A stretch of 64,000 nt of DNA from Gillisia limnaea DSM 15749. Its GTDB lineage: Bacteria; Bacteroidota; Bacteroidia; Flavobacteriales; Flavobacteriaceae. The stretch lies in assembly GCF_000243235.1 (NCBI RefSeq), contig NZ_JH594606.1, forward strand, positions 2,089,448 to 2,153,447, in the 5' to 3' direction. A program made the position numbers and the translations under genes. This document shows positions 1-64,000 of the stretch, in pieces (the first letter of the stretch is position 1; every line of letters begins with the position of its first letter). Under the pieces are notes generated by a model. It made no database searches, had not been told where the DNA came from, and saw nothing but the letters and a program-made list of their open reading frames with translations.

Positions 1-1677
1 ATCATTGATATTGTTGCCTCCAAAGAAGGTCATCTTGGAGCCAGTCTTGGAGTGATAGAACTCACTATTGCCCTTCATTACATTTTTAATACTCCTGAGG
101 ATTTGCTTGTGTGGGATGTGGGCCATCAGGCTTATGGTCATAAGATTCTCACCGGCAGACGCGATATTTTCCATACCAACCGCCAATTAAATGGCCTTAG
201 TGGTTTTCCTAAACGCGAGGAAAGCGAGTTTGATACTTTTGGAGTAGGGCATTCCTCTACCTCCATTTCGGCAGCACTCGGTATGGCGCTGGCCTCTAAT
301 TTAAAAGGAGAATTTCAGAAACAACATATAGCTATAATAGGAGATGCCTCTATCGCGAGCGGAATGGCCTTTGAAGGCCTCAACCACGCAGGCGTTACCA
401 ATGCAAATCTCCTGGTTGTATTAAATGACAATGCCATTGGGATAGATCCCAGCGTGGGTGCTCTAAAACAATACCTCACCAGGGCAAAAGTGGGACAAAA
501 ACCATCTCAGGATAATATTATTCAGGCCCTCAATTTTAAGTATTTCGGACCTGTAGATGGTCATGATATTCCCGGCTTGCTGAAAACCTTTGAGGAGCTA
601 AAAAAGATCAAAGGACCAAAATTTCTCCACGTAATCACCCGAAAGGGAAAAGGCCTGCAGAAAGCTGAAGAGGATCAGGTGAAATACCACGCTCCGGGAA
701 AATTTGCACCCGATACGGGGGAACTTTTACCATATAATACCGATGGATTGCCTTTAAAATATCAGGATGTTTTTGGACTAACTCTCGTGGAACTGGCCGA
801 AAAAAATAAAAAAATTATTGGGATCACTCCGGCAATGCCAACAGGAAGTTCCCTTAAATTTATGATGGATGCTTTTCCGGACCGGGCTTTTGATGTTGGT
901 ATTGCAGAGCAGCATGCCGTAACTTTGGCAGCGGGAATGGCTACCCGCGGATTCACGGTCTTTTGCGCCATTTATTCCACTTTTTTACAACGTGCGTATG
1001 ATCAGGTGATCCATGATGTTGCCTTGCAGAAACTGCCGGTCATTTTCTGCCTGGATCGTGCCGGATTGGTAGGTGAGGATGGAGCCACCCACCACGGGGT
1101 ATTTGATATCGCTTATTTGCGTTGCATTCCAAATCTTATTATAGCAGCTCCGTCAAATGAGGTAGAACTTCGTAATTTGATATATACTGCTCAATTGAAT
1201 TTAACCGCTCCGCTGGTAATTCGATACCCGCGGGGCAGAGGGGTAGTGCTGGACTGGAAACAGGAATTTAAGGCGGTGGAACTCGGGAAGGGAGAGAAAC
1301 TGAAGGATGGAACCAAACTGGCTGTAATAAGTATAGGTAGTATTTGTAGTAATGTGAATGTTGCTATTGAAAGTCTCGGTTTTTCTGAAGAGATTGCCCA
1401 TTATGATGCAAAATTTGTTAAACCTCTGGACGAGCGCATGCTTCACGAAATTTTTGATATTTTTGACAAAATAATCACAGTAGAAGATGGAGTGATTTCA
1501 GGTGGGTTTGGTACTGCAGTTCTGGAATTTGCCTCAATAAACCACTATCATGCTCAAATGAAGTGTTTGGGGATCCCGGACATATTTATAGAACATGGAA
1601 ATGTTTTAGAATTGCAAGAAATCGCTAAAATTGACGTTCTAAGTATATCGAATGCGATCAAAGATCTTCTAAAGTAA
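1..1677 (+). CDS. dxs: 1-deoxy-D-xylulose-5-phosphate synthase, 5' truncated by window edge
   Basis: Thiamine-diphosphate enzyme that condenses pyruvate and glyceraldehyde 3-phosphate into DXP, the first step of the MEP isoprenoid pathway; cytosolic. The frame is open from base 1 and reads IIDIVASKEGHLGASLG before an internal GTG at 52, so the true start lies outside the window and about 30-40 N-terminal residues are missing. Visible hallmarks are the GDASIASGMAFEGLNHAG cofactor motif, DVGIAEQHAVTLAAGMA with the catalytic Glu, and the transketolase C-terminal domain (VKPLDERM, ITVEDGVISGGFG). A DUF3078 gene follows 33 bp downstream on the same strand. Confidence 0.96.
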   Translation: MIDIVASKEGHLGASLGVIELTIALHYIFNTPEDLLVWDVGHQAYGHKILTGRRDIFHTNRQLNGLSGFPKREESEFDTFGVGHSSTSISAALGMALASNLKGEFQKQHIAIIGDASIASGMAFEGLNHAGVTNANLLVVLNDNAIGIDPSVGALKQYLTRAKVGQKPSQDNIIQALNFKYFGPVDGHDIPGLLKTFEELKKIKGPKFLHVITRKGKGLQKAEEDQVKYHAPGKFAPDTGELLPYNTDGLPLKYQDVFGLTLVELAEKNKKIIGITPAMPTGSSLKFMMDAFPDRAFDVGIAEQHAVTLAAGMATRGFTVFCAIYSTFLQRAYDQVIHDVALQKLPVIFCLDRAGLVGEDGATHHGVFDIAYLRCIPNLIIAAPSNEVELRNLIYTAQLNLTAPLVIRYPRGRGVVLDWKQEFKAVELGKGEKLKDGTKLAVISIGSICSNVNVAIESLGFSEEIAHYDAKFVKPLDERMLHEIFDIFDKIITVEDGVISGGFGTAVLEFASINHYHAQMKCLGIPDIFIEHGNVLELQEIAKIDVLSISNAIKDLLK

Positions 1678-1710
1678 CCAAAACTAATACGATTTAAATT
1701 TTTCACCCTC

Positions 1711-2718
1711 ATGCAACCCAAATTATTCCTTATCCTGTGCCTTCTTTTTAATTTTTCATTTGGTTCTGCTAAAGAGTATTACTTGGTAAAGAAGGATACG
1801 GTCCAAAACGATACTGTTGCTATAGACAGTGTTATAACCGAAGCCCAGGAGGAAGTAATAATCCTATGGACCGAAAAAAATGCCGTGGGTGTAAATTTTA
1901 ATGAAGTTGCTTTTATAAACTGGAACGCGGGTGGGAATAATTCTATTTCTGCAAACTTTTATGGGAATTTTGAGCGGAATTATAAAAAGGATCTGCTCTC
2001 CTGGAAAACCAATGCCTCGATAAGATACGGATTGAATGCTCAGGAAGGACGTGAGTTAAGGAAAACGGACGATCAGATAATGTTTAATTCAACGGCCGGT
2101 TATAGAAGGGATTCTACTTCAAACTTTAGGTACTCGGCAAAATTTAATTTCAATACACAGTTTGCAAGTGGTTTTCGATATCCAAATACCCAAAACCCCA
2201 TCTCTAAATTTATGGCTCCTGCATACGCCTTTTTAGGAATAGGGTCTGAATATACCCACCCCAAAGAAGATCTTACCGTATACCTTTCACCGGTAACTCA
2301 AAAGTCTACTTTTGTACTGGACCAGGGTTTTGCAAATGAGGGAAGGTTTGGGGTTACTCCTGCTGTAAGGGATGAAGAAGGAAATATTATAGAAAAAGGA
2401 GAAAAGGTTAGGACAGAGTTTGGAATGTTGTTAACCAGCGGATTTTCAAAAGAAATTTTTTCTAATGTAAAGCTGGATAATCAGTTGAGCTTATATTCAG
2501 ATTATCTCAATAACTTTGGTAATATTGATGTGGATTGGGAACTAAATTTAAATCTTACCGTGAATGATTTCGTTAAAGCCAGCATAGGTTCTCACCTAAA
2601 ATACGATGACGACATAAAGGTTCAGGGAGATGTCAATGATGACGGAGAGCAGGAAAGCCTGGGGCCAAAAATACAGTTCAAGCAAATGCTGGGAGTAGGC
2701 CTGGTTTACGAGTTTTAA
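1711..2718 (+). CDS. DUF3078 domain-containing secreted protein
   Basis: 335 residues with a signal peptide (MQPKLFLILCLLFNFSFGSA). The mature part is rich in alternating hydrophobic and aromatic residues and ends in aromatic Phe (GVGLVYEF), as outer-membrane beta-barrel proteins do. The central pattern of repeated W/Y-rich strands (SWKTNASIRYGLN, FRYSAKFNFNTQFASGFRYPN) is typical of DUF3078, a Bacteroidota family of unknown function. It lies 33 bp after dxs, an arrangement compatible with cotranscription. A membrane-associated or barrel role is inferred; no biochemical activity can be assigned. A vestige of a second copy of its 3' end lies about 100 bp downstream. Confidence 0.8.
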   Translation: MQPKLFLILCLLFNFSFGSAKEYYLVKKDTVQNDTVAIDSVITEAQEEVIILWTEKNAVGVNFNEVAFINWNAGGNNSISANFYGNFERNYKKDLLSWKTNASIRYGLNAQEGRELRKTDDQIMFNSTAGYRRDSTSNFRYSAKFNFNTQFASGFRYPNTQNPISKFMAPAYAFLGIGSEYTHPKEDLTVYLSPVTQKSTFVLDQGFANEGRFGVTPAVRDEEGNIIEKGEKVRTEFGMLLTSGFSKEIFSNVKLDNQLSLYSDYLNNFGNIDVDWELNLNLTVNDFVKASIGSHLKYDDDIKVQGDVNDDGEQESLGPKIQFKQMLGVGLVYEF

Positions 2719-2819
2719 GGCCTTTTTGTCCCTTAAAAAAAGATTGGTTCACCTCATGAAATATAGATCCTGGTGCTCTCATAAACCCATCATCTTCTAA
2801 CCGGAAAATTTTTCCTTTA

Positions 2820-2885
2820 GAAACCCTCGGTCTTAAAATTCAGATTAAGCAATTACCGGGGATGGGAGCGATCTATGAATTCTAA
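2820..2885 (+). pseudogene. vestigial 3' end of a second DUF3078 gene
   Basis: Twenty-one codons plus stop read ETLGLKIQIKQLPGMGAIYEF. They align without gaps to the last 21 residues of the intact upstream gene (ESLGPKIQFKQMLGVGLVYEF), with 13 identities and mostly conservative changes. Upstream of 2820 the similarity is lost and no start codon or signal peptide is present. The simplest reading is a former tandem duplicate that has been deleted except for its tail. It could also be a remnant left by recombination. The alignment is seen directly; the history is inferred. Confidence 0.72.
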
Positions 2886-4025
2886 TTAAGCTTCGGTATT
2901 TAAAATTGTTCTTTTCTTTCCTGGAGCATTTTTATGCTTATTTAATTTTATCTTGAATTCGGTTCCAAAGTCTTTTGTACTCTTAAGTTCTACTGAACCA
3001 CCGTGAGCTTCAGCAACCATTTTAACAAGAGTAAGCCCTATCCCGTAACTCTTTAATTTTTTTCCTCGTTGTTGAATCCCGTGTTCCATGAAGTTGAAAA
3101 TTTCTTTTTGCTTGTCTAAAGGAATTGGTTCGCCAAAATTATGAACCGAAATTTTTAACCAATCGTCTTCGTTAGTTATTGTTATAGTAACTGGTTTTTC
3201 TGAATGACCATATTTTACTGCATTGTTTATCAAATTTTCCATTAATCGGCGAATCGCTGTACCATCAAAAACACCTTTGATTGATTGTTCCTTTTTCTTC
3301 AGGATTATATCTTCTGAAAACACCTCACAGGCCTCTTCATAAATTGTTTGGATATCTTGATTAAGATCCGTTTCAGAAAAAGAAAGCATAATTCCTTCTC
3401 CTGCTTTTACGGTGATAGAATCTAAAAGCCCTTCAACTAACTCTATGGCCCTATTTACGCTATTGTAAGACATTTTTTTAACCTTTTCGAATCGTTCCCT
3501 GCCAGTTTCATAATTTATCATTTCAATCGCCATTCTTGCAGCAGCCAGCGGGTTTCTAATGTCATGTGCCAGTGTTCCTATCAATTTATTCTGCATTTCC
3601 TGAATAGATTCAGAAAATGAGGTTACAGAATTTAGCATTGCCTTGTCTATGGAACATTTTATAAGATGAAATACGGATTCCTCAGCAATATCGTTTTTGT
3701 GAAGCACGCTAATAATCACATTGTTGAAGATCATGTACTCATGTATGATCTGGTCTACGGTATAATTGGGAGAGTTAGCCCGATGTCTCCCATGCTCAAG
3801 ACTGTTTTCTTCTATTTGATGGATTTTTTCATCATTAAAATAATCATCGGTATTTTCATGACGATTCAGGATTTCTATAATATCATCCAAGATGTTTGGA
3901 ACATGATCTTGAAGTGCAATTTTATTGGAGGTTGGAGCGGCTTTCACCTGTTGTAAAACTTCCTTTTCCCATCGATCTATGACCTCATCACGCTTGCTAT
4001 TTAGTAATCTGGCTGTTTTTTTCAT
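2886..4025 (-). CDS. sensor histidine kinase with RsbRD-like N-terminal domain
   Basis: 379 residues, no signal peptide or membrane segment, so probably cytosolic. Residues about 8-145 form an all-helical region (KRDEVIDRWEKEV, DQIIHEYMIFNNVIIS) resembling the RsbT co-antagonist RsbRD N-terminal sensor fold. The HisKA H-box LIGTLAHDIRNPLAAAR has the phosphoacceptor His at about 154. The HATPase_c domain shows the N-box (NLINNAVKYG) and the G-box (YGIGLTLVKMVAEAHGG). It starts 29 bp after the dgt stop on the same strand, so the two may be cotranscribed. No response regulator is adjacent. The ligand or stress signal is unknown. Confidence 0.85.
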   Translation of the reverse strand: MKKTARLLNSKRDEVIDRWEKEVLQQVKAAPTSNKIALQDHVPNILDDIIEILNRHENTDDYFNDEKIHQIEENSLEHGRHRANSPNYTVDQIIHEYMIFNNVIISVLHKNDIAEESVFHLIKCSIDKAMLNSVTSFSESIQEMQNKLIGTLAHDIRNPLAAARMAIEMINYETGRERFEKVKKMSYNSVNRAIELVEGLLDSITVKAGEGIMLSFSETDLNQDIQTIYEEACEVFSEDIILKKKEQSIKGVFDGTAIRRLMENLINNAVKYGHSEKPVTITITNEDDWLKISVHNFGEPIPLDKQKEIFNFMEHGIQQRGKKLKSYGIGLTLVKMVAEAHGGSVELKSTKDFGTEFKIKLNKHKNAPGKKRTILNTEA

Positions 4026-4054
4026 GCTTGTGGTATTATAGGGCTTAAGGTATA

Positions 4055-5401
4055 TTAAATGTTATTGCCTTTGTATTTATTAAATGAAGCAACCGTATTT
4101 CCATCGGTTAAAGAAGCTGTAAAGGAGCATATTTGTATTAGGGATGTATAAAGGGATTGCCCTTCAGGTAGCACTAATTTTGGGACAGACCTTCTTACCA
4201 GCTTATTAAAGTTGGAATCCGGCGTGTTTTCATCTGGTAAAAATGCCTGGGTATACGTTTCCAGTAAGTGGGAAAGCATTTTGTACCCTGCAATCTCTTT
4301 ATTGATCACCTCTTCGCTTTGGTAAATTCGCTCTACGCTTATCTTGATAATATCTTTGATCTGGGCCTCATAACTGCTTTTATCAAACAGCGAATGGTGG
4401 AATTCCCCGGCCAGAATGGCTTCTTCATTTTTCAGGAATAATTCCACCGCTTCGGTAATAAGTGTATTTATAGCGAGTGCCCGCAAATAACTCAACCTGT
4501 CGGCAGTAGTGGTAAGGCTGTTGTATTTTGAAGTATTGATGCTGTTTTTCACCAATTTAATAAGATATTCCAGCGCATATTCTTCATCGATCAATCCAAG
4601 GTTGATCCCGTCCTCAAAATCTATAATGGTGTAACAAATATCATCTGCTGCCTCTACCAGGAATGCCAATGGATGTCTTGCAAAAGCGATATTTTCTCCT
4701 GTTCTTATTTTTTTAAGTCCCAGTTCTTTGGAAATATCTTCAAAAATGTGTTTTTCTGTTTGAAAGATCCCGAATTTTTTGTCACCTATATTTCTGCTTG
4801 GTTTATACGGAAGGGATTCTTTGGGATATTTCGTAAATGCTCCCAGGGTGGCATAGGATAGCCGGAGTCCGCCTTCAATTCCCGGACGGTTTTCTGTCAG
4901 GATTTTAAAGCCGTTGGCATTTCCTTCGAATTTTATTAAATCTTCATATTCTTTTGCTGAAAGCTTTTCCTTAAAACGTATTCCATTTCCCAAACTGAAA
5001 TATTCCCCGATGGCTTTTTCTCCGGAATGCCCGAAGGGCGGATTTCCAATGTCATGGGCGAGTGCGGCCGCTGCGACTATTGCGCCAAAATCGTTCATCT
5101 GATAGCCGTGAATGGTATTGAGGTGTGGATGCTTCTCCAGGATCTTTTGACCCGCCAGACGGCCTAAGGATCGTCCTACCACCGAAACCTCCAGGCTATG
5201 CGTAAGCCGGGTGTGAACAAAATCGGTTTTTGAAAGCGGTATTACCTGTGTTTTATCCTGTAAACTGCGGAAAGCCGAAGAAAAAATAATCCGGTCGTAA
5301 TCCACTTCAAAACCAAGTCTTGTTTCGTTTTGCTCCTTTCGAAGGCGTTTGTTTTTATCTCCAAACCTCTTTAAGGAAAGAAGTTGTTCCCAATTCATCA
5401 T
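4055..5401 (-). CDS. dgt: deoxyguanosinetriphosphate triphosphohydrolase (HD family)
   Basis: Hydrolyses dGTP (in many homologues also other dNTPs) to the deoxynucleoside and tripolyphosphate. This controls dNTP pools and can limit phage replication. The HD metal site is clear: HTRLTHSLEVSVVGRSLG supplies the first His and LAHDIGNPPFGHSGE the His-Asp pair with the family GNPPFGHSGE motif. Length 448 matches bacterial dGTPases. Two adjacent ATG codons are possible starts. The start lies only 13 bp from repeat copy A1, whose interior carries a consensus promoter pointing into this gene. Its neighbour nrdAB, beyond the repeat array, also serves dNTP supply. Confidence 0.93.
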   Translation of the reverse strand: MMNWEQLLSLKRFGDKNKRLRKEQNETRLGFEVDYDRIIFSSAFRSLQDKTQVIPLSKTDFVHTRLTHSLEVSVVGRSLGRLAGQKILEKHPHLNTIHGYQMNDFGAIVAAAALAHDIGNPPFGHSGEKAIGEYFSLGNGIRFKEKLSAKEYEDLIKFEGNANGFKILTENRPGIEGGLRLSYATLGAFTKYPKESLPYKPSRNIGDKKFGIFQTEKHIFEDISKELGLKKIRTGENIAFARHPLAFLVEAADDICYTIIDFEDGINLGLIDEEYALEYLIKLVKNSINTSKYNSLTTTADRLSYLRALAINTLITEAVELFLKNEEAILAGEFHHSLFDKSSYEAQIKDIIKISVERIYQSEEVINKEIAGYKMLSHLLETYTQAFLPDENTPDSNFNKLVRRSVPKLVLPEGQSLYTSLIQICSFTASLTDGNTVASFNKYKGNNI

Positions 5402-5414
5402 TTTTTATCGTTTA

Positions 5415-5548
5415 TTTCTCCCGCAGAACCCGCAGATTTTCGCTGAATGCTCTGTTTAGTGAATATCTTCAAAATTATAAATTATTCGTTTCTAACACAA
5501 TGCCAATAAAGTCTTTTTTCTGCGTGGCTCTGCGAATTCTGCGGGAAA
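5415..5548 (-). repeat. inverted-repeat-bounded element, copy A1
   Basis: 134 bp bounded by TTTCTCCCGCAGAACCCGC on one side and the inverse of TTTCCCGCAGAATTCGC on the other, with further CGCAGA-type repeats inside each end. It is one of five near-copies between 5415 and 6811. The AT-rich centre holds the candidate dgt promoter. In the gene-sense orientation (minus strand) each copy sits just before a GxxExxY start or fragment, or in this case before dgt. Confidence 0.85.
5470..5500 (-). promoter_or_regulatory. predicted promoter of dgt inside repeat copy A1
   Basis: On the minus strand TAATTTTG (5477 to 5470) matches the Bacteroidota -7 consensus TAnnTTTG exactly. A TTG at 5500-5498 lies 20 bp further upstream, within the usual spacing for the -33 element. 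Transcription would begin near 5463, giving a leader of about 60 nt that contains the repeat's terminal inverted repeat. The equivalent positions in the other four repeat copies are degenerate (for example TAATTTTA or TAATTTCA), so only A1 keeps the full match. Confidence 0.5.
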
Positions 5549-5557
5549 ATTGAACAT

Positions 5558-5617
5558 TTATTGTCTATTTAAATATAGCGCTCCAAGAATTTTATAGGCG
5601 ATCTCATTTTCATCCAT
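5558..5617 (-). pseudogene. truncated GxxExxY 5' fragment 1
   Basis: Nineteen codons and a TAA stop, reading MDENEIAYKILGALYLNRQ. They match the beginning of the intact gene at 6167 (MDENEISYKIRGAIF) and then diverge and terminate 10 bp before repeat A1. The same leader of about 40 bp separates the ATG from repeat A2 as in the intact copy. Too short to be functional as a nuclease; whether the peptide is made is unknown. Confidence 0.75.
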
Positions 5618-5653
5618 AGAATTTTAGATTTAGTTTATTATAAGATTCCTTTT

Positions 5654-5786
5654 TTTCTCCCGCAGAACTCGCTGATTTTCGCAGAATGCTTTATTTAGGG
5701 ATTCTCTCTAAAATTATAAATTATTCTTTTTTAACTCAATTCCAATAAAGTTTTCCTCTGTATGTCTCTGCGAATTCTGCGGGAAA
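5654..5786 (-). repeat. inverted-repeat-bounded element, copy A2
   Basis: 133 bp, same structure as A1, beginning 3 bp downstream of the intact GxxExxY stop codon (on the minus strand). It therefore marks the 3' boundary of the complete unit and the 5' boundary of truncated fragment 1. Confidence 0.85.
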
Positions 5787-5789
5787 TCC

Positions 5790-6167
5790 TTAGAGTCCAT
5801 TTACTTTTCTATATATACCGTTATTAATATTTTCTACATTAAAGTTTACCAAAATAGCCAATTTTAACTTGGTTAGTTTTAAATAAGTAAGAACTTGTTT
5901 GTGATGAACTTCGGCCAAATTTTCGACGGACTTAACTTCAATAATTACTTTTTTCCCTATTAATAAGTCCAGGCGGAATCCTAGTTCCAGTTTCGTTTCC
6001 TCATAAATAACAGGTAAAGGAATTTCTTTTTGAACTTCTAAACCTTCCTTGAAAAGTTCATATTCCAATGCGGCAACATAAACCGATTCGAGAAGACCTG
6101 GTCCAAGTGTTTTATAAACTTTAAAAATAGCGCCACGAATTTTATAGGAAATCTCATTTTCATCCAT
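5790..6167 (-). CDS. GxxExxY family protein, PD-(D/E)XK-like fold
   Basis: 125 residues, the normal length for this family. The name motif is at residues 24-30 (GLLESVY). A nuclease-like D-(9)-ExK signature is visible as D67 in FRLDLLIG and E77-V-K79 in VIIEVKSVE, followed by HHKQVLTYLKLTKLKLAILVNF, which fits the core fold. The family (TIGR04256/PF13366) is widespread, often multi-copy, and of unknown function; a nuclease role is only inferred from the motif. The gene is flanked on both sides by 133-134 bp repeat copies (A3 upstream, A2 downstream), and its first 18 codons recur three times nearby as truncated fragments. Confidence 0.9.
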   Translation of the reverse strand: MDENEISYKIRGAIFKVYKTLGPGLLESVYVAALEYELFKEGLEVQKEIPLPVIYEETKLELGFRLDLLIGKKVIIEVKSVENLAEVHHKQVLTYLKLTKLKLAILVNFNVENINNGIYRKVNGL

Positions 6168-6202
6168 AGAACTTTAGATTTATTTTATTGGAAGATTCTT
6201 TT

Positions 6203-6336
6203 TTTCTCCCGCAGATTCCGCAGATTTGCGCAGAAAGCCTTATTTAGTGATTCCTTTTGAAATTATAAATTATTCTCTTTTAACTCAATGCCATTAAGGT
6301 CTTTTTTCTGCGGGGCTCTGCGAATTCTGCGGGAAA
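6203..6336 (-). repeat. inverted-repeat-bounded element, copy A3
   Basis: 134 bp copy lying immediately upstream (minus strand) of the intact GxxExxY gene, with 35 bp between the repeat and the ATG. Its -7-like box reads TAATTTCA, two mismatches from TAnnTTTG, so it would be a weaker promoter than the one in A1. Confidence 0.85.
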
Positions 6337-6345
6337 ATTGAACAT

Positions 6346-6405
6346 TTATTGTCTATTTAAATATAGCGCTCCAAGAATTTTATAGGCGATCTCATTTTCA
6401 TCCAT
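6346..6405 (-). pseudogene. truncated GxxExxY 5' fragment 2
   Basis: Same 19-codon reading frame as fragment 1 (MDENEIAYKILGALYLNRQ, TAA stop), located between repeats A3 and A4. Near-identity of the fragments to each other but not to the intact gene shows they descend from one truncated ancestor that was amplified together with the repeat. Confidence 0.75.
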
Positions 6406-6439
6406 AGAAATTTAGATTTATTTGATTGGAAGATTCTTT

Positions 6440-6573
6440 TTTCTCCCGCAGAACTCGCTGATTTTCGCTGAATGCTTTATTTAGTGATTCTCTCCAGAAT
6501 TATAAATTATTCTCTTTTAACTCAATGCCTTTAAGGTCTTTTTTCTGCGGGGCTCTGCGAATTCTGCGGGAAA
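6440..6573 (-). repeat. inverted-repeat-bounded element, copy A4
   Basis: 134 bp copy; the start-to-start spacing to A3 is 237 bp and to A5 is 239 bp, the same as A1 to A2 (239 bp), so the truncated units form a regular tandem array interrupted only by the complete gene. Confidence 0.85.
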
Positions 6574-6582
6574 ATTGAACAT

Positions 6583-6642
6583 CTATTGTCTATTTAAATA
6601 TAGCGCTCCAAGAATTTTATAGGCGATCTCATTTTCATCCAT
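6583..6642 (-). pseudogene. truncated GxxExxY 5' fragment 3
   Basis: Third copy of the 19-codon fragment, here ending in TAG instead of TAA through one base change. It lies between repeats A4 and A5. Confidence 0.75.
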
Positions 6643-6678
6643 AGAATTTTAGATTTAGTTTATTATAGGATTCCTTTT

Positions 6679-6811
6679 TTTCTCCCTCAGAACCCACTGA
6701 TTTTCGCAGAATGCTTTATTTAGCGATTCTCTCTAAAATTATAAATTATTCTTTTTTAACTCAATTCCAATAAAGTTTTTTTCTGCGTGGCTCTGCGAAT
6801 TCTGCAGGAGA
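6679..6811 (-). repeat. inverted-repeat-bounded element, copy A5 (degenerate ends)
   Basis: 133 bp outermost copy. Both ends have drifted: CTCCCTCAG instead of CTCCCGCAG on one side, GCAGGAGA instead of GCGGGAAA on the other. This suggests it is the oldest or no longer maintained copy. It abuts the terminator of nrdA. Confidence 0.8.
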
Positions 6812-6828
6812 TCACCCTCAGCTATTCA

Positions 6829-6870
6829 AAAATAATAAAAAAGGGAAGTAATCTATCGAATACTTCCCTG
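6829..6870 (-). terminator. Rho-independent terminator of nrdBA
   Basis: On the minus strand an 8-bp perfect stem (GGGAAGTA at 6843-6850 pairing with TACTTCCC at 6861-6868, 10-nt loop) is followed by a run of T residues. It lies about 50 bp after the nrdA stop and separates nrdBA from the repeat array. Confidence 0.75.
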
Positions 6871-6917
6871 TAATGAATAAATGTAACTAAAAATAAGCGG
6901 GGGGGTAAATTAACTCT

Positions 6918-9359
6918 TTAAGATCCGCACATCAAACAATCATCTCCTTCTGCTTCTTTAGATTGTGCGATCAATGCACGTAATTCTTCAGGAGAAAGTG
7001 AGGTGTTGGAAGATGCGGCTTTTATTTGTGCAGATGGAGAACCTGGAGCTTCCATAGGTTCTGCAAAGGCCGGTTCCGGTTCTTTTTTCTGTTCTTTTTT
7101 AAGGGTGAATTTAATAGCATCTACAGCACTCTTGGTTCTCAGGTAGTACATACCTGTTTTTAATCCGCTCTTCCATCCGTAGAAATGCATAGAGGTTAGT
7201 TTGCTATAGTTGGCGTTTTCCATGAAAAGGTTCAGCGATTGAGACTGATCTATGAAATATCCCCGGTGTCTCGACATATCTATAATATCCTTCATGCTCA
7301 GTTCCCACACGGTTTTATAGAGTTCCTTTAAATCCTGCGGAATAACATCTATATCCTGTACCGACCCGTTTGCACGCATAATCGCATCCTTCACATCATC
7401 TGTCCATAAATTGAGTTCTACCAGGTCATCAAGCAGGTGCTTGTTCACTACTATAAATTCCCCGGAAAGCACTCTACGGGTATAAATATTTGATGTATAG
7501 GGTTCAAAAGCTTCGTTGTTTCCAAGGATTTGCGAAGTAGAAGCCGTTGGCATAGGGGCAACAAGTAAAGAGTTTCTCACCCCATTTTTAACAACCTGTT
7601 TTCTAAGTTTTGCCCAATCCCAGCGTCCGCTTAGTTCTTCATCTTCAACTCCCCAAAGGTTGTGTTGAAACTGCCCTTTACTAATTGGCGATCCTTTAAA
7701 TGTAGAGTAGGGTCCTTCTTCCTGAGCCAGTTCCATGGAGGCGGTTACGGCGGCAAAATAGAGGGTTTCAAAGATCTCCTGATTTAGCTTTTTGGCCTCC
7801 TCACTGGTAAATGGCATTCTTAGTTTAATAAAAGTATCTGCAAGTCCCTGAACGCCCAATCCTATTGGACGGTGGCGCATATTGGAATTTTCGGCTTCTT
7901 TCACCGGATAGTAATTCCTGTCGATCACCCGGTTGAGGTTTCTGGTAACTCTTTTAGTGATCTTAAAGAGTTCTTTATGATCAAATTCCTTCCCTTTTAT
8001 AAACATAGGCAAAGCGATAGAAGCCAGGTTACAAACAGCGATCTCGTCCGGACTTGTAAATTCCATTATTTCCGTACATAAATTTGAGGAACGGATAGTT
8101 CCTAAATTCTGCTGATTTGATTTCCGGTTGGCAGCATCCTTATACAACATATACGGAGTTCCGGTCTCTATTTGAGATTCCAGGATTTTTTCCCATAATT
8201 CCCGGGCCCTGATAGTTTTCCGGCCTTTTCCTTCACTTTCATATTTTAGATACAGCGCATCAAATTCGTCTCCATGGATGTTGTAAAGATTGGGGCATTC
8301 ATTTGGGCACATAAGCGTCCATTTGGCATCTTCTTCCACACGTTTCATGAAAAGATCCGGGATCCACATCGCGTAAAAAAGGTCGCGGGCACGCATTTCT
8401 TCTTTTCCATGATTTTTCTTCAAATCAAGGAAGTCGAAGATGTCGGCATGCCATGGTTCTACGTACATTGCGAAGGAACCTTTTCGTTTCCCTCCTCCCT
8501 GATCTACATAGCGTGCGGTATCATTAAAAACCTTCAGCATAGGAACAATTCCATTGGAAGTTCCGTTGGTTCCGGAAATATAGGATCCGGTAGCGCGCAC
8601 ATTGTGAATAGACAATCCAATTCCGCCGGCAGACTGGGAGATTTTTGCCGTTTGCTTCAGGGTATCGTAAATTCCATCTATACTGTCATCCTTCATGGTA
8701 AGCAGGAAACAGGAAGACATTTGTGGTTTTGGGGTACCGGCGTTAAATAATGTAGGGGTAGCGTGTGTGAAATATTTTTTAGACATCAGCTCATAAGTCT
8801 CTATAGCCGATTCTATATCGTTAAGGTGAATTCCCACAGAAACACGCATCAACATATGCTGCGGACGTTCTGCGATCTCGCCGTTTAGTTTTAAAAGGTA
8901 GGAGCGTTCCAGGGTTTTAAATCCGAAATAATCATAATTGAAATCCCGGTTATAAATAATGGTACTGTCAAGCAATTCCTTATTTTCCTGGATCACTTTA
9001 AAAACTTCATCTGCCAGGAGGGGTGCTTTTTTGCCCGTTCTTGGGTTGACATACTCATAAAGATCTGTCATTACTTCAGAAAAGTTCTTCTTGGTATTTT
9101 TATGCAGGTTAGAAACAGAGATGCGCGCCGCTAATTTGGCGTAATCCGGGTGGGAAGTGGTCATGGTTGCCGAAACTTCCGCAGCCAGATTATCAAGTTC
9201 ACTGGTGGTAACCCCTTCATATAAACCTTCAATCACGCGCATGGCAACCTTTAAAGGATCTACCCTCTCATTAAGACCATAACATAGTTTCCTGATCCTG
9301 GCTGTGATTTTGTCAAACATCACCGGCTCTTTATGGCCATCTCTTTTTAATACATACAT
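6918..9359 (-). CDS. nrdA: class Ia ribonucleoside-diphosphate reductase, alpha subunit
   Basis: Reduces NDPs to dNDPs; cytosolic catalytic and allosteric subunit. 813 residues. An N-terminal ATP-cone ([22 protein letters not shown]) implies dATP activity control. Active-site elements are visible: [18 protein letters not shown] with the Asn-Cys-Glu triad, CNLASIALP for the redox cysteine pair, [19 protein letters not shown], and [10 protein letters not shown] with the radical-transfer tyrosines. The C-terminal tail ends CLMCGS, the shuttle cysteine pair. It lies 191 bp after nrdB on the same strand. Start chosen at the ATG that begins the ATP-cone. Confidence 0.97.
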
Positions 9360-9494
9360 AGATTGATTTTTTTAGGGGTTTGTAGAGAAGAAGTACTTAC
9401 CCACAAACGGGAATTTTATAATGGATCTATAATCCAAACAGCGCATCCGTGGGGGGAATTTGCTGTTTGAAATTACAGAAGGGTATTTATTGTT

Positions 9495-9529
9495 AAAAAA
9501 CCGGGCAGAGTCGTGTTGGGGGTCACGAC
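9495..9529 (-). other. hairpin between nrdB and nrdA
   Basis: On the minus strand GTCGTG and CACGAC (9529-9524 and 9515-9510) can pair around an 8-nt C-rich loop, and a T6 run follows after about 9 nt. It resembles a leaky terminator or processing site that could set the NrdB to NrdA ratio. No conserved regulator motif was recognised. Confidence 0.35.
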
Positions 9530-9550
9530 CTTTTCCGGTGGAACGCCTGT

Positions 9551-10528
9551 TTAAAAATCGGCGTCAAAACTTATTTTGTTGGTGTCTTTGTCTTTGTTCA
9601 TCACTCCGGCCTTCTGATATTCTCCAACCCTTTTTTCAAAGAAATTGGTTTTTCCCTGAAGGTTGATCATATCCATAAAGTCAAATGGATTGGTGCTGCC
9701 GTATTCCTTTTCACATTCCAGTTCTACCAGAAGCCTGTCTGCAACAAATTCCAAATATTGGGTCATGAGTTTTGCATTCATTCCAATAAGACTTGCAGGA
9801 AGGGATTCTGTGATGAATTCACGCTCAATGTTAAGAGCATCCATAATGATCTCACGAATTCGTTCTTTTGGAACTTTATTTACCAGGTGTTTGTTGTGCA
9901 GGTGCACCGCAAAGTCACAGTGTACGCCTTCGTCTCTTGAAATAAGTTCATTAGAGAAGGTTAATCCGGGCATTAATCCGCGTTTTTTAAGCCAGAAAAT
10001 AGAGCAAAATGCACCCGAGAAGAAAATTCCTTCCACAGCGGCAAATGCGATGAGTCTTTCAGCAAATGAATCGGATTCAATCCATTTTAAAGCCCAATCT
10101 GCTTTTTTCTTAATGGCAGGGAAGGTTTCAATTGCTCTAAACAATTGATCTTTTTCTTTTTCATCTTTTACGTAGGTATCGATTAACAGGGAATAAGTTT
10201 CAGAATGAATGTTTTCCATCATTATCTGAAATCCGTAGAAGAATTTTGCCTCAGAATACTGTACTTCATTTACGAAGTTTTCAGCAAGATTTTCATTTAC
10301 AATCCCATCTGAAGCTGCAAAAAATGCGAGTATATGTTTGATGAAATAACGTTCATCTGCATTCAGTTTATTGTTCCAGTCGTTTGCATCCTGGTGCAGG
10401 TCGATCTCCTCTGCGGTCCAAAAGCTGGCTTCCATTTTTTTATACCAGTCCCATATATCGTGATGTTTGATTGGAAAGATTACAAATCGGTCTTTGTTCT
10501 CCTGTAAAATGGGTTCTAGTTGTGCCAT
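9551..10528 (-). CDS. nrdB: class Ia ribonucleoside-diphosphate reductase, beta subunit
   Basis: Di-iron, tyrosyl-radical subunit partnering NrdA. 325 residues. Carboxylate and histidine ligands are visible in [12 protein letters not shown], in [17 protein letters not shown] (E-x2-H-x3-Y, the Tyr being the likely radical site) and in [14 protein letters not shown]. Presence of the Tyr argues for a classical Ia enzyme rather than a Tyr-less Ic form. It is the first gene of the nrdB-nrdA unit. The 5' region up to 10620 is AT-rich but shows no perfect TAnnTTTG box and no recognisable NrdR box. Confidence 0.96.
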
Positions 10529-10683
10529 GTATTTTGGTTTTCCGGTTTTGCTAATTGTATTATGAAATCAACGTTAACAAATATGTAAAAACCAAATAGA
10601 TTTTGAAAGATATAAGGGCAAACGTTTTCAACAAAGTTTTTAACAAGCAGGATTTGTATTTCTAAGAGAATTGTTAAAATTTT

Positions 10684-10857
10684 GTCATAAAATAATGTAA
10701 ATCAGTAATTTAGGATCTGTTAATAAAAACTATATGAATTTTAATGATATTTCTTAATCCCTGTGAAAATGGTGCCTACAGGGATTTATTCCACATGTTA
10801 ATAATTGTTGTAGGAAAGCCTGAAAATTCAATTCCCGGAATCTGGAAAAATCTTAAA
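10684..10857 (+). repeat. diverged direct repeat, copy 1
   Basis: Shares with 11143-11334 the ordered blocks AATCAxTAATTTA, CTGT(T/C)AATAAAAA, TATATGAATTT(T/C)AATGAT, CTGTGAAAATG, GGAATCTGGAAA and TCTTAAAAA. By eye about 65-70 percent identical over 175 bp. No open frame is preserved between copies, so this looks like a non-coding duplication or an old repeat element. Confidence 0.55.
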
Positions 10858-11033
10858 AATTGGTGCTTTGAGATTACTTCCGCTTTTATCCCGGATATAA
10901 AACAACATATTTATGATAAGCTCCAATATGTAGTGAGGGAATTGGGTTATATGTGGAATAAATCGATTTAATATTGGGAATTAAAAGACATCGAATTGCA
11001 TTTTAAAAAAAAGGGGGAAAGGGGGAATACTAA

Positions 11034-11067
11034 AAAATGCAGGGTAGTATAAAATGCAGGGTAGTAT
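11034..11067 (+). repeat. perfect 17-bp tandem duplication
   Basis: AAAATGCAGGGTAGTAT occurs twice head to tail, at 11034-11050 and 11051-11067, preceded by an A/G-rich run. Perfect identity suggests a recent slippage event. Confidence 0.9.
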
Positions 11068-11142
11068 AATTTCGATAAAAATAACTACCTAATATTCTCT
11101 AGCAATTTTAATTAACTATTATTTAATGGATTATAATAATTT

Positions 11143-11334
11143 TATTATAAAACATTGAAAATCAATAATTTAAAACCTGTCAATAAAAAGTATATGAATT
11201 TCAATGATTTTCCCTAATCTCTGTGAAAATGATCCTTACGAGCAGTTATTTTACTTATTAATGATTGTGGACGTAAATAATGATTATTCCATTCCCCGGA
11301 ATCTGGAAAGAGCGTAAAAATCTTAAAAAACGGA
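11143..11334 (+). repeat. diverged direct repeat, copy 2
   Basis: Second copy of the segment at 10684-10857, slightly longer because of small insertions. See copy 1 for the shared blocks. Confidence 0.55.
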
Positions 11335-11463
11335 GTTATTTTTTTTGTCGCAGCCGTGGGTTTAATTCTTCATTGTCCACCTGTCAATTCAGAAGGGATT
11401 GCATTAAAATTCAGGATATTTTTTTTGAAAAACCTGCTGCGCTTGCCCCGGGGCAATAGAATT

Positions 11464-11817
11464 TCAAATATTCTTAAACCATTCGATAAAATAATTTCCC
11501 AAAACAGGAACTGGTTTGGTTTGGTAGTTTATGGCATTTATGAGTCCGAAAATCCAGAGAACCAGTAAAAAAATAGACCCTAAAAAGGAAATGATCCATC
11601 CTAAAATTGGGATCATCCCAATAATAAAGAGTCCGGCGCTTATTAGCAGCAATCCCAAAGATTGTTTTATATGAAAACTTGCGAACTCATATTTTTTGTC
11701 ATTGTTCATAACAAAAGCTATAATAAGGCCAATAAAAGTTAAATAAGCGATCACTGCGATGGTTTTGTCTTCCCCTGTTTTTTCGATTAAATTACTTTGT
11801 GATTGTTGATTTTCCAT
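11464..11817 (-). CDS. DUF4870-like small membrane protein
   Basis: 117 residues. A short polar N-terminus is followed by three hydrophobic segments (about 23-40, 55-75, 76-97). The pattern KTIAVIAYLTFIGLIIAF, then YEFASFHIKQSLGLLL, then IINAINYQTKPVPVLG fits DUF4870, a family of small integral membrane proteins of unknown role. It is the last of a run of minus-strand secreted or membrane genes, 21 bp from the preceding DUF4412 gene, so probably in one transcript with it. Confidence 0.75.
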   Translation of the reverse strand: MENQQSQSNLIEKTGEDKTIAVIAYLTFIGLIIAFVMNNDKKYEFASFHIKQSLGLLLISAGLFIIGMIPILGWIISFLGSIFLLVLWIFGLINAINYQTKPVPVLGNYFIEWFKNI

Positions 11818-11838
11818 TTCCTGAAATTTTAAATTAAA

Positions 11839-12657
11839 TTAATTTTTTACAAGACTCAAGTTTTCATGTTTTCTAAGTTGGAGGGGGTATTTTTCAATCC
11901 CAATGCAGGTTATCGTGATATTATCCCGCACGCTTTTCTTTCCTTCAGAGATCATTTGCAGTAACATTCCTTTCTCCAGCCAGTTAGGATTAAAGTTCGC
12001 TGGCATCAATTTTTGGCTGTTTCGGTGAAAATCGTGAATGCCTATTCCTGTTTCTTTTGCAATATAAAAAGTGTACACAAATTCATTGTTTTCGGCCTGA
12101 AAACCTTCGCTTTCATAACCCATGATGCTTTTATCTCCAATTTTATTGAAACTGAAATCCCCCAGCTTTTTTCCGCTATCGATCACTTTATGTTCCGATT
12201 CTAAAATTTTTGTTGCCGAAGCGATTTTAGCATCCCCCAGGCCTGTAAACAGCACATTGATCTTTTTTTTGGGATCCATCACCAGAAACCTTTTTTCGGC
12301 TTCAGAAATTTGTATACCAAAATAAGGCGCATCTTTTTTAAACAGCAAATTCATCCTTCTTTCTCCATCTTTGGTTTTTATTTCAAAGGTATATTTCCAT
12401 TCAAAAACATAGAATTCCGGTATTTCCGAAGGGTTCACCTGTTCCATGCCTCTTAAAAGCCCGGATTCCTTTAACTGATCATTCATAAGTACATCAAGGG
12501 AAATGGCATCGTGACTTTCTGAAAAAACGAATGTTGCCTTAGCCTCAGTTTTCAATGGTTGTTCCGCTTTTTCCTGAAGTTTCTTTAAAAACTGTCCATG
12601 AGTGGGCATAAAAAACATGATGGCTAAAACCCCTGCTAAAATCTTCCTTTTCATCAT
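11839..12657 (-). CDS. DUF4412-like secreted protein, paralogue 1
   Basis: 272 residues. A signal peptide (MMKRKILAGVLAIMFFMPTHGQ) is followed by a short amphipathic helix (FLKKLQEKAEQ) and a beta-rich domain. It contains FKKDAPYFGIQI, KRFLVMDPKKKINVLF and KSIMGYESEGFQAENNEFVYTFYIA. These motifs recur in the gene at 13021-13845, making the two tandem paralogues of the DUF4412 type. Predicted to be periplasmic or surface exposed. No enzymatic motif is seen and function is unknown. Confidence 0.7.
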   Translation of the reverse strand: MMKRKILAGVLAIMFFMPTHGQFLKKLQEKAEQPLKTEAKATFVFSESHDAISLDVLMNDQLKESGLLRGMEQVNPSEIPEFYVFEWKYTFEIKTKDGERRMNLLFKKDAPYFGIQISEAEKRFLVMDPKKKINVLFTGLGDAKIASATKILESEHKVIDSGKKLGDFSFNKIGDKSIMGYESEGFQAENNEFVYTFYIAKETGIGIHDFHRNSQKLMPANFNPNWLEKGMLLQMISEGKKSVRDNITITCIGIEKYPLQLRKHENLSLVKN

Positions 12658-13020
12658 ACAGGCATTTAGATTATTCTAAAATGCATTTTCAGAGCATGAA
12701 TGCGATATATTTCTTCAATTGGGGCGAAAAAATTAGTTTGGGATAGCTATTTTGGGGGGTAAAACCTGTGTTATAAAAATACGGATTTTAATCGGAAATT
12801 TTTATAAAATTAAGAAATTTCAATTAGGGATTTCTACCCGGTTTTGAAATGGGATTTGAGCTCATTTTATTAAGAAATTTTCTTTTCCACAACTTAAATT
12901 TTCCACTGCAAAGCTTTGCCAAAAAAATTGAAACAGGATTTTATCAAGTTTTAATCCCTTCCACCGATTCAAAATTTAATCCCTCCGAGGTTCTTGATTG
13001 AAAATAGCAGCAAGCAGCAA
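12658..13020. other. AT-rich spacer between DUF4412 paralogues
   Basis: 363 bp without a gene. At 12983-13002 it contains a short block (CCGAGGTTCTTGATTGAAA) shared with the interspersed repeats near 15.1 kb and 58.5 kb. The promoter of paralogue 1 presumably lies near 12660-12720; no exact consensus was found. Confidence 0.5.
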
Positions 13021-13845
13021 TCACTTTCCTTGCATACTTTTATAATCGCTTTTCTTTATTGTTAGGGGTTTTCTTTCCAGCGCAATACAGGTCATTTTCA
13101 CATTGTCCTTTGCGTTTTTCTTATCTTCCATGATCATTTGCATCATAATCCCCTTTCCATCTTCTATCCATTTTGGATCAAAGCCTTTAGGTAGCTTTGT
13201 TTTATCAGATTTGTAGAAATCGCCAAAACTTACATCGGGTTCGGTGGTTACATAGAAGGTAAGTACCATATCCTGATTTTCTCCCTGGTATCCTGAGCAA
13301 TCATAGCCCATAATGGTTTTGTTCTCTATTTGTTTAAAGCTAAACTCATCTTCCTTTGCTGTATCATCAGCAATATCTCCCGGGCTGATTTCAGGTATTT
13401 TGGTAGCCATTACCATATTATTGCCTTCAGACTTCATATACATTACATTCAGGTTCCTGGAAGGATCCATTACCATGTACATATCATTTTCCGGAAGTTT
13501 AAAACCAAAATAAGGTGCATCTTTTTTCAGGAAATAATTTAGTGTCATATCACCCTTTCGGGTTTCCATGTTGACTACATAACTCCAGTCAAAGTCATAC
13601 ACTGCCGGAATTTCAGCATAATCTACCTGCTCAAATCCCGTGGCAAAGCCACTGTTTTCCATTTGGAAGTTGAGCATATTGTCCACAGATTTTCCTGCTT
13701 CGTCCGCAGCTTTATCTGCGACCTTATTGGTTACGGTATTTTCAACCTTTTGTTCTACTTTTTCCTTAAGCTTTTTTAAAAACTGTGCCTGTAATGGCAG
13801 GGAGCAAAAAGCCATTAAGATTCCCGTTAATACTACTTTTTTCAT
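13021..13845 (-). CDS. DUF4412-like secreted protein, paralogue 2
   Basis: 274 residues. Signal peptide MKKVVLTGILMAFCSLPLQAQ, then FLKKLKEKVEQKVENTVTNK, a charged helical stretch up to about residue 60. The beta-rich domain shows YFLKKDAPYFGFKL, MYMVMDPSRNLNVMYM and KTIMGYDCSGYQGENQDMVLTFYV. Domain layout and motifs match paralogue 1, but the helical linker is longer here. Cell-envelope location inferred; role unknown. A separate promoter is likely because 363 bp separate it from paralogue 1. Confidence 0.72.
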   Translation of the reverse strand: MKKVVLTGILMAFCSLPLQAQFLKKLKEKVEQKVENTVTNKVADKAADEAGKSVDNMLNFQMENSGFATGFEQVDYAEIPAVYDFDWSYVVNMETRKGDMTLNYFLKKDAPYFGFKLPENDMYMVMDPSRNLNVMYMKSEGNNMVMATKIPEISPGDIADDTAKEDEFSFKQIENKTIMGYDCSGYQGENQDMVLTFYVTTEPDVSFGDFYKSDKTKLPKGFDPKWIEDGKGIMMQMIMEDKKNAKDNVKMTCIALERKPLTIKKSDYKSMQGK

Positions 13846-13941
13846 GGTGTTTGTTTTTAGAGATTTATAAAACTGAATGCGAGCCGCTTAAAAATATGCC
13901 CGATCCATTTAAAAACAGGGGTATATATGGGGGTGTAGGAT

Positions 13942-14673
13942 TCAATTTCCAATGGCATGCCATTGCAGATCATCCGGTACTTCCGGCAGCCTGCTAACCA
14001 GTGTTTTTGAAGGATAGGTCTTGCCGGTTTGGGAGGTGAAAATTTCTGTGATCTCATATTTCACGACATTCCATCCTTTTTCAAGCTTAACGTCAAATAG
14101 TAGAGTGTCCTCATACATTTCTTCTCCATTACCCGTATAGGTTGGAATTTTACATTCTCCGGTTGCCGCTGCCGGGGATTCAATGTAGATCCAACTTAGG
14201 TAATAACCTGGAGAGATTCCTTTCTCTCCGTATGTTTTGAGCCACCAGGCAACCTCGGGAGAACTTACCGCATACAAGTAACCGTATTCTGTTTGTCCCG
14301 ATTTATCGGTTATCAAAAGCTCCGGGAGTCCGGATACAATTGCTTCCCCGTTACTGGTAGTGATATTTTCTTCAAACATGCAGGAGAAGGTACTGGCGAT
14401 GGTCCTGTAACTCATGGACCAACCCTCCGGGGCTTCTGCTGCTTCTTTCTCAGCTAGCTTTTTAATGCTGGTAAAATAATCGGGATCTAACGGAATATTT
14501 AAAGTTCCATCCGGGCTTATGGTGCCCATTTCTGTCATCTCCCCGTTGAACATTCCAAAGTGAGCGATCACTGCCTCCCCATGGGTCCAGTTAATTACAT
14601 TCCCAAGTAGACTGGTTTGTGCTGAAATACCAAGGCAAAACATCAGGCCGAATGTGAGCGGCAATAATTTCAT
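13942..14673 (-). CDS. secreted protein of unknown function
   Basis: 243 residues with a clear signal peptide (MKLLPLTFGLMFCLGISAQ). I do not recognise the family. The mature part begins TSLLGNVINWTHGEAVIAHF, which has the look of a beta-sandwich strand set, and ends VVKYEITEIFTSQTGKTYPSKTL. Internal cysteines occur at STFSCMFEEN and GECKIPTY. No catalytic motif stands out. It is monocistronic by position (96 bp to the next minus-strand gene) and follows the same orientation as the DUF4412 pair. Confidence 0.65.
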   Translation of the reverse strand: MKLLPLTFGLMFCLGISAQTSLLGNVINWTHGEAVIAHFGMFNGEMTEMGTISPDGTLNIPLDPDYFTSIKKLAEKEAAEAPEGWSMSYRTIASTFSCMFEENITTSNGEAIVSGLPELLITDKSGQTEYGYLYAVSSPEVAWWLKTYGEKGISPGYYLSWIYIESPAAATGECKIPTYTGNGEEMYEDTLLFDVKLEKGWNVVKYEITEIFTSQTGKTYPSKTLVSRLPEVPDDLQWHAIGN

Positions 14674-15198
14674 ATATAAAGATTTTTTATCCGGAAAAGT
14701 CCGGAGTTGTAAAGCCTAAAAAGTACGCTGAGTTTTGTAAATTTCATATACCTGATTTCCCTAGGTTTACGAGTTTTTTAACTATGCTTTTCTAATTTGG
14801 TTTTCACCTTAAAGCTGCATATTTCATTTTCGATTACAGAATTCTGGTCATGGCCAGCTTAAACCGGGACCACGGAAATTAAAAATAGCAGATGGGATAT
14901 TGAGTCAGAAATAACTGGTGAGAAGTTTATGGCAATCTTAAATAAAAAAGTTAAGTTCGAATTTGTAGGCTCTGAAATTAAATGTCTTAAAAATAACACC
15001 TAATTCTTTTAATCACAAATTAAGGATTTAACCCGTCTGAGCGTCGGTCAGGTTCCCGTTTCGATAGCTCTGGATGCCTGGGATTTTTAAAAGGATTGTC
15101 CTCCCGATAGCGGGAGATAACTAGTGGGCCCGGCCGTGCCGTTTGAGCGGGTTTGCCCAAGGTTCTTGATTGAAGAGAGATTGAAGAGCGAAAGAAAT
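14674..15198. other. gene-free stretch with interspersed repeat
   Basis: 525 bp lacking a credible gene. The left part should contain the promoter of the secreted protein ending at 14673. The right part (15027-15175) is a copy of a repeat also found at 58.4-58.55 kb. Confidence 0.6.
15027..15175 (+). repeat. interspersed repeat, copy 1
   Basis: Contains TTTAACCCGTCTGAGCGTCGG, then CAGGTTCCCGTTTCGATAGC, TTTTTAAAAGGATT and the tail CCCAAGGTTCTTGATT. The same ordered blocks are present at 58381-58551. Locally GC-rich, with a small inverted repeat (CTCCCGATAGCGGGAG), unlike the surrounding AT-rich sequence. No coding frame. Confidence 0.75.
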
Positions 15199-15777
15199 TT
15201 AAAGCTTTTTTGCTTCAAGTTCAAGAGCACTCTTTTCCAGTTCCATGAACCAGTCTTCCCCGAATTTTCGGATGAGGGCTTCTTTTACGAATTTATAAAC
15301 AGGCACCTGCAATTCTTTTCCAAGGGTACAGGCATCATCACATATTTCCCAATGATGGTAATTCACGGCTGCGAATTCTGAATAATCCTGAACGCGAACC
15401 GGATATAAATGGCAGGAAACGGGTTTTTTCCATTTGATCTCGCCTTGATTGTAGGCTTCTTCAATTCCACAAAGTGCCGTTCCACGGTTGTCAAAGGTTA
15501 CATAGGCACAATCTGCTCCGTCTATAAGCGGAGTTTCAAATTCTCCATCTTCCCCAATTACCGATGTTCCTTGGCTTTCGATGGCTTCTATTCCTTTTTT
15601 TCTCAAAAATGGTTTTACCAGCGGATAGATCTCTTCCAGGATTTTAGTCTCTTTTTCTTCCAGCGGTGCTCCGGCATCCCCGGCGATACAGCAGGCGCCT
15701 TTGCACGCAGAAAGGTTGCATAAAAAATCCTTTTGGACGATCTCCTCAGAGACAATTGTTTTTCCTATTTGAAACAT
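15199..15777 (-). CDS. DUF3109 cysteine-rich family protein
   Basis: 192 residues from the ATG at 15777; an upstream in-frame ATG at 15816 would place the predicted promoter inside the coding region and is rejected. Cysteine clusters are FLCNLSACKGACCIAGD, GADCAYV, TALCGIEEAY, VSCHLYPVRV and EICDDACTLG. This is a pattern expected for metal or Fe-S binding, as in DUF3109/YkgJ-type proteins. Cytosolic; function unknown. It is divergent from marC, with two close promoters between them. Confidence 0.85.
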   Translation of the reverse strand: MFQIGKTIVSEEIVQKDFLCNLSACKGACCIAGDAGAPLEEKETKILEEIYPLVKPFLRKKGIEAIESQGTSVIGEDGEFETPLIDGADCAYVTFDNRGTALCGIEEAYNQGEIKWKKPVSCHLYPVRVQDYSEFAAVNYHHWEICDDACTLGKELQVPVYKFVKEALIRKFGEDWFMELEKSALELEAKKL

Positions 15778-15781
15778 AGCG

Positions 15782-15789
15782 CAAAGATA
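15782..15789 (-). promoter_or_regulatory. -7 box of the DUF3109 gene
   Basis: TATCTTTG on the minus strand matches TAnnTTTG exactly. Only four bases separate it from the ATG at 15777, so transcription should start at or within a few bases of the start codon, giving a leaderless or nearly leaderless mRNA. Confidence 0.55.
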
Positions 15790-15891
15790 TTTAATTATGC
15801 TGGTTTTATAAACCATTTTCCGTTCGAATTTCCGGAGGATGATTTCTCTTAAAATAAGCCCTGAAATGGTTTTATTTCTGTTTTTAAAACT

Positions 15892-15899
15892 TAATTTTG
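15892..15899 (+). promoter_or_regulatory. -7 box of marC
   Basis: TAATTTTG matches TAnnTTTG; nine bases separate it from the ATG at 15909, again predicting a very short leader. It faces away from the DUF3109 box 103 bp upstream. Confidence 0.5.
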
Positions 15900-15908
15900 C
15901 CGCAGTAA

Positions 15909-16496
15909 ATGCCTGTAATTATGATGCTGAATTTTAGAGAGATCGCCACAGCGAGTATGATCTTGTTTGCCGTAATAGATATCATTGGGAGTATCCCGAT
16001 TATTATTGATTTGCGAAAAAAAGCGGGTCATATTCAGAGTGAGAAAGCTTCGATCGTTGCCGGGATCCTGATGATCTTGTTCCTGTTTGTAGGGAAACAA
16101 ATCCTCAACCTTATTGGGATAGATGTGAATTCTTTTGCGGTGGCAGGTTCTTTCATCCTATTCTTCCTTGCCCTGGAAATGATCCTGGGTATCACTCTTT
16201 ATAAAGATGATGCTCCGGAAACCGCAGCTGTGGTGCCATTGGCATTTCCATTAATTGCAGGGGCCGGAACTATGACTACCTTGCTGTCTTTGAGGGCAGA
16301 ATATGAGACTATCAATATCGTGGTTGCAATTATTATCAATATTATCATTGTTTACGTAGTCTTGAAATCTTCAGGAAAAATTGAACATTTCCTTGGAAAA
16401 CAGGGGATCAACGTGGTGCGTAAAATTTTTGGGGTAATTTTACTGGCAATTGCAGTGAAGTTATTTACAGCTAACATTCAGAGTTTATTTGTATAA
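15909..16496 (+). CDS. MarC family integral membrane protein
   Basis: 195 residues with six predicted membrane segments. Family motifs are visible: VIDIIGSIPIIIDL near the N-terminus, ILFFLALEMILGI, and VVPLAFPLIAGAGTMTTLL in the middle, matching MarC/UPF0056. MarC proteins are inner-membrane proteins once linked to multiple antibiotic resistance, but no transport substrate is established. A second in-frame ATG four codons in is also possible. A small membrane protein follows after 21 bp, probably cotranscribed. Confidence 0.9.
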   Translation: MPVIMMLNFREIATASMILFAVIDIIGSIPIIIDLRKKAGHIQSEKASIVAGILMILFLFVGKQILNLIGIDVNSFAVAGSFILFFLALEMILGITLYKDDAPETAAVVPLAFPLIAGAGTMTTLLSLRAEYETINIVVAIIINIIIVYVVLKSSGKIEHFLGKQGINVVRKIFGVILLAIAVKLFTANIQSLFV

Positions 16497-16517
16497 CAAA
16501 CGTTAAAGATCATTTTC

Positions 16518-16718
16518 ATGAAAATTTTCATCTATATTCTAATTTTACTTTCGCTAGGCGTGATCGTTTACAATTTCACTATCCTCAATTTTGACAATCT
16601 GCTTGGCAAAGAGAGTTCCATAGCTCTTATCGGGATTCTTGCAGCGGGAATCGTGATCGTGCTGCTTGGAATTCTGCTTACCTCAAAAGCAATAGATAGA
16701 AAGCATCGGAATAGTTAG
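16518..16718 (+). CDS. small two-helix membrane protein
   Basis: 66 residues. MKIFIYILILLSLGVIVYNF and SIALIGILAAGIVIVLLGIL are two hydrophobic helices separated by about 15 polar residues; the tail is basic (SKAIDRKHRN). Positioned 21 bp after marC on the same strand with no terminator between. No named family recognised. Confidence 0.7.
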   Translation: MKIFIYILILLSLGVIVYNFTILNFDNLLGKESSIALIGILAAGIVIVLLGILLTSKAIDRKHRNS

Positions 16719-16814
16719 TGGATTTTGATGTTCTAATTGGAGAAAATGCCTACGTAAGCTCCTGTATTTTGCTTCCCGGGGCAGCGAAGGAAAAAGGCTA
16801 CGCATAAAATAAGT

Positions 16815-16842
16815 GTGTAAGGATTTTCTTACACTAAAAAAT
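16815..16842 (-). terminator. possible terminator of the ctp operon
   Basis: GTGTAAG and CTTACAC form a perfect 7-bp stem with a 6-nt loop. On the minus strand it is followed by ACTTATTTTATG, a weak T-rich tract. It lies about 140 bp after the last minus-strand gene (16980). Confidence 0.35.
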
Positions 16843-16979
16843 CCCATTTTCAAAAAGTGGTGTTTAATTCCGCGAACATCCATGCCTGTATGACATTGCC
16901 AGAGAAATTGGTGCGGCAATAGCTACCGATATTTTTGACTGAATAGCACTAAGGCGAATCCGCCGTTGCGGATGATGTA

Positions 16980-17285
16980 CTAGAATAAGGTGAAATAGGT
17001 CACCACCGTAACCGGAAGTGCGGCGATCATTAGGATGATAAACGCTTTATGGATCTTTCTATAAATCAAAGCTCTTTTTAACTGTCTTTTGAATCTGGAA
17101 TCTGAGGAGGAATTTAATTGTTCCTTGATGGCTTTTAGTGAAACATTGGATGAATCTACCAAAATTTCCTTTTGAAGGAAGAGCAATGCGCTGTTATCCA
17201 ACAATCTAAAGCACACCGCGATTATATAGAAAAAAAGCGGGGAGAGCAGTAAAAATATGGCTGTGTAATCGTTGTAGGCATCCAT
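16980..17285 (-). CDS. small membrane protein of unknown function
   Basis: 101 residues. One hydrophobic segment at about 10-28 (AIFLLLSPLFFYIIAVCFRLL) and one at the C-terminus (AFIILMIAALPVTVVTYFTLF), joined by a basic helical linker (RFKRQLKRALIYRKIHK). It starts 14 bp after the tail-protease stop codon, so is likely part of that operon. No family recognised. Confidence 0.6.
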   Translation of the reverse strand: MDAYNDYTAIFLLLSPLFFYIIAVCFRLLDNSALLFLQKEILVDSSNVSLKAIKEQLNSSSDSRFKRQLKRALIYRKIHKAFIILMIAALPVTVVTYFTLF

Positions 17286-17299
17286 TGTTAACGAAGATA

Positions 17300-18886
17300 C
17301 TAGTTTGTTTGAGATAATTCTATCACTTTTTCTATAATTCGGTCATCGTTATTAATTATCCGTTGAAATTTATCATTACCAAAAAGTTGTTGTGCCATAG
17401 AAGCCTTTAAATATCTCTTTAGCAGGGGTCTGTATTCCTTGATTTCCATAGGAATATTTAGTTCTCTTGAAAACTGGAAAAAATCGGCCACTACTTTTTC
17501 GGTGATCATTTCTTCCTGCTGAAATTCTTTCCAGGAAAGAGCATTGTAATAATCCCTGTCTTTTTCCAGCACTTCAAAGACGAATTTGCTCAGGAAACCC
17601 TGGCGTAAGAGGTAGCTAAGATTTTCGCTTTCAAAATTGATGTCTTTTGGTACAAATACATCTGGGATAATGCCTCCTCCGCCATAGACTATTTTTCCGC
17701 CGGGGGTTACATATTTCAGGGAATCTTTCACGTGGATACTGTCTGCATATACCAATTCCCCGTTTTTATACCTGGAGGTGTAATCCTTGAAGTAGGACTC
17801 ATTTCCCTCTTTATAGGATTTTTGAATGGAGCGTCCGGTAGGGGTATAATACCTTGCAATGGTAAGCCTAACCGCGCTGCCGTCCCCCAGTTCCATCTCG
17901 CGTTGCACCAAACCTTTTCCATAGGAACGACGGCCAATAATTGTTCCCCGGTCGTTATCCTGAAAAGCTCCGGCTACAATCTCACTGGCCGATGCCGAAT
18001 TCTCATTGATAAGCACGAATATTTCATTGTTTTCAAAAGCTCCCTCGCTGGTAGAAAAGGTTTCCTCAATGGCGCCTTTTTTATTCTTGGTGAACAGGAT
18101 GAGTTTTCCATCCTCCAAAAATTCATCTACCATATTGATGGCTTCAGAAAGATAACCTCCCGGATTGTCACGAAGGTCCAGAGCGATCTTTTTAGCACCC
18201 TGAGATTTTAAGGTATTCAGGCTTTGTTTAAATTCCTTGTAGGTGGTTTCCGAAAAGCGGTTGATCTTTATATAACCAAGATCTGCGGTAAGCATATAGG
18301 CGGCATCTACACTCTTAAGCGGAACCCTTGCGCGGGTTACATCAAACTTCAGCAATTCCTTGATCCCTTTTCTAAAAATGGTTAACATGACCTTTGTGTT
18401 TTCTTTACCTTTTAGCTTAGAGGTAAGGGAGTCATTCGTGATATTTTTGTTGAACAACTGCGCATCATTTGCATACAGGATCCTGTCCCCGCCACGAATT
18501 CCAATCCTTTCGCTGGGACCACCTTCCAAAGGCTGGATAACCACAATGGTATCATTTACCGTGTAAAAACTTACACCAATACCCACAAAATCCCCCTGCA
18601 TGTTTTCGGTTACATTGGCATATTCGGTTTTGGGAATATATACCGAATGCGGATCCAGGTTTTCAAGGATCCTGTTTACGGTAACATCCACAATGCTGTC
18701 GGTATTTACCTCGTCTACATATTCATAATCTATGTAATCTATGAGGCGGGAGAGTTTTGCTTTCTTGGGATTGGAAGTGAACATCGTCTCGTTTGAAGAA
18801 AAGTCCAGCATGGCGCCCAGCAGAACTCCTGCGGCACAAGCCAGACCCAGTAAAAAGGGAAAATATATTTTAGATTTGTTCTTCAA
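17300..18886 (-). CDS. S41 carboxy-terminal (tail-specific) processing protease
   Basis: 528 residues. N-terminal signal anchor (IYFPFLLGLACAAGVLLGAML), PDZ domain at about 95-180 (GIGVSFYTVNDTIVVIQPLEGGPSERIGIRGGDRIL), and an S41 catalytic domain. The Ser-Lys dyad is at S299 (NSASASEIVAG) and K324 (SYGKGLVQ), 25 residues apart as in Tsp/CtpA. Periplasmic protease that degrades or trims proteins with unstructured C-termini. Its start overlaps the dCMP deaminase stop by 4 bp, so translation is probably coupled. Confidence 0.94.
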   Translation of the reverse strand: MKNKSKIYFPFLLGLACAAGVLLGAMLDFSSNETMFTSNPKKAKLSRLIDYIDYEYVDEVNTDSIVDVTVNRILENLDPHSVYIPKTEYANVTENMQGDFVGIGVSFYTVNDTIVVIQPLEGGPSERIGIRGGDRILYANDAQLFNKNITNDSLTSKLKGKENTKVMLTIFRKGIKELLKFDVTRARVPLKSVDAAYMLTADLGYIKINRFSETTYKEFKQSLNTLKSQGAKKIALDLRDNPGGYLSEAINMVDEFLEDGKLILFTKNKKGAIEETFSTSEGAFENNEIFVLINENSASASEIVAGAFQDNDRGTIIGRRSYGKGLVQREMELGDGSAVRLTIARYYTPTGRSIQKSYKEGNESYFKDYTSRYKNGELVYADSIHVKDSLKYVTPGGKIVYGGGGIIPDVFVPKDINFESENLSYLLRQGFLSKFVFEVLEKDRDYYNALSWKEFQQEEMITEKVVADFFQFSRELNIPMEIKEYRPLLKRYLKASMAQQLFGNDKFQRIINNDDRIIEKVIELSQTN

Positions 18887-19314
18887 TTGTCAAGTTCGTT
18901 TACGTGGCAGATTTCTACCCCTGCCTTTTCCAGGAATTTAAGCCCGGAATTATCCTTATAATCCATCTGGTATACCACCCTTATAATCCCGGCCTGGTGA
19001 ATAAGCTTACTGCAATCTTTGCAGGGGGACATGGTGATGTATAGGGTTGCCCCCTGGCAGGACTGGGTAGAAGCTGCCACTTTTAAAATGGCGTTGGCCT
19101 CTGCATGAAGCACATACCACTTGGTATATCCTTCCTCGTCCTCACAAAAATTTTCAAAACCGGTGGGGGTTCCGTTGTATCCGTCGGATATTATCATCCT
19201 GCCTTTCACAATAAGTGCGCCAACCTGCCTCCGGCGGCAGTGAGAAAGTTTGCCCCATTCCCGGGCTATTCGCAAATATGCTTTATCGTATTTCAGTTGC
19301 TTCTTTTCCTGCAT
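18883..19314 (-). CDS. dCMP deaminase family protein (ComEB-like)
   Basis: 143 residues. Zinc-dependent deaminase signatures HAEANAIL and SPCKDCSKLI provide the catalytic Glu and the zinc ligands. VGALIVKGRMIISDGYNGTPTGFENFC matches dCMP deaminase substrate-loop sequence. Predicted to convert dCMP to dUMP for thymidylate synthesis. ComEB-type annotation in related organisms is by homology only. It is the first gene of a unit with the S41 protease. Confidence 0.9.
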   Translation of the reverse strand: MQEKKQLKYDKAYLRIAREWGKLSHCRRRQVGALIVKGRMIISDGYNGTPTGFENFCEDEEGYTKWYVLHAEANAILKVAASTQSCQGATLYITMSPCKDCSKLIHQAGIIRVVYQMDYKDNSGLKFLEKAGVEICHVNELDN

Positions 19315-19422
19315 AATGTTAAGGTTCCGGCAATAGTAGAGGAGCGCTTATGATTTACAAACAAGGCAGCCTACTAAAATATTGCAAGGTGAGGGTTAAA
19401 ACAATTTAGTTGCGTTAAATTT

Positions 19423-20013
19423 TTATAAAAATGCCTGAAAATTTTCCCGTAAGATAGGGAGAATTATTCCTATAACTATTGCTGAAAGTATCAGGATCCA
19501 GTCCCGCCTGTTCACCCGGAATAAATTCTGGAATAGAAAGGACAGGATGAGTACGATTAACACCACAATTACCTGTGCGGCTTCTATTCCCAATGCAAAT
19601 TCCACCAGGGGCAGGAATTTGCTTTCGGTACCCGAAGCGATCATCTTGAAATAGGTTGAAAATCCCAACCCGTGAATGATCCCAAAGAAGGCGGTGGCAA
19701 AATATAGCAAGACCGCATTTTTCTGAGATTCCTTCTTTTTGGCGGTGAAAATATTATAGAGCGACGTAATAAGAATGGTCACTGCAATAAGCAGTTCTAC
19801 CCAGCGGCTGCTCACCGTAACTACACCGTACACAGAAAGAAACAATGCCAGGGTATGCCCCAGGGTGAAAATAGTCACCAGCCACAGCACCCTTTTCCAG
19901 GAATTAAAAGAGTAGGCAGCCACCAGCACTATAAGAAAAAGAATATGGTCATAGGCGTTCCAGTCCAACACGTGTTCCAGGCCTAATTGAAAATATAACC
20001 AGAATTGCGACAT
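19423..20013 (-). CDS. HupE/UreJ family membrane protein
   Basis: 196 residues, about six membrane helices. GLEHVLDWNAYDHILFLIVLVAAYSF carries the characteristic Gly-x-Glu-His and Asp-His, and TLGHTLALFL and GIIHGLGFSTYF add conserved His residues that could coordinate a metal such as nickel or cobalt. The family includes nickel permeases of hydrogenase and urease clusters, but no such cluster is present here, so the substrate is open. 108 bp separate it from the deaminase gene. Confidence 0.85.
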   Translation of the reverse strand: MSQFWLYFQLGLEHVLDWNAYDHILFLIVLVAAYSFNSWKRVLWLVTIFTLGHTLALFLSVYGVVTVSSRWVELLIAVTILITSLYNIFTAKKKESQKNAVLLYFATAFFGIIHGLGFSTYFKMIASGTESKFLPLVEFALGIEAAQVIVVLIVLILSFLFQNLFRVNRRDWILILSAIVIGIILPILRENFQAFL

Positions 20014-20070
20014 AGTTAAATTATGTTAAAGGCCGAAAGTACGATATATTGTTAAATTGGAAAAGCAGGT

Positions 20071-20140
20071 GAATGTTGAATTTTGAATGGTGAATGTTGA
20101 ATTTTGAAAGGGGAATGTTGAATTGTGAATTTTGAATTTT
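20071..20140 (+). repeat. degenerate heptamer tandem repeat
   Basis: Ten consecutive 7-bp units, nearly all GAAT followed by three variable bases (GAATGTT, GAATTTT, GAATGGT and so on). The same kind of unit appears in reverse complement at 33803-33823, and related 7-bp units lie within the large array at 33 kb. Confidence 0.8.
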
Positions 20141-20289
20141 GACAGAGTTTGTGGTTCAGCTTTGTTTAAATGTTGGTTCTTATTTTCCTGCATTTTCGTT
20201 AAAAGGATTGTAAAACCAGACTTTTAATGTAAAAAAACGGTTAAGAAAAGTTATATTTCCGTGTTGAACCTCTATAAGAAGCCAAAAAA

Positions 20290-23200
20290 TTGAAAAAAGA
20301 TAAACTTATCAAGTCAAAGAATGAATTTCCTGTGGTGGGAATTGGTGCTTCGGCGGGAGGCTTAAAAGCCTTTAAAAGTTTTGTTACAAGTATTCCCGAA
20401 AAATCGGGTATTGCCTACGTTCTTGTACAACACCTCGATCCCAACCATACAAGCCTCTTACCCGAAATCTTACAAAAGGTTACTAAAATAAAGGTTTTGG
20501 AAATTACCGATGATATTGATGTGGAACCGGATAATATCTATATTCTACCGTCCAACAAAATGCTCCTGGCAAATGATGGCATATTAAAACTTGAACCACG
20601 GCCTAAACCAGAAAAAGGTAAAAATAACCTCCCCATAGACCTTTTTTTTAATTCCCTTGCCAATGTACATCAATCTCATTCTATTGGGGTTATCCTATCT
20701 GGATCTGGTTCCGATGGAACAGAAGGGTTTAAAGCTATTAAAAATAAAAATGGGACTACGTTTGCCCAGGATGAAGCTTCGGCCGAGTGGAACGACATGC
20801 CTAGAAATGCTGTGGAGGCAGGCGTTGTAGATTTTGTATTGCCACCGGAAAAAATCCCGGCAAAAATTGTAGATCTTATAGGTGCACGTAATGAGGATAA
20901 GGGAGAGGAACAAGATAATTCTGAAGACAATCCTAAAGCGATAAAGGAAATATTGGATTTGTTGCATGAGCGCCGGGGGACAGACTTTACCTATTATAAA
21001 AAAACTACGATTCGCAGAAGAATAGATCGCCGGATAACGATCAATAAATGCGAAAATATTGATGCGTACCTCAATTTCATGCAAAATAATAATGAGGAAA
21101 AAGATTTATTATATCAGGATCTATTGATTCCTGTAACCGATTTTTTCAGGGATCCAAAAATATTCGATCATCTATGTCAGACGGTTTTCCCGCATATTTT
21201 AAACAATAGAAAGAATGGTGATCCAATAAGGATATGGGTAGCGGGGTGTAGCACGGGGCAGGAAGCCTATACGTTTGCCATTTGCCTAAGGGAGCAAATG
21301 GAAGCCAATCTCAATCCTTGGGAAAAAGTACAAATCTTTGCAACCGACATTAGTGAACCGGCCATTGCAAAGGCCCGAAAAGGCTTATATAAAAAGGAAG
21401 AACTTGAGAGCCTTAGTTCGCAGCGTATTCTTAAATTCTTTACTAAGTCCAATGGTAAATATCGTATAAATAAAGAGGTGCGGGAGATGTGCGTGTTTGC
21501 CGAGCAAAATTTTTTGAAGGATCCTCCATTTGGGAATATGGATTTAATCAGTTGCCGTAATGTACTGATATATATGGAACCCTATTTACAAAAAAAGGCG
21601 CTCACCACTTTTTACTATGCACTAAAACCGAAAGGCTTTTTATTGCTGGGCAAATCTGAAACAGGAAGTACAGTGAGTGAATTATTTGCCAGTGAGAATA
21701 AGGCGAGTAAGTTATATATCCGTAAGGAAGTGCCTGGTAAATTAATCCTGCCTCCTAAACAGGTTGGCAAGCAAAGCCGCCGTGAACGGGATGATCGTAT
21801 CACCCAAACCGAGGATAAGGGCACCAATTTTGAAAAAGCGGCAAATACGCTTTTACTAAATGAATATACCCCGGCAGGGGTCGTGGTTAATGAGGCCATG
21901 GATATAGTGTATTTTAAAGGCGATACGGGAAACTATTTGCAACAACAAACCGGGAAGCCTAGCTATAACCTGATTAAAATTGCAAGGTCTGGGTTAACTT
22001 TTGAGCTGCGTAGCTTACTGCAAAAAGCAAAAAAGAACAATGATAGGGTGCAAAAGGAAAATATCCCCATAAAAGTGGTAAATACCACCTTAGTTGTTTC
22101 TTTGGAAGTTGTTCCACTTCCTAATATGGCCGAACCCTATTTTATGGTGCTTTTTCATACCAAAGAATTAGAGGCTAACACAGTTATGATTACTGCGGAA
22201 AAGGAAAATAAAAGTGAGCCAGATCCTAAGGATCAACTAATAGCACGACTACAAAAAGAACTTCAACAAACCCGTGAAGACATTCTGGAAATCACGGAAG
22301 ACCAGGAGGCTGCTAACGAAGAACTTCAAAGCTCCAACGAAGAGCTGTTAAGCAGTAGTGAAGAGCTACAAAGCCTGAACGAAGAATTGGAAACCAGCAA
22401 GGAAGAATTACAAAGTACCAATGAAGAGCTTACATCTGTAAACCAGGAACTTGTTAGCTTGAATGAGCAAGTAACCGAGGAGCGCAATTTTGCCGAAGTG
22501 GTAGTCGAGACTGTGCGGGAACCCTTGGTGGTGCTGGACAAGGATCTTAAGGTAATAAGTGCAAACACTTCTTTTTATATAACATTTCAGGTAAAAGAAT
22601 CAGAGACCATAGGAAGATTGATCTATGAATTGGGAAATAAACAGTGGGACATCCCTGAATTGCGGAACCGGCTGGAATCTATATTGCCGAAAAGGGAAAG
22701 CTTTGTGGATTTTGAGATCACCCACACCTTTAAAGCTATTGGGGAGCGTACTATGCTCTTAAATGCCCGGGAGATAAAAGGAGAAAATAAATCCAGAAAA
22801 ATGGTCCTATTGGCCATTGAAGATATTACGGAAAAAAAGCATCTGCGGCAAAAAGAAAAGGAACGTTTGGCAAAATTCAAAAACCTCGTGGTACAGGCCC
22901 CGGTGGCAATTATGTTTTTAAAAGGGGAAGATTATCAGGTAGAATTGGCCAACGATTTTTACCTGCAGTTGGTAGAAAAAGAAAAAGATTTTATTGGCAG
23001 GCCCGTTTTTGAATCGCTGCCGGAACTTAAATCTCAGGGAATTGAGGATATTCTGGATGAAACAGTGAAAAGTGGAGAACCTTATTACGCTAAGGAACTG
23101 GAATTAACAATAAACAGGAACAACAAAAGCAAACGTGGCTTTTACAACTTTGTATGCCAACCTATACGTGGCTGGGAAGGCACAGTTACAGGAATCATGG

Positions 23201-24732
23201 TAATAGCCACCGAGGTAACAGAACAGGTGCTTGCCCGAAAAAAGGTGGAGGAAACTGTGCACAGGTACAATGAAATGATCTATTCTTCCCCCTCCCTGAT
23301 GGCCATCCTCGAGGGCGAAAATTTTATACTTACGGTAGCAAATGATGCCATGCTGGATCAACTGGGAAAAGGGAAGGGGATTATTGGCAAACCCTATCTG
23401 GTTGCGGTACCGGAACTGGAAGAACAAGGATTGGGCGATTTTTTGCGGGAGGTCTATAAAACAGGAAAACCATATAAGGCCCATGAAATGCCTTTATACA
23501 TAGTGCGGGAAGGAGAAAGGGAACTCAACTATTATAATTTTGTGTACCAGCCCCAAAGGGATGTTCAGGGAAAAATTATAGGGGTGGCGATTATCGCCAC
23601 CGAGGTCACAGCACAGGCAGAGTTCAATAAAGAAATAAGGGAAAGTGAAGCCCGGTACCACCAAATGACAGACCTGATGCCAGACATGATAGTCAATGCC
23701 ACCGTTGATGGGGAGGTCTTTTATTACAACAAAGGCTGGACAGATTTTACGGGATGGGATATGAAAAAGCTAAAGAAACAGGGCTGGTGGAATTTGATAC
23801 ATCCGGAGGATTCGCCTACGGTTGAACAAAACTGGATGAGAGCAGTGAAGACCGGCAACGATTTTGAGATGGAACTGAGAATTCTTGACAAAAATGGTGA
23901 TTTCAAATGGCACCTTAGCCGCTCTGTCCCCGTGAAGGATGAAAAGGGAAAAATCCTTATGTGGGTAGGTGCAAGTACCGAAATACAGAAACTAAAGGAT
24001 GAGGAAAAACGCAAGGAGGGCTTCCTTAAAATGGTAAGCCATGAGCTCAAGACCCCTATTACCTCCATAAAGGGATACACACAACTCCTGTTGAGTTTGA
24101 TGGAAGACGATACTGAAATTCAGATGAATTCCCTGCACATAAAACCATCCTTGCAACGCATTGATAGTCAAATATCCAGATTGACACGATTGATTTCTGA
24201 AATGTTGGATATTGATAGGATTAAAGACAGCCAGCTCCTTTTCCAAAGCGAACTATTTAATTTAAATGAGCTTGTTAAGGACACTATCGATGATATTAAA
24301 TACGCCTATAAACAAACCAATATTAGCTTGAAGATAGAAACCACTTGCCTGGTCAATGCAGATAGGGACAGGATAGGGCAGGTACTTATCAATTTTATTA
24401 CCAATGGAATCAAGTACTCACCAGATGACCAGAATATTGAAGTCAGGGTTTTCCAAACGAAGGATAATAAGGTTTCTGTTAGTGTAAAGGATCATGGGAT
24501 TGGTATTGAAAAGAAGGATCAACAAAACATTTTTAAACGTTTTTACCGTGTAAGTGGAAAGGATGAGGAAACCTATTCTGGTTTTGGGATCGGTTTGTAT
24601 TTAGCGAAGGAAATTATAGAGCGGCACAATGGCCACGTAAAGGTAAAGAGCAAAAAAGCAGTGGGTTCAGAATTTATTTTTACCCTGCCCATCAATACCA
24701 AAACAGATGTGAAAAGGAATGAAGATGAATAA
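20290..24732 (+). CDS. CheB-CheR-PAS hybrid sensor histidine kinase
   Basis: 1480 residues. A stop codon lies at 20275 and no ATG precedes the CheB domain, so the TTG at 20290 is the start. Domains in order: CheB methylesterase (about 10-195; GIGASAGGL, LVQHLDPNH, SGSGSDGTEG), CheR methyltransferase (about 215-475; WVAGCSTGQEAYTFA, SCRNVLIYM), a long coiled coil of EEL-type heptads (about 650-735), four PAS/PAC-type regions, HisKA (KMVSHELKTPITSIKGY) and HATPase_c (FGIGLYLAKEIIERHNG). No membrane segment. A cytosolic multi-input sensor is inferred. Two response regulators follow, the first overlapping by 14 bp. Confidence 0.93.
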   Translation: MKKDKLIKSKNEFPVVGIGASAGGLKAFKSFVTSIPEKSGIAYVLVQHLDPNHTSLLPEILQKVTKIKVLEITDDIDVEPDNIYILPSNKMLLANDGILKLEPRPKPEKGKNNLPIDLFFNSLANVHQSHSIGVILSGSGSDGTEGFKAIKNKNGTTFAQDEASAEWNDMPRNAVEAGVVDFVLPPEKIPAKIVDLIGARNEDKGEEQDNSEDNPKAIKEILDLLHERRGTDFTYYKKTTIRRRIDRRITINKCENIDAYLNFMQNNNEEKDLLYQDLLIPVTDFFRDPKIFDHLCQTVFPHILNNRKNGDPIRIWVAGCSTGQEAYTFAICLREQMEANLNPWEKVQIFATDISEPAIAKARKGLYKKEELESLSSQRILKFFTKSNGKYRINKEVREMCVFAEQNFLKDPPFGNMDLISCRNVLIYMEPYLQKKALTTFYYALKPKGFLLLGKSETGSTVSELFASENKASKLYIRKEVPGKLILPPKQVGKQSRRERDDRITQTEDKGTNFEKAANTLLLNEYTPAGVVVNEAMDIVYFKGDTGNYLQQQTGKPSYNLIKIARSGLTFELRSLLQKAKKNNDRVQKENIPIKVVNTTLVVSLEVVPLPNMAEPYFMVLFHTKELEANTVMITAEKENKSEPDPKDQLIARLQKELQQTREDILEITEDQEAANEELQSSNEELLSSSEELQSLNEELETSKEELQSTNEELTSVNQELVSLNEQVTEERNFAEVVVETVREPLVVLDKDLKVISANTSFYITFQVKESETIGRLIYELGNKQWDIPELRNRLESILPKRESFVDFEITHTFKAIGERTMLLNAREIKGENKSRKMVLLAIEDITEKKHLRQKEKERLAKFKNLVVQAPVAIMFLKGEDYQVELANDFYLQLVEKEKDFIGRPVFESLPELKSQGIEDILDETVKSGEPYYAKELELTINRNNKSKRGFYNFVCQPIRGWEGTVTGIMVIATEVTEQVLARKKVEETVHRYNEMIYSSPSLMAILEGENFILTVANDAMLDQLGKGKGIIGKPYLVAVPELEEQGLGDFLREVYKTGKPYKAHEMPLYIVREGERELNYYNFVYQPQRDVQGKIIGVAIIATEVTAQAEFNKEIRESEARYHQMTDLMPDMIVNATVDGEVFYYNKGWTDFTGWDMKKLKKQGWWNLIHPEDSPTVEQNWMRAVKTGNDFEMELRILDKNGDFKWHLSRSVPVKDEKGKILMWVGASTEIQKLKDEEKRKEGFLKMVSHELKTPITSIKGYTQLLLSLMEDDTEIQMNSLHIKPSLQRIDSQISRLTRLISEMLDIDRIKDSQLLFQSELFNLNELVKDTIDDIKYAYKQTNISLKIETTCLVNADRDRIGQVLINFITNGIKYSPDDQNIEVRVFQTKDNKVSVSVKDHGIGIEKKDQQNIFKRFYRVSGKDEETYSGFGIGLYLAKEIIERHNGHVKVKSKKAVGSEFIFTLPINTKTDVKRNEDE

Positions 24733-25093
24733 AATATTGGTGGTCGATGATGACCGCATTATAGGAGAAATGCTAAAATTCGCGGTCGGCTCTAAAGGCT
24801 ATTTTGCAGTGATTTCTAACAAACCGGAGCAAACGGTCCATAACATTTTCCACAATGGTATTGATCTGGTTATGTTAGATCTATTTATATTTGGGGTGAG
24901 TGGTATAGAGGTTTGCAAGGAACTACGGGAAAATGAAACAACCGCTCAGGTACCTATACTAATGATGTCTGGCCTTAGTGGAGTTAAAAAAAAGTGTTTG
25001 GCGGCCGGGGCTACGGATTTTATATCGAAGCCCTTTGAGATGAAGACTCTCTTTTCAAAGATTGAGACTATTTTAACACAAAAAAATGTATAA
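24719..25093 (+). CDS. single-domain response regulator 1
   Basis: 124 residues, receiver domain only. Acidic pocket VVDDDR, phosphoacceptor Asp at residue 54 (LVMLDLF), Thr/Ser switch region MMSGLSG and Lys in ISKPFE. No output domain, so it must act through protein contacts or phosphotransfer. The start overlaps the kinase gene by 14 bp; a second ATG two codons in is equally plausible. The overlap strongly suggests it is a partner of the upstream hybrid kinase. Confidence 0.93.
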   Translation: MKMNKILVVDDDRIIGEMLKFAVGSKGYFAVISNKPEQTVHNIFHNGIDLVMLDLFIFGVSGIEVCKELRENETTAQVPILMMSGLSGVKKKCLAAGATDFISKPFEMKTLFSKIETILTQKNV

Positions 25094-25119
25094 TTAGCTA
25101 TCTTTTAAAAAAATTTAAG

Positions 25120-25497
25120 ATGGATAAAATTTTACTGGTTGAGGATGATCATAACCTGGGTATTATGATTTGTGAATTGCTTGAATCAAATGGACATGAG
25201 GTTAAGCTTTTAAGGATGGCAGATAAAACAGTCAAAAATCTTCTGGAAGATAAGTTTGATTTGGTAGTAATGGATAAACTATTGAGCGGGATGGACGGGA
25301 CCAGTATTTGCGCTGAAATTAGAAAAACAGATACCATTTCACAGACACCCATCCTTATGATGTCCGCACTCAACGGTGCCAGAAAAATTTGTATTGATGC
25401 CGGAGCCACTGATTTTATATATAAACCCTTTGATATAAAGGACTTATTTGCGATTGTTAAGGAAACAATAGGCAAGGGGAAGGTTCGAAATGATTAA
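25120..25497 (+). CDS. single-domain response regulator 2
   Basis: 125 residues, receiver only. VEDDHN pocket, Asp52 (LVVMDKLLSGMDG), MMSALNG and Lys in IYKPFD. It resembles regulator 1 along its whole length (shared PILMMS-L-G, AGATDFI-KPF), so the pair looks like a tandem duplication. It is 26 bp downstream. Two receivers fed by one kinase may compete, one acting as phosphate sink; this is inference. Confidence 0.92.
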   Translation: MDKILLVEDDHNLGIMICELLESNGHEVKLLRMADKTVKNLLEDKFDLVVMDKLLSGMDGTSICAEIRKTDTISQTPILMMSALNGARKICIDAGATDFIYKPFDIKDLFAIVKETIGKGKVRND

Positions 25498-25556
25498 ATA
25501 GTTCAGTTTCTCCAATTGAATTTATGCATACCCTTATCCCTAAAATTATCAAAGCA

Positions 25557-25740
25557 TGTCATTCTTAACGCAGTGAAGAATCCTGCGCATTCATTGGACG
25601 AATCATGTTTGAAAGGCGATGCAAGTTTTACTCCGCCCAACCTTGACTCAAAGTAGGGATTCTTCCTCGCCCAAAAGCTCGTTCAGAATGACAAAAAAAC
25701 CCTGGGTATGTCATTCTGAACGCAGTGAAGAATCCTGCGC
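25557..25740. repeat. palindromic/direct intergenic repeat cluster
   Basis: A 32-bp sequence beginning TGTCATTCTTAACGCAGTGA occurs at 25557-25588 and again, with TGAACG, at 25709-25740. A related inverse arm lies between them (25654-25692, GGGATTCTTCC then GTTCAGAATGACA). The first copy and the inverse arm could fold into a large hairpin. I know this motif as a common intergenic repeat in Bacteroidota genomes, comparable to REP sequences. The surrounding stretch 25498-25918 contains no gene. Confidence 0.8.
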
Positions 25741-25918
25741 CCGGATAAGGTCTAAACCCTCTCTCCTCTGCCCACTAAACTCTTACGAATTTACCTGATG
25801 AGAGGGGAGAATTTGCCTCTGGAAATCTTTAACATTGTTGTCAGATTCTATTTACAGGATTGATAATGAGAAGTTTAAATTTTTATTTATATTTATAACA
25901 ACCTAAAAACCAGACGTT

Positions 25919-26764
25919 ATGAAGAACAATCTTTTCCTTCGTTCGTCCCAATCTTTTTATTACCTACTTCCCCTCTTATTCTTATTTACTTTTGCCGGTT
26001 GTGAAACCGAAGAGATGGTAGCTCCCAATACTTCCGATCTCACTTCTGAATCTCTTACGGCAAAAAAGGCTACTTCTGAAAAGCTCAAAACCTTCTACGG
26101 TCCTGCCCAACATGTTGGCAATGGAGTTGCGAGGGCTTTTGTTGAAATAAACAGAGACGGAACTCCGGAGACTATTGGAGTCAGGATTTCTGAAAAAGGA
26201 CTTGAGAAGCTGCCGGGAGCAGATCCGGCAGGTCACGGGCCAACTTACACCCTAAGGATCCCGAACCAGACAGCGGGTTTACCTTTTGATCATATCGATC
26301 TTAATTACAATCCCCAGGGGCATCCCGCTCCGGGTATTTATACCTTTGAGCATTTTGATTTTCATTTCTATATGATCTCTGTAGCGCAAAAAATGCAACT
26401 AACAGATAGAACAACCGCACTACGATTGCCTGCCGAAAGCCTCTGGCCCGACGGCTATTATCCCGATCCGGAATTTGTGCCTATGATGGGTTTACACTGG
26501 GCTGATCCTACCGGGACGGAATTTACAAATCCAGGAAGTTTTACAAAAACCTTTATCTATGGGTCGTATGACGCAGAATTTATATTCTATGAACCTATGA
26601 TCACCGTGGCACATTTGGAGTCAAAGGTTTCAAGCACCAATCCTTTTCCGCCATTAAAGGAATTTGGCGAAGCAGCTTATTATCCTACATCGTACAGCAT
26701 AGATTTCGATGCGCAGCGAAAGGAATATGTCATTAGTTTAGGAGATATGGTTTGGAGGGATTAA
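25919..26764 (+). CDS. lipoprotein resembling TTHB210/DUF5602 proteins
   Basis: 281 residues. Signal peptide with lipobox (LFLFTFAGC), so probably lipid anchored. The core IDLNYNPQGHPAPGIYTFEHFDFHFYMI contains a His-rich pattern (QGH, EHFDFHF) that I associate with the TTHB210-like family, whose prototype is an extracytoplasmic protein controlled by an anti-sigma system in Thermus. A further conserved-looking block is VPMMGLHWADPTGTEF. The histidines could bind metal; activity is unknown. Followed by a terminator, so monocistronic. Confidence 0.7.
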   Translation: MKNNLFLRSSQSFYYLLPLLFLFTFAGCETEEMVAPNTSDLTSESLTAKKATSEKLKTFYGPAQHVGNGVARAFVEINRDGTPETIGVRISEKGLEKLPGADPAGHGPTYTLRIPNQTAGLPFDHIDLNYNPQGHPAPGIYTFEHFDFHFYMISVAQKMQLTDRTTALRLPAESLWPDGYYPDPEFVPMMGLHWADPTGTEFTNPGSFTKTFIYGSYDAEFIFYEPMITVAHLESKVSSTNPFPPLKEFGEAAYYPTSYSIDFDAQRKEYVISLGDMVWRD

Positions 26765-26785
26765 TCCTCTTCTTGCCAAACAACA

Positions 26786-26822
26786 TAAAGGCTGCTTTTC
26801 AAAGCGGCCTTTATTATTTTTT
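26786..26822 (+). terminator. Rho-independent terminator
   Basis: AAAGGCTGC and GCGGCCTTT form a 9-bp stem with one G-T pair and an 8-nt loop, followed by ATTATTTTTT. It ends the lipoprotein gene and lies just before the convergent gene at 26832. Confidence 0.85.
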
Positions 26823-26831
26823 AACAAGAAA

Positions 26832-28031
26832 CTACAAGCTGCGCTTCATACCTCTGTACACCCCGCCAAATCCTATAGTAAGATGGTGAACATTTCCGCT
26901 GTGCATAGGATAATCATTGAATTGAGGCATGGTATATCCATAGCGGAGTCTTAAATACCAGTAACTTTTATCATCATTATTAGTAAGCAGATAATTGGTG
27001 TCCCAGCCGAGTTTGATGTTGAGGTTTAGTCCAAGGGTATAGGAGGCAGCAAACCCTACCTCCAGGGCTTCAAGTTCAGGTGTTTGTTCAAGATCTGTGG
27101 TAACAGGGCCAATATTTGCCGCTCCAATCCCTGCAAAAGGACTTAGCTTTATTTTATCATTCTCCACCACTGCATAACCAAGAGAAGCCTCGGGAAAGAA
27201 CATCATGGCCGGCGAATCTTTAGACCAAAACACTCCTCCATTCTCCCGGTCCTGTTTGGTTTTTGCAAAACCTATATAGTTCCTTAAGTACAAGGTGAAC
27301 TTGTTGTATTCAACATCAAAAGCCACCCCAAAAACCCCGTGGTTGTTATACATCTCGCCAAGTTCTCCTGTAAACATCCCAAAGCCTGAGAAAAATTCAA
27401 ATCCAAAAGCCCATTTTGAAGGAGCATACCTGTACCTGATGTTATTTCTAAGGTAGTCTTCATAAGGACTTTCGGGATGCGTTTCCAGATATAGATCGGC
27501 CATCATATTGACTTCCTCCTGGGAAAGTTTCATAAGTGGCTCTCCGGAAACCATAAAGTTGAGGTGCAACAACAGGAAATCTTTAGACGCTGTGTCAAGA
27601 GAGGAATCGAGAATTTTATCCTCCAGCATTTGAAGCTGCTCCCAGGATCTTTCTATTAATTTGGTGTAAAGAAGATCCCGGTCTGGAAAGATCTTACGCT
27701 GATAATTTGCCATGGAATCCCGCTCAAACCTTACAATTTTCCCCGGAAGATCTTCGTGTTCCCCGGTCCAGTACATGATCATCCATACTTCCCCGGGAAA
27801 CAGGGCCACGTAATCTTCGTTTTGCACTTCATTAAGCAAATAATCCTTCACCTCCTTTACCTTCTCAATATCACCCTCCATGAATTTATCCAATAAAAGC
27901 CTCCTGCCCTTAGAAATTAACTGGCTTCTGGATTCCTGATAATTCATGATCTCCTGTTCCAGGTCTTTCACCTGTGCCGGTAGCACAATGGTAAAAAGCA
28001 GGAACAAAACAGCAAAATAAAAGTGCTTCAT
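26832..28031 (-). CDS. outer-membrane protein with helical N-terminal domain
   Basis: 399 residues. Signal peptide MKHFYFAVLFLLFTIVLPAQ. Residues about 20-200 are helical and charged (LEQEIMNYQESRSQLISKGRRLL). From about 205 the sequence turns into alternating aromatic strands (WAFGFEFFSGFGMFTG, FTLYLRNYIGFAKT, YWYLRLRYGYTMP) and ends HLTIGFGGVYRGMKRSL, consistent with an 8-10 strand beta-barrel. I do not recognise the family. Probably monocistronic, convergent with the lipoprotein gene. Confidence 0.65.
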   Translation of the reverse strand: MKHFYFAVLFLLFTIVLPAQVKDLEQEIMNYQESRSQLISKGRRLLLDKFMEGDIEKVKEVKDYLLNEVQNEDYVALFPGEVWMIMYWTGEHEDLPGKIVRFERDSMANYQRKIFPDRDLLYTKLIERSWEQLQMLEDKILDSSLDTASKDFLLLHLNFMVSGEPLMKLSQEEVNMMADLYLETHPESPYEDYLRNNIRYRYAPSKWAFGFEFFSGFGMFTGELGEMYNNHGVFGVAFDVEYNKFTLYLRNYIGFAKTKQDRENGGVFWSKDSPAMMFFPEASLGYAVVENDKIKLSPFAGIGAANIGPVTTDLEQTPELEALEVGFAASYTLGLNLNIKLGWDTNYLLTNNDDKSYWYLRLRYGYTMPQFNDYPMHSGNVHHLTIGFGGVYRGMKRSL

Positions 28032-28245
28032 ATAGTTGATATTGAGCAGCTAATATATATTGTTTTTTGATTCGTTTATGAGGTGGTGAAAAAATAATTT
28101 GAGTGGGTTTTAGAAGGGATTTTTGGGAGGGAATATGGGTGTGGGAATAGTGCTTTTTTAGCGGCCTTTTTTATAGATAAGGTTGCCTATCACAGGTGTT
28201 GTTCGATTATTTTTTGCTGAAGTTGGGGGGTAATCTGGATGCAAA

Positions 28246-30492
28246 TTAAATTACAACCTTCATTAGTTCAGTTAAGGTGACACAAAAGGGGATACCAGAC
28301 TGCCTTCCCGATCTGTAGCCGGGGAGATTTCTAAAACTCCAATTTACATCTATAAAATGTTCTTCCTTTATTTCTTCAATTTCGAAAATAAGGTAACTGT
28401 TTTCCTTTGGATAACCCTCCGTTATCATTTTTTCTCTAGAAAAAATTCGTGGGCCACATCCTTTAATTTTATATAGCTTATTTGAACTTTTATCTCCGGA
28501 TGTATGCAATAAAATGTATTTAGCTGAAAGCTCAGTCGCAGTAAGAGGAATGGCTCCTACCTTATCATCAATTCTTATATTATAAAGGTTTTTTGACTCG
28601 ATCCACTGCAAATGTTGATTATCCTTATAAAACCCGACTAGCACGTGAATTTCGCTCGGAATAAAATTTCTGTTTTCTCCAAAGGCTTCAGGTAGCGGTT
28701 CCTTTATATCCTCAGGTGGATTTCGATGAATATCAAAAATTCTGTAAGCAAGGTTTTCTCTTTGAGAAGCCCGATTAAGGAAATGATCAATTACCCGTAA
28801 TATGAAGTCTTTTAAATGCTCTATCCCGCTATTTGTTCTTGAAGGTCGGACAGGGAAAGCTCCAAGACCGGGTAATATTTCATGAAAACCATTACGTTCT
28901 AGTACTTCTGTACCAGGATAAAGCACATAAGCTCCTCCGGTTCTTCTTATCGCATCTTTGTAAGCATGCATTTTTAGAAGATCAGCATTTTTATAATTTC
29001 CTTTTAATTGTTCAATTTTTTCTTGGTTCAAATCTTTATCCTGATCGACTATTTGTATTAGATTATCAATTTTGTATTTAGCGTCGAAATGAATGTGAAC
29101 AATTAATTCTTCTTTTTCTGCCGTTTCTTCAGATATTCCAGCAGGCCAAACGGATAGAGTATAATCGGGGCGCATTGATTTACTCCAACTCCCTGGTGAT
29201 GGATGGTCTCCAGTATTTGAAAAGGTTCGATTGAAGCTGAAATTTATTTGAAGTTTTCTTGAATCATGTTCAAACAAACCTCCTATAGATCGTTTTTCAC
29301 CCATAGCTAATTGGAGGCTTAATTCATCATTGGTCGGTTTAATAAGATCTTCTAGATCTTTTGGAAAAATTTCGAATAGTTCCTTCAGTAAATCGAGCAA
29401 TTTGAAAAATAGCCAATACTCATATAGAGTAGCTATATCTTTTTTTCCACTTGCGTAGACATTTTCTCCTCCTTTCCATATCAATTGTGCAGCCAGGTCA
29501 AACATTAACCAGGCCTTCAAAACCTCCCGGTAACCCTCTTTTTTCTGAAGAATTGGACTATTTAATTTTAAAATTTGAGCCCGCGAAATTTCACTAAAGA
29601 AGGTGTGATGAAGATGCTGTTCCAGTTTTTCTATTGTAGATGTTACCTCCTTTTCAATTCTGGTTCCAGATTTTACAGCAGTTTTTATGTCGTTGCACAA
29701 TTTTAGAAAGCTTTGTAATGCGTGCTTTATAAAACGGTTTTCTGCTGTGTCAACTGTCTCTGTTTTTAAATCTGATTGTACTCTTGCCGGTAAGCTGGTA
29801 ATACCTTTTTTGGAAAAATTATGGCCTTCTCTTATTCTAGTTCTTTGGGACCGTGTCAAAAATTGTCTGACATGGTGATTTTTAAATTTACCAATTTTTC
29901 TTATATCTGACTCCTCAGAAATACGGCACCAGGCTGTGTTAGGGGATGTTATTACTCTTTGAGCTGCCTCATTGAATTCATCGGTGTCAATTACAGATTT
30001 TATAAACGTATATCTTTGGTAAAGCGTCTCGCTTCCTTTTGTGAAATCGGGTTCAAAATTTTGTGAGACAGGAGAATTAACCTGCATTAGGAGATCTGTA
30101 CAATGTTCGGTTATATTCTCCAGCATAAATCGGTAATCCTCTCGATAGGAGGTTTTTTGGGACTGTACTTCAAGATTTACTTTCCCTATCTGTTCAGCTG
30201 AATCTTTTCGAAATAAAGATATACTGAGAGTGCCAACATAGATATTAGGTGAAATTCTTCCCTGATGCTTATTGAAGGGATCTTGCTCTACAATTTCATC
30301 AGTTTTAAAATAATAAGAAGATGAGGAGAATTTGTAATGATAAAAATTGCCTTCTTTAATTTGAAAAGGAGCTTCTCCATTTGCTTCGGCATCTTCAACT
30401 TTAAAAACAGAATAATGTGCTTTAGCCTTTATATGCAGAAAAAGTCCTTCTTCAACAGAATCGAGCGGGATATTTACTTCCTTATCTGGCAT
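28246..30492 (-). CDS. McrC-like DUF2357 nuclease subunit
   Basis: 748 residues. DUF2357 features are ETVDTAENRFIKHALQSFL (about 245-263) and DIATLYEYWLFFKLLDLL (about 352-369). The PD-(D/E)XK_7 nuclease core is visible as D443 in RPDYTLSV and D470-A-K472 in HIHFDAKYK, followed by LLKMHAYKDAIRRTGGAYVLYPG. Predicted endonuclease subunit of a McrBC-type, type IV-like defence system, driven by the NTPase encoded upstream. Its ATG overlaps the stop of that gene (TAATG), so translation is coupled. Target specificity is unknown. Confidence 0.85.
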   Translation of the reverse strand: MPDKEVNIPLDSVEEGLFLHIKAKAHYSVFKVEDAEANGEAPFQIKEGNFYHYKFSSSSYYFKTDEIVEQDPFNKHQGRISPNIYVGTLSISLFRKDSAEQIGKVNLEVQSQKTSYREDYRFMLENITEHCTDLLMQVNSPVSQNFEPDFTKGSETLYQRYTFIKSVIDTDEFNEAAQRVITSPNTAWCRISEESDIRKIGKFKNHHVRQFLTRSQRTRIREGHNFSKKGITSLPARVQSDLKTETVDTAENRFIKHALQSFLKLCNDIKTAVKSGTRIEKEVTSTIEKLEQHLHHTFFSEISRAQILKLNSPILQKKEGYREVLKAWLMFDLAAQLIWKGGENVYASGKKDIATLYEYWLFFKLLDLLKELFEIFPKDLEDLIKPTNDELSLQLAMGEKRSIGGLFEHDSRKLQINFSFNRTFSNTGDHPSPGSWSKSMRPDYTLSVWPAGISEETAEKEELIVHIHFDAKYKIDNLIQIVDQDKDLNQEKIEQLKGNYKNADLLKMHAYKDAIRRTGGAYVLYPGTEVLERNGFHEILPGLGAFPVRPSRTNSGIEHLKDFILRVIDHFLNRASQRENLAYRIFDIHRNPPEDIKEPLPEAFGENRNFIPSEIHVLVGFYKDNQHLQWIESKNLYNIRIDDKVGAIPLTATELSAKYILLHTSGDKSSNKLYKIKGCGPRIFSREKMITEGYPKENSYLIFEIEEIKEEHFIDVNWSFRNLPGYRSGRQSGIPFCVTLTELMKVVI

Positions 30493-32432
30493 TAGGCTTC
30501 TGCATAACTGGCAAAACCATTCTCAATTACTCCATTATACATTCTCGATAATTTTTCGAGTGACAGAGGATACTTTACCACCTCCTTATCTTTAAATGTA
30601 AAATCGGTACTTAGAAAGACTTCCTTTTCAATTCTCTCGTTATGAGAAGTTAGACAAAACTGACCTAAAGTGGTAAGTATAGGAACTAGTTTTCTACGGG
30701 AGCCGTGCAACTTGGGGAGTAATTTTTGCATAATAGCAATGTCTATCTTTTCATCATCCTCTATGTGTTTATTTATTACGGAGAGATTGTACAGCAAATG
30801 ATGAATTTCTGTAGCACTGCGATAGCCAAATTCAGCTCCGGTTTTTTTAAGTTCTTTGAAGAAATTAAGCAATACTGTATTTACAGAATCTACAGGTTTC
30901 TCATATTTTTTATTAGAGGATATTTCGAGAAAGTCCGAAGCCATTTTCACTCCCTTACCTTTCAAAATGGAAAGATCCGGTTTGCCATTGCTATCAAGAA
31001 AGTCTGCCATTTCTTCAGCAGTTATCCTGAATTCTATAGTATTAGCCCTGTCTAAAACTTTCGGACTGAACATATACGTGGTTTCATCAATATTTACAGT
31101 ACCAACAATAAAGACATTGTTTGGCCAAGTTACATGAGCAGGTACACCATTCTTTTTCTCCAGATCTTTAAATAGAACTATATCTTCACCTGTTTCCATA
31201 ATACTGAGAAAGTCGGCAAAATATCTTTCAACATGGCTCAAGTTCATTTCGTCCAGAATGATAAAAAAAGGTTTGTGAGAGTTATCTTTTGCTTCTATAA
31301 GTAAATCAAGAATACCATTTTCCGGTTTTACATATTCATCCTTCTCTATGGCATTAGAATAGCCAAGTAAGGGTTCTCGGTTCGTCCAATCAGCACCAAC
31401 TGGGACTATACAAAATTGATTTTCTTTTTGACAAATCCAATTTGCAAATGCTTGAGCCAATTTTGTCTTTCCTGAACCTGAAAGTCCCGTGAGAATTACA
31501 AAAGGTTTTGTACATAATGAGGAAACGAAGCGGTCAATTAACTTTTTGGAGAACTGTAATCCTCCAGCTTTAGCGTCTTCTAAAAAAGTTGAAGTGTTCA
31601 ACGATTCCTTTTCTATTTCATTTGCATTGTCAACTGGCGAAACGACCTCATTTGTTTTATTCATTTGTAAAAGGTCATTTTGTTGAATTTCCTTTTTGGA
31701 ATTCACAGTTTTGTATATTTTAATTATTTCGTCAAGATCGTTTTCAATTATTTCAGCATCAGGAAGATCTAAAGTATTATAGGATCGAAAGACGTAGGAA
31801 TCACCGTATCTCTTCGGTTGGCCAAAACCATTTTCTCTAAAAAATTGTTTGATTGTTTTTTCTTCCTTGGATAAAGGCCAAGTCATGGGAGGATTTTTCG
31901 TTTCACTGATCCCGTAGGAAAGAATTAAGCGGTTAATATCTTTGTAAAATAGGTAACCTGGATAAATTCCTTCACTAGTTGTATGTGGGTGTATTAGAAA
32001 AGAAATCCAAGGAATTTGTGCAGATACACCTTGTCCAAAACTTACTTTGACCTTCAATCCTTTAAATGTATCTTTAAAATGTTTTGTTTTTAGATTCCCT
32101 GTTTCACTCTGCTCAAGAAAATTAATTAGTACGGTATAAAAGGTTTCATCATCTAAAATAGGAGTTCCGTTCTTTTTTACAATCTGGAAATCATTTATTT
32201 CCAGAAGTTGAAAGCATGGTGTATCCAAACCACCTTTAAATGTACGGCGGTCTAAGATTTCTCCATTTGCAAAAAAATTTGCGTAAGAAACAATCAGTTT
32301 TGCAGGATAAGGTTTTCCATTATATAGGGCATCATAGTATTGTGAATCCCCATTCGGAGGAATCCCCTCTTTATCTATTTTTTCTACCGCTTTTTCTAAA
32401 TGTTCTTTTGTAATATTACTGGGAATACTCAT
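30492..32432 (-). CDS. McrB-like AAA+ NTPase with N-terminal recognition domains
   Basis: 646 residues. Residues about 1-90 (IPPNGDSQYYDALYNGKPYPAKLIVSY) resemble the ScoMcrA-type N-terminal domain. About 95-190 resemble the MrcB/DUF3578 domain (IPWISFLIHPHTTSEGIYPGYLF). The AAA domain has Walker A GLSGSGKT (316-323), Walker B IILDEMN (391-397), the McrB-type GTVNIDETT (444-452) and KVLDRAN. In McrBC systems this subunit hydrolyses GTP (or ATP), forms a hexamer and translocates DNA. First gene of the pair. The two genes look more AT-rich than their neighbours, consistent with acquisition. Confidence 0.85.
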   Translation of the reverse strand: MSIPSNITKEHLEKAVEKIDKEGIPPNGDSQYYDALYNGKPYPAKLIVSYANFFANGEILDRRTFKGGLDTPCFQLLEINDFQIVKKNGTPILDDETFYTVLINFLEQSETGNLKTKHFKDTFKGLKVKVSFGQGVSAQIPWISFLIHPHTTSEGIYPGYLFYKDINRLILSYGISETKNPPMTWPLSKEEKTIKQFFRENGFGQPKRYGDSYVFRSYNTLDLPDAEIIENDLDEIIKIYKTVNSKKEIQQNDLLQMNKTNEVVSPVDNANEIEKESLNTSTFLEDAKAGGLQFSKKLIDRFVSSLCTKPFVILTGLSGSGKTKLAQAFANWICQKENQFCIVPVGADWTNREPLLGYSNAIEKDEYVKPENGILDLLIEAKDNSHKPFFIILDEMNLSHVERYFADFLSIMETGEDIVLFKDLEKKNGVPAHVTWPNNVFIVGTVNIDETTYMFSPKVLDRANTIEFRITAEEMADFLDSNGKPDLSILKGKGVKMASDFLEISSNKKYEKPVDSVNTVLLNFFKELKKTGAEFGYRSATEIHHLLYNLSVINKHIEDDEKIDIAIMQKLLPKLHGSRRKLVPILTTLGQFCLTSHNERIEKEVFLSTDFTFKDKEVVKYPLSLEKLSRMYNGVIENGFASYAEA

Positions 32433-32512
32433 AATTCGAAGGAAAAGTATACTTAATTGAAATCTAATTTAATACAATTTTTAGAAGGGGAGAAGAATAC
32501 CTGTTTCAAAAC

Positions 32513-32830
32513 TCATTTATAATTTTGTATATAATAATCCACAATCGGCACATCTGCCTCTGCCCAATCCAGGTCTTTCAGTTTTTCAACTGGTAACCAA
32601 AGGACTTTGGCATGTTCAAGCAGATCTATTTCAAATGTTTGCAGGGAACAGCGAAATGGAATTAATTCTAATTTGAGATTCGAATATATGTGAAAATTTG
32701 ATGGTAAGCGCTTCAAAACATCAATTTCTACTCCCAATTCTTCTTTTATCTCCCTTTTCAGGCAGGTGGCGAGATCTTCACCTCCTTCAACTTTCCCGCC
32801 GGGGAATTCCCATTTGAGTGGCAGGTTCAT
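32513..32830 (-). CDS. MutT-like Nudix hydrolase, start codon apparently lost
   Basis: Hydrolyses nucleoside triphosphates or related diphosphates, possibly oxidised dGTP. The Nudix box is intact (GGKVEGGEDLATCLKREI then KEELG). From the ATG at 32830 the protein has 105 residues and lacks the first beta strand. The frame continues upstream, encoding IKVTCAIIEKEGKVLC and then AQRSEK, exactly what MutT proteins carry, back to a TAA at 32929-32927. That extension contains no ATG, GTG or TTG. The codon where homologues start reads ATA (32896-32894). Either a rare start is used or the gene is disabled. Confidence 0.8.
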   Translation of the reverse strand: MNLPLKWEFPGGKVEGGEDLATCLKREIKEELGVEIDVLKRLPSNFHIYSNLKLELIPFRCSLQTFEIDLLEHAKVLWLPVEKLKDLDWAEADVPIVDYYIQNYK

Positions 32831-32993
32831 TTTCTCACTGCGCTGCGCGCAAAGTACCTTCCCTTCTTTTTCAATGATGGCGCAGGTAACTTTTATGTGT
32901 ACAGATTGTGTGATGATGATAATTTTTTACCAAGATAGGAATAAAGATTTTCCGGTTAAAAAGGATTAAGGTTCACTTGCCTATTCGCGAAAA

Positions 32994-33750
32994 AACGAAG
33001 TGACGCTGTGATGAAATGATGAAGTGATGATGCGATGGTGGGATGATTTGATGGTGTGACCTCCCAAATCTCAAATCTCAAATTCCAAATTCCAAAACCC
33101 AAATTCCAATTAATGAAGTAACGAAGTGACGGAGTGATGAAGTAACGCTGTGGTGAAGTGATGAAGTGACTTCTCAAATTCCAATTAACAACTTAACGAT
33201 TTAACGATTTCACGATGTGACGAAGTAATGGTTTGATGATGTGATTGTTTGATGGTGTGACGTCCCAAAACCCAAAACCCAAATTCCAATTAATGAAGTA
33301 ACGAAGTGACGGAGTGATGAAGTAACGCTGTGGTGAAGTGATGAAGTGACTTCTCAAATTCCAATTAACAACTTAACAACTTAACGATTTAACGATGTGA
33401 CGAAGTAACGAAGTAACGAAGTGACGCTGTGATGGTGTGACGAAGTGATGAAGTGATGGTGTGAGGTCCCAAATCTCAAATTCCAAATTCCAATTAATGA
33501 AGTAACGAAGTGACGGAGTGATGAAGTAACGCTGTGGTGAAGTGATGAAGTGACTTCTCAAATTCAATTAACAATTTAACGATTTAACGATTTAACGATT
33601 TAACGATGTAACGATGTAACGATGTAACGAAGTGAAGGAGTGATGGTGTGACGTCCCAAAACCCAAATCTCCAATTTCACTTAACAACTTAACAACTTAA
33701 CAACTTAACGATTTAACAACTTGACGATTCAACGAATCAACGATGTGACC
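32994..33750. repeat. composite array of degenerate 8-bp and 7-bp tandem repeats
   Basis: About 750 bp in which most sequence parses into consecutive 8-mers of the form RAYGAWKT (GATGAAGT, AACGAAGT, GACGATGT, AACGATTT, AACAACTT). These are interrupted by blocks of 7-mers of the form NNCAAAT (CTCAAAT, TCCAAAT, CCCAAAT). A higher-order unit of roughly 97 bp is repeated exactly at 33101-33197 and 33281-33377 and nearly so at 33486-33575. Short frames here translate to Ser/His/Phe/Thr-rich nonsense and are not genes. Confidence 0.9.
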
Positions 33751-33802
33751 AGGTCCAACCGTACCGTTCGGGCAGGTAACAAGAACCACAACTGACTAAA
33801 AA

Positions 33803-33823
33803 CATTCAAAATTCACCATTCCC
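33803..33823 (-). repeat. short reverse-oriented heptamer run
   Basis: ATTCAAA, ATTCACC and ATTCCCT are three consecutive 7-mers, the reverse complement of the GAAT-type heptamers at 20071-20140. Located between the large array and the lemA promoter. Confidence 0.6.
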
Positions 33824-33859
33824 TAATCACTAAAACACCAAAGACTAACATAAAAAAGT

Positions 33860-33867
33860 TATATTTG
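33860..33867 (+). promoter_or_regulatory. -7 box of lemA
   Basis: TATATTTG, an exact match to TAnnTTTG, 27 bp before the ATG at 33895. It overlaps the TTG at 33865 that would otherwise be read as an upstream start, which decides the start of lemA. Confidence 0.6.
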
Positions 33868-33894
33868 AGGGTAAGATATTTTAAAACTAAAATT

Positions 33895-34458
33895 ATGGTA
33901 GCATTGTTAATTATAGTAGGGATTGTTTTGGTGCTCGTCTTTTGGGGAGTGGCTATTTATAACGGTCTGGTGAGCTTGAAGAACAACCGTGAAAATGCAT
34001 TTGCCGATATTGATGTGCAGCTAAAACAGCGGCATGATCTGGTGCCTCAACTTTTAGGAGCTGTGAAGGGATATATGGAGCACGAACGCGGAACGCTGGA
34101 AGCTGTGACCAATGCAAGGCAAAGAGCCGTCCAGGCCACAGGGATCAATGAAAAGATCGCTGCCGAGAAGGATCTGGGAGCTGCTTTGCAGGGATTAAAT
34201 ATACAGGTGGAAGCCTATCCCGATCTTAAAGCCAGCCAGAACTTCATGCATCTTCAACAGGAAATTTCAGATATTGAAAACAAACTGGCTGCCGTGAGAC
34301 GCTATTTCAACTCGGCCACCAAAGAACTCAATATTGCCATTCAGAAATTTCCGAATAATATTTTCGCAGGAATGTTTGGTTTTACTACCCAGCCTATGTT
34401 TGACCTTGGGGTTGCGGGAAGAGAGCAAATGGACGTTGCACCCGAGATCAAATTTTAA
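33895..34458 (+). CDS. lemA: LemA family protein
   Basis: 187 residues from the ATG at 33895 (an upstream TTG at 33865 lies inside the promoter). One N-terminal membrane helix (MVALLIIVGIVLVLVFWGVAIYNG) followed by the LemA helical bundle: LKNNRENAFADIDVQLKQRHDLVPQLLGAVKGYMEHE and NKLAAVRRYFNSATKELN. LemA proteins are membrane-anchored and often paired with an M48 peptidase, as here, three bases downstream. Role in envelope stress is suspected but unproven. Confidence 0.93.
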   Translation: MVALLIIVGIVLVLVFWGVAIYNGLVSLKNNRENAFADIDVQLKQRHDLVPQLLGAVKGYMEHERGTLEAVTNARQRAVQATGINEKIAAEKDLGAALQGLNIQVEAYPDLKASQNFMHLQQEISDIENKLAAVRRYFNSATKELNIAIQKFPNNIFAGMFGFTTQPMFDLGVAGREQMDVAPEIKF

Positions 34459-34461
34459 GCA

Positions 34462-35412
34462 GTGGCATTTGTAGGAATACACACCCAAATAAAGAGGAAC
34501 AATAGAAAATCCATCCTTCTCCTCATCGCATTCCCATTGCTTATCCTGGCTGCTGTATTTGCCGTGGTCTATTTTACCAGTTATGATCAAGACGGGAATC
34601 TCAATACCGATTTTGCCGTGCAGGCTTTCATACAGGCGATCCCGTTTGTAACGGTGGTGGTTGTGGTTTGGTTTCTTATCGCATATTTTGCCCATGGAAA
34701 AATGATCTCCATGGCCACCGGCTCCAAACCGCTGGAACGCAAAGAAAATATGCGGGTGTACAACCTGGTCGAAAACCTGTGTATGAGCGTGGGGATGACC
34801 ATGCCTAAAGTGAATATTATAGAAAGCGATGCCCTTAACGCCTTTGCCAGCGGACTCAAGGAAAAAGATGCCAGCGTTACCTTAACCCGGGGGATCATTG
34901 AAAAGCTTGAAGATGATGAGCTGGAAGGAGTGATAGCCCATGAATTGATGCACATAAGGAACAGGGATATTCGCCTGCTGGTGGTAACCATAGTGTTTGT
35001 AGGGATCCTTGCCTTTGTGGTACAAATCGCCTTTCGTAGCTTTTTATACGGAAACATAGGTGGCGGGCGGCGGCGGGATAAAGGTGGTGGCCAGTTGATG
35101 ATCGTGATCCTGGTGGTTTCTTTCCTGGCATATTTGATCTCCATGGTCTTCAAATTTGCCTTAAGCCGAAAAAGGGAATATATGGCAGATAGTGGTGCTG
35201 CTGAAATGACCCGAAAACCCTGGGCTCTGGCCTCTGCTTTAAAAAAGATCTCCGTAAATCACCACGTAAAGGTTAAAAGCGAAGAAGTACAGCAAATGTT
35301 TATTGAAAACACCCCCAAAGATACCTCTGCCGGATTATTTGGTGGGCTGGGAGGCCTTTTCTCCACCCATCCGCCTATAGAGAAAAGGATTGAATTTTTG
35401 GAGCAGTTTTGA
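34462..35412 (+). CDS. M48 family zinc metalloprotease, membrane bound
   Basis: 316 residues beginning with GTG three bases after the lemA stop. Two N-terminal membrane helices (about 17-38 and 59-76), then the peptidase domain. Zinc motif H160-E161-L-M-H164 (GVIAHELMHIRNRD), substrate region DALNAFASGL, a further membrane segment pair, and the third-ligand region ALSRKREYMADSGAAEM. The C-terminal STHPPIEKRIEFL is typical of HtpX-like proteins. Predicted quality-control protease of the inner membrane, coupled with LemA by operon position. Confidence 0.93.
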   Translation: MAFVGIHTQIKRNNRKSILLLIAFPLLILAAVFAVVYFTSYDQDGNLNTDFAVQAFIQAIPFVTVVVVVWFLIAYFAHGKMISMATGSKPLERKENMRVYNLVENLCMSVGMTMPKVNIIESDALNAFASGLKEKDASVTLTRGIIEKLEDDELEGVIAHELMHIRNRDIRLLVVTIVFVGILAFVVQIAFRSFLYGNIGGGRRRDKGGGQLMIVILVVSFLAYLISMVFKFALSRKREYMADSGAAEMTRKPWALASALKKISVNHHVKVKSEEVQQMFIENTPKDTSAGLFGGLGGLFSTHPPIEKRIEFLEQF

Positions 35413-35636
35413 AAGTAGATCGCTGGTTTAGTAGAGATAGAAGCGTGCTCTTCCTTATCAACTGTGGGTTTTCGGTTTAAAATAGAAGAAGAGTACTCAA
35501 AAAAATCCTGAAGCTGATCTTTTATCCTGTTTGTAATAGTGGAATATATTTACAAGGGGAAAGTTTTGCGGTAATAGCACACTTAGTTCCCCTTTGTACT
35601 AATCAACTTGCCGTTAAATCCTAAAACTCTGAGTTT

Positions 35637-36836
35637 TTAAAAGTTTACCTGTGCCTGCAAACGCAACAAACTTCCTTCCTGAAGATTATCGCGCACGATG
35701 AAATCCTCATATCTCCTTGAGGAAATTGTATACATTGCAACCAGTTCAAAGGCTTTAAAAGGTTGCCATTCCACCCCTATTTCCAATTCCTTTACCTCAT
35801 AACTTCTTGCATCGCGCTCAAATTTCTTACCCCCGTCATAATAATGAAAACGGGTAAATGGAAGAAGAATATGGTTTCCAATTTGGGTTTTATAGGTTAG
35901 GGTTGCATAGCCTCCATGCAGCGGAGTAAGTTCAATTGCATTGGTTTCCTCATTAAATTCTGGCCCTCTTCCTATGTTATATTCGGCCTGAATTCCAAAT
36001 GGTTGGGGGTATAATATAAAACTGGCCGCTACGCGTTGATCCAGGTAGTTAAGATCATCGGTTACAATGGTGCCGTTGCTGATATTGCCGGTAGGCATTT
36101 GGTATTTTCCCGTATATCCCTGGATTCCAGGTTCAATGATTTGGCTACCCATAAGAAAAGGATAGGAGAGACGTGCAACTACATGCAGTTCATTATTAAG
36201 CTCTGGGGAATTCCCGGTTTGACCGTTAAAAACTCCAAATCCAAATACCCCATAATCACCAGATCCCTTTAATCCTTTTTTAGTTAACATGGAGAATCGC
36301 TCCTGAATTATCTTTGGGGTCCAATAGAAGAAGACTCCCAATTCACGTTCATTTCTAATAGAGCTGTTTAGGGCGTCATTTCTATCTAGAGGGATTCTGT
36401 TCTGGCTGGATTGCATATTTTCAAACCCGTAAGGAACTTTGCTTTGACCAAACCTAAACCTGTATTCCCTGTTTTTGTCCAGGCTTACATCAAAATAGGC
36501 ATCGCGTAATTGCCCTAAGTGCTGCCCTCCAGAACTGGCAAAATCTTGTTGAATATAAAAGGAGACATATTCTCCCAGGTTTCCTGAAAATTTTAACCTT
36601 ACCCGGCGTAGTGAAAAACTATTGCCTTCTCCCCAACTTCCATCACATTGGTCACAACCCAATTGCGGATTGGTTTCCAAAAGCCGGTTATATCTCGCCT
36701 GAACATAACCTCCAATTGAAATTGTTTCAAACCATTGTTGATTTGCTTTGGGAGGTGTAATAGAATCATTCTGTGACCAAACAGGGAAGGAAAGAAGAAT
36801 AAAAACCAAAGCAGGGAATAACTTTCTAAAGACCAT
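35637..36836 (-). CDS. phosphate-selective porin O/P family outer-membrane protein
   Basis: 399 residues. Signal peptide MVFRKLFPALVFILLSFPVWSQ. Typical OprO/OprP elements: ISIGGYVQARYNRLLE at the first strand, FSLRRVRLKFSGNLGEYVSFYIQQDFA, YRFRFGQSKVPYGFENMQSSQNRIPLDRND, and terminal LLRLQAQVNF ending in Phe. Forms a trimeric anion-selective channel in studied homologues; the substrate here may be phosphate or another anion. Monocistronic. Confidence 0.9.
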   Translation of the reverse strand: MVFRKLFPALVFILLSFPVWSQNDSITPPKANQQWFETISIGGYVQARYNRLLETNPQLGCDQCDGSWGEGNSFSLRRVRLKFSGNLGEYVSFYIQQDFASSGGQHLGQLRDAYFDVSLDKNREYRFRFGQSKVPYGFENMQSSQNRIPLDRNDALNSSIRNERELGVFFYWTPKIIQERFSMLTKKGLKGSGDYGVFGFGVFNGQTGNSPELNNELHVVARLSYPFLMGSQIIEPGIQGYTGKYQMPTGNISNGTIVTDDLNYLDQRVAASFILYPQPFGIQAEYNIGRGPEFNEETNAIELTPLHGGYATLTYKTQIGNHILLPFTRFHYYDGGKKFERDARSYEVKELEIGVEWQPFKAFELVAMYTISSRRYEDFIVRDNLQEGSLLRLQAQVNF

Positions 36837-37269
36837 TTAATAATTTATTAATTTAATAGGACGCTTAAAATCCGGCGCAAAATAATATAGAATAAATGTA
36901 GGAAACATTAAATTAATCTAAGGTTGTTGTTTTCTTAACTATTTGGAAACATTTAAAAGTTGAAATGCGGCTTAGCCTTCTTCTTTCTTTTTAATTGTAA
37001 CAGGAAGATACCCAAAGGGTTTTAAGGAAGAAACGTGATTTAAAAATTATATTTAAAATACCCAAAACCAGAACATTTAGTATAACAACCTAAAGAAAAC
37101 CGGGCAAATAGATTAAAGCAATAATGAAAGGCAATCTTTATTTTAAAATGCAAGCAGTCATATTAAATTAACTCCAATTTAATTAATGTTCAGGTCGTTT
37201 TGAAATTCCGTATATTAGTTAGGGGCATTTCGAATTACAAAGATTTAATGACTTTAAAAGGATATAAGG
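36837..37269. other. AT-rich divergent intergenic region
   Basis: 433 bp between the divergent porin and AraC-TPR genes. It should hold both promoters. No exact TAnnTTTG box at a credible distance and no repeat or RNA gene was recognised. Confidence 0.5.
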
Positions 37270-39192
37270 ATGGACAACCAGCTATCCATGGATGAAAAAT
37301 TTCTCAAAAAACTAGTTGACATTCTTGAAACCAATTTGGAAAACGAACAATTTGGAGTCGGGCAGTTAGCGACTGCAATGGGATTAAGCCGATCCCAATT
37401 ACACCGAAAACTAAATGCTATTAACGGTAAATCCACGAGCCGGTTCATCCGGGAATTTAGGTTGGAAAAAGCCATGGAGATGCTTAAAAACAATGTGGCC
37501 ACGGCTTCCGAGATTGCATATAAGGTTGGGTTTAGCAGTCCATCGTATTTTAATACAAGTTTCAATCAATATTATGGGTATCCTCCAGGGGAAGTAAAAT
37601 TCAGAAATCCTTTAAACGATGAAGACAGTGAAGAAATTCAAACTTCAAATGATAACACCGCAACCCTAACTTCAAAAAGTAGGCTATTCAACAAACGCAC
37701 CTATGTAATTGCCACACTGGCAATACTCTTAATTGCAAGCTTTTCATATTATAATTACACGAATTCTGAAACTACCATTATCACAGAAAATGAAGAACCT
37801 GTCGCACTAAGTGAAAACTCCATTGCTGTATTGCCTTTTAAAAATATGAGTGGGAGCCCCGAAAATGAAGCCTTTTGCGATGGAATGACCACAGCGATCA
37901 TTTCAAGGCTTTCGAAAATTAAGGGCATCAATAAGGTGATTTCGCTAACATCTATGATGAATTATAAAGACAATAAAAAGTCGATGCAGGAAATTGCGAA
38001 GGAACTTAAGGTGCGTTATATTTTGGAATCGGGTTTCCAGAAATCGGGAAATGACATTAAGATCAATCTTCAATTAATCGATGGTAAATCAGATAAATTA
38101 TTCTGGTCACAGGAATATAAAGGTACCTACGATTCCATATTCAAAGTACAGGCACTTGTTGCCGAAATGGTGGCCAAAAAACTGGATGCCAATATCACAG
38201 AAGAGGAACAAACAGACATCCAACAAGCAATGACCAAAAATATGGAAGCATATGATAACTATTTGCAGGGAGTTTATGTTTCTTCTAATTATTCAGCCAA
38301 GAATTATATTGCCTCAAGAAAATATTTTGAAAGGGCTATTGCGCTGGACTCCAGCTTTGCTGAAGCTTATGTACGACTGGGATATACTTATTCTATGTTG
38401 GGAACCTGGTTTGGGAATTTAAGTAAAATGAAGGCGGATAGTTTAGCGGCTCCATTTTTTAAGAAAGCCCTTCAGCTGGATCCTAATAATTTAGAATTGC
38501 TTTATAGACGTGCTGAAAAGGAGTTGTTCAACTGGAATTTTAAGGTTGCTGACTCTATGTTGAATGAGTATACTCGCCACATGGGTGAAAATTTTTTATC
38601 AGATTTTCTTTATTTAATGCTTGGTCGCTATGATGAGGTGATTGAGAGTATAAATAATCAAATTAAAGAAGATCCCAATGCATTATACAATAAAATTGAA
38701 ACAGTATATGCGTATTATTTTAAAGGTGATATAGAAACCAGCTTACATTTAATGAATAAAGGATTAATGTTAAACCCTAATTTTGAATTCACCTATGACC
38801 ATTTCGGTAACATTTATATAGATATGAAAAATTACGAAAAGGCAAAGGATGTACTTGAAACCGGATTACAAATTTCAGACAAACGGCATGCTTCTATGCT
38901 GATTCACCTCGCCATAGCCTATCATTATCTTGGCAACGAGAAGAAGTCTCTGGAATATTTAAATGAGGTTATAGACCGGGCCAATAAAGGGGAGCCTGAG
39001 ATAATTGTATTTGTGGCGCACTATTATGCGCGTCTTGGAAAAAATGATGAAGCCTTTAAATGGCTTGACAAAGCCTATAAAAAACATGAAGTGGATTTAA
39101 TTTGGTTAAAGGCAGACCCCAATTTATTAATGCTTAAGAACGATCCAAGGTACAAGGTGCTCTGTAATAAGATTGGATTCCCAGATTGTTAA
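37270..39192 (+). CDS. AraC-type HTH regulator fused to TolB-like and TPR domains
   Basis: 640 residues. AraC HTH at about 10-105 (GVGQLATAMGLSRSQLHRKLNAING, ASEIAYKVGFSSPSYFNTSFNQYYGYPPGEV). One membrane helix at about 140-160 (YVIATLAILLIASFSYY). A region at about 185-310 (SIAVLPFKNMSGSPENEAFCDGMT) is of the kind found before TPRs in adenylate cyclase-like regulators, and TPR repeats run to the C-terminus. The membrane helix puts the DNA-binding domain in the cytosol and the TPR part in the periplasm, a one-component transmembrane sensor. Ligand and targets unknown. Confidence 0.9.
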   Translation: MDNQLSMDEKFLKKLVDILETNLENEQFGVGQLATAMGLSRSQLHRKLNAINGKSTSRFIREFRLEKAMEMLKNNVATASEIAYKVGFSSPSYFNTSFNQYYGYPPGEVKFRNPLNDEDSEEIQTSNDNTATLTSKSRLFNKRTYVIATLAILLIASFSYYNYTNSETTIITENEEPVALSENSIAVLPFKNMSGSPENEAFCDGMTTAIISRLSKIKGINKVISLTSMMNYKDNKKSMQEIAKELKVRYILESGFQKSGNDIKINLQLIDGKSDKLFWSQEYKGTYDSIFKVQALVAEMVAKKLDANITEEEQTDIQQAMTKNMEAYDNYLQGVYVSSNYSAKNYIASRKYFERAIALDSSFAEAYVRLGYTYSMLGTWFGNLSKMKADSLAAPFFKKALQLDPNNLELLYRRAEKELFNWNFKVADSMLNEYTRHMGENFLSDFLYLMLGRYDEVIESINNQIKEDPNALYNKIETVYAYYFKGDIETSLHLMNKGLMLNPNFEFTYDHFGNIYIDMKNYEKAKDVLETGLQISDKRHASMLIHLAIAYHYLGNEKKSLEYLNEVIDRANKGEPEIIVFVAHYYARLGKNDEAFKWLDKAYKKHEVDLIWLKADPNLLMLKNDPRYKVLCNKIGFPDC

Positions 39193-39425
39193 ATAATCTT
39201 CCTTAAATAAAATTACAATCTTCAAAGGTGCACTCTTTAGGACATTTTATAACCTATTTATCCCTTTATCATTCGATATGCAACATAATTTATAGTCTTT
39301 AAATTATGTCTACAACACTTCAAATTAAACTTGAAATCAATTACAACAGGACCGTTAAGTAGTGCTTGCTTCTATGCGCCATCTTTGCTTTATCGATAAA
39401 TATTAATCTCTAAAAATTATAAGTC

Positions 39426-39971
39426 ATGAAAAATTTAGTAATTGGTTTATTCGTATTAGGCCTTACCAGCCTGGGTTTCTCACAAAACACTACCAGTGAG
39501 GTTGAAGAAGTACAATTAGAGGGTGTTGTAGTATCTAATGTTAACCTTAATTATCTTGAAAAAGTACAGGACAAAACATTGTCAGATCATGTAATATTCC
39601 TCGAGAAAGAAGCTTCTATTTTTGATGTTAAAAAGTTAGTTGAATTTGATGGCCGTAAAGAATCCTTCCAGGTTCTCTTTAAAGGATCCAATGGTTATAT
39701 CATTGCTGATTATGACAGAAATGGAAAAATCTTGAAAACTTTAGAACGCTACAAGGATATTAAACTTCCTAAGAATATGATCAAATCAGTGTTAATGCAA
39801 TATCCAAACAGCAACTTTTTAAAAGTAGTCTACAATGTAAATTATGATGAAAAAAAGGATGTTGAAAAAACCTATAAAATTCAAATTATGAACGATGGTA
39901 GAAAAAGGAACCTGAAAATCAATCGAGGAGATAATATAAATAATGCCGTCACCTTGAGTATGATTGATTGA
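39426..39971 (+). CDS. secreted PepSY-like protein of unknown function
   Basis: 181 residues. Signal peptide MKNLVIGLFVLGLTSLGFSQ. The region KGSNGYIIADYDRNGKILKTLERYKDI followed by PKNMIKSVLMQYPNSNFLKVVYNVNY resembles the PepSY-like fold of Bacteroidota proteins that bind or inhibit periplasmic partners. No catalytic motif. Monocistronic with a strong terminator 24 bp downstream. Family assignment is by fold-like pattern and uncertain. Confidence 0.7.
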   Translation: MKNLVIGLFVLGLTSLGFSQNTTSEVEEVQLEGVVVSNVNLNYLEKVQDKTLSDHVIFLEKEASIFDVKKLVEFDGRKESFQVLFKGSNGYIIADYDRNGKILKTLERYKDIKLPKNMIKSVLMQYPNSNFLKVVYNVNYDEKKDVEKTYKIQIMNDGRKRNLKINRGDNINNAVTLSMID

Positions 39972-39994
39972 GAGTTAAAAATGAATGATTTTCA

Positions 39995-40027
39995 AAAAGA
40001 ATCCCGCAATTCGCGGGATTCTTTATT
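39995..40027 (+). terminator. strong Rho-independent terminator
   Basis: AAGAATCCCGC and GCGGGATTCTT form an 11-bp perfect stem around a tiny AATT-centred loop, followed by TATTTC. One of the clearest terminators in the window. Confidence 0.9.
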
Positions 40028-40055
40028 TCATTAGAATATGACTTATTGAAGGAAT

Positions 40056-40165
40056 GGGCTGCCGGGATAGATTCTTTTAAAGCATCACTCATAAGTTTGA
40101 GGATAATTGCCAGCCATGTCTTAATCACAGAGGAATTTGAGTAAGCATTAAAATCTGCAAGGCTT
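40056..40165 (+). pseudogene. 3' remnant of an isochorismatase-family hydrolase
   Basis: Translated with one frameshift after CCGGGA, the segment gives GIDSFKASLISLRIIASHVL then ITEEFE-stop-ALKSA. It aligns to the C-terminus of the intact isochorismatase-like protein at 44209-44931 (GLDTFQGALMNLRMITSHVF, TTEEFEEALNSA). An in-frame TAA replaces a Glu codon. No 5' part is present. Diverged enough (roughly two thirds identical at DNA level) to be old. The rest of 39972-40493 shows no gene. Confidence 0.75.
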
Positions 40166-40446
40166 TCCTGATCACAGGAAGCTCTACTTTAGTCAAGAGT
40201 GAATTGGTTATGGTCATTGGAGTTGAAAATTTAGGCAGGTTCTATGAGAAGGAAGGAACAAACCTGCTTCATAAAAATTCTTTAAAATTGATTTATCTGT
40301 CAGTTTTATGACAATCAAAGGGAGGATAATTTAAGATCTTTAGGCAGCACGGTGAAAAGTAAAACGGTACTAAACCTTTGTTAAGACCGGTAATTCATAA
40401 CCGGGGCTCCCGTCTAACTGAATATATTTTAATCACTAAAAAAATT

Positions 40447-40497
40447 ATGTCGAACAACACGTATAAAATCGGTTTAAAACCAGTGGAATTAGTATGA
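40447..40497 (+). other. possible 16-codon upstream frame of the DUF3179 gene
   Basis: ATG at 40447 opens a frame MSNNTYKIGLKPVELV whose TGA overlaps the ATG of the DUF3179 gene (ATGA). It could be a leader peptide for translational coupling or the remnant N-terminus of another gene. No family recognised. Confidence 0.3.
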
Positions 40498-41407
40498 GAT
40501 TTCTACTATTCATAACTGTATTTCTACTAATACATTTCTCTTATGGTCAAACCAAAAAAGGATTTGATCTGGGAAATGCCTCTATTCCCATTGCTGAAAT
40601 TAAGGATGGCGGCCCGCCAAAGGACGGTATTCCCTCTATTGATGCTCCTGTATTTATAAAAGCACAGCAAGCATCCTTAAAGGCAGATGACCGTATTCTG
40701 GGAGTTAAAGAAAACGGAATAGCCAAAGCTTATCCTATAAATATCCTAAACTTTCATGAGATCGTTAATGACAATTTTAACGGAAAGTCTGTGGTGATCA
40801 CTTACTGCCCGCTTTGTGGCAGCGGGATCGCTTTTGATGCTGAAATTGATGGTAAGGCCCTGGAATTTGGAGTGTCTGGTCTACTCTATAACAGTGATGT
40901 GCTTTTGTATGACAGGCTAACTGAATCTCTGTGGTCACAACTGGAATATAAAGCCGTAAGCGGACCCATGGCCGGCAAGGAATTGAAGATCCTGAATACC
41001 GCAAATACCACCTGGAAGAACTGGAAGGAAAAAAACCCGGAGACCCTGGTTCTTTCTGAAAAGACCGGCTTTAAAAGAGATTACTCCTTAAATCCTTATC
41101 CCGGGTACGAAGATTCTTCTACCTCCCTGTCTCTGCAAAGAATGAAGAATTTCATCCTAAAGAGATGGTTATTGGAATAAACTTAAATGGAGCTTCGAAA
41201 GCCTATCCATTTTCAGAACTTGAAAAAGCGGGTAAGAAGTCCATAAAAGACCAGTTAGATGGCAAAGAACTTGAAATAAGATACGATGCCGAAAGTAAAA
41301 GTGCAGAGATCTTTGATGCTGAAGGGAATCAATTACCGGCTGTAACCAATTTCTGGTTTGCCTGGTTCGCTTTTAACCCGGATACCTTGATATACCGGGC
41401 TCCTTAA
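40494..41407 (+). pseudogene. DUF3179 domain protein gene with a single-base frameshift
   Basis: The N-terminal part has a signal peptide (MRFLLFITVFLLIHFSYGQ) and DUF3179 motifs KAYPINILNFHEIVND, ITYCPLCGSGIAFD and ESLWSQLE. After GYED the frame shifts: the +1-compensated frame gives SFYLPVSAKNEEFHPKEMVI, then GINLNGASKAYPF and an end at 41407. The missing base is near 41116-41117 (GATTC-TTCTACC). Repaired length would be 304 residues, normal for the family. Either a genuine pseudogene or a sequencing error; a redoxin gene nearby has the same type of lesion. Confidence 0.85.
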
Positions 41408-41507
41408 TTTTTTTTCACCCTGCCAACAGGAACAGATTTACCAGGGTTTATTCCAAGATAATTTCTCTATAAAACACTTGTATTTGTCAGGAAAAGGATG
41501 GGTTACC

Positions 41508-42104
41508 TCATTTAGAACTGAAATGTTTCAAAACCTCCAGCAGCAAAGGAGCAGCGATGCGTTGTTTATAATTGGGGCTTATGTATTCAAATAAAATAGT
41601 GCCTTCAGTACCCAGAACAAATAATGCAGGTACAGGCAGAAATCCGGTGTTTTTACCTCCGGAAACATTTCCAAGCATCGAACCATACTTTTCAGGAGAT
41701 TTAAAAGCCAGACCCATCGCCTGGGTAAGCGTGCCATCTGCATCTGAAAACAGCTCATAATCCAGGTCCTGTTCAGCAAGAGAAGCTTTCAGTTGTTCAG
41801 GAGAATCGGGGCTTACAGCAATAATTTGATATCCCAGGGCTTTAATTTCTGCGGTGATCTCTCCCACCTCAGCAAGGTGTGCATTACAAAACGGACACCA
41901 GCCTCCGCGGTAAAAAAGTAAGATCGCAGGCTGGTTTCTCACAAGCTCCCCAAGACTGATTTTTCTGCTTTCAGCAGAAGTTATTTCTATTTCAGGAATT
42001 TTTTCCCCGATGAGCAGGGGGGAAATCTCCTCTGCGGATTCTGCGATCTGGGCAAAGGTTGAAACGGAAATAAAGAGTAACAGAATAATATAATTGATTT
42101 TCAT
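41508..42104 (-). CDS. secreted peroxiredoxin-like protein (AhpC/TSA fold)
   Basis: 198 residues. Signal peptide MKINYIILLLFISVSTFAQ. Thioredoxin-fold motifs: ILLFYRGGWCPFCNAHLAEV with a CxxC site, IIAVSPDSPEQLKASL, DADGTLTQAMGLAF. It belongs to the peroxiredoxin-like AhpC/TSA group with a periplasmic location. Last gene of a three-gene minus-strand unit (10 bp after the flavoprotein gene), which suggests a peroxide-reducing relay. Confidence 0.9.
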   Translation of the reverse strand: MKINYIILLLFISVSTFAQIAESAEEISPLLIGEKIPEIEITSAESRKISLGELVRNQPAILLFYRGGWCPFCNAHLAEVGEITAEIKALGYQIIAVSPDSPEQLKASLAEQDLDYELFSDADGTLTQAMGLAFKSPEKYGSMLGNVSGGKNTGFLPVPALFVLGTEGTILFEYISPNYKQRIAAPLLLEVLKHFSSK

Positions 42105-42114
42105 TTTCTAATTT

Positions 42115-43482
42115 TTAAAGTTCTTTTGGATTTTCCAGCATGGTGGGTAGTAATTCGCTCACCGTGGGATGGATATGAATGGCATCCCTTATGACCTCAT
42201 AAGAAGCTCCCGCATACATTTGATCTATCACTGTATGAATGTACTCATCTGCCCCGGCACCAAGAAAAGTGGCGCCAAGGATCTTATTGGTCTCGTTTTC
42301 AATGAAGATCTTTAATTTTCCTGCGGTTTCCCCTTTTTCCTTTGCCCTGGCGATCTTGCTCATTGGCCTGATAGCCACTTTTGCTTTTAAACCCTGCTTT
42401 TTAATGTCAGTTTCGTTAAGGCCTACTCTTGCCAGTGGCGGATCTATAAAAGCAGCGTAACAGGTAAACCTGTCTGAGAGATATCTTTTTCTCTCCTCAA
42501 AAAGATGAGAATTTACGATCTGGAAATCGTTATACGCGGTGTGGGTGAAAGCCCCTTCCCCGTTACAATCCCCCAGCGCCCATATATGCGCAGCACTGGT
42601 TTGCAGTTCGTTATTCACTACTATAAATCCTGCTTTATCCAGTTTCACTCCTGCCTTATCCAGCCCCAAATCATCTGTATTGGGGATCCTTCCGGTGGCA
42701 ACAAGTACATGTGAAGCTTTGATCTTTTCTATATTACCTTCACAATTATAATTTACGGAAATGCCGGTATCAGATTTTTCGGCACTAATGCAATCTGAAT
42801 TTAGTTTGACATCAATTCCGCTATCCTTCAGAATTTCAGCGATTTCTTGAGCGATATCATCATCTTCCTTTTTGAGGAGTTGATCTCCTTTTTCCAGAAT
42901 AGTCACTTTGCTACCAAACCGCCGGAACATTTGCCCGAATTCCAGCCCAATATACCCCCCGCCTATGATCACAAGGTGTTCCGGGATATCTTCCAGCTCC
43001 AGTATGCTTTCGTTCGTGAGGTAGTCAATAGCTTTGAAATCTTCAGGAATTCTGGGCCTTCCGCCTACATTGATATAAAATTTCGCTGCAGTATATTTTT
43101 CATTTTTAACCTGAACCGTATGCTGGTCCAGGAAAGTGGCTTTTCCTCTTATTAAGGTGAGATTTTCGGTATCCGCGAACATCTTTTCCAGTCCGCTGCG
43201 GGAATCCTGTATAAGTTTGTCCTTTCGCTGCTTTATTCTTTTAAGGTCTATTTTTAAATTTCCTTCCAGGATCACCCCGTGCTCCTCACTGTTCCCTGCT
43301 GCAAAAACCCTGCGTGCAGATGCTACATAGGCCTTGGTGGGAGTACACCCCACATTTACGCAAGTGCCTCCAAGATGCCCTTTTTCAATAATTGCCGTCT
43401 TAAAGCCATTCTTTGCCAGGCTTGCGGCCAGGGCAGGACCTGCCTGTCCCGTGCCTATGATTATTGCGTCAAATTTTTCCAT
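42115..43482 (-). CDS. FAD-dependent pyridine nucleotide-disulfide oxidoreductase (mercuric reductase-like)
   Basis: 455 residues. FAD-binding GTGQAGPALAASLAKNGF (Gly-rich), redox disulfide GGTCVNVGCTPTK, NAD(P)-binding IIGGGYIGLEFGQMF, second FAD motif WALGDCNGEGAFTHTA, and the C-terminal dimer-interface HIHPTVSELLPTM with the active-site His and Glu. No N-terminal heavy-metal domain and no C-terminal vicinal cysteines, so genuine mercury reduction is unlikely. A general disulfide or quinone reductase is more probable. Flanked at 12 and 10 bp by the AhpD-like and peroxiredoxin genes. Confidence 0.9.
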   Translation of the reverse strand: MEKFDAIIIGTGQAGPALAASLAKNGFKTAIIEKGHLGGTCVNVGCTPTKAYVASARRVFAAGNSEEHGVILEGNLKIDLKRIKQRKDKLIQDSRSGLEKMFADTENLTLIRGKATFLDQHTVQVKNEKYTAAKFYINVGGRPRIPEDFKAIDYLTNESILELEDIPEHLVIIGGGYIGLEFGQMFRRFGSKVTILEKGDQLLKKEDDDIAQEIAEILKDSGIDVKLNSDCISAEKSDTGISVNYNCEGNIEKIKASHVLVATGRIPNTDDLGLDKAGVKLDKAGFIVVNNELQTSAAHIWALGDCNGEGAFTHTAYNDFQIVNSHLFEERKRYLSDRFTCYAAFIDPPLARVGLNETDIKKQGLKAKVAIRPMSKIARAKEKGETAGKLKIFIENETNKILGATFLGAGADEYIHTVIDQMYAGASYEVIRDAIHIHPTVSELLPTMLENPKEL

Positions 43483-43494
43483 TTATTCCTTTTT

Positions 43495-44055
43495 TTAATA
43501 TTTGTAATTTGCTCCCCCGTCCTGTTCAATTTCCACCCCCAGGCTTAACACCATGCGGTTCACGAAATTAAAATAGGCTACCACCAGAGTTGTATCCAGG
43601 ATAGCAGCGTCGCTGAATCCAATTTCTCTCAAAGGTGCTGTAGGATCTACTTCCTCAATGTTTTGAGGCCGTAAGGTTACTTCTTCGGCATATTGGCATA
43701 GGGCCATGTCATTCCCGGAAATATCAACTTCCCTGTAATTGGCCCGGAGCTTCCTTAATTTTTCCTCATCCTTCCAGTAATGGTGTAAAGCGCTGCCGTG
43801 ATGGGTGGCGCAATAACTGCAATTATTTGCCATAGATACCACTACCGCGATCATTTCCCGCTGCGCCCTGGAAAGTTCAGATTTACAGAACATGATCTCC
43901 ATATAAAGCTCCATATGCTTAACTATGCTTTCCGGACGCAGACTCTGGATTTTATGAACTTCGGCAATTTGCCCGCGTTGTTTTTCCAGTTGTTCATAGA
44001 TCTCTTTAAGCCTGCCTGTTGCTTCTGCGGGTTGGATTATGCTTATTCGCGACAT
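43495..44055 (-). CDS. AhpD-like carboxymuconolactone decarboxylase family protein
   Basis: 186 residues. All-helical with the CxxC-x-x-H signature NNCSYCATHHGSAL, as in AhpD and peroxidase-related proteins. SRAQREMIAVVVSMAN precedes it. In AhpD the cysteines carry electrons to a peroxiredoxin. Here a flavin disulfide reductase and a peroxiredoxin are encoded directly downstream, supporting an antioxidant role; the peroxiredoxin is secreted, however, so direct partnering is uncertain. First gene of the unit. Confidence 0.9.
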   Translation of the reverse strand: MSRISIIQPAEATGRLKEIYEQLEKQRGQIAEVHKIQSLRPESIVKHMELYMEIMFCKSELSRAQREMIAVVVSMANNCSYCATHHGSALHHYWKDEEKLRKLRANYREVDISGNDMALCQYAEEVTLRPQNIEEVDPTAPLREIGFSDAAILDTTLVVAYFNFVNRMVLSLGVEIEQDGGANYKY

Positions 44056-44208
44056 AGGTTGTTCTTGAAATTCGATTTTTTAAATATACTCAATTGATGC
44101 CGAACCGCAGGATCAAAATTACAGGTATAGTCCCGCACCTTCTGTCATAAATCTGACATTTTATCTTATGGCGTATGCTTATATTACATTCTAATTTTAA
44201 AAAAGAAA

Positions 44209-44931
44209 ATGATGAAAAGCTCAGACTGGAAAGTGATTAGTGCCGCAAAGGAAGCTGGGATCCCGGATCCCGGATTTGAAATTGATAAAAATACCGCCAT
44301 AGTAATAACCGATCCACAGAATGATTTCCTACGGGAAGACGGTGTGGCCTGGCCTATTGTAAAAGAGAGTGTTAAAGAAAATAATACCATAGAGAACATG
44401 TCTACTGTGTTTAGGCTGGCCAGGGAAAAAGGAATGAAGATCTTCATATCACCCCATTATTTTTTTCCAACAGATAAGGAATGGAAATTTGGTGGTGCTC
44501 TTGAGAAGTTCATGCATTCCAAAGAGATGTATAAACGCAAGGGGCGGCTGGATATGGAAGGATTTGAAGGCTCCGGAGCCGATTTTCTCGAGGAATTCAA
44601 GCAATACCTTGAAGGAGAAAATATTATTCTTTGCAACCCGCATAAATTGTACAGCCCAAAGAATACAGACCTTAGCCTCCAACTTAGAAAGTACAGGATA
44701 GAAAAAGTGCTAATGGCTGGAATGTCAACAAATTTATGTGTAGAATCGCATACCCGGAATCTTCTGGAAGAAGGTTTTGAAGTTGCTGTAATTGCAGATG
44801 CCAGCGGAAGTGCCAAATTACCGGGACTCGATACTTTCCAGGGGGCTTTAATGAACCTAAGGATGATCACCAGCCATGTATTTACTACTGAAGAATTTGA
44901 AGAAGCATTAAATTCTGCCTCGCTGAAGTAG
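44209..44931 (+). CDS. isochorismatase-family cysteine hydrolase
   Basis: 240 residues. Catalytic triad elements: Asp in VITDPQNDFL, a Lys in the middle region (CNPHKLYSPKNTDL), and the nucleophile Cys in MAGMSTNLCVESHTRNLLEEGFEVAVIADA. The family includes amidases that act on nicotinamide, N-carbamoyl compounds and similar substrates; this substrate is unknown. Divergent from the antioxidant unit. A terminator follows. A broken homologue lies at 40056-40165. Confidence 0.88.
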   Translation: MMKSSDWKVISAAKEAGIPDPGFEIDKNTAIVITDPQNDFLREDGVAWPIVKESVKENNTIENMSTVFRLAREKGMKIFISPHYFFPTDKEWKFGGALEKFMHSKEMYKRKGRLDMEGFEGSGADFLEEFKQYLEGENIILCNPHKLYSPKNTDLSLQLRKYRIEKVLMAGMSTNLCVESHTRNLLEEGFEVAVIADASGSAKLPGLDTFQGALMNLRMITSHVFTTEEFEEALNSASLK

Positions 44932-44950
44932 GGATTGCGAAAAATATGAA

Positions 44951-44988
44951 AAACGGGAGTCATTTTTAAGTGGCTCCTTTTATTTTTC
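44951..44988 (+). terminator. Rho-independent terminator
   Basis: GGAGTCA and TGGCTCC (one G-T pair) form a 7-bp stem with an 8-nt loop, followed by TTTTATTTTT. Ends the isochorismatase-like gene. Confidence 0.85.
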
Positions 44989-45082
44989 ATGTCTTATTTA
45001 CCTTAATTGCCCGCTGTAGTAGCCGGGAGAATTTTTGTAAAGTGTAAAAACGGACAGGGTAAATTATTTTACAATAAAAACT

Positions 45083-45627
45083 ATGAGAGATTTTAAAAAA
45101 AGAGCTGTATTTCCTGATTATGAATTACCCGATCATAAGGGCATAAAAAGAAATTTGAGCGATCTGCAAGGGAAGGACCCAGTAGTACTTGTACTTGCAC
45201 GGGGAGGATATTGCCCCAAAGAAGATTTGCAATATCAATGGATGGCAGCGATGCAAATTGAAATGCAGGTAGGTACTCCAAATTCATAACAATTAGCACA
45301 GATACTCAATTAGAAAGCCTGGAATGGCGTACCCGGCTGGGTGCGCACTGGCCGTTTTTATGTGATAAAGAAAGGATGATCCAAAAGGATCTTGAGATCC
45401 AGGAATATACAGACCCGCAGCATAACCCCATGGTACCCCACACTCTCATCCTGGAGCCGGGGTTGAAGATTCACAAGATTTATAATGGCTATTGGTACTG
45501 GGGCAGGCCCACAGCCGAAGAGATAAGGCAGGATTTGCGGGAGAGATTTACTTTTTTAAACATACTATTCCTCTGGATTTTAAACTGTCAATTTTTTGAC
45601 AACAGCTCATGTTTATCAAAAAATTAA
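45083..45627 (+). pseudogene. redoxin-domain protein gene with a single-base frameshift
   Basis: Frame 1 gives DYELPDHKGIKRNLSDLQG and VVLVLARGGYCPKEDLQ, then hits a stop at 45287. The next frame continues without a start as YSKFITISTDTQLESLEWRT, RLGAHWPFLCDKERMIQKDL and LILEPGLKIHKIYNGYWYWG. Together these form one thioredoxin-fold peroxiredoxin-like protein. The lost base is near 45273-45274. Repaired length is about 181 residues; the last 25 or so codons may also be altered. Pseudogene or sequencing error. Confidence 0.82.
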
Positions 45628-45686
45628 GATTGTAAAGAAAGGGTTTTTCATATCTTTCTTATCAACCTAAGCTAAAGGGAAACAAA

Positions 45687-46370
45687 ATGAAGAAAAAGTC
45701 AAAAGTCTGGTATTTAGAGAATTTCAATTTTTTTGCTGAACTTTCCCTGGAGCACAGGACATTTGTTTGCCAGAATACTGTAATGAGGACTATACAAAAA
45801 GATGAACTGGTCTATTTTCAGGAAGATCTTGCGCACAGTGTATATTTCCTGAAGATGGGGAGGATAAAAATTTCAAAGTTCAGTGAAGATGGGCAGGAAT
45901 TCCTGGTAACCATCCTTCAGCCCGGAGAGGTCTTTGGAGAAGCTTCCATCCTGGGAATTAATAAAAGGAAGGAAGCGGCTATTGCAGAGGAACAGGTTAC
46001 CTTCTGTGTTATGAAAGAAGAACACTTCAGGAAACTATTGCTCATGTCTCCTGCGCTTAATTTGAAATTTAGTCAATTACTCGAGGATAAGCTGGAAAAA
46101 ACCCAAAAAAGGTTACAGGACCTCTCCCTCAAAAACAATCAACAAAGAATAATAGAATTTTTAAGGGAAACCGCTTTGGATTCTTCTAAAGAACATAAGG
46201 GGGAATTAATTATAAACAATTCCCTCACGCACCAAAGGATCGCACAACTTACCTCTACCAACCGCCAGGAAGTATCCAGTGTACTCAGTTTGCTAAAGAA
46301 AAACAGGATCATTGACTACAATAGGAAAGTGATAAAAATATTGAAGATGGATCAATTGGTATCCCATTAA
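45687..46370 (+). CDS. Crp/Fnr family transcriptional regulator
   Basis: 227 residues. Cyclic-nucleotide-binding-like beta roll at about 15-130 (VYFQEDLAHSVYFLKMGRIKISKFSEDGQEFLVTILQPGEVFGEASIL) and a Crp-type winged helix at about 150-220 (SLTHQRIAQLTSTNRQEVSSVLSLLKKNRIID). No N-terminal four-cysteine cluster of true FNR, so not an obvious Fe-S oxygen sensor. Located 183 bp upstream of the molybdenum hydroxylase genes on the same strand, so it is a candidate regulator of them or of the adjacent redox genes. Confidence 0.9.
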   Translation: MKKKSKVWYLENFNFFAELSLEHRTFVCQNTVMRTIQKDELVYFQEDLAHSVYFLKMGRIKISKFSEDGQEFLVTILQPGEVFGEASILGINKRKEAAIAEEQVTFCVMKEEHFRKLLLMSPALNLKFSQLLEDKLEKTQKRLQDLSLKNNQQRIIEFLRETALDSSKEHKGELIINNSLTHQRIAQLTSTNRQEVSSVLSLLKKNRIIDYNRKVIKILKMDQLVSH

Positions 46371-46553
46371 GCAACTTGTATAGCAGGTGTTCCTTTTTTA
46401 TTGTTGCCACACGTCTTTTAAATTACAAATGATACAATAATTTAAACTAAAAGTGATAACTGTTAGAATTGGCGCGTAATTATTTAATGGATTAAACAGG
46501 CTAATAAAGATATTTTTTATACTTTAATGCAATTCAATTAAAACCGATTTATT

Positions 46554-47018
46554 ATGGCAGAATTCAATATTACCATCAATGGAAAGAAACTCAAGGTTGA
46601 TGTCGACCCCAGCACTCCCTTGCTCTGGGTTTTAAGAGATCACCTGAAATTAGTAGGCACAAAATATGGATGCGGAATTGCGCAATGTGGTGCCTGTACC
46701 GTACATTTAAATGGTTCTGCTGTAAGATCCTGTCAAATTCCAATTTCATCGGTTACAGATAATAAGGTCACCACAATTGAAGGGCTTTCCGAAAATGGCG
46801 ATCATCCTGTTCAAGAAGCATGGCTGGAACACGATGTACCTCAATGTGGCTATTGCCAGGCGGGGCAGATCATGACCGCCGCCGCTTTCTTAAAAAGCAA
46901 TCCCAAACCCAGCGACGAGGAAATAGAAACTGCCATGAATGGAAATATTTGCCGCTGTGGCACTTATACCCGTATTAAAGCGGCTGTAAAAACAGCTTCA
47001 AATTCCCACATCGTTTAA
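46554..47018 (+). CDS. (2Fe-2S) subunit of a molybdenum hydroxylase (IorA-like)
   Basis: 154 residues. The plant-type ferredoxin cluster site [17 protein letters not shown] (with a further Cys in VRSCQIP) and the second cluster domain QCGYCQAGQ with [12 protein letters not shown] are intact. It passes electrons from the molybdopterin subunit. No signal peptide, so it would be exported by hitchhiking with the Tat-signal-bearing large subunit encoded 27 bp downstream. Closest functional types are isoquinoline 1-oxidoreductase and aldehyde oxidase small subunits. Confidence 0.94.
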
Positions 47019-47045
47019 TTGTCAGTTTAATCAAAACCCGGAAAA

Positions 47046-49313
47046 ATGAGTAAAGTAAAAACAGGAATAGGTAGAAGATCCTTTATAAAAAGCGTTTCCT
47101 TAGCAGGAGGTGGGTTGATCATTGGATTTAGCTGGCTGGGATGTGCCCGTAATACAGAAGAAGCTGAGAAAGAACTGGGCATGCAAATGCCCGACGAATG
47201 GTTTGAATTAAACGGCTATTTAAAAATAGGCGATAACGGGATTGTAACCATTTATTCCCCTAATCCCGAAATTGGCCAGAATGTAAAAACTTCTATGCCA
47301 ATGATCGTGGCTGAAGAACTGGATGTAGATTGGAATAACGTACTCGTAGAGCAGGCACCTTTAAATACTGCAATTTTTACCCGTCAGCTGGCAGGAGGAA
47401 GTCAGTCAATCCGCCAGGGTTGGGAATCCCTGAGAATGGCCGGAGCCACCGCCAGGCAAATGTTGTTAACGGCTGCTGCATCTCAATGGGAAGTTCCGGT
47501 ATCTGAACTAAGCGTTGAGAAAGGAGTGATAAGTCATTCCGGAAGCGACCGCACTATTGGGTATGGTGAGATCGCAAAAGCTGCTGTAAAGGTTGAAGTT
47601 CCCGAAGAGGTAGAGCTTAAAAATAACGGTGATTTTAAAATCATAGGAACTTCACGCAAAAATGTAGACGCCAAAAAAATAGTTACAGGCCAGCCTTTGT
47701 ACGGGCTTGATATTCATCGTGACGATATGCTTATCGCTATGATTGTTCAGCCGCCTTCATTTGGTATGGAGTTTAAAAATATGGATGCAGAGAAGGCAAA
47801 GGAGATGCCGGGTATAAAAGATGTTTTCACGATAGACACTTATCCGGAAGACATGGAGAAAGAATGGAGTGATACGGGAGCCTTTTCTAAATTGGTAGTA
47901 GTGGTAGGAGATTCTACCTGGCAGGTAATGCAGGCTAAGAAAGCTTTGAAGGTAGAATGGGACCTAAATCCTGAAATGGTAAAACAAATTGAAATTCTTG
48001 AAAAATCTCCGGGTCTTATGGATTCCGGCGGACTAGAAAACTCAGATATCCACAATTCTTTAATGGCTCAAGTTGGTTCAAAGAAATCTGAAATGATACG
48101 GAAGGATGGTAATCCCGAGGCTGCTTTTAAAAATGCAGCACGCGTTATCGAAAGATCATACAGCTGCCCGTTCCTGGCCCACAATTGTATGGAGCCCATG
48201 AACTTTTTCGCCAATGTTACCGGAGATAAAGCAGAGTTAGTAGGGCCTATTCAAACTCCGGAGTTTGCTGAAAAAAGCATAAACAAAAGGTTGGGAATAG
48301 ACCTTGAAAACATAGATATACAAATGACCCGAATGGGTGGTGGATTTGGCCGACGGCTTTACGGACATTTTGTTATAGAAGCTGCCGTTATTTCACAAAA
48401 AATGGGTGCGCCCATAAAACTTGTTTATACCCGCGAAGATGATATGACCAACGGTGTTTACCGCCCGGCGTATCATGTTACTTACAGGGCAGCCCTGGAT
48501 GGGAATAATAACCTAACCGGATTTCATGTAAATGCAGGGGGTATGTCTGAAAGTCCGCTTTTTGCCAACCGTTTTCCGGCCGGAGCAATCGATAATTATC
48601 TAGCGGAAAGCTGGGCAGTAGAATCAAATATTTCTATTGGAGCTTTTAGGGCCCCAAGATCAAATTTTATTGCCGGTGCAGAGCAGTCATTTTTAGACGA
48701 GCTTGCAGAAGAAATGGGAAAAGATCCAATTGAGTTTCGCCTGGACATGCTGAAACGTGCAAAAAATGATCCCGTAGGAGAAAACAATGACTATGATCCT
48801 GCACGTTTTGCGGGTGTTCTCGAACTGGTAAGGGATAAATCCGGCTGGAACAATGGCAACTCTTCACAAAGTAGAGGAGTTTCTGCGTATTACTGCCATA
48901 ATTCCTATGTTGCGCAGGTATTGGACTTAACATTAAAAAATAATGAACCGGTTATCGGTAAAGTTATCTGCGCGGTAGATTGCGGGATAGTAGTGAATCC
49001 AGACGCGGCAAAGAATATGGTAGAAGGCGGAACCATTGATGGAATAGGTCACGGATTGTACAGCCAGCTAAGCTTTAAGGACGGGACTCCACAACAAAGT
49101 AATTTTGATACTTACAGGCTTATTCGTCACAGGGAAGCTCCAAAACAAATCGATGTACATTTCATCGATAACGGTATAGATCCCACTGGGCTTGGAGAAC
49201 CTCCATACCCACCGGTAATAGGCGCGTTGGCAAATGCCCTTTATAAGGCAACCGGAAAAAGGATGTACAAACAACCGTTCATTTCTGAATTGCAGGGAGA
49301 CTTCAAAACCTAA
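47046..49313 (+). CDS. molybdopterin-binding subunit of a xanthine dehydrogenase-family hydroxylase (IorB-like)
   Basis: 755 residues. The Tat signal RRSFIK at 10-15 is followed by a hydrophobic stretch ending FSWLGC, a possible lipobox. Cofactor-binding RMGGGFGRRLYG and the catalytic Glu region DPTGLGEPPYPPVIGALANA are present. The internal order with two Mo-binding halves matches isoquinoline 1-oxidoreductase beta/aldehyde dehydrogenase proteins. Predicted to hydroxylate an aldehyde or N-heterocycle in the periplasm; substrate unknown. Its stop overlaps the ModE-like gene by one base. Confidence 0.93.
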   Translation: MSKVKTGIGRRSFIKSVSLAGGGLIIGFSWLGCARNTEEAEKELGMQMPDEWFELNGYLKIGDNGIVTIYSPNPEIGQNVKTSMPMIVAEELDVDWNNVLVEQAPLNTAIFTRQLAGGSQSIRQGWESLRMAGATARQMLLTAAASQWEVPVSELSVEKGVISHSGSDRTIGYGEIAKAAVKVEVPEEVELKNNGDFKIIGTSRKNVDAKKIVTGQPLYGLDIHRDDMLIAMIVQPPSFGMEFKNMDAEKAKEMPGIKDVFTIDTYPEDMEKEWSDTGAFSKLVVVVGDSTWQVMQAKKALKVEWDLNPEMVKQIEILEKSPGLMDSGGLENSDIHNSLMAQVGSKKSEMIRKDGNPEAAFKNAARVIERSYSCPFLAHNCMEPMNFFANVTGDKAELVGPIQTPEFAEKSINKRLGIDLENIDIQMTRMGGGFGRRLYGHFVIEAAVISQKMGAPIKLVYTREDDMTNGVYRPAYHVTYRAALDGNNNLTGFHVNAGGMSESPLFANRFPAGAIDNYLAESWAVESNISIGAFRAPRSNFIAGAEQSFLDELAEEMGKDPIEFRLDMLKRAKNDPVGENNDYDPARFAGVLELVRDKSGWNNGNSSQSRGVSAYYCHNSYVAQVLDLTLKNNEPVIGKVICAVDCGIVVNPDAAKNMVEGGTIDGIGHGLYSQLSFKDGTPQQSNFDTYRLIRHREAPKQIDVHFIDNGIDPTGLGEPPYPPVIGALANALYKATGKRMYKQPFISELQGDFKT

Positions 49314-49675
49314 TGAATAATACGAACCTTCATATGGGCAAAAAGATCAGGTTCAAATTTTGGATAGCAGATGGAGATGAAAAATTTTATGGCCCGGGTC
49401 CCAATCAGCTTTTAAAAGAAATCCAAAAAGAAGGTTCTTTGTCCAAAGCAGCCGGAAAAATGAATTTGTCCTATAAAAAGGCCTGGGAGCTGGTTCAGAA
49501 GCTTAATAATCATTCTGAAGAGCCACTGGTTGTTTTAAAAAAAGGTGGACAGCATGGTGGCGGGGCAGAGGTAACGCCTCATGCATTAAAGATCATGGAA
49601 GAATATGATAACCTTCAGAAGAAAATGAATGAGCTGGTTGAACAACAGCATGAATTGATAAAAGTTTTAAAGTAA
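49313..49675 (+). CDS. ModE N-terminal-like winged-helix regulator
   Basis: 120 residues. A LysR/ModE-type helix-turn-helix: NQLLKEIQKEGSLSKAAGKMNLSYKKAWELVQKLN, followed by the wing GGQHGGGAEVTPHALKIMEEYDNL. It lacks the C-terminal TOBE/Mop domain that binds molybdate in full ModE (about 260 residues), so it either senses something else or depends on another protein. ATG overlaps the preceding stop (TAATG); an alternative ATG is at 49334. Likely autoregulator of this island. Confidence 0.88.
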   Translation: MNNTNLHMGKKIRFKFWIADGDEKFYGPGPNQLLKEIQKEGSLSKAAGKMNLSYKKAWELVQKLNNHSEEPLVVLKKGGQHGGGAEVTPHALKIMEEYDNLQKKMNELVEQQHELIKVLK

Positions 49676-49680
49676 AAAGT

Positions 49681-49706
49681 AAGGCTTAAGACTGGTCTTG
49701 AGCCTT
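49681..49706 (+). terminator. hairpin after the ModE-like gene
   Basis: AAGGCTTAAGAC and GTCTTGAGCCTT form a near-perfect 12-bp stem with a minimal loop, followed by ATAATTTA. The T-tract is weak, so it may be a partial terminator separating structural genes from the cofactor genes. Confidence 0.55.
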
Positions 49707-49752
49707 ATAATTTATCAACCGATATGTACATTAAAACATAACGCTTTTTTAA

Positions 49753-50907
49753 ATGACGGTAAATAATAAGATATATCTCGATTACAACGCGACGACACCG
49801 GTTGATGCGCGGGTGCTGGATACCATGTTGCCTTGTTTTAATGAGAAGTTTGGGAATGCGGGTAGTGACCATATTTTTGGATGGGATGCAGAGGATGCTG
49901 TGGAACATTCAAGAGCGCAGATTGCCAAACTTTTGAATTGCAGGTCTTCAGAAATCATTTTTACTTCTGGTGCAACCGAAGCGGCTAATCTTGCCCTTTT
50001 CGGCTTTACAAAAAGCAACAAGTCAAAAGGTAAACATATCATTACAGCTAAAACCGAGCATAAAGCGATTCTAGATACGATGAAGGTTTTGGAAGATGAT
50101 GGGTTTAAAATCACCTTTCTGGATGTAGACGCTGAAGGGAATATCGATCTAAATGAATTAGAACAGACTATTACTTCTGAAACGATCCTTGTCTGCATTA
50201 TGCTGGCCAATAATGAAACCGGCTTGGTCCACCCTATTAAGGAGATTGGAAAAATTGTGCATGGGAGCGGTGTGAAACTTATGAGTGACATCACCCAGGC
50301 TGTAGGGAAGATTCCGGTAGATTTAAAGGAAATGAATTTAGACCTGGCTGTCTTCTCTTCCCATAAGATCTATGGGCCCAAAGGGGTAGGTGTCCTCTAT
50401 ATTAACAAGAAAAATAAAGTTGATGTTGAACCTCATATTTTTGGTGGCGGCCAGGAAAAAGGAATGCGTGCCGGAACGCTGAACGTTCCGGGAATTGTAG
50501 GTTTTGGGAAGGCTGCGGAAATCGCTTATTCTGAAATGGAAGAAGAATCAAATAGAATTGAGCAACTCAGAAATAAAATGGAAGTACTTCTCGAATATGT
50601 TGAAGGTGCAGGCATTAATTCCAAAAATGCTCACCGACTTCCGAATACTACCAATATATCGTTTAAGAATATTGCTGGGAATCTACTTCTGCGAAAATTG
50701 AATAGCCTGGCAGTTTCCCGCGGCTCTGCCTGTTCATCGAATATCATTAAGCCCTCACATGTTCTAAAAGCAATGGGATTAAGCGATGAGCTGGCACTGT
50801 CTTCTTTGAGAATAAGCCTTGGCAAACAAACCACCGAAGCTGATATCGATTTTGCAGCTGGTGAAATAAAGAAAATTGTTAATCAGCTAAAAAGCGTGGT
50901 ACTATGA
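49753..50907 (+). CDS. NifS/IscS-like cysteine desulfurase
   Basis: 384 residues. PLP enzyme: YLDYNATTPVD at the N-terminus, TSGATEAANLALFGF, the lysine in AVFSSHKIYGPKGVGVLYI and the catalytic loop SRGSACSSNIIKPSHVL with the sulfur-carrying Cys. It moves sulfur from cysteine as a persulfide. Placed next to xdhC, it fits the role of sulfur donor for the terminal Mo=S ligand of hydroxylases rather than general Fe-S assembly. ATGA overlap with xdhC. Confidence 0.93.
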   Translation: MTVNNKIYLDYNATTPVDARVLDTMLPCFNEKFGNAGSDHIFGWDAEDAVEHSRAQIAKLLNCRSSEIIFTSGATEAANLALFGFTKSNKSKGKHIITAKTEHKAILDTMKVLEDDGFKITFLDVDAEGNIDLNELEQTITSETILVCIMLANNETGLVHPIKEIGKIVHGSGVKLMSDITQAVGKIPVDLKEMNLDLAVFSSHKIYGPKGVGVLYINKKNKVDVEPHIFGGGQEKGMRAGTLNVPGIVGFGKAAEIAYSEMEEESNRIEQLRNKMEVLLEYVEGAGINSKNAHRLPNTTNISFKNIAGNLLLRKLNSLAVSRGSACSSNIIKPSHVLKAMGLSDELALSSLRISLGKQTTEADIDFAAGEIKKIVNQLKSVVL

Positions 50908-52058
50908 GAGAACTGGACGTTATTATAGCCGAATACGAACTGCTTAAAAAAGCAGGCACGGCTAGTGTGCTTGCAACTGTGGTGCACGTGGAAGGTTCTT
51001 CCTATAGAAGAGCCGGGGCAAGAATGCTGGTGGATGAATTTGGCAATATTACGGGAGCTATTAGTGGTGGCTGTCTCGAAGGCGATGCCTTGCGCAAGGC
51101 ACTTCTGGCGCTGCACCGGCAAAAAAATAAACTCGTAACCTACGATACCAGTGATGAAGATGATGCGATAATCGGGGCTCAGTTAGGCTGCAACGGTGTC
51201 ATTCAGGTTTTGTTTGAGCCATTGGATTATGAGTATAAACAGAATTCCTGCGAATTGTTGAAAACGCTTATTAACAGGAAAGATCCTGTGGCGATTGTAG
51301 TTCAGTTTAATCTGAACAGATCAAAAGATCAGCCTGGAACTATTTTACTAATTGAAGAAAATTCAAATTACATTGGGAAGGAACAGGAAGAAGAATTTAT
51401 TGATCTAATGCTGGAAAGGGCTCAAATTAGCCTGAAGAGTAACAAACCGCATTTTGCTGAAGTTTCAGTGAAGGGAGAAACACAGCATGTTTTTATTCAA
51501 AATTATCAGCCACCCGTAAAATTGATCCTTATAGGAGCAGGAAATGATGCGCAAATCCTCGCGCAGCAGGCAGAGATGGTTGGATGGGATGTTACAGTAG
51601 TAGATGGCAGGCCAAGCCATGCCAATAAAGAACGTTTTAAAAGTTCCTGCCAGGTAATCATTTCAAAACCTGAAGAAACTTTGAGAAATATTGAAATAGA
51701 TAGCCGGAGTTGTTTGGTGCTGATGAGCCACAATTACAATTATGATCTGTCAGTTTTGAAATTGGTATTAACAGATGACCGCATACCCTATATTGGGATT
51801 CTTGGGCCGAAGAAAAAATACGAGAAAATGCTGGATGATCTGGAAAAAGAAGGATTTGAACTGAAATTTGAAGTATTGAATAAAATCCACGCTCCGGTAG
51901 GACTTGAAATTGGTGCAGAAACTCCTGCCGAGATCGGGCTCTCAATTCTATCTGAAATACAATCTGTCCTAACAGGTAATAGCGCGAGACCGCTTAGGGA
52001 AAAAGCTGCGCCAATACATGAAAAAAAGGACAATCAATTTAAACAAATTCAGGTATGA
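50904..52058 (+). CDS. xdhC: XdhC/CoxI family molybdenum cofactor maturation protein
   Basis: 384 residues. N-terminal XdhC_CoxI domain (VLATVVHVEGSSYRRAGARMLVDEFGNITGAISGGCLEGD), then a Rossmann-type domain (LILIGAGNDAQILAQQAEMVGWDVTVVDGRPSHA) and IGILGPKKKYEKML. In studied systems XdhC binds the cofactor, coordinates its sulfuration and inserts it into the apo-enzyme. It overlaps both neighbours by ATGA junctions, indicating a tight cotranslation unit NifS-XdhC-MocA. Confidence 0.94.
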   Translation: MRELDVIIAEYELLKKAGTASVLATVVHVEGSSYRRAGARMLVDEFGNITGAISGGCLEGDALRKALLALHRQKNKLVTYDTSDEDDAIIGAQLGCNGVIQVLFEPLDYEYKQNSCELLKTLINRKDPVAIVVQFNLNRSKDQPGTILLIEENSNYIGKEQEEEFIDLMLERAQISLKSNKPHFAEVSVKGETQHVFIQNYQPPVKLILIGAGNDAQILAQQAEMVGWDVTVVDGRPSHANKERFKSSCQVIISKPEETLRNIEIDSRSCLVLMSHNYNYDLSVLKLVLTDDRIPYIGILGPKKKYEKMLDDLEKEGFELKFEVLNKIHAPVGLEIGAETPAEIGLSILSEIQSVLTGNSARPLREKAAPIHEKKDNQFKQIQV

Positions 52059-52657
52059 TCGGGAACAGGAAAATAGGGGTGATCATCCTGGCGGCTGGGG
52101 ATTCCAGTAGATTGGGGCATCCAAAACAGCTAGTGGAGTTTAAAGGAAAAACATTGCTTCAGCACATCATAGATGTTGCAAATTCCTTTAAATTCGATTC
52201 TAAGGTGCTGGTTTTGGGAGCAAAGGCAGATGAAATTAAGGCTAAAACTTTCAGGAATAATTTTGAAGTGGTTATCAATGAAACATGGGGAGAAGGAATG
52301 TCCACGAGTATCCGGAAAGGTTTGTTTACCTCCCTAAAATTGGAAAATAAACTGGAACATGTTCTCATTTTGCTGGCAGATCAACCTTTTGTTACCAGGG
52401 AGAATATTGAGCAATTGATAAAACTTCAGTTGGAAAAGGATGTTCAGGCAACTTTTTCTGAATATGCAGGTGATGTTGGAGTTCCCGCAATATTTTCCCG
52501 GGAGGTTTTTCCGCAATTGAAAGCACTGGAAGGTGATGAGGGAGCTAAAAAACTGATCTATGATAAGAAATTTGAGTTTGCGACACAAAAATTTGAAAAG
52601 GGAAATTTTGATGTGGATACCGTAAAAGATGTAGAACTATTAAAACAGATGGAATAG
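52055..52657 (+). CDS. mocA: molybdenum cofactor cytidylyltransferase (MocA-like)
   Basis: 200 residues. Nucleotidyltransferase start VIILAAGDSSRLGHPKQLVEFKGKTLLQHI, then VVINETWGEGMSTSIRKGL and LLADQPFVTRENI. It transfers CMP to molybdopterin to make the cytosine dinucleotide form. Presence of MocA and absence of MobA here suggests the hydroxylase uses MCD. Start overlaps xdhC by 4 bp. Confidence 0.9.
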   Translation: MIGNRKIGVIILAAGDSSRLGHPKQLVEFKGKTLLQHIIDVANSFKFDSKVLVLGAKADEIKAKTFRNNFEVVINETWGEGMSTSIRKGLFTSLKLENKLEHVLILLADQPFVTRENIEQLIKLQLEKDVQATFSEYAGDVGVPAIFSREVFPQLKALEGDEGAKKLIYDKKFEFATQKFEKGNFDVDTVKDVELLKQME

Positions 52658-52744
52658 AGATAAAACATCTATTAGAAGAATTTTATCACAAAGGGAAATG
52701 GTTATTTGGATGCTATATATCCTCTAAAACAATAAAATAAACCG

Positions 52745-52981
52745 ATGAAAGTGACCATAAAATATTTTGGAATGATCGCGGAGACCGCAAACAAAACCGA
52801 AGAGGTTTTAGATGTGGCTCAGGGATTATGGGCTATGGAGTTAAAAGATATGCAAATTAAGAAATATGGGATTCCTGATCCTGAAGCTGTACAGCTGGCT
52901 ATAAATCGGGATTTAATTAGCGAAGTAGAATTAAAAGAAGGTGATGAGGTGGCATTTTTACCTCCCTTTGCAGGAGGATAA
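52745..52981 (+). CDS. moaD: molybdopterin synthase sulfur carrier subunit
   Basis: 78 residues with a ubiquitin-like fold pattern (VTIKYFGMIAETANKTEEV, LKEGDEVAFLPPFAGG). The C-terminal Gly-Gly is adenylated by MoeB and then thiocarboxylated. Its stop overlaps the moeB start. 87 bp separate it from mocA, so this may begin a separate translation block. Confidence 0.93.
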   Translation: MKVTIKYFGMIAETANKTEEVLDVAQGLWAMELKDMQIKKYGIPDPEAVQLAINRDLISEVELKEGDEVAFLPPFAGG

Positions 52982-53991
52982 TGAGATACGACCGACAAAT
53001 AAAATTGGATGTAGTTGGGATTTCCGGACAGGAAAAACTGCGAAATTCCAGTGTCCTGATAGTTGGTGTTGGCGGACTGGGGTGTCCCGCGGCACAATAC
53101 CTTGCAGGATCCGGTATTGGTAAGATTGGCTTGATGGATCACGACAAGGTTTCCATTACCAATTTGCATCGGCAGGTTTTATATGATGAGTTTAATATTG
53201 GAAAACCTAAGGCCCTGGTTGCTAAAGAAAAATTACAGCGTTTAAACAGTGAGATCGAACTGGTTGCCATTGAAGAAGCGCTAACTATTGAAAATGCTGA
53301 AATGTTTTTTGATCAATATGATTTGATTCTTGATGGCACCGATAATTTTGAAACCAAATTCCTGATCAATGATGCCTGTATTTTAACCGGAAAACCCTGG
53401 ATATATGCTTCGGTATATAAGAATGAAGGCCAAATTTCGGTATTTAATTATCAGGATGGGCCTTCCTATCGATGTCTTTTTCCGAAGACGGCGAGGCAGG
53501 AAGTAAGCTGTGAAGCTACCGGTGTTCTTGGCGTGACACCAGGAATTTTAGGGATGCTTCAGGCAGCAGAGGTTCTTAAAATAATTCTTGGTGCCGGGAA
53601 TGTGCTTTCAGGAAAACTGAAATTGATAAATATACTTACGGGTATCGAACAAATAATGAATATTCAGCCCAGGCAGGAGGAAATAGAAAAGATCAAAAAA
53701 CAAGGGATCATTCCGGTTAGGATTGATTGCGAAGTAAGGGATACTCATAAAATTTATCTGGATGTACGGGAAGCATTTGAGCAACCAAAAGTGAATTCTG
53801 AAAATGTAATTCATATTCCGCTGGGAAGTTTACAGCAGCGGTTAAGGGAAATTCCCAATCGGGAAGAAGTACTGGTCTTTTGCCAGTCTGGCAAGCGAAG
53901 TAGAATAGCTGTTGAAATGCTTCAGAAGGATTTCGGATTTCAGAATCTAAAAAATGTAGAAGGAGGAATAGAAACAATAATTGATGGATAA
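52981..53991 (+). CDS. moeB: MoeB/ThiF adenylyltransferase with C-terminal rhodanese domain
   Basis: 336 residues. Adenylation domain at about 1-225: RYDRQIKLDVVGISGQEKL, the nucleotide loop VGVGGLGCPAAQYLAGSGIG, DGTDNFETKFLINDAC. The rhodanese domain at about 245-336 has the active-site loop CQSGKRSR. The fusion both activates MoaD and can deliver persulfide sulfur to it, and might use sulfur from the NifS-like protein upstream. Confidence 0.93.
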   Translation: MRYDRQIKLDVVGISGQEKLRNSSVLIVGVGGLGCPAAQYLAGSGIGKIGLMDHDKVSITNLHRQVLYDEFNIGKPKALVAKEKLQRLNSEIELVAIEEALTIENAEMFFDQYDLILDGTDNFETKFLINDACILTGKPWIYASVYKNEGQISVFNYQDGPSYRCLFPKTARQEVSCEATGVLGVTPGILGMLQAAEVLKIILGAGNVLSGKLKLINILTGIEQIMNIQPRQEEIEKIKKQGIIPVRIDCEVRDTHKIYLDVREAFEQPKVNSENVIHIPLGSLQQRLREIPNREEVLVFCQSGKRSRIAVEMLQKDFGFQNLKNVEGGIETIIDG

Positions 53992-54427
53992 GAAGAAACC
54001 AAAAAAAGTATTTGTTCAGGGCGCCATTGCGCCTGAAAAGATCGCGCAGTCTATAGCGAGCCACCAGTCTAAAACCAATATTGGTGCTCACAGCATCTTT
54101 TTGGGACAGATACGCGCAGATGAGGTGGAAGGCAAAACCGTGAGCGCGATAGATTATTCGGCTTACGAAGAAATGGCCGAAAACGTATTTCACGAGATTA
54201 GGGAAGTTGCCTTTTCAAAATTCGATATTACCTGTGCACATATTTATCATAGCCTGGGCAGGGTGAACACAGGAGAATTATGCCTGTTCGTTTTTACATC
54301 TTCGGCACATAGAAAAATCGCGATCGAAGCCTGCAACTATTTTGTGGAAGAAATAAAGTCCAAAGTGCCTATTTTCGGAAAAGAGATTTTCGAAGATGAA
54401 ACTCATCAATGGAAAATGAATAAATAG
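53984..54427 (+). CDS. moaE: molybdopterin synthase catalytic subunit
   Basis: 147 residues from the ATG at 53984 (a TTG immediately upstream is less likely). Motifs: GAHSIFLGQIRADEVEGKTVSAIDY, YEEMAENVFHEI, HSLGRVNTGELCLFVFTSSAHRKIAIEAC and KVPIFGKEIFEDETHQWK, which supplies the catalytic Lys region. Combines with thiocarboxylated MoaD to convert cPMP to molybdopterin. Overlaps moeB by 8 bp and abuts moaCB. Confidence 0.94.
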   Translation: MDKKKPKKVFVQGAIAPEKIAQSIASHQSKTNIGAHSIFLGQIRADEVEGKTVSAIDYSAYEEMAENVFHEIREVAFSKFDITCAHIYHSLGRVNTGELCLFVFTSSAHRKIAIEACNYFVEEIKSKVPIFGKEIFEDETHQWKMNK

Positions 54428-55324
54428 ATGGTAGATATTACCCATAAAATAATGACGCTTAGGGAAGCTACCGCGATTGCAGTGGTGCAAACTTCGGGCG
54501 AGGAAACAATTAAAGCAATAAAGGAAAATAAAGTTCCCAAGGGCAATGTATTCGAAATGGCCAAAGCCGCCGGACTGCTTGGAGTAAAGAAAACTCCCGA
54601 GCTATTGCCGGATTGCCATCCGCTGCCTATAGAATTTACCGGAATTGAATATGAGATTGACGGCCTGGAAATTCAAATTTCGGTTACGGTTAAAACCATT
54701 TATAAAACCGGTGTAGAGGTGGAGGCGATGCACGGTGCGAGTATTGTTGCGCTAACCATGTATGATATGCTGAAACCAATCGATAAGCAGGTGGAAATAC
54801 GAACGATCAGGCTTCAGAATAAAAGCGGGGGAAAATCTTCATTTAATGTAAATGCTGAAAATCTTACTGCGGAAGTGGTGGTATGTTCAGATACTATTTC
54901 CAAAGGAATAGGAGAGGATAAGGCAGGAAAAACGATTGTTTCAAAACTGAAAGCTTTGGGGATTAGCTCCAATATAACCATTATTCCAGATGAAGCAGAG
55001 GAGATAAGATCGGTTTTGAAAAACGCAAAAACAGATTTGGTTATTTTCACCGGCGGAACCGGAGTAGGCCCCAGGGATGTTACCCCGCAAACCATTGCGC
55101 CTATGCTTGATTTAAAGCTAGAAGGTGTGGAGGAACAAATGAGAAGTTATGGTCAACAGCGAATGCCCTTTGCAATGCTCTCAAGATCCATCGCAGGTAT
55201 AATGGATAAAAAACTGGTGCTGGCTTTTCCGGGATCTACCAAAGGCGCAGCAGAATGTATGGATGCGATATTTCCGCATGTATTGCACGTATTTAATATG
55301 ATAAAAGGAAAAAGACATGATTGA
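54428..55324 (+). CDS. moaCB: bifunctional MoaC/MoaB molybdenum cofactor protein
   Basis: 298 residues. MoaC part at about 1-150: LREATAIAVVQTSGEET, LLPDCHPLPI, EVEAMHGASIVALTMYDMLK. The MoaB/MogA-like part at about 155-298 shows VVVCSDTISKGIGEDKAG, VIFTGGTGVGPRDVTPQTI and AFPGSTKGAAECMDAIFPHV. It combines cPMP formation with adenylation of molybdopterin in one chain. This fusion is known in other bacteria. It overlaps moaA by 8 bp. Confidence 0.93.
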   Translation: MVDITHKIMTLREATAIAVVQTSGEETIKAIKENKVPKGNVFEMAKAAGLLGVKKTPELLPDCHPLPIEFTGIEYEIDGLEIQISVTVKTIYKTGVEVEAMHGASIVALTMYDMLKPIDKQVEIRTIRLQNKSGGKSSFNVNAENLTAEVVVCSDTISKGIGEDKAGKTIVSKLKALGISSNITIIPDEAEEIRSVLKNAKTDLVIFTGGTGVGPRDVTPQTIAPMLDLKLEGVEEQMRSYGQQRMPFAMLSRSIAGIMDKKLVLAFPGSTKGAAECMDAIFPHVLHVFNMIKGKRHD

Positions 55325-56309
55325 GAAGGAACCTAAAATAGTAGATAATTTTGGAAGAGCGCACACGTATCTCAGGATATCCCTGACTGACAGGTGCAAT
55401 CTTCGTTGTTTTTACTGTATGCCTGAAGACGGGATTGAACTCATTGAGAAACCCAATATCATGAGTTTGGAAGAGATCATCACTCTTTCCAGAACATTTC
55501 GCGACCTGGGTGTGGACACCATTAGGCTTACCGGCGGTGAGCCACTGGTTAGGAAAAATTTTGGGTATCTGGTGGAGGAGCTCGCGAAGCTTGGCGTCAC
55601 TTTAAAGATCACTACCAATGGGATCACACTGGATAAATATTTGGATCTTTTCCAGAAAATAGGTTTGCGGAAGATCAATTTAAGCCTGGATACTCTGGAC
55701 AAGGCCAAGTCGGTTTTTATCACCAAACGCGATTATTTCGATCGCATCTTGAAAAACCTTGAAAAAGCGCTGGAAATGGATATGCAGGTAAAACTGAATA
55801 TCGTATTGATAAAAGGCGTTAATGACAACGAGATCAATGATTTTATCGCGCTTACGAAGTACAAGAATCTTACGGTAAAATTTATAGAATTCATGCCTTT
55901 TAAAGGGAATAAATGGGACTGGAGCAAAGGGGTTGCAAAACAGGAGATCTTAGACATTGTTTCTAAGCGCTTCGGAAATGTGGTAGCGCTTGAAAACCCA
56001 AAGCACAGCACATCTACAAATTTTAAAGTCAAGGGTCACACAGGAAGTTTTGCGATCGTGAGCACTATTACTAATCCCTTCTGCGCGGATTGTAATCGTA
56101 TTCGTGTGACGGCCGATGGTAAAATGATGAATTGCCTTTTCGCCAATTCTGAAACCGATCTTCTCACGCCGCTTAGAAATGGACAGGAAATGGAAAATAT
56201 TATTATAAACGCTATCAAGACCAAGAAATTTTCCCGTGATGGAATGGATGTGAAAATGGATGCCGATCATTACGAGCAAAACAGGTCAATGATTTCAATA
56301 GGAGGTTAA
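55317..56309 (+). CDS. moaA: GTP 3',8-cyclase, radical SAM
   Basis: 330 residues. Radical SAM cluster CNLRCFYCMPEDG, SAM-binding TGGEPLV, second cluster NPFCADCNRIRVTADGKMMNCLF, and the essential C-terminal Gly-Gly (SMISIGG). Catalyses the first step from GTP toward cPMP with MoaC. Stop overlaps the moeA start by one base. Confidence 0.96.
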   Translation: MIEKEPKIVDNFGRAHTYLRISLTDRCNLRCFYCMPEDGIELIEKPNIMSLEEIITLSRTFRDLGVDTIRLTGGEPLVRKNFGYLVEELAKLGVTLKITTNGITLDKYLDLFQKIGLRKINLSLDTLDKAKSVFITKRDYFDRILKNLEKALEMDMQVKLNIVLIKGVNDNEINDFIALTKYKNLTVKFIEFMPFKGNKWDWSKGVAKQEILDIVSKRFGNVVALENPKHSTSTNFKVKGHTGSFAIVSTITNPFCADCNRIRVTADGKMMNCLFANSETDLLTPLRNGQEMENIIINAIKTKKFSRDGMDVKMDADHYEQNRSMISIGG

Positions 56310-57475
56310 TGGTTACAATCGAAGAAGCTTTGAAAATCATTAAAGGGCAGCAGGTAAGGCCAAAAACCGAGTGTCGGAAATTGAAAGATTGTCTGGGCTA
56401 TTCACTTTCAAAGGATATTATTGCACCATTCGCTATGCCATCCTTCGATAATTCGGCCATGGATGGATATGCATTGTGTGGTATTTTCCGGGAGTATATT
56501 ATTAAAGGAGAAATTGCTGCCGGGGATACGAGGCAGCTGGAATTGAAGGAGGGAGAAGCTGCAAGGATTTTTACCGGCGCTAAAATCCCTGAAAATACTA
56601 CCGCTGTAATGATGCAGGAGAAAACCACTGTGATCGGAGATAAGCTTTTATTGGAACAGGAACCCAGGGAAGGCCAAAATATTCGTAGAAAAGGAGGTGA
56701 ATTCACAAAAAAACAAGTTGTATTTGAAAACGGATATAGCATTACTCCGGCAGGAATTGGGTTGATTGGAAGTCTTGGAATAGAGAAAGTTGATGTTTTT
56801 AGGAAGCCTGTGATCAATTTAATTACAACCGGAAACGAACTGGTAGCACCCGGAAAACCAAAAGGGGAAGGACAGATATACGAATCCAACAGTTTTGCCC
56901 TTGCTGCGGCCTGTGAGAAATATGGATTTCAGTGTCAGGGCAAAAAACAAATTGAAGATAATTTTGAAGCTATCAAAGCCGGAATAAAAGACTCCCTTGA
57001 GAACACAGAGGTTTTGATTCTTTCCGGCGGGATCTCGGTTGGAGATTATGATTTTGTAAAGCAGGCGCTTGAAGAGAACGGAGTGGAAGAACTGTTTTAT
57101 AAAGTTTTTCAGAAGCCCGGAAAACCGCTATATTTCGGCAGAAAAGAAGATACATTTGTATTTGCCCTGCCTGGAAATCCGGCATCTTCCCTTAGCTGCT
57201 TTTATATTTATGTGTTGCCACTTCTATATAAATTAAGTGGTTCTCCAAAGAACGGACTTGAACATTATGCTTTTTCAATTTCCCATGATTTTGAGAACAG
57301 ATCAGATCGACCTTCATTTCTGAAAGCGAGAATCGATACTAAAGAAGTAGCCATTTTAAACGGACAAGGTTCTTCCATGATCCAGTCCATGGCTTTAGGA
57401 AATGCCCTTATTTTTCTGGATGCGGAAACTTCGGTTAAAAAGGGAGACTTGGTAGAATGCTATTTAATTTCCTGA
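56309..57475 (+). CDS. moeA: molybdopterin molybdenumtransferase
   Basis: 388 residues. Domain signatures: PFAMPSFDNSAMDGYAL, GDTRQLELKEGEAARIFTGAKIPENTTAVMMQE, ITTGNELVAPGKPKGEGQIYESNS, LILSGGISVGDYDFVKQAL, FALPGNPASSLSCFYIYVLP. Inserts molybdenum into adenylylated molybdopterin. Last cofactor gene, one base before the TauE/SafE permease gene. Confidence 0.95.
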   Translation: MVTIEEALKIIKGQQVRPKTECRKLKDCLGYSLSKDIIAPFAMPSFDNSAMDGYALCGIFREYIIKGEIAAGDTRQLELKEGEAARIFTGAKIPENTTAVMMQEKTTVIGDKLLLEQEPREGQNIRRKGGEFTKKQVVFENGYSITPAGIGLIGSLGIEKVDVFRKPVINLITTGNELVAPGKPKGEGQIYESNSFALAAACEKYGFQCQGKKQIEDNFEAIKAGIKDSLENTEVLILSGGISVGDYDFVKQALEENGVEELFYKVFQKPGKPLYFGRKEDTFVFALPGNPASSLSCFYIYVLPLLYKLSGSPKNGLEHYAFSISHDFENRSDRPSFLKARIDTKEVAILNGQGSSMIQSMALGNALIFLDAETSVKKGDLVECYLIS

Positions 57476-57476
57476 T

Positions 57477-58232
57477 ATGCCCATAGAATATCTTCCTTTC
57501 CTATTCTTTTTTATCGCATTATTTTATAGTTCAGTAGGATTTGGAGGCGGCTCAAGTTATCTGGCAATTCTCAGCCTGGTGCTAACCGACTTTTACGAGA
57601 TACGTTCTATTGCATTACTTCTGAATATTTGTGTGGTTACAATAGGAACCATAGTATTCATTAAAAATGGAGTTTTAAAATTTAAACTTATCTGGCCATT
57701 TTTTGTTTTAAGTATTCCACTTGCCTATTTGGGAGCACAACTAAAACTATCGCAGGCTACATTTTTTCTAATTTTAGGAGGTGCCCTGGTTTTAGCCGGT
57801 GCATTTATGGTGCTGCAATTTTTAAAGAGTAGAACACTCTCCAGGGAATTTTCAAATCCCAAAAAATTACTGCTGGGGGGAAGCATTGGCCTGTTATCGG
57901 GCATTTCAGGAATAGGTGGAGGGATATTCCTGTCTCCTGCACTAAACCTTTTAAAATGGAAAAACCCAAGAATTATCGCTTCACTGGCTTCGGTTTTCAT
58001 CCTGGTTAATTCTATTGCCGGGCTTATTGGTTTAAATGTTGCCGGAACATTCCGTCTTGATTATGACCTGGTGTTTAAGTTGATTGTTGCTGTGGTTTTG
58101 GGAGGAAGCCTGGGTTCGTATCTTTCTATGAAGAAATTTAACTTAAAGTTCCTGGGAATTCTAACGGCAATACTTGTTTTTTATGTGGGACTCAAGATGA
58201 TTTTACTTTACGGATTTGAAATTAAGGTCTAA
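57477..58232 (+). CDS. TauE/SafE family membrane transporter
   Basis: 251 residues, about eight membrane segments. SSVGFGGGSSYLAILSL and LLSGISGIGGGIFLSPALNLLKW are the duplicated glycine-rich half-motifs of the family. Members export sulfite or sulfonates or move other anions. Only one base separates it from moeA, so it belongs to the molybdenum operon. It could serve as sulfite exporter or, speculatively, as an oxyanion carrier in place of the missing ModABC. Confidence 0.88.
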   Translation: MPIEYLPFLFFFIALFYSSVGFGGGSSYLAILSLVLTDFYEIRSIALLLNICVVTIGTIVFIKNGVLKFKLIWPFFVLSIPLAYLGAQLKLSQATFFLILGGALVLAGAFMVLQFLKSRTLSREFSNPKKLLLGGSIGLLSGISGIGGGIFLSPALNLLKWKNPRIIASLASVFILVNSIAGLIGLNVAGTFRLDYDLVFKLIVAVVLGGSLGSYLSMKKFNLKFLGILTAILVFYVGLKMILLYGFEIKV

Positions 58233-58380
58233 ATTGTTATTTAAATTGCAACTCAATTTCTTTCAAAGAATTTTGTGATATTAATTAATATCAACAACTT
58301 TTAGCCCTATCCTGTTTACCAGGATTACCGTAAAACCGCTAAAGATGAAAGTTTACGTTAGTTTAATCCCTCATTGAGGG

Positions 58381-58551
58381 TTTAACCCGCCTGACCGTCG
58401 GGCAGGTTCCCCGTCCCGATAGCTCGGGATGGCTGGAATTTTTAAAAGGATTTTTCAATTCATACTTTGTGGGCCTACACCAAATGAATTTCATTCAGGC
58501 GGGCCCACCCGAAAGCTACGGCCGGGCCTGCCCCGAGGTTTTTGATTATAA
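58381..58551 (+). repeat. interspersed repeat, copy 2
   Basis: Same ordered blocks as 15027-15175: TTTAACCCGCCTGACCGTCG, CGATAGCTCGGGATGGCTGG, TTTTTAAAAGGATTT and the tail CCGAGGTTTTTGATT. Locally GC-rich. Its tail touches the end of the restriction-modification remnant, so it may mark a recombination junction. The flanking sequence from 58233 has no gene. Confidence 0.75.
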
Positions 58552-58762
58552 AACTTTTTGCCAATTAAATCATTGTCGCCAATGTCTTTGGCCTCAATAA
58601 ATCCAACTGGAATGTTCTTTTTGTTAAAATGTAGTCGGGCGTACCGCATTGTTGTCTCTTAGGTTCGTTGGTCGCTCGGATGGCCCATCTAAAAGTATGT
58701 TCGGTTCCGTTTCCTAAAAGGTATCGTTGATTTATGTTACCAATATATTGGCCTAATATCAT
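58541..58762 (-). pseudogene. 5' remnant of a type IIG-like restriction-modification enzyme
   Basis: One frame reads QYIGNINQRYLLGNGTEHTFR, then IRATNEPKRQQCGTPDYILTK. A neighbouring frame continues NIPVGFIEAKDIGDNDLIGK. Together this is the N-terminal nuclease segment of large N-6 DNA methylase/restriction fusions (PD...EAK type). Between TFR and IRATNEPKR about 20 residues appear to be deleted, and a frameshift follows DYILTK. The rest of the gene (about 900 or more codons) is absent, replaced by the interspersed repeat. Confidence 0.72.
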
Positions 58763-58967
58763 TCTTAGGTTTTCAATTTTTTCAAACGTTTGCTAAAAGT
58801 AACTCTTTTGTTTTTAGGGTTGGCGTTGTGTCCGTAAAAAAACAAATGTGATATTTGTGCAGTTGTTTTTTTATTTTAAAACCATTTAAATACCTTTTTT
58901 CCTCAAAAAGCCTGAAATATTCAAAATGCGAATATGAGGTTCACTTGATTGGTTGGTCAGGCGTAAT

Positions 58968-59465
58968 TTATTGGAGCTTACCTCTAAGTCTGGACCGAAA
59001 CTGGTTGTGGCAATTAACACAGCTCTGTTGGAGGATATCGTATTGACTCAATATCTCCGACATTTTCTTTTGCTGTGCGGCCTCACTGATGGATACAGCA
59101 CGATCATGGACCACCATATCAATTCGCACAAACTCCTGTATATCTTCTCCCAAGTTCTTTTTGATAGTTTGCATCTGTGCGGGATTAATTTTCAGATGGG
59201 TAGCTATACGGTAAGCTGCACTGTCAATCATAGGATAGTTCTCTATAAAAATGCCTTCGTTTATCTGGTTCATGTCTGCCATCAGTCGATACATGATTGG
59301 CAAAAGTTCATCCGATTCCGTTAACTGTTTAGTGACTTTATTCGATGTACTGTCTATTGAAGTTTCAATTTCAGAGGATTTCTGGGTTGTATTTTTACTT
59401 TTGTCTGTTGAATTACAGGAAACCAAAATTCCAATAAAAACAAATGCTGTAATGAGACTTTTCAT
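58968..59465 (-). CDS. lipoprotein with a CxxCH heme-binding motif
   Basis: 165 residues. Lipobox ILVSCN after a short signal peptide, a Ser/Thr-rich linker, then a helical domain with SCVNCHNQFRSRLRG near the C-terminus. A single C-terminal CxxCH on a helical bundle is the layout of cytochrome c'/c556-type proteins. It is predicted to be membrane anchored in the periplasm and to carry one c-type heme. Function unknown. Monocistronic and surrounded by gene remnants. Confidence 0.72.
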   Translation of the reverse strand: MKSLITAFVFIGILVSCNSTDKSKNTTQKSSEIETSIDSTSNKVTKQLTESDELLPIMYRLMADMNQINEGIFIENYPMIDSAAYRIATHLKINPAQMQTIKKNLGEDIQEFVRIDMVVHDRAVSISEAAQQKKMSEILSQYDILQQSCVNCHNQFRSRLRGKLQ

Positions 59466-59589
59466 ATTCTATTGTTTTTGGTACTAGCACATTAAATTTA
59501 AGAAAAAAATAAGTAAAAAAGCAATCAATTAGGTATTGTTGGTGGTTGGAATAAGCCCACAAAATAGGCGCGAATAATATTTCCTAATA

Positions 59590-60050
59590 TTGCAGCCCCA
59601 AAATTTAAGGGCCGGTCAGCTAGCCCAAAGACAACAGGGCGCCATCTTTTTTCAGGAAGTGGATTTAAAAAAGGCGTCTGATGATATTTGTGATTCTCAG
59701 GCCATTTTTAAAACACCTGCACAAGCCCCTATGCTTATTCAACGAGCAATTAAGTTTGCATTGGCAAGTAATTAGGTTTGAAGGATAGAATTACCGGCAC
59801 ATGTGGCAAAAATATAAGCTCAAAATCAACAATTTGTCCAACCTATAATAAAATATGCCTCACGTCTGGTACCCGGGGAAGAAATAGGGATAGAGGCCGC
59901 TTCACTTTTAAATAATGCAAAAACAGTAGGTATTTTAGCAGGGGGGTGGTTGCCGTGAAAGTCGGGATGCCATACTAGAGCGATCTAAAAAACTTAACGC
60001 ACCTAAAATAAGATTATCGCTATATTATTCTGAAAAAAGCAGGGTATAAT
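59590..60050 (+). pseudogene. remnant of a thiamine-diphosphate oxidase (pyruvate oxidase/PoxB-like)
   Basis: Pieces in different frames are FFQEVDLKKASDDICDSQAI with MLIQRAIKFALASN, then ELPAHV, then GEEIGIEAASLLNNAKTVGI and LAGG, then CRESRDAILERSKKLNAPKI. They follow one another in the order found in the middle of pyruvate oxidase-type enzymes. They are separated by stops and at least two frameshifts, one at a G6 run near 59941-59946. Neither the N-terminal nor the C-terminal ThDP domain is present. The rest of 59466-60109 shows nothing recognisable. Confidence 0.6.
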
Positions 60051-60109
60051 CGATATATTGATCGGTCTCTAGAAGCATGATTTGACGTTTTGCTTGGTTT
60101 TATAAATTT

Positions 60110-60841
60110 CTATCTATATTCAGGATTTTCAAAATTCCACCTGGTTCCATCATCCCAGGCTGTCCTGGAATTGCCATACGAAGGGTAACCACCCGCTTCT
60201 TTCAGGATTTTTGCCAGGTGCAACAGGTTATAGGTCGTAAACGTAGTATTCCGGTTTGTAAATTCTGAATCATAGCCTACAGGTGGGTTTTTCTTTTCTC
60301 CATTCCATTCGGTATCACCATAACTGGGGCCGGGGCCTACCTCCCCAATCCACCCGGCATCGGCTTGCGGCGGAATACTGTACCCTAAATGTTGAAGTGC
60401 ATAAAGCATTCCCATAGCACAATGCTTTACTCCATCTTCATTTCCGGTGATTATGCAACCACCAACTTTTCCGTAATATACATATTGACCTTTGTCGTTT
60501 TGATATGCACTCATGGCATATAAACGCTCAATTAACTTTGAAGCCACAGAAGAACGCTCTCCCAGCCAAATGGGGGTACCTATTATCAGAATATCGGCAG
60601 CAATTATTTTTTTGTAGAGTTTTGGCCAGTCATCTTGCGATTCGCCCTCTTTGGTCATATCGGGTTGGACTCCTACCGGTACCTCAAAATCTGCTAAACG
60701 TATGATTTCAACTTCCACCCTTTCAGATTCCATAATTTTAACTGAAACATCCATTAAATCACGAGTGTGACTTTTTGCGGGAGATTTTTTTAAAGTGCAG
60801 TTTACGTAGACGGCTTTCAAGCCAGAAAAGTTATTTTTCAT
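60110..60841 (-). CDS. flavodoxin-family NAD(P)H-dependent reductase
   Basis: 243 residues. Flavodoxin-like fold: KAVYVNCTLKKSPAKSHTRDLM (phosphate-binding loop), ADILIIGTPIWLGERSSVASKLIERL (flavin loop), GKVGGCIITGNEDGVKHCAMGMLYALQHLGY. The C-terminal YGNSRTAWDDGTRW is distinctive of a WrbA/NAD(P)H-dependent oxidoreductase subgroup. Predicted cytosolic FMN reductase or quinone reductase. Monocistronic. Confidence 0.88.
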   Translation of the reverse strand: MKNNFSGLKAVYVNCTLKKSPAKSHTRDLMDVSVKIMESERVEVEIIRLADFEVPVGVQPDMTKEGESQDDWPKLYKKIIAADILIIGTPIWLGERSSVASKLIERLYAMSAYQNDKGQYVYYGKVGGCIITGNEDGVKHCAMGMLYALQHLGYSIPPQADAGWIGEVGPGPSYGDTEWNGEKKNPPVGYDSEFTNRNTTFTTYNLLHLAKILKEAGGYPSYGNSRTAWDDGTRWNFENPEYR

Positions 60842-61433
60842 AATTGAATTGATTGGTATAATTATAATTTTTATTAGGTCGAATGCAAAAGCCGATCATT
60901 ACCGATTATATAATTTTTAAACAGTTTTATTTCAAAATTCAGCTTTATTTAAGCTAAATTACTCCATATTATTCAGTTTTTACTCCGGTTTTTTCTATTC
61001 ATCACTAAGGTTTCAAAATGCATAGGAAGCTTACCAGTATACATTTATGCAGGTGAGTTGCAATCCTCCCCGCTTTATTTTTGGGTTCCTTGAATTGTAA
61101 CCTTGAACGAGATTTAAATTATTAATCAATTCAAATCATATAATTAAATGACATCTTAATTTTTCTTTCCTTGATAATATTTGCTATGCGATCCATTGCT
61201 ATTCTGGAATATAAAAAACACCTTGCATATTTCTAATTTATTCGATTTATGGATTTTGAAATTAGCTTATTATCTAATAACTATTTAACAGATAAATATT
61301 GGATTTACCTTTAACCATTTCTTCTCTAGTTGAAAAGGTGTAGTTGTGCCTAGGGTTTCAGCGAGATCACTTACCCACGTTTCTGAAGACCCTACCCTTT
61401 TGATAGAGATTGTGGTATTATTTTATAGTTTAC
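60842..61433. other. AT-rich stretch without a supported gene
   Basis: 592 bp. It contains the probable promoter of the flavodoxin-family gene at its left end. A minus-strand frame around 61290-61422 reads ISIKRVGSSETWVSDLAETL, then GTTTPFQLEKKWLKV. It looks protein-like but has no start codon and no recognised family; it may be a gene fragment. Confidence 0.45.
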
Positions 61434-61637
61434 CTAAATAGGTTTAGATCCTGCTCTTTTATGGCCACTTTCATGCGTGAATTTGTCCAGTAAGAAATAA
61501 ACAGGACAAAAACCTGTGAAATAACTGGAAATTTGCAGTACCGCCACAACTCCAGCCAAATAAACCCACTGTATGTCAACACTCAAACATAGCACTACGC
61601 TTATCAAATAAATAATTCCTACTATACCATCAAGCAT
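61434..61637 (-). CDS. DUF2892/YgaP-like small membrane protein
   Basis: 67 residues. Two membrane helices: LDGIVGIIYLISVVLCLSV and WVYLAGVVAVLQISSYF, then the family's FCPVYFLLDKF with one Cys. Upstream codons in frame (acg aag ttt ata cta aga) would add KFILR but lack a standard start, so the ATG at 61637 is used. It lies 21 bp after the kinase stop and is probably cotranscribed with it. Confidence 0.75.
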   Translation of the reverse strand: MLDGIVGIIYLISVVLCLSVDIQWVYLAGVVAVLQISSYFTGFCPVYFLLDKFTHESGHKRAGSKPI

Positions 61638-61658
61638 TCTTAGTATAAACTTCGTTGT

Positions 61659-64000
61659 TTATCCCGCTGCCACCTGGTTTTTAAGTTTTTCCTTCAGGAT
61701 AGGAAGTGAAATAATAAAAGTAGCCCCTTCACCATCATTATTTACCAACTTGAGGGAGCCGTGATGTCCATGGGTGATGATGTTATAACTAAGACTAAGA
61801 CCAAGACCTGTGCCTTCACCTGTGGGTTTTGTTGTAAAAAACGGCTCAAAAATCTTTTCTCTGATCTCCTCGGAAATACCCGGGCCGTTGTCTGATATTG
61901 TTATTTCTACAAAACCCTCAGCTTTCCTGGTAGAGATCTTTACAATGGGTTCAAAAAAATCTCCCAGCGTCTTGCTTTTATGCAGAACTGCATCAAGAGA
62001 ATTTCCAATAACATTCAGAAGTACCTGGCCTACTTCCTGGCCTACAATGTTTATTTCTTCAATATATGGATCCAGATCCTTTTTTATTGTAGCCTTAAAT
62101 CCCGAATATTGATTACGCTTACCCTGGTATGCAAGATCTGTATATTTTTCTACCAGATCATTTACATCAAAAAGTTCAAAAATTGGTTTTCCTCCTCTGG
62201 CGTGCTGCATCATGGATTGTACAATGGCATCTGCCCGTTTCCCATGTTCATGGATTTTAGTTGTGTTTTGTTTGAGATCGTGCATTAAAAAGGCAACTTC
62301 CTCTTCATTTCCGGTTTTTCTGGCTTCCTCCAGTTCTTCAACCAGGTCAACAGAAAGTTCCGCAAAATTATTTATGAAATTGAGCGGATTCTTAATCTCA
62401 TGAGCAACTCCGGTTGCAAGCCGGCCAAGGGAAGCCATTTTTTCTGCCTGTATCAGTTGCTTTTGGGTGGCTTTTAATTCATTATAAGCTTTTTCCAGTT
62501 CCCTTGCTTTCTCAAGTTCCAGGGCTTTTTTCTCATTTTCCGACTGAAGTGCCAGTGCCTGAGCTTCAGCAGCAGTAGATCTTGCATTTGCTGTTTCTGC
62601 TCGTAATTCCGCCTCTCTCAGCCTTGCATTATCTCTCTCTCTTTTGATAAGTCGTGCACGTTGTAGCCTGTCAATAAGCAATCCAAGTATTCCAAGAAAG
62701 GTAAAATAAATTAAGAAAGCATACCATTGTAACCACCATACCGGTTCCACCATAAATTTGTATGATATAGGGTCTTCCGCCACTACCCCGCTTTCATTTT
62801 CAGCAGTTACCTCCAGGGTGTATTCCTTTGGCCAAAAATAGGCAGGAAGGTTGGTATACCTCAATCTTTTTATTCCTGAGGGTGGGGACCAGGTGTCATC
62901 ATATCCTACCAATCTGGTTTTGTATTGAACATCAGATACATTAGCATAGCTAAGGGCTGCATATTCAAAATTAACTTCATTCCTACTATCACTTTTATAA
63001 GAAATATCCACATTTGTAAGCTGCAACTTTGGAGGAACCGAATTTGGCTGATCCTTGTCTGGATGATAAATCGATAATCCATTGGAAGTACCATAGTAGA
63101 CATTGCCTTTATTGTCTACTTTTACCGATCCATATAACCAAACTTCATTATCAATCAGGCCGGTTTGCCGGTTTACAAACTTAATAACACTTCCTGCCTC
63201 AGGATCAATTTCAGCCAGCCCTTTATTGGTTCCAACCCAAATATTACCACTAACCGGGGAGACCGCAAAGCTTACTGCATTATCTGCCGGAAGTCCTTTT
63301 GAAACATTGAAATGTTGTAAGATTTCATGTGATTCGGGATCCATGAAATATAATCCTACCTGAGTTCCTACCAGAAGACGATCTTTGTGCCAAAGCAATT
63401 TTTCAATGTGATTGGTTGGTGCCCCGGTATTCAACGACCAAACCTGTTCAAAAATTTTATTTTCAGATCCAGATATATTTTTAAGATTTTCGGTGTTAAA
63501 TGGATGGGTACTTCTATAAAGGCCGCGATCACGTGTCCCTACCCATAGAATCCCTTCCTTATCTATGGCAACAGATTTATAAAGTGTGGGAGGTAAACCT
63601 TGTTTTGGTCCCAATTCGTATAAATTACCTTCAGAGAAAACATAAAGGCTTTTTAAACCGGGAAACCAAATACTCTCCGTATAACCTTTTTTAGATTCAT
63701 TCTTCAATTTTAAATTTTCTGAAGCAATAAAAGGAGGACTATCCCAAATAGAAAATAAATAAGCTTCCTTGCCGAAGATTACTATTTCACGAACATCATG
63801 AGCTTCCTGAATTATGAGGTTCTTGTTAAAAACTATCGCGCTAAGTCCCTGTGTAGTGGCAATCCAGATACGTCCTTTATCATCCATGGCAAGCCCATTG
63901 ACCCAATCTCCAACGAGCCCGTCTGCCTGAGTAATAAATCTTGACAAACTGTATTCATTTACACAAGTAGCCCCGCCTTCTGTCCCTACCCAAAACCGAC
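61659..64000 (-). CDS. hybrid-type sensor kinase with periplasmic beta-propeller, 5' truncated by window edge
   Basis: The frame is open to base 64000. Reading from the edge gives [18 protein letters not shown], one propeller blade, before the TTG at 63947, so the true start is outside. Features: repeated two-component-regulator propeller blades ([42 protein letters not shown]), a Y_Y_Y-type Ig-like domain, one membrane helix ([18 protein letters not shown]), a coiled coil rich in Ala/Glu, HisKA ([18 protein letters not shown]) and HATPase_c ([21 protein letters not shown]). No receiver or AraC domain at the C-terminus, so it is not a full hybrid two-component system. Confidence 0.9.

Follow-up and report, generated by a model that had tools for sequence, protein, structure and literature searches.

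A stretch of 64,000 nucleotides from Gillisia limnaea DSM 15749 (contig NZ_JH594606.1), hereafter the window, raises the question of whether a small GxxExxY gene and the repeats alternating with it belong together, and what the encoded protein does with these repeats. The initial annotation, made from the letters alone, had described five elements of approximately 134 bp rich in CGCAGA, one intact gene, and three truncated copies. Our analysis confirmed this composition at positions 5415-6810, where five inverted-repeat elements accompany a single complete GxxExxY gene and three fragments of 19 codons each, and recovered the coordinates and spacing (Table 1). The elements were 134-135 bp long and 83-92% identical in pairwise comparison, and matching positions in successive elements were separated by 238, 550, 237, and 238 bp. 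Each of the three fragment frames reads MDENEIAYKILGALYLNRQ. The arms had been described as terminal inverted repeats; inverted arms indeed exist, but instead of a plain terminal repeat each contains a series of three short units at steps of 9-10 bp, CCCGCAGA-nnn-CGCAGA-nnnn-CGCAGA.

Table 1. Positions of the array components and adjacent genes in the window
Feature	Position	Strand	Remark
Dgt, dGTP triphosphohydrolase, neighbour	4055..5401	-	TIGR01353
Inverted-repeat element 1 (arm, AT-rich spacer, arm)	5415..5549	.	hairpin z -4.6
Truncated GxxExxY fragment 1, 19 codons and stop	5558..5617	-	
Inverted-repeat element 2	5654..5787	.	
Intact GxxExxY / PDDEXK_3 gene, 125 aa	5790..6167	-	V122-N123, the pair predicted to go with CGC
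Inverted-repeat element 3 (arms 6204-6236 and 6305-6337)	6204..6337	.	hairpin z -4.3
Truncated GxxExxY fragment 2	6346..6405	-	
Inverted-repeat element 4	6441..6574	.	hairpin z -3.6
Truncated GxxExxY fragment 3	6583..6642	-	
Inverted-repeat element 5, degenerate	6677..6810	.	hairpin z -1.2
NrdA, ribonucleotide reductase alpha subunit, neighbour	6918..9359	-	TIGR02506

The elements at 5415, 6204, 6441, and 6677 were folded (the one at 5654 was left out), and all surpassed their shuffled counterparts except the copy at 6677. Rfam returned only chance-level matches, far under the family cut-off. When one copy was used as the query in a whole-genome search, the window copies were recovered far above chance (E 1e-44 to 5e-32). 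The initial annotation had proposed following the 134-bp element through the genome and its relatives; the full element was found nowhere else in the 3.97-Mb genome, and what is dispersed in it are short arm-like matches. The spacers containing the fragments were 92-98% identical among themselves and 88-93% identical to the start of the intact gene. Because they are closer to one another than to the gene, the array looks like a truncated unit, lacking approximately 312 bp of the gene, that was multiplied by tandem duplication, in line with the amplification of a truncated unit proposed initially.

The window protein matched PF13366 (E=2.5e-39) and TIGR04256 (E=7.4e-40) with 134.7 and 136 bits, above the curated cut-offs of 22 and 35, respectively. 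No other domain was present at E 0.001 or better, including Y1 (HUH) and DDE domains. Twelve alignment columns were invariant in 20 proteins, among them the catalytic-type residues E27, D67, E77, K79, Q91, and Y95; residues of the D..ExK..Q.x.x.Y type are the Cas4/RecB motifs. No solved structure matched the protein by sequence. Its structure model (pLDDT 93, pTM 0.86) yielded a single Foldseek match in the PDB at E 0.001 or better, namely SSO0001 (4ic1; E 9e-4, TM 0.57-0.60), a Cas4, followed with weak scores by alkaline and lambda exonucleases. The protein is thus predicted to fold like a minimal nuclease of the Cas4/lambda-exonuclease type, a likeness that extends to the motif residues. It differs from Cas4 in its length of 125 aa, in its own repeats, in the lack of any cysteine, and therefore of a four-cysteine Fe-S cluster, and in its neighbours in the window, which are the dGTPase gene and nrdA instead of cas genes. 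The pN/pS values among five orthologs were 0.10-0.22 (dS was saturated in several pairs), and the gene is under purifying selection.

Of 80 genomes sampled from the phylum, 39 contained TIGR04256 genes, and we examined whether such genes are generally bracketed by matched arms by aligning the left flank to the reverse complement of the right flank and comparing the score with those of mismatched partners. The first set comprised 75 loci with 73 genes, 72 of them usable (two loci lacked an intact frame and one flank was too short), and the second comprised 80 loci, of which 79 were usable (one flank too short); after one duplicate was dropped, 150 genes were pooled. The median score was 31 for own arms versus 18 for mismatched arms, and for 91 of the 150 genes the own partner ranked above 95% or more of the mismatched ones. 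High scores were also obtained outside Bacteroidota, in Anabaena (58), Nostoc (51), two Acidobacteria (54 and 52), and a member of Planctomycetota (31), with further values of 27 in Nitrospiria and 24 and 22 in Neomarinimicrobiota; a third Acidobacteria locus exhibited no arm match (score 15). GxxExxY genes occurred in eight plasmid records, and among the three plasmid loci inspected, a Bacteroides case lying between radA and the next gene had clear arms, and a search for a further record with an unoccupied site gave none.

As a control, the ORFs of twenty regions (19 of them of 20 kb) and of the window were scored for flanking inverted repeats, with a cut of 28 chosen for convenience. This score was reached by 12 of 19 GxxExxY genes versus 10 of 365 other ORFs. 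The ten comprised two Y1 transposases, three 23S_rRNA_IVP genes, one GxxExxY gene overlooked by the filter, two neighbours of GxxExxY genes, and two unidentified frames. GxxExxY genes across Bacteroidota, and at loci of several other phyla, sit between inverted CRCRRAK arrays; flanking repeats are present at loci other than that of the window.

The motif is 7 bp long (CRCRRAK) and phased at approximately 10 bp. Six-base matches at 9-bp spacing numbered 1.04 per arm versus 0.07 in shuffled sequences and 0.13 at a distance of one kb, and other spacing peaks were at 10, 19-22, and 30 bp. Each gene was labelled by its leading heptamer class, provided that at least three copies lay inside 150 bp of the gene. 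Labels could be given to 105 of 151 genes and, at a distance of 1 kb, to 2 of 151 control stretches; a clear motif was not found in the other 46 genes, nor in 53 of 116 held-out genes. The arms appeared in the layouts > gene < and < gene >, and as full > < pairs beside the gene.

Arm similarity increased with protein identity (Mantel 0.317, p 0.001; highest of 999 permutations 0.104; 66 syntenic pairs removed beforehand), and motif classes changed 30 times on the protein tree versus a mean of 61 and a minimum of 55 in 300 shuffles, with host relatedness contributing to both tests. Base 7 of the motif (T or G) changed only 3 times on this tree (shuffled mean 23, minimum 18). On a 174-gene tree, the number of changes was again 3 for base 7 (mean 48, minimum 41), and it was 22 for base 2 (mean 56, minimum 48). 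Thirteen relatives from other genera, with at least 65% identity and at loci without nrdA or dgt in flanks of approximately 3 kb (longer for one), kept CGCAGA/CGCTGA arms on at least one side. The motif tracks the protein rather than the host.

An alignment scan for residues associated with motif base 2 singled out residue 122, in the last strand of the model. A first rule, fixed on 101 genes before the first new set, paired I with CAC and V or A with CGC and agreed with 96 of the 101. In the first new set (116 genes, 63 labelled), it was right in 49 of the 61 genes with I, V, or A (Fisher 4e-6), and in the second (22 genes, 6 labelled) it was right in only 3 of 6; the failures were mostly V without a following N. 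A second rule, in which [VA]N goes with CGC and everything else with CAC, fitted 99 of 105, 58 of 63, and 6 of 6 genes across the three sets, where the 58 of 63 are not blind because the rule was refined after the first new set had been seen, and the 6 of 6 cannot discriminate because all six are CAC. The new sets partly overlap the first in source genomes. Pooled, the second rule held in 163 of 171 genes and in every GC tertile. GC content as a confounder was rejected, the flank GC being 0.404 versus 0.405 in the two groups. Among 19 columns in which both I and V are frequent, column 122 gave p 4e-23 and the next best 5e-6. Independent supported tree pairs numbered 4-5 for the association and 0 against (3-4 versus 0 in the 174-gene tree), too few for significance. 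The link between residue and base suggests that the protein recognises its own repeats. Taken with the matched arms, recognition of the arms is strongly implied by these comparisons, which agrees with the initial annotation in tying the PD-(D/E)XK-like protein to the repeat.

We then searched 16 genomes of the genus for the arm pattern CCCGCAGANNNCGCAGA with at most one mismatch, using the reversed pattern as a control. Matches numbered 15 in the own genome, 23 in G001, 16 in G011, and 19 in G012; G003 and G010 had 6 apiece, G007 and G009 had 4 apiece, and the remaining eight genomes had 0-3. The control gave 0-1. Exact arms away from the gene were found in G001 (10), G011 (11), the own genome (2), G012 (6), and G010 (3), and none in the gene-carrying G003, G007, and G009. 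A close GxxExxY gene was detected in the own genome, G001, G003, G007, G009 (with a stop), and G011. It was not found in G012 (82% complete) or G010 (80% complete), both of which have exact arms. For G012, an initial reading as arms without a gene was dropped, the contig stopping approximately 300 bp beyond nrdA.

In a survey of 199 family genomes, all of them at least 95% complete, GxxExxY genes (called at E 1e-10 or better) were present in 47 and the exact arm pattern in nine, every one among the 47 (p 1.2e-6). Of the nine genomes whose gene reached at least 65% identity, six had the pattern and three lacked it, whereas it was present in 3 of the 190 others (p 8.5e-8). Six of the nine pattern-positive genomes had matches more than 3 kb from any detected GxxExxY gene. 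The dispersed copy number was low, with 0-11 exact arms per genus genome and 1-8 in the nine positive family genomes. The initial annotation had treated repeat and gene as belonging together, and this part of it holds, the arms matching their cognate partner and occurring, in the family survey, only in GxxExxY-carrying genomes. Neither of the two outcomes that it had named as refuting was thus observed, as GxxExxY genes at other loci also have repeats at their flanks.

The gene adjoins nrdA also in G001, G003, G007, G009, and G011, and the whole nrdA-dgt interval of G007 and G009 consists of a single gene between CGCAGA arms; no arms were found in that of G004 and G015. Entry of the unit therefore predates the separation of these species, and its multiplication took place in the lineage of the window. 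In G005 and G008 (L074, L075), an unrelated frame occupies this interval, and the site may therefore be a hot spot. Relatives (L070, L072, L150) had a different intergenic repeat at or near the site, which resembles GGGCGTTCCCCTTTGGGGCGGGC and contains AGCTC/GAGCT parts. Elsewhere (L146, L147, L160, L168, L169), CGCAGA arms often lay amid other short repeats (GAACCTTGAACC, GTGAATAGTGAATA, CACGAAT), and such mixed arrays look as if they share intergenic landing sites.

The own genome contains three further complete GxxExxY genes and one fragment, 54, 49, and 36% identical to the window gene. One gene (L036) is flanked by CACAAAG-type repeats, another (L037) has seven CACAGAG/CACTGAG-type arms as a tandem array, and the third (L038) has CACGGATT-type repeats and further repeats. 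The L037 array, with elements of approximately 117 bp on both sides of the gene (L037:709-1800), is a second tandem array in this genome, and a whole-genome search found its element restricted to its own gene, with 8 matches, all inside C2:1500510-1501603. In 200-bp flanks, opposite arms scored 29, 37, and 36 in three of the four genes and 19 in the L051 copy, and arms of different genes scored 14-22. In three many-copy genomes, the median identity between GxxExxY proteins was 32, 39, and 34%, with one of seven G127 rows (L416) probably a false frame, and cross-arm scores were at background. Such low identity between copies argues that the gene itself does not multiply.

These features were compared with known systems. 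RAYT genes lie between inverted cognate repeats, repeat and protein trees are congruent, and genomes contain distinct single-copy types with scattered repeats and tandem clusters beside the gene, according to PMC2817692 and PMC3116915. GxxExxY genes resemble this arrangement in lying between inverted repeats, in most cases with a clear motif, and in repeats that evolve with the protein; they also share distinct types per genome, scattered repeats, and tandem clusters by the gene. However, RAYT proteins have a Y1_Tnp domain whereas GxxExxY proteins are PD-(D/E)XK (PF13366), and REPs are GTAG-headed palindromes numbering typically in the hundreds, whereas GxxExxY arms are phased heptamer arrays and few per genome. 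Neither enzyme nor repeat is homologous to RAYT/REP. Terminal inverted repeats around one small gene, together with gene-less short forms, recall MITEs and insertion sequences, but the GxxExxY elements lack a DDE or Y1 domain and a detected target duplication. A comparison of own and mismatched flanks gave no such signal, with 2.74 and 2.76 matching bases, respectively, over 78 elements; matches of 8 and 13 bases at single elements do not exceed what a few outliers would produce. The lack of target duplications speaks against DDE-like cut-and-paste. In the open literature (5.39 million papers, subscription journals being outside), we found nothing on a pairing of GxxExxY with repeats; GxxExxY occurred in two papers, in PMC8934634 as an annotation near a reverse transcriptase, and PDDEXK_3 was absent.

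On balance, we consider it probable that GxxExxY is a repeat-recognising nuclease with cognate REP-like elements, similar to RAYT/REPIN in its working and unrelated by descent. Such a protein would recognise its own 7-bp motif in an array where 2-4 copies follow each other at steps of one helical turn, presumably as an oligomer reading the array through its C-terminal strand. Two inverted arrays bracket the gene, and solitary or paired arrays are scattered in the same or related genomes. We infer that the protein mobilises the arms: with the RAYT-REPIN proposal as a model, it would cut or nick at paired arms and thereby copy or move arm-spacer-arm elements, mostly short ones and rarely its own gene. 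In the window, a gene-deleted unit appears to have been multiplied afterwards by tandem duplication.

Other explanations were weighed against this reading. The arms may have a regulatory or structural function for the gene, as an operator, a terminator, or an mRNA hairpin, the protein being an autoregulated nuclease and nothing moving. Arms at the very gene ends and capable of forming hairpins would suit this idea, and a self-controlling DNA-binding protein would also yield a motif that tracks the protein; nevertheless, we regard it as quite unlikely, as the arms at the 5' and 3' ends are mirror images, six of the nine pattern-positive family genomes have solo arms at a distance from every GxxExxY gene, and some genes have alternating arrays, or full paired elements on one side only. 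A role in defence or DNA processing is unlikely; the arms would then be landing sites for a Cas4-like nuclease, which would trim or protect the ends of chromosomes or DNA that has been captured. In its favour are the modelled fold nearest to SSO0001 and lambda exonuclease, PADLOC matches to Cas4 models, which were weak (E 0.008-0.02), and the many dissimilar copies per genome. However, there was no significant match to a defence family, 50,697 phage records contained no relative, viral contigs contained one locus among 51 candidate stretches, and each arm set is apparently private to one gene.

A passenger role of the GxxExxY gene, with the arms moved by a transposase unrelated to it, appears very unlikely. 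Y1 transposase genes with flanking inverted repeats do share two 20-kb regions with GxxExxY genes (L357:3922-4468 and L348:15080-15542), but the motif varies with the GxxExxY protein and with two of its residues, which no mover explains. The strict form of the initial proposal, in which the 134-bp repeat and the gene constitute an autonomous self-amplifying element, did not hold up well and seems highly improbable to us. Local amplification in the window and the second tandem array would fit it; on the other side, complete elements are absent elsewhere in the own genome, gene copies within a genome are as distant as 32-39% identity, no target duplication was detected, and the amplified units run head to tail, as expected of tandem duplication.

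The reading of a repeat-recognising nuclease may be extended, more tentatively and with slightly less than even confidence, to the GxxExxY proteins as a whole, as sequence-reading nucleases each private to its own heptamer arrays, which spread REP-like elements and whose residues 122-123 form, with base 2, a partly readable code. The anonymous TIGR04256 family would become assayable through its fold, its paired DNA target, and the residue-to-base code, and the arms would account for a class of unexplained intergenic repeats of Bacteroidota. If the reading is true, GxxExxY would be a second way, through a non-homologous enzyme, of arriving at the RAYT/REPIN arrangement, and together with 23S_rRNA_IVP it would imply that repeat-propagating systems of such layout arose independently from several small proteins unrelated to each other. 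Small, programmable-looking nucleases that read phased short motifs would also be of interest to protein engineers.

Two further observations were made on flanking repeats. At L144, a direct repeat of approximately 40 bp (GCGTCGCTACGGCACA...GGGTTGTTG) in the gene flanks lies on both sides of the element. The 23S_rRNA_IVP (four-helix-bundle; PF05635, TIGR02436) genes, with 11 family matches in the own genome, likewise lie between inverted arrays of short direct repeats, for example AGTAATC and TTACGAG (loci L379-L408), as in L358:5033-5384, L347:16898-17282, and L357:16149-16503; the protein is unrelated to GxxExxY, and the repeats differ, with steps of about 7 bp. Their own arms had a median score of 27 versus 18 for mismatched arms, and of the 27 loci that were usable out of 30, 16 had an own partner scoring above 95% or more of the mismatched ones.
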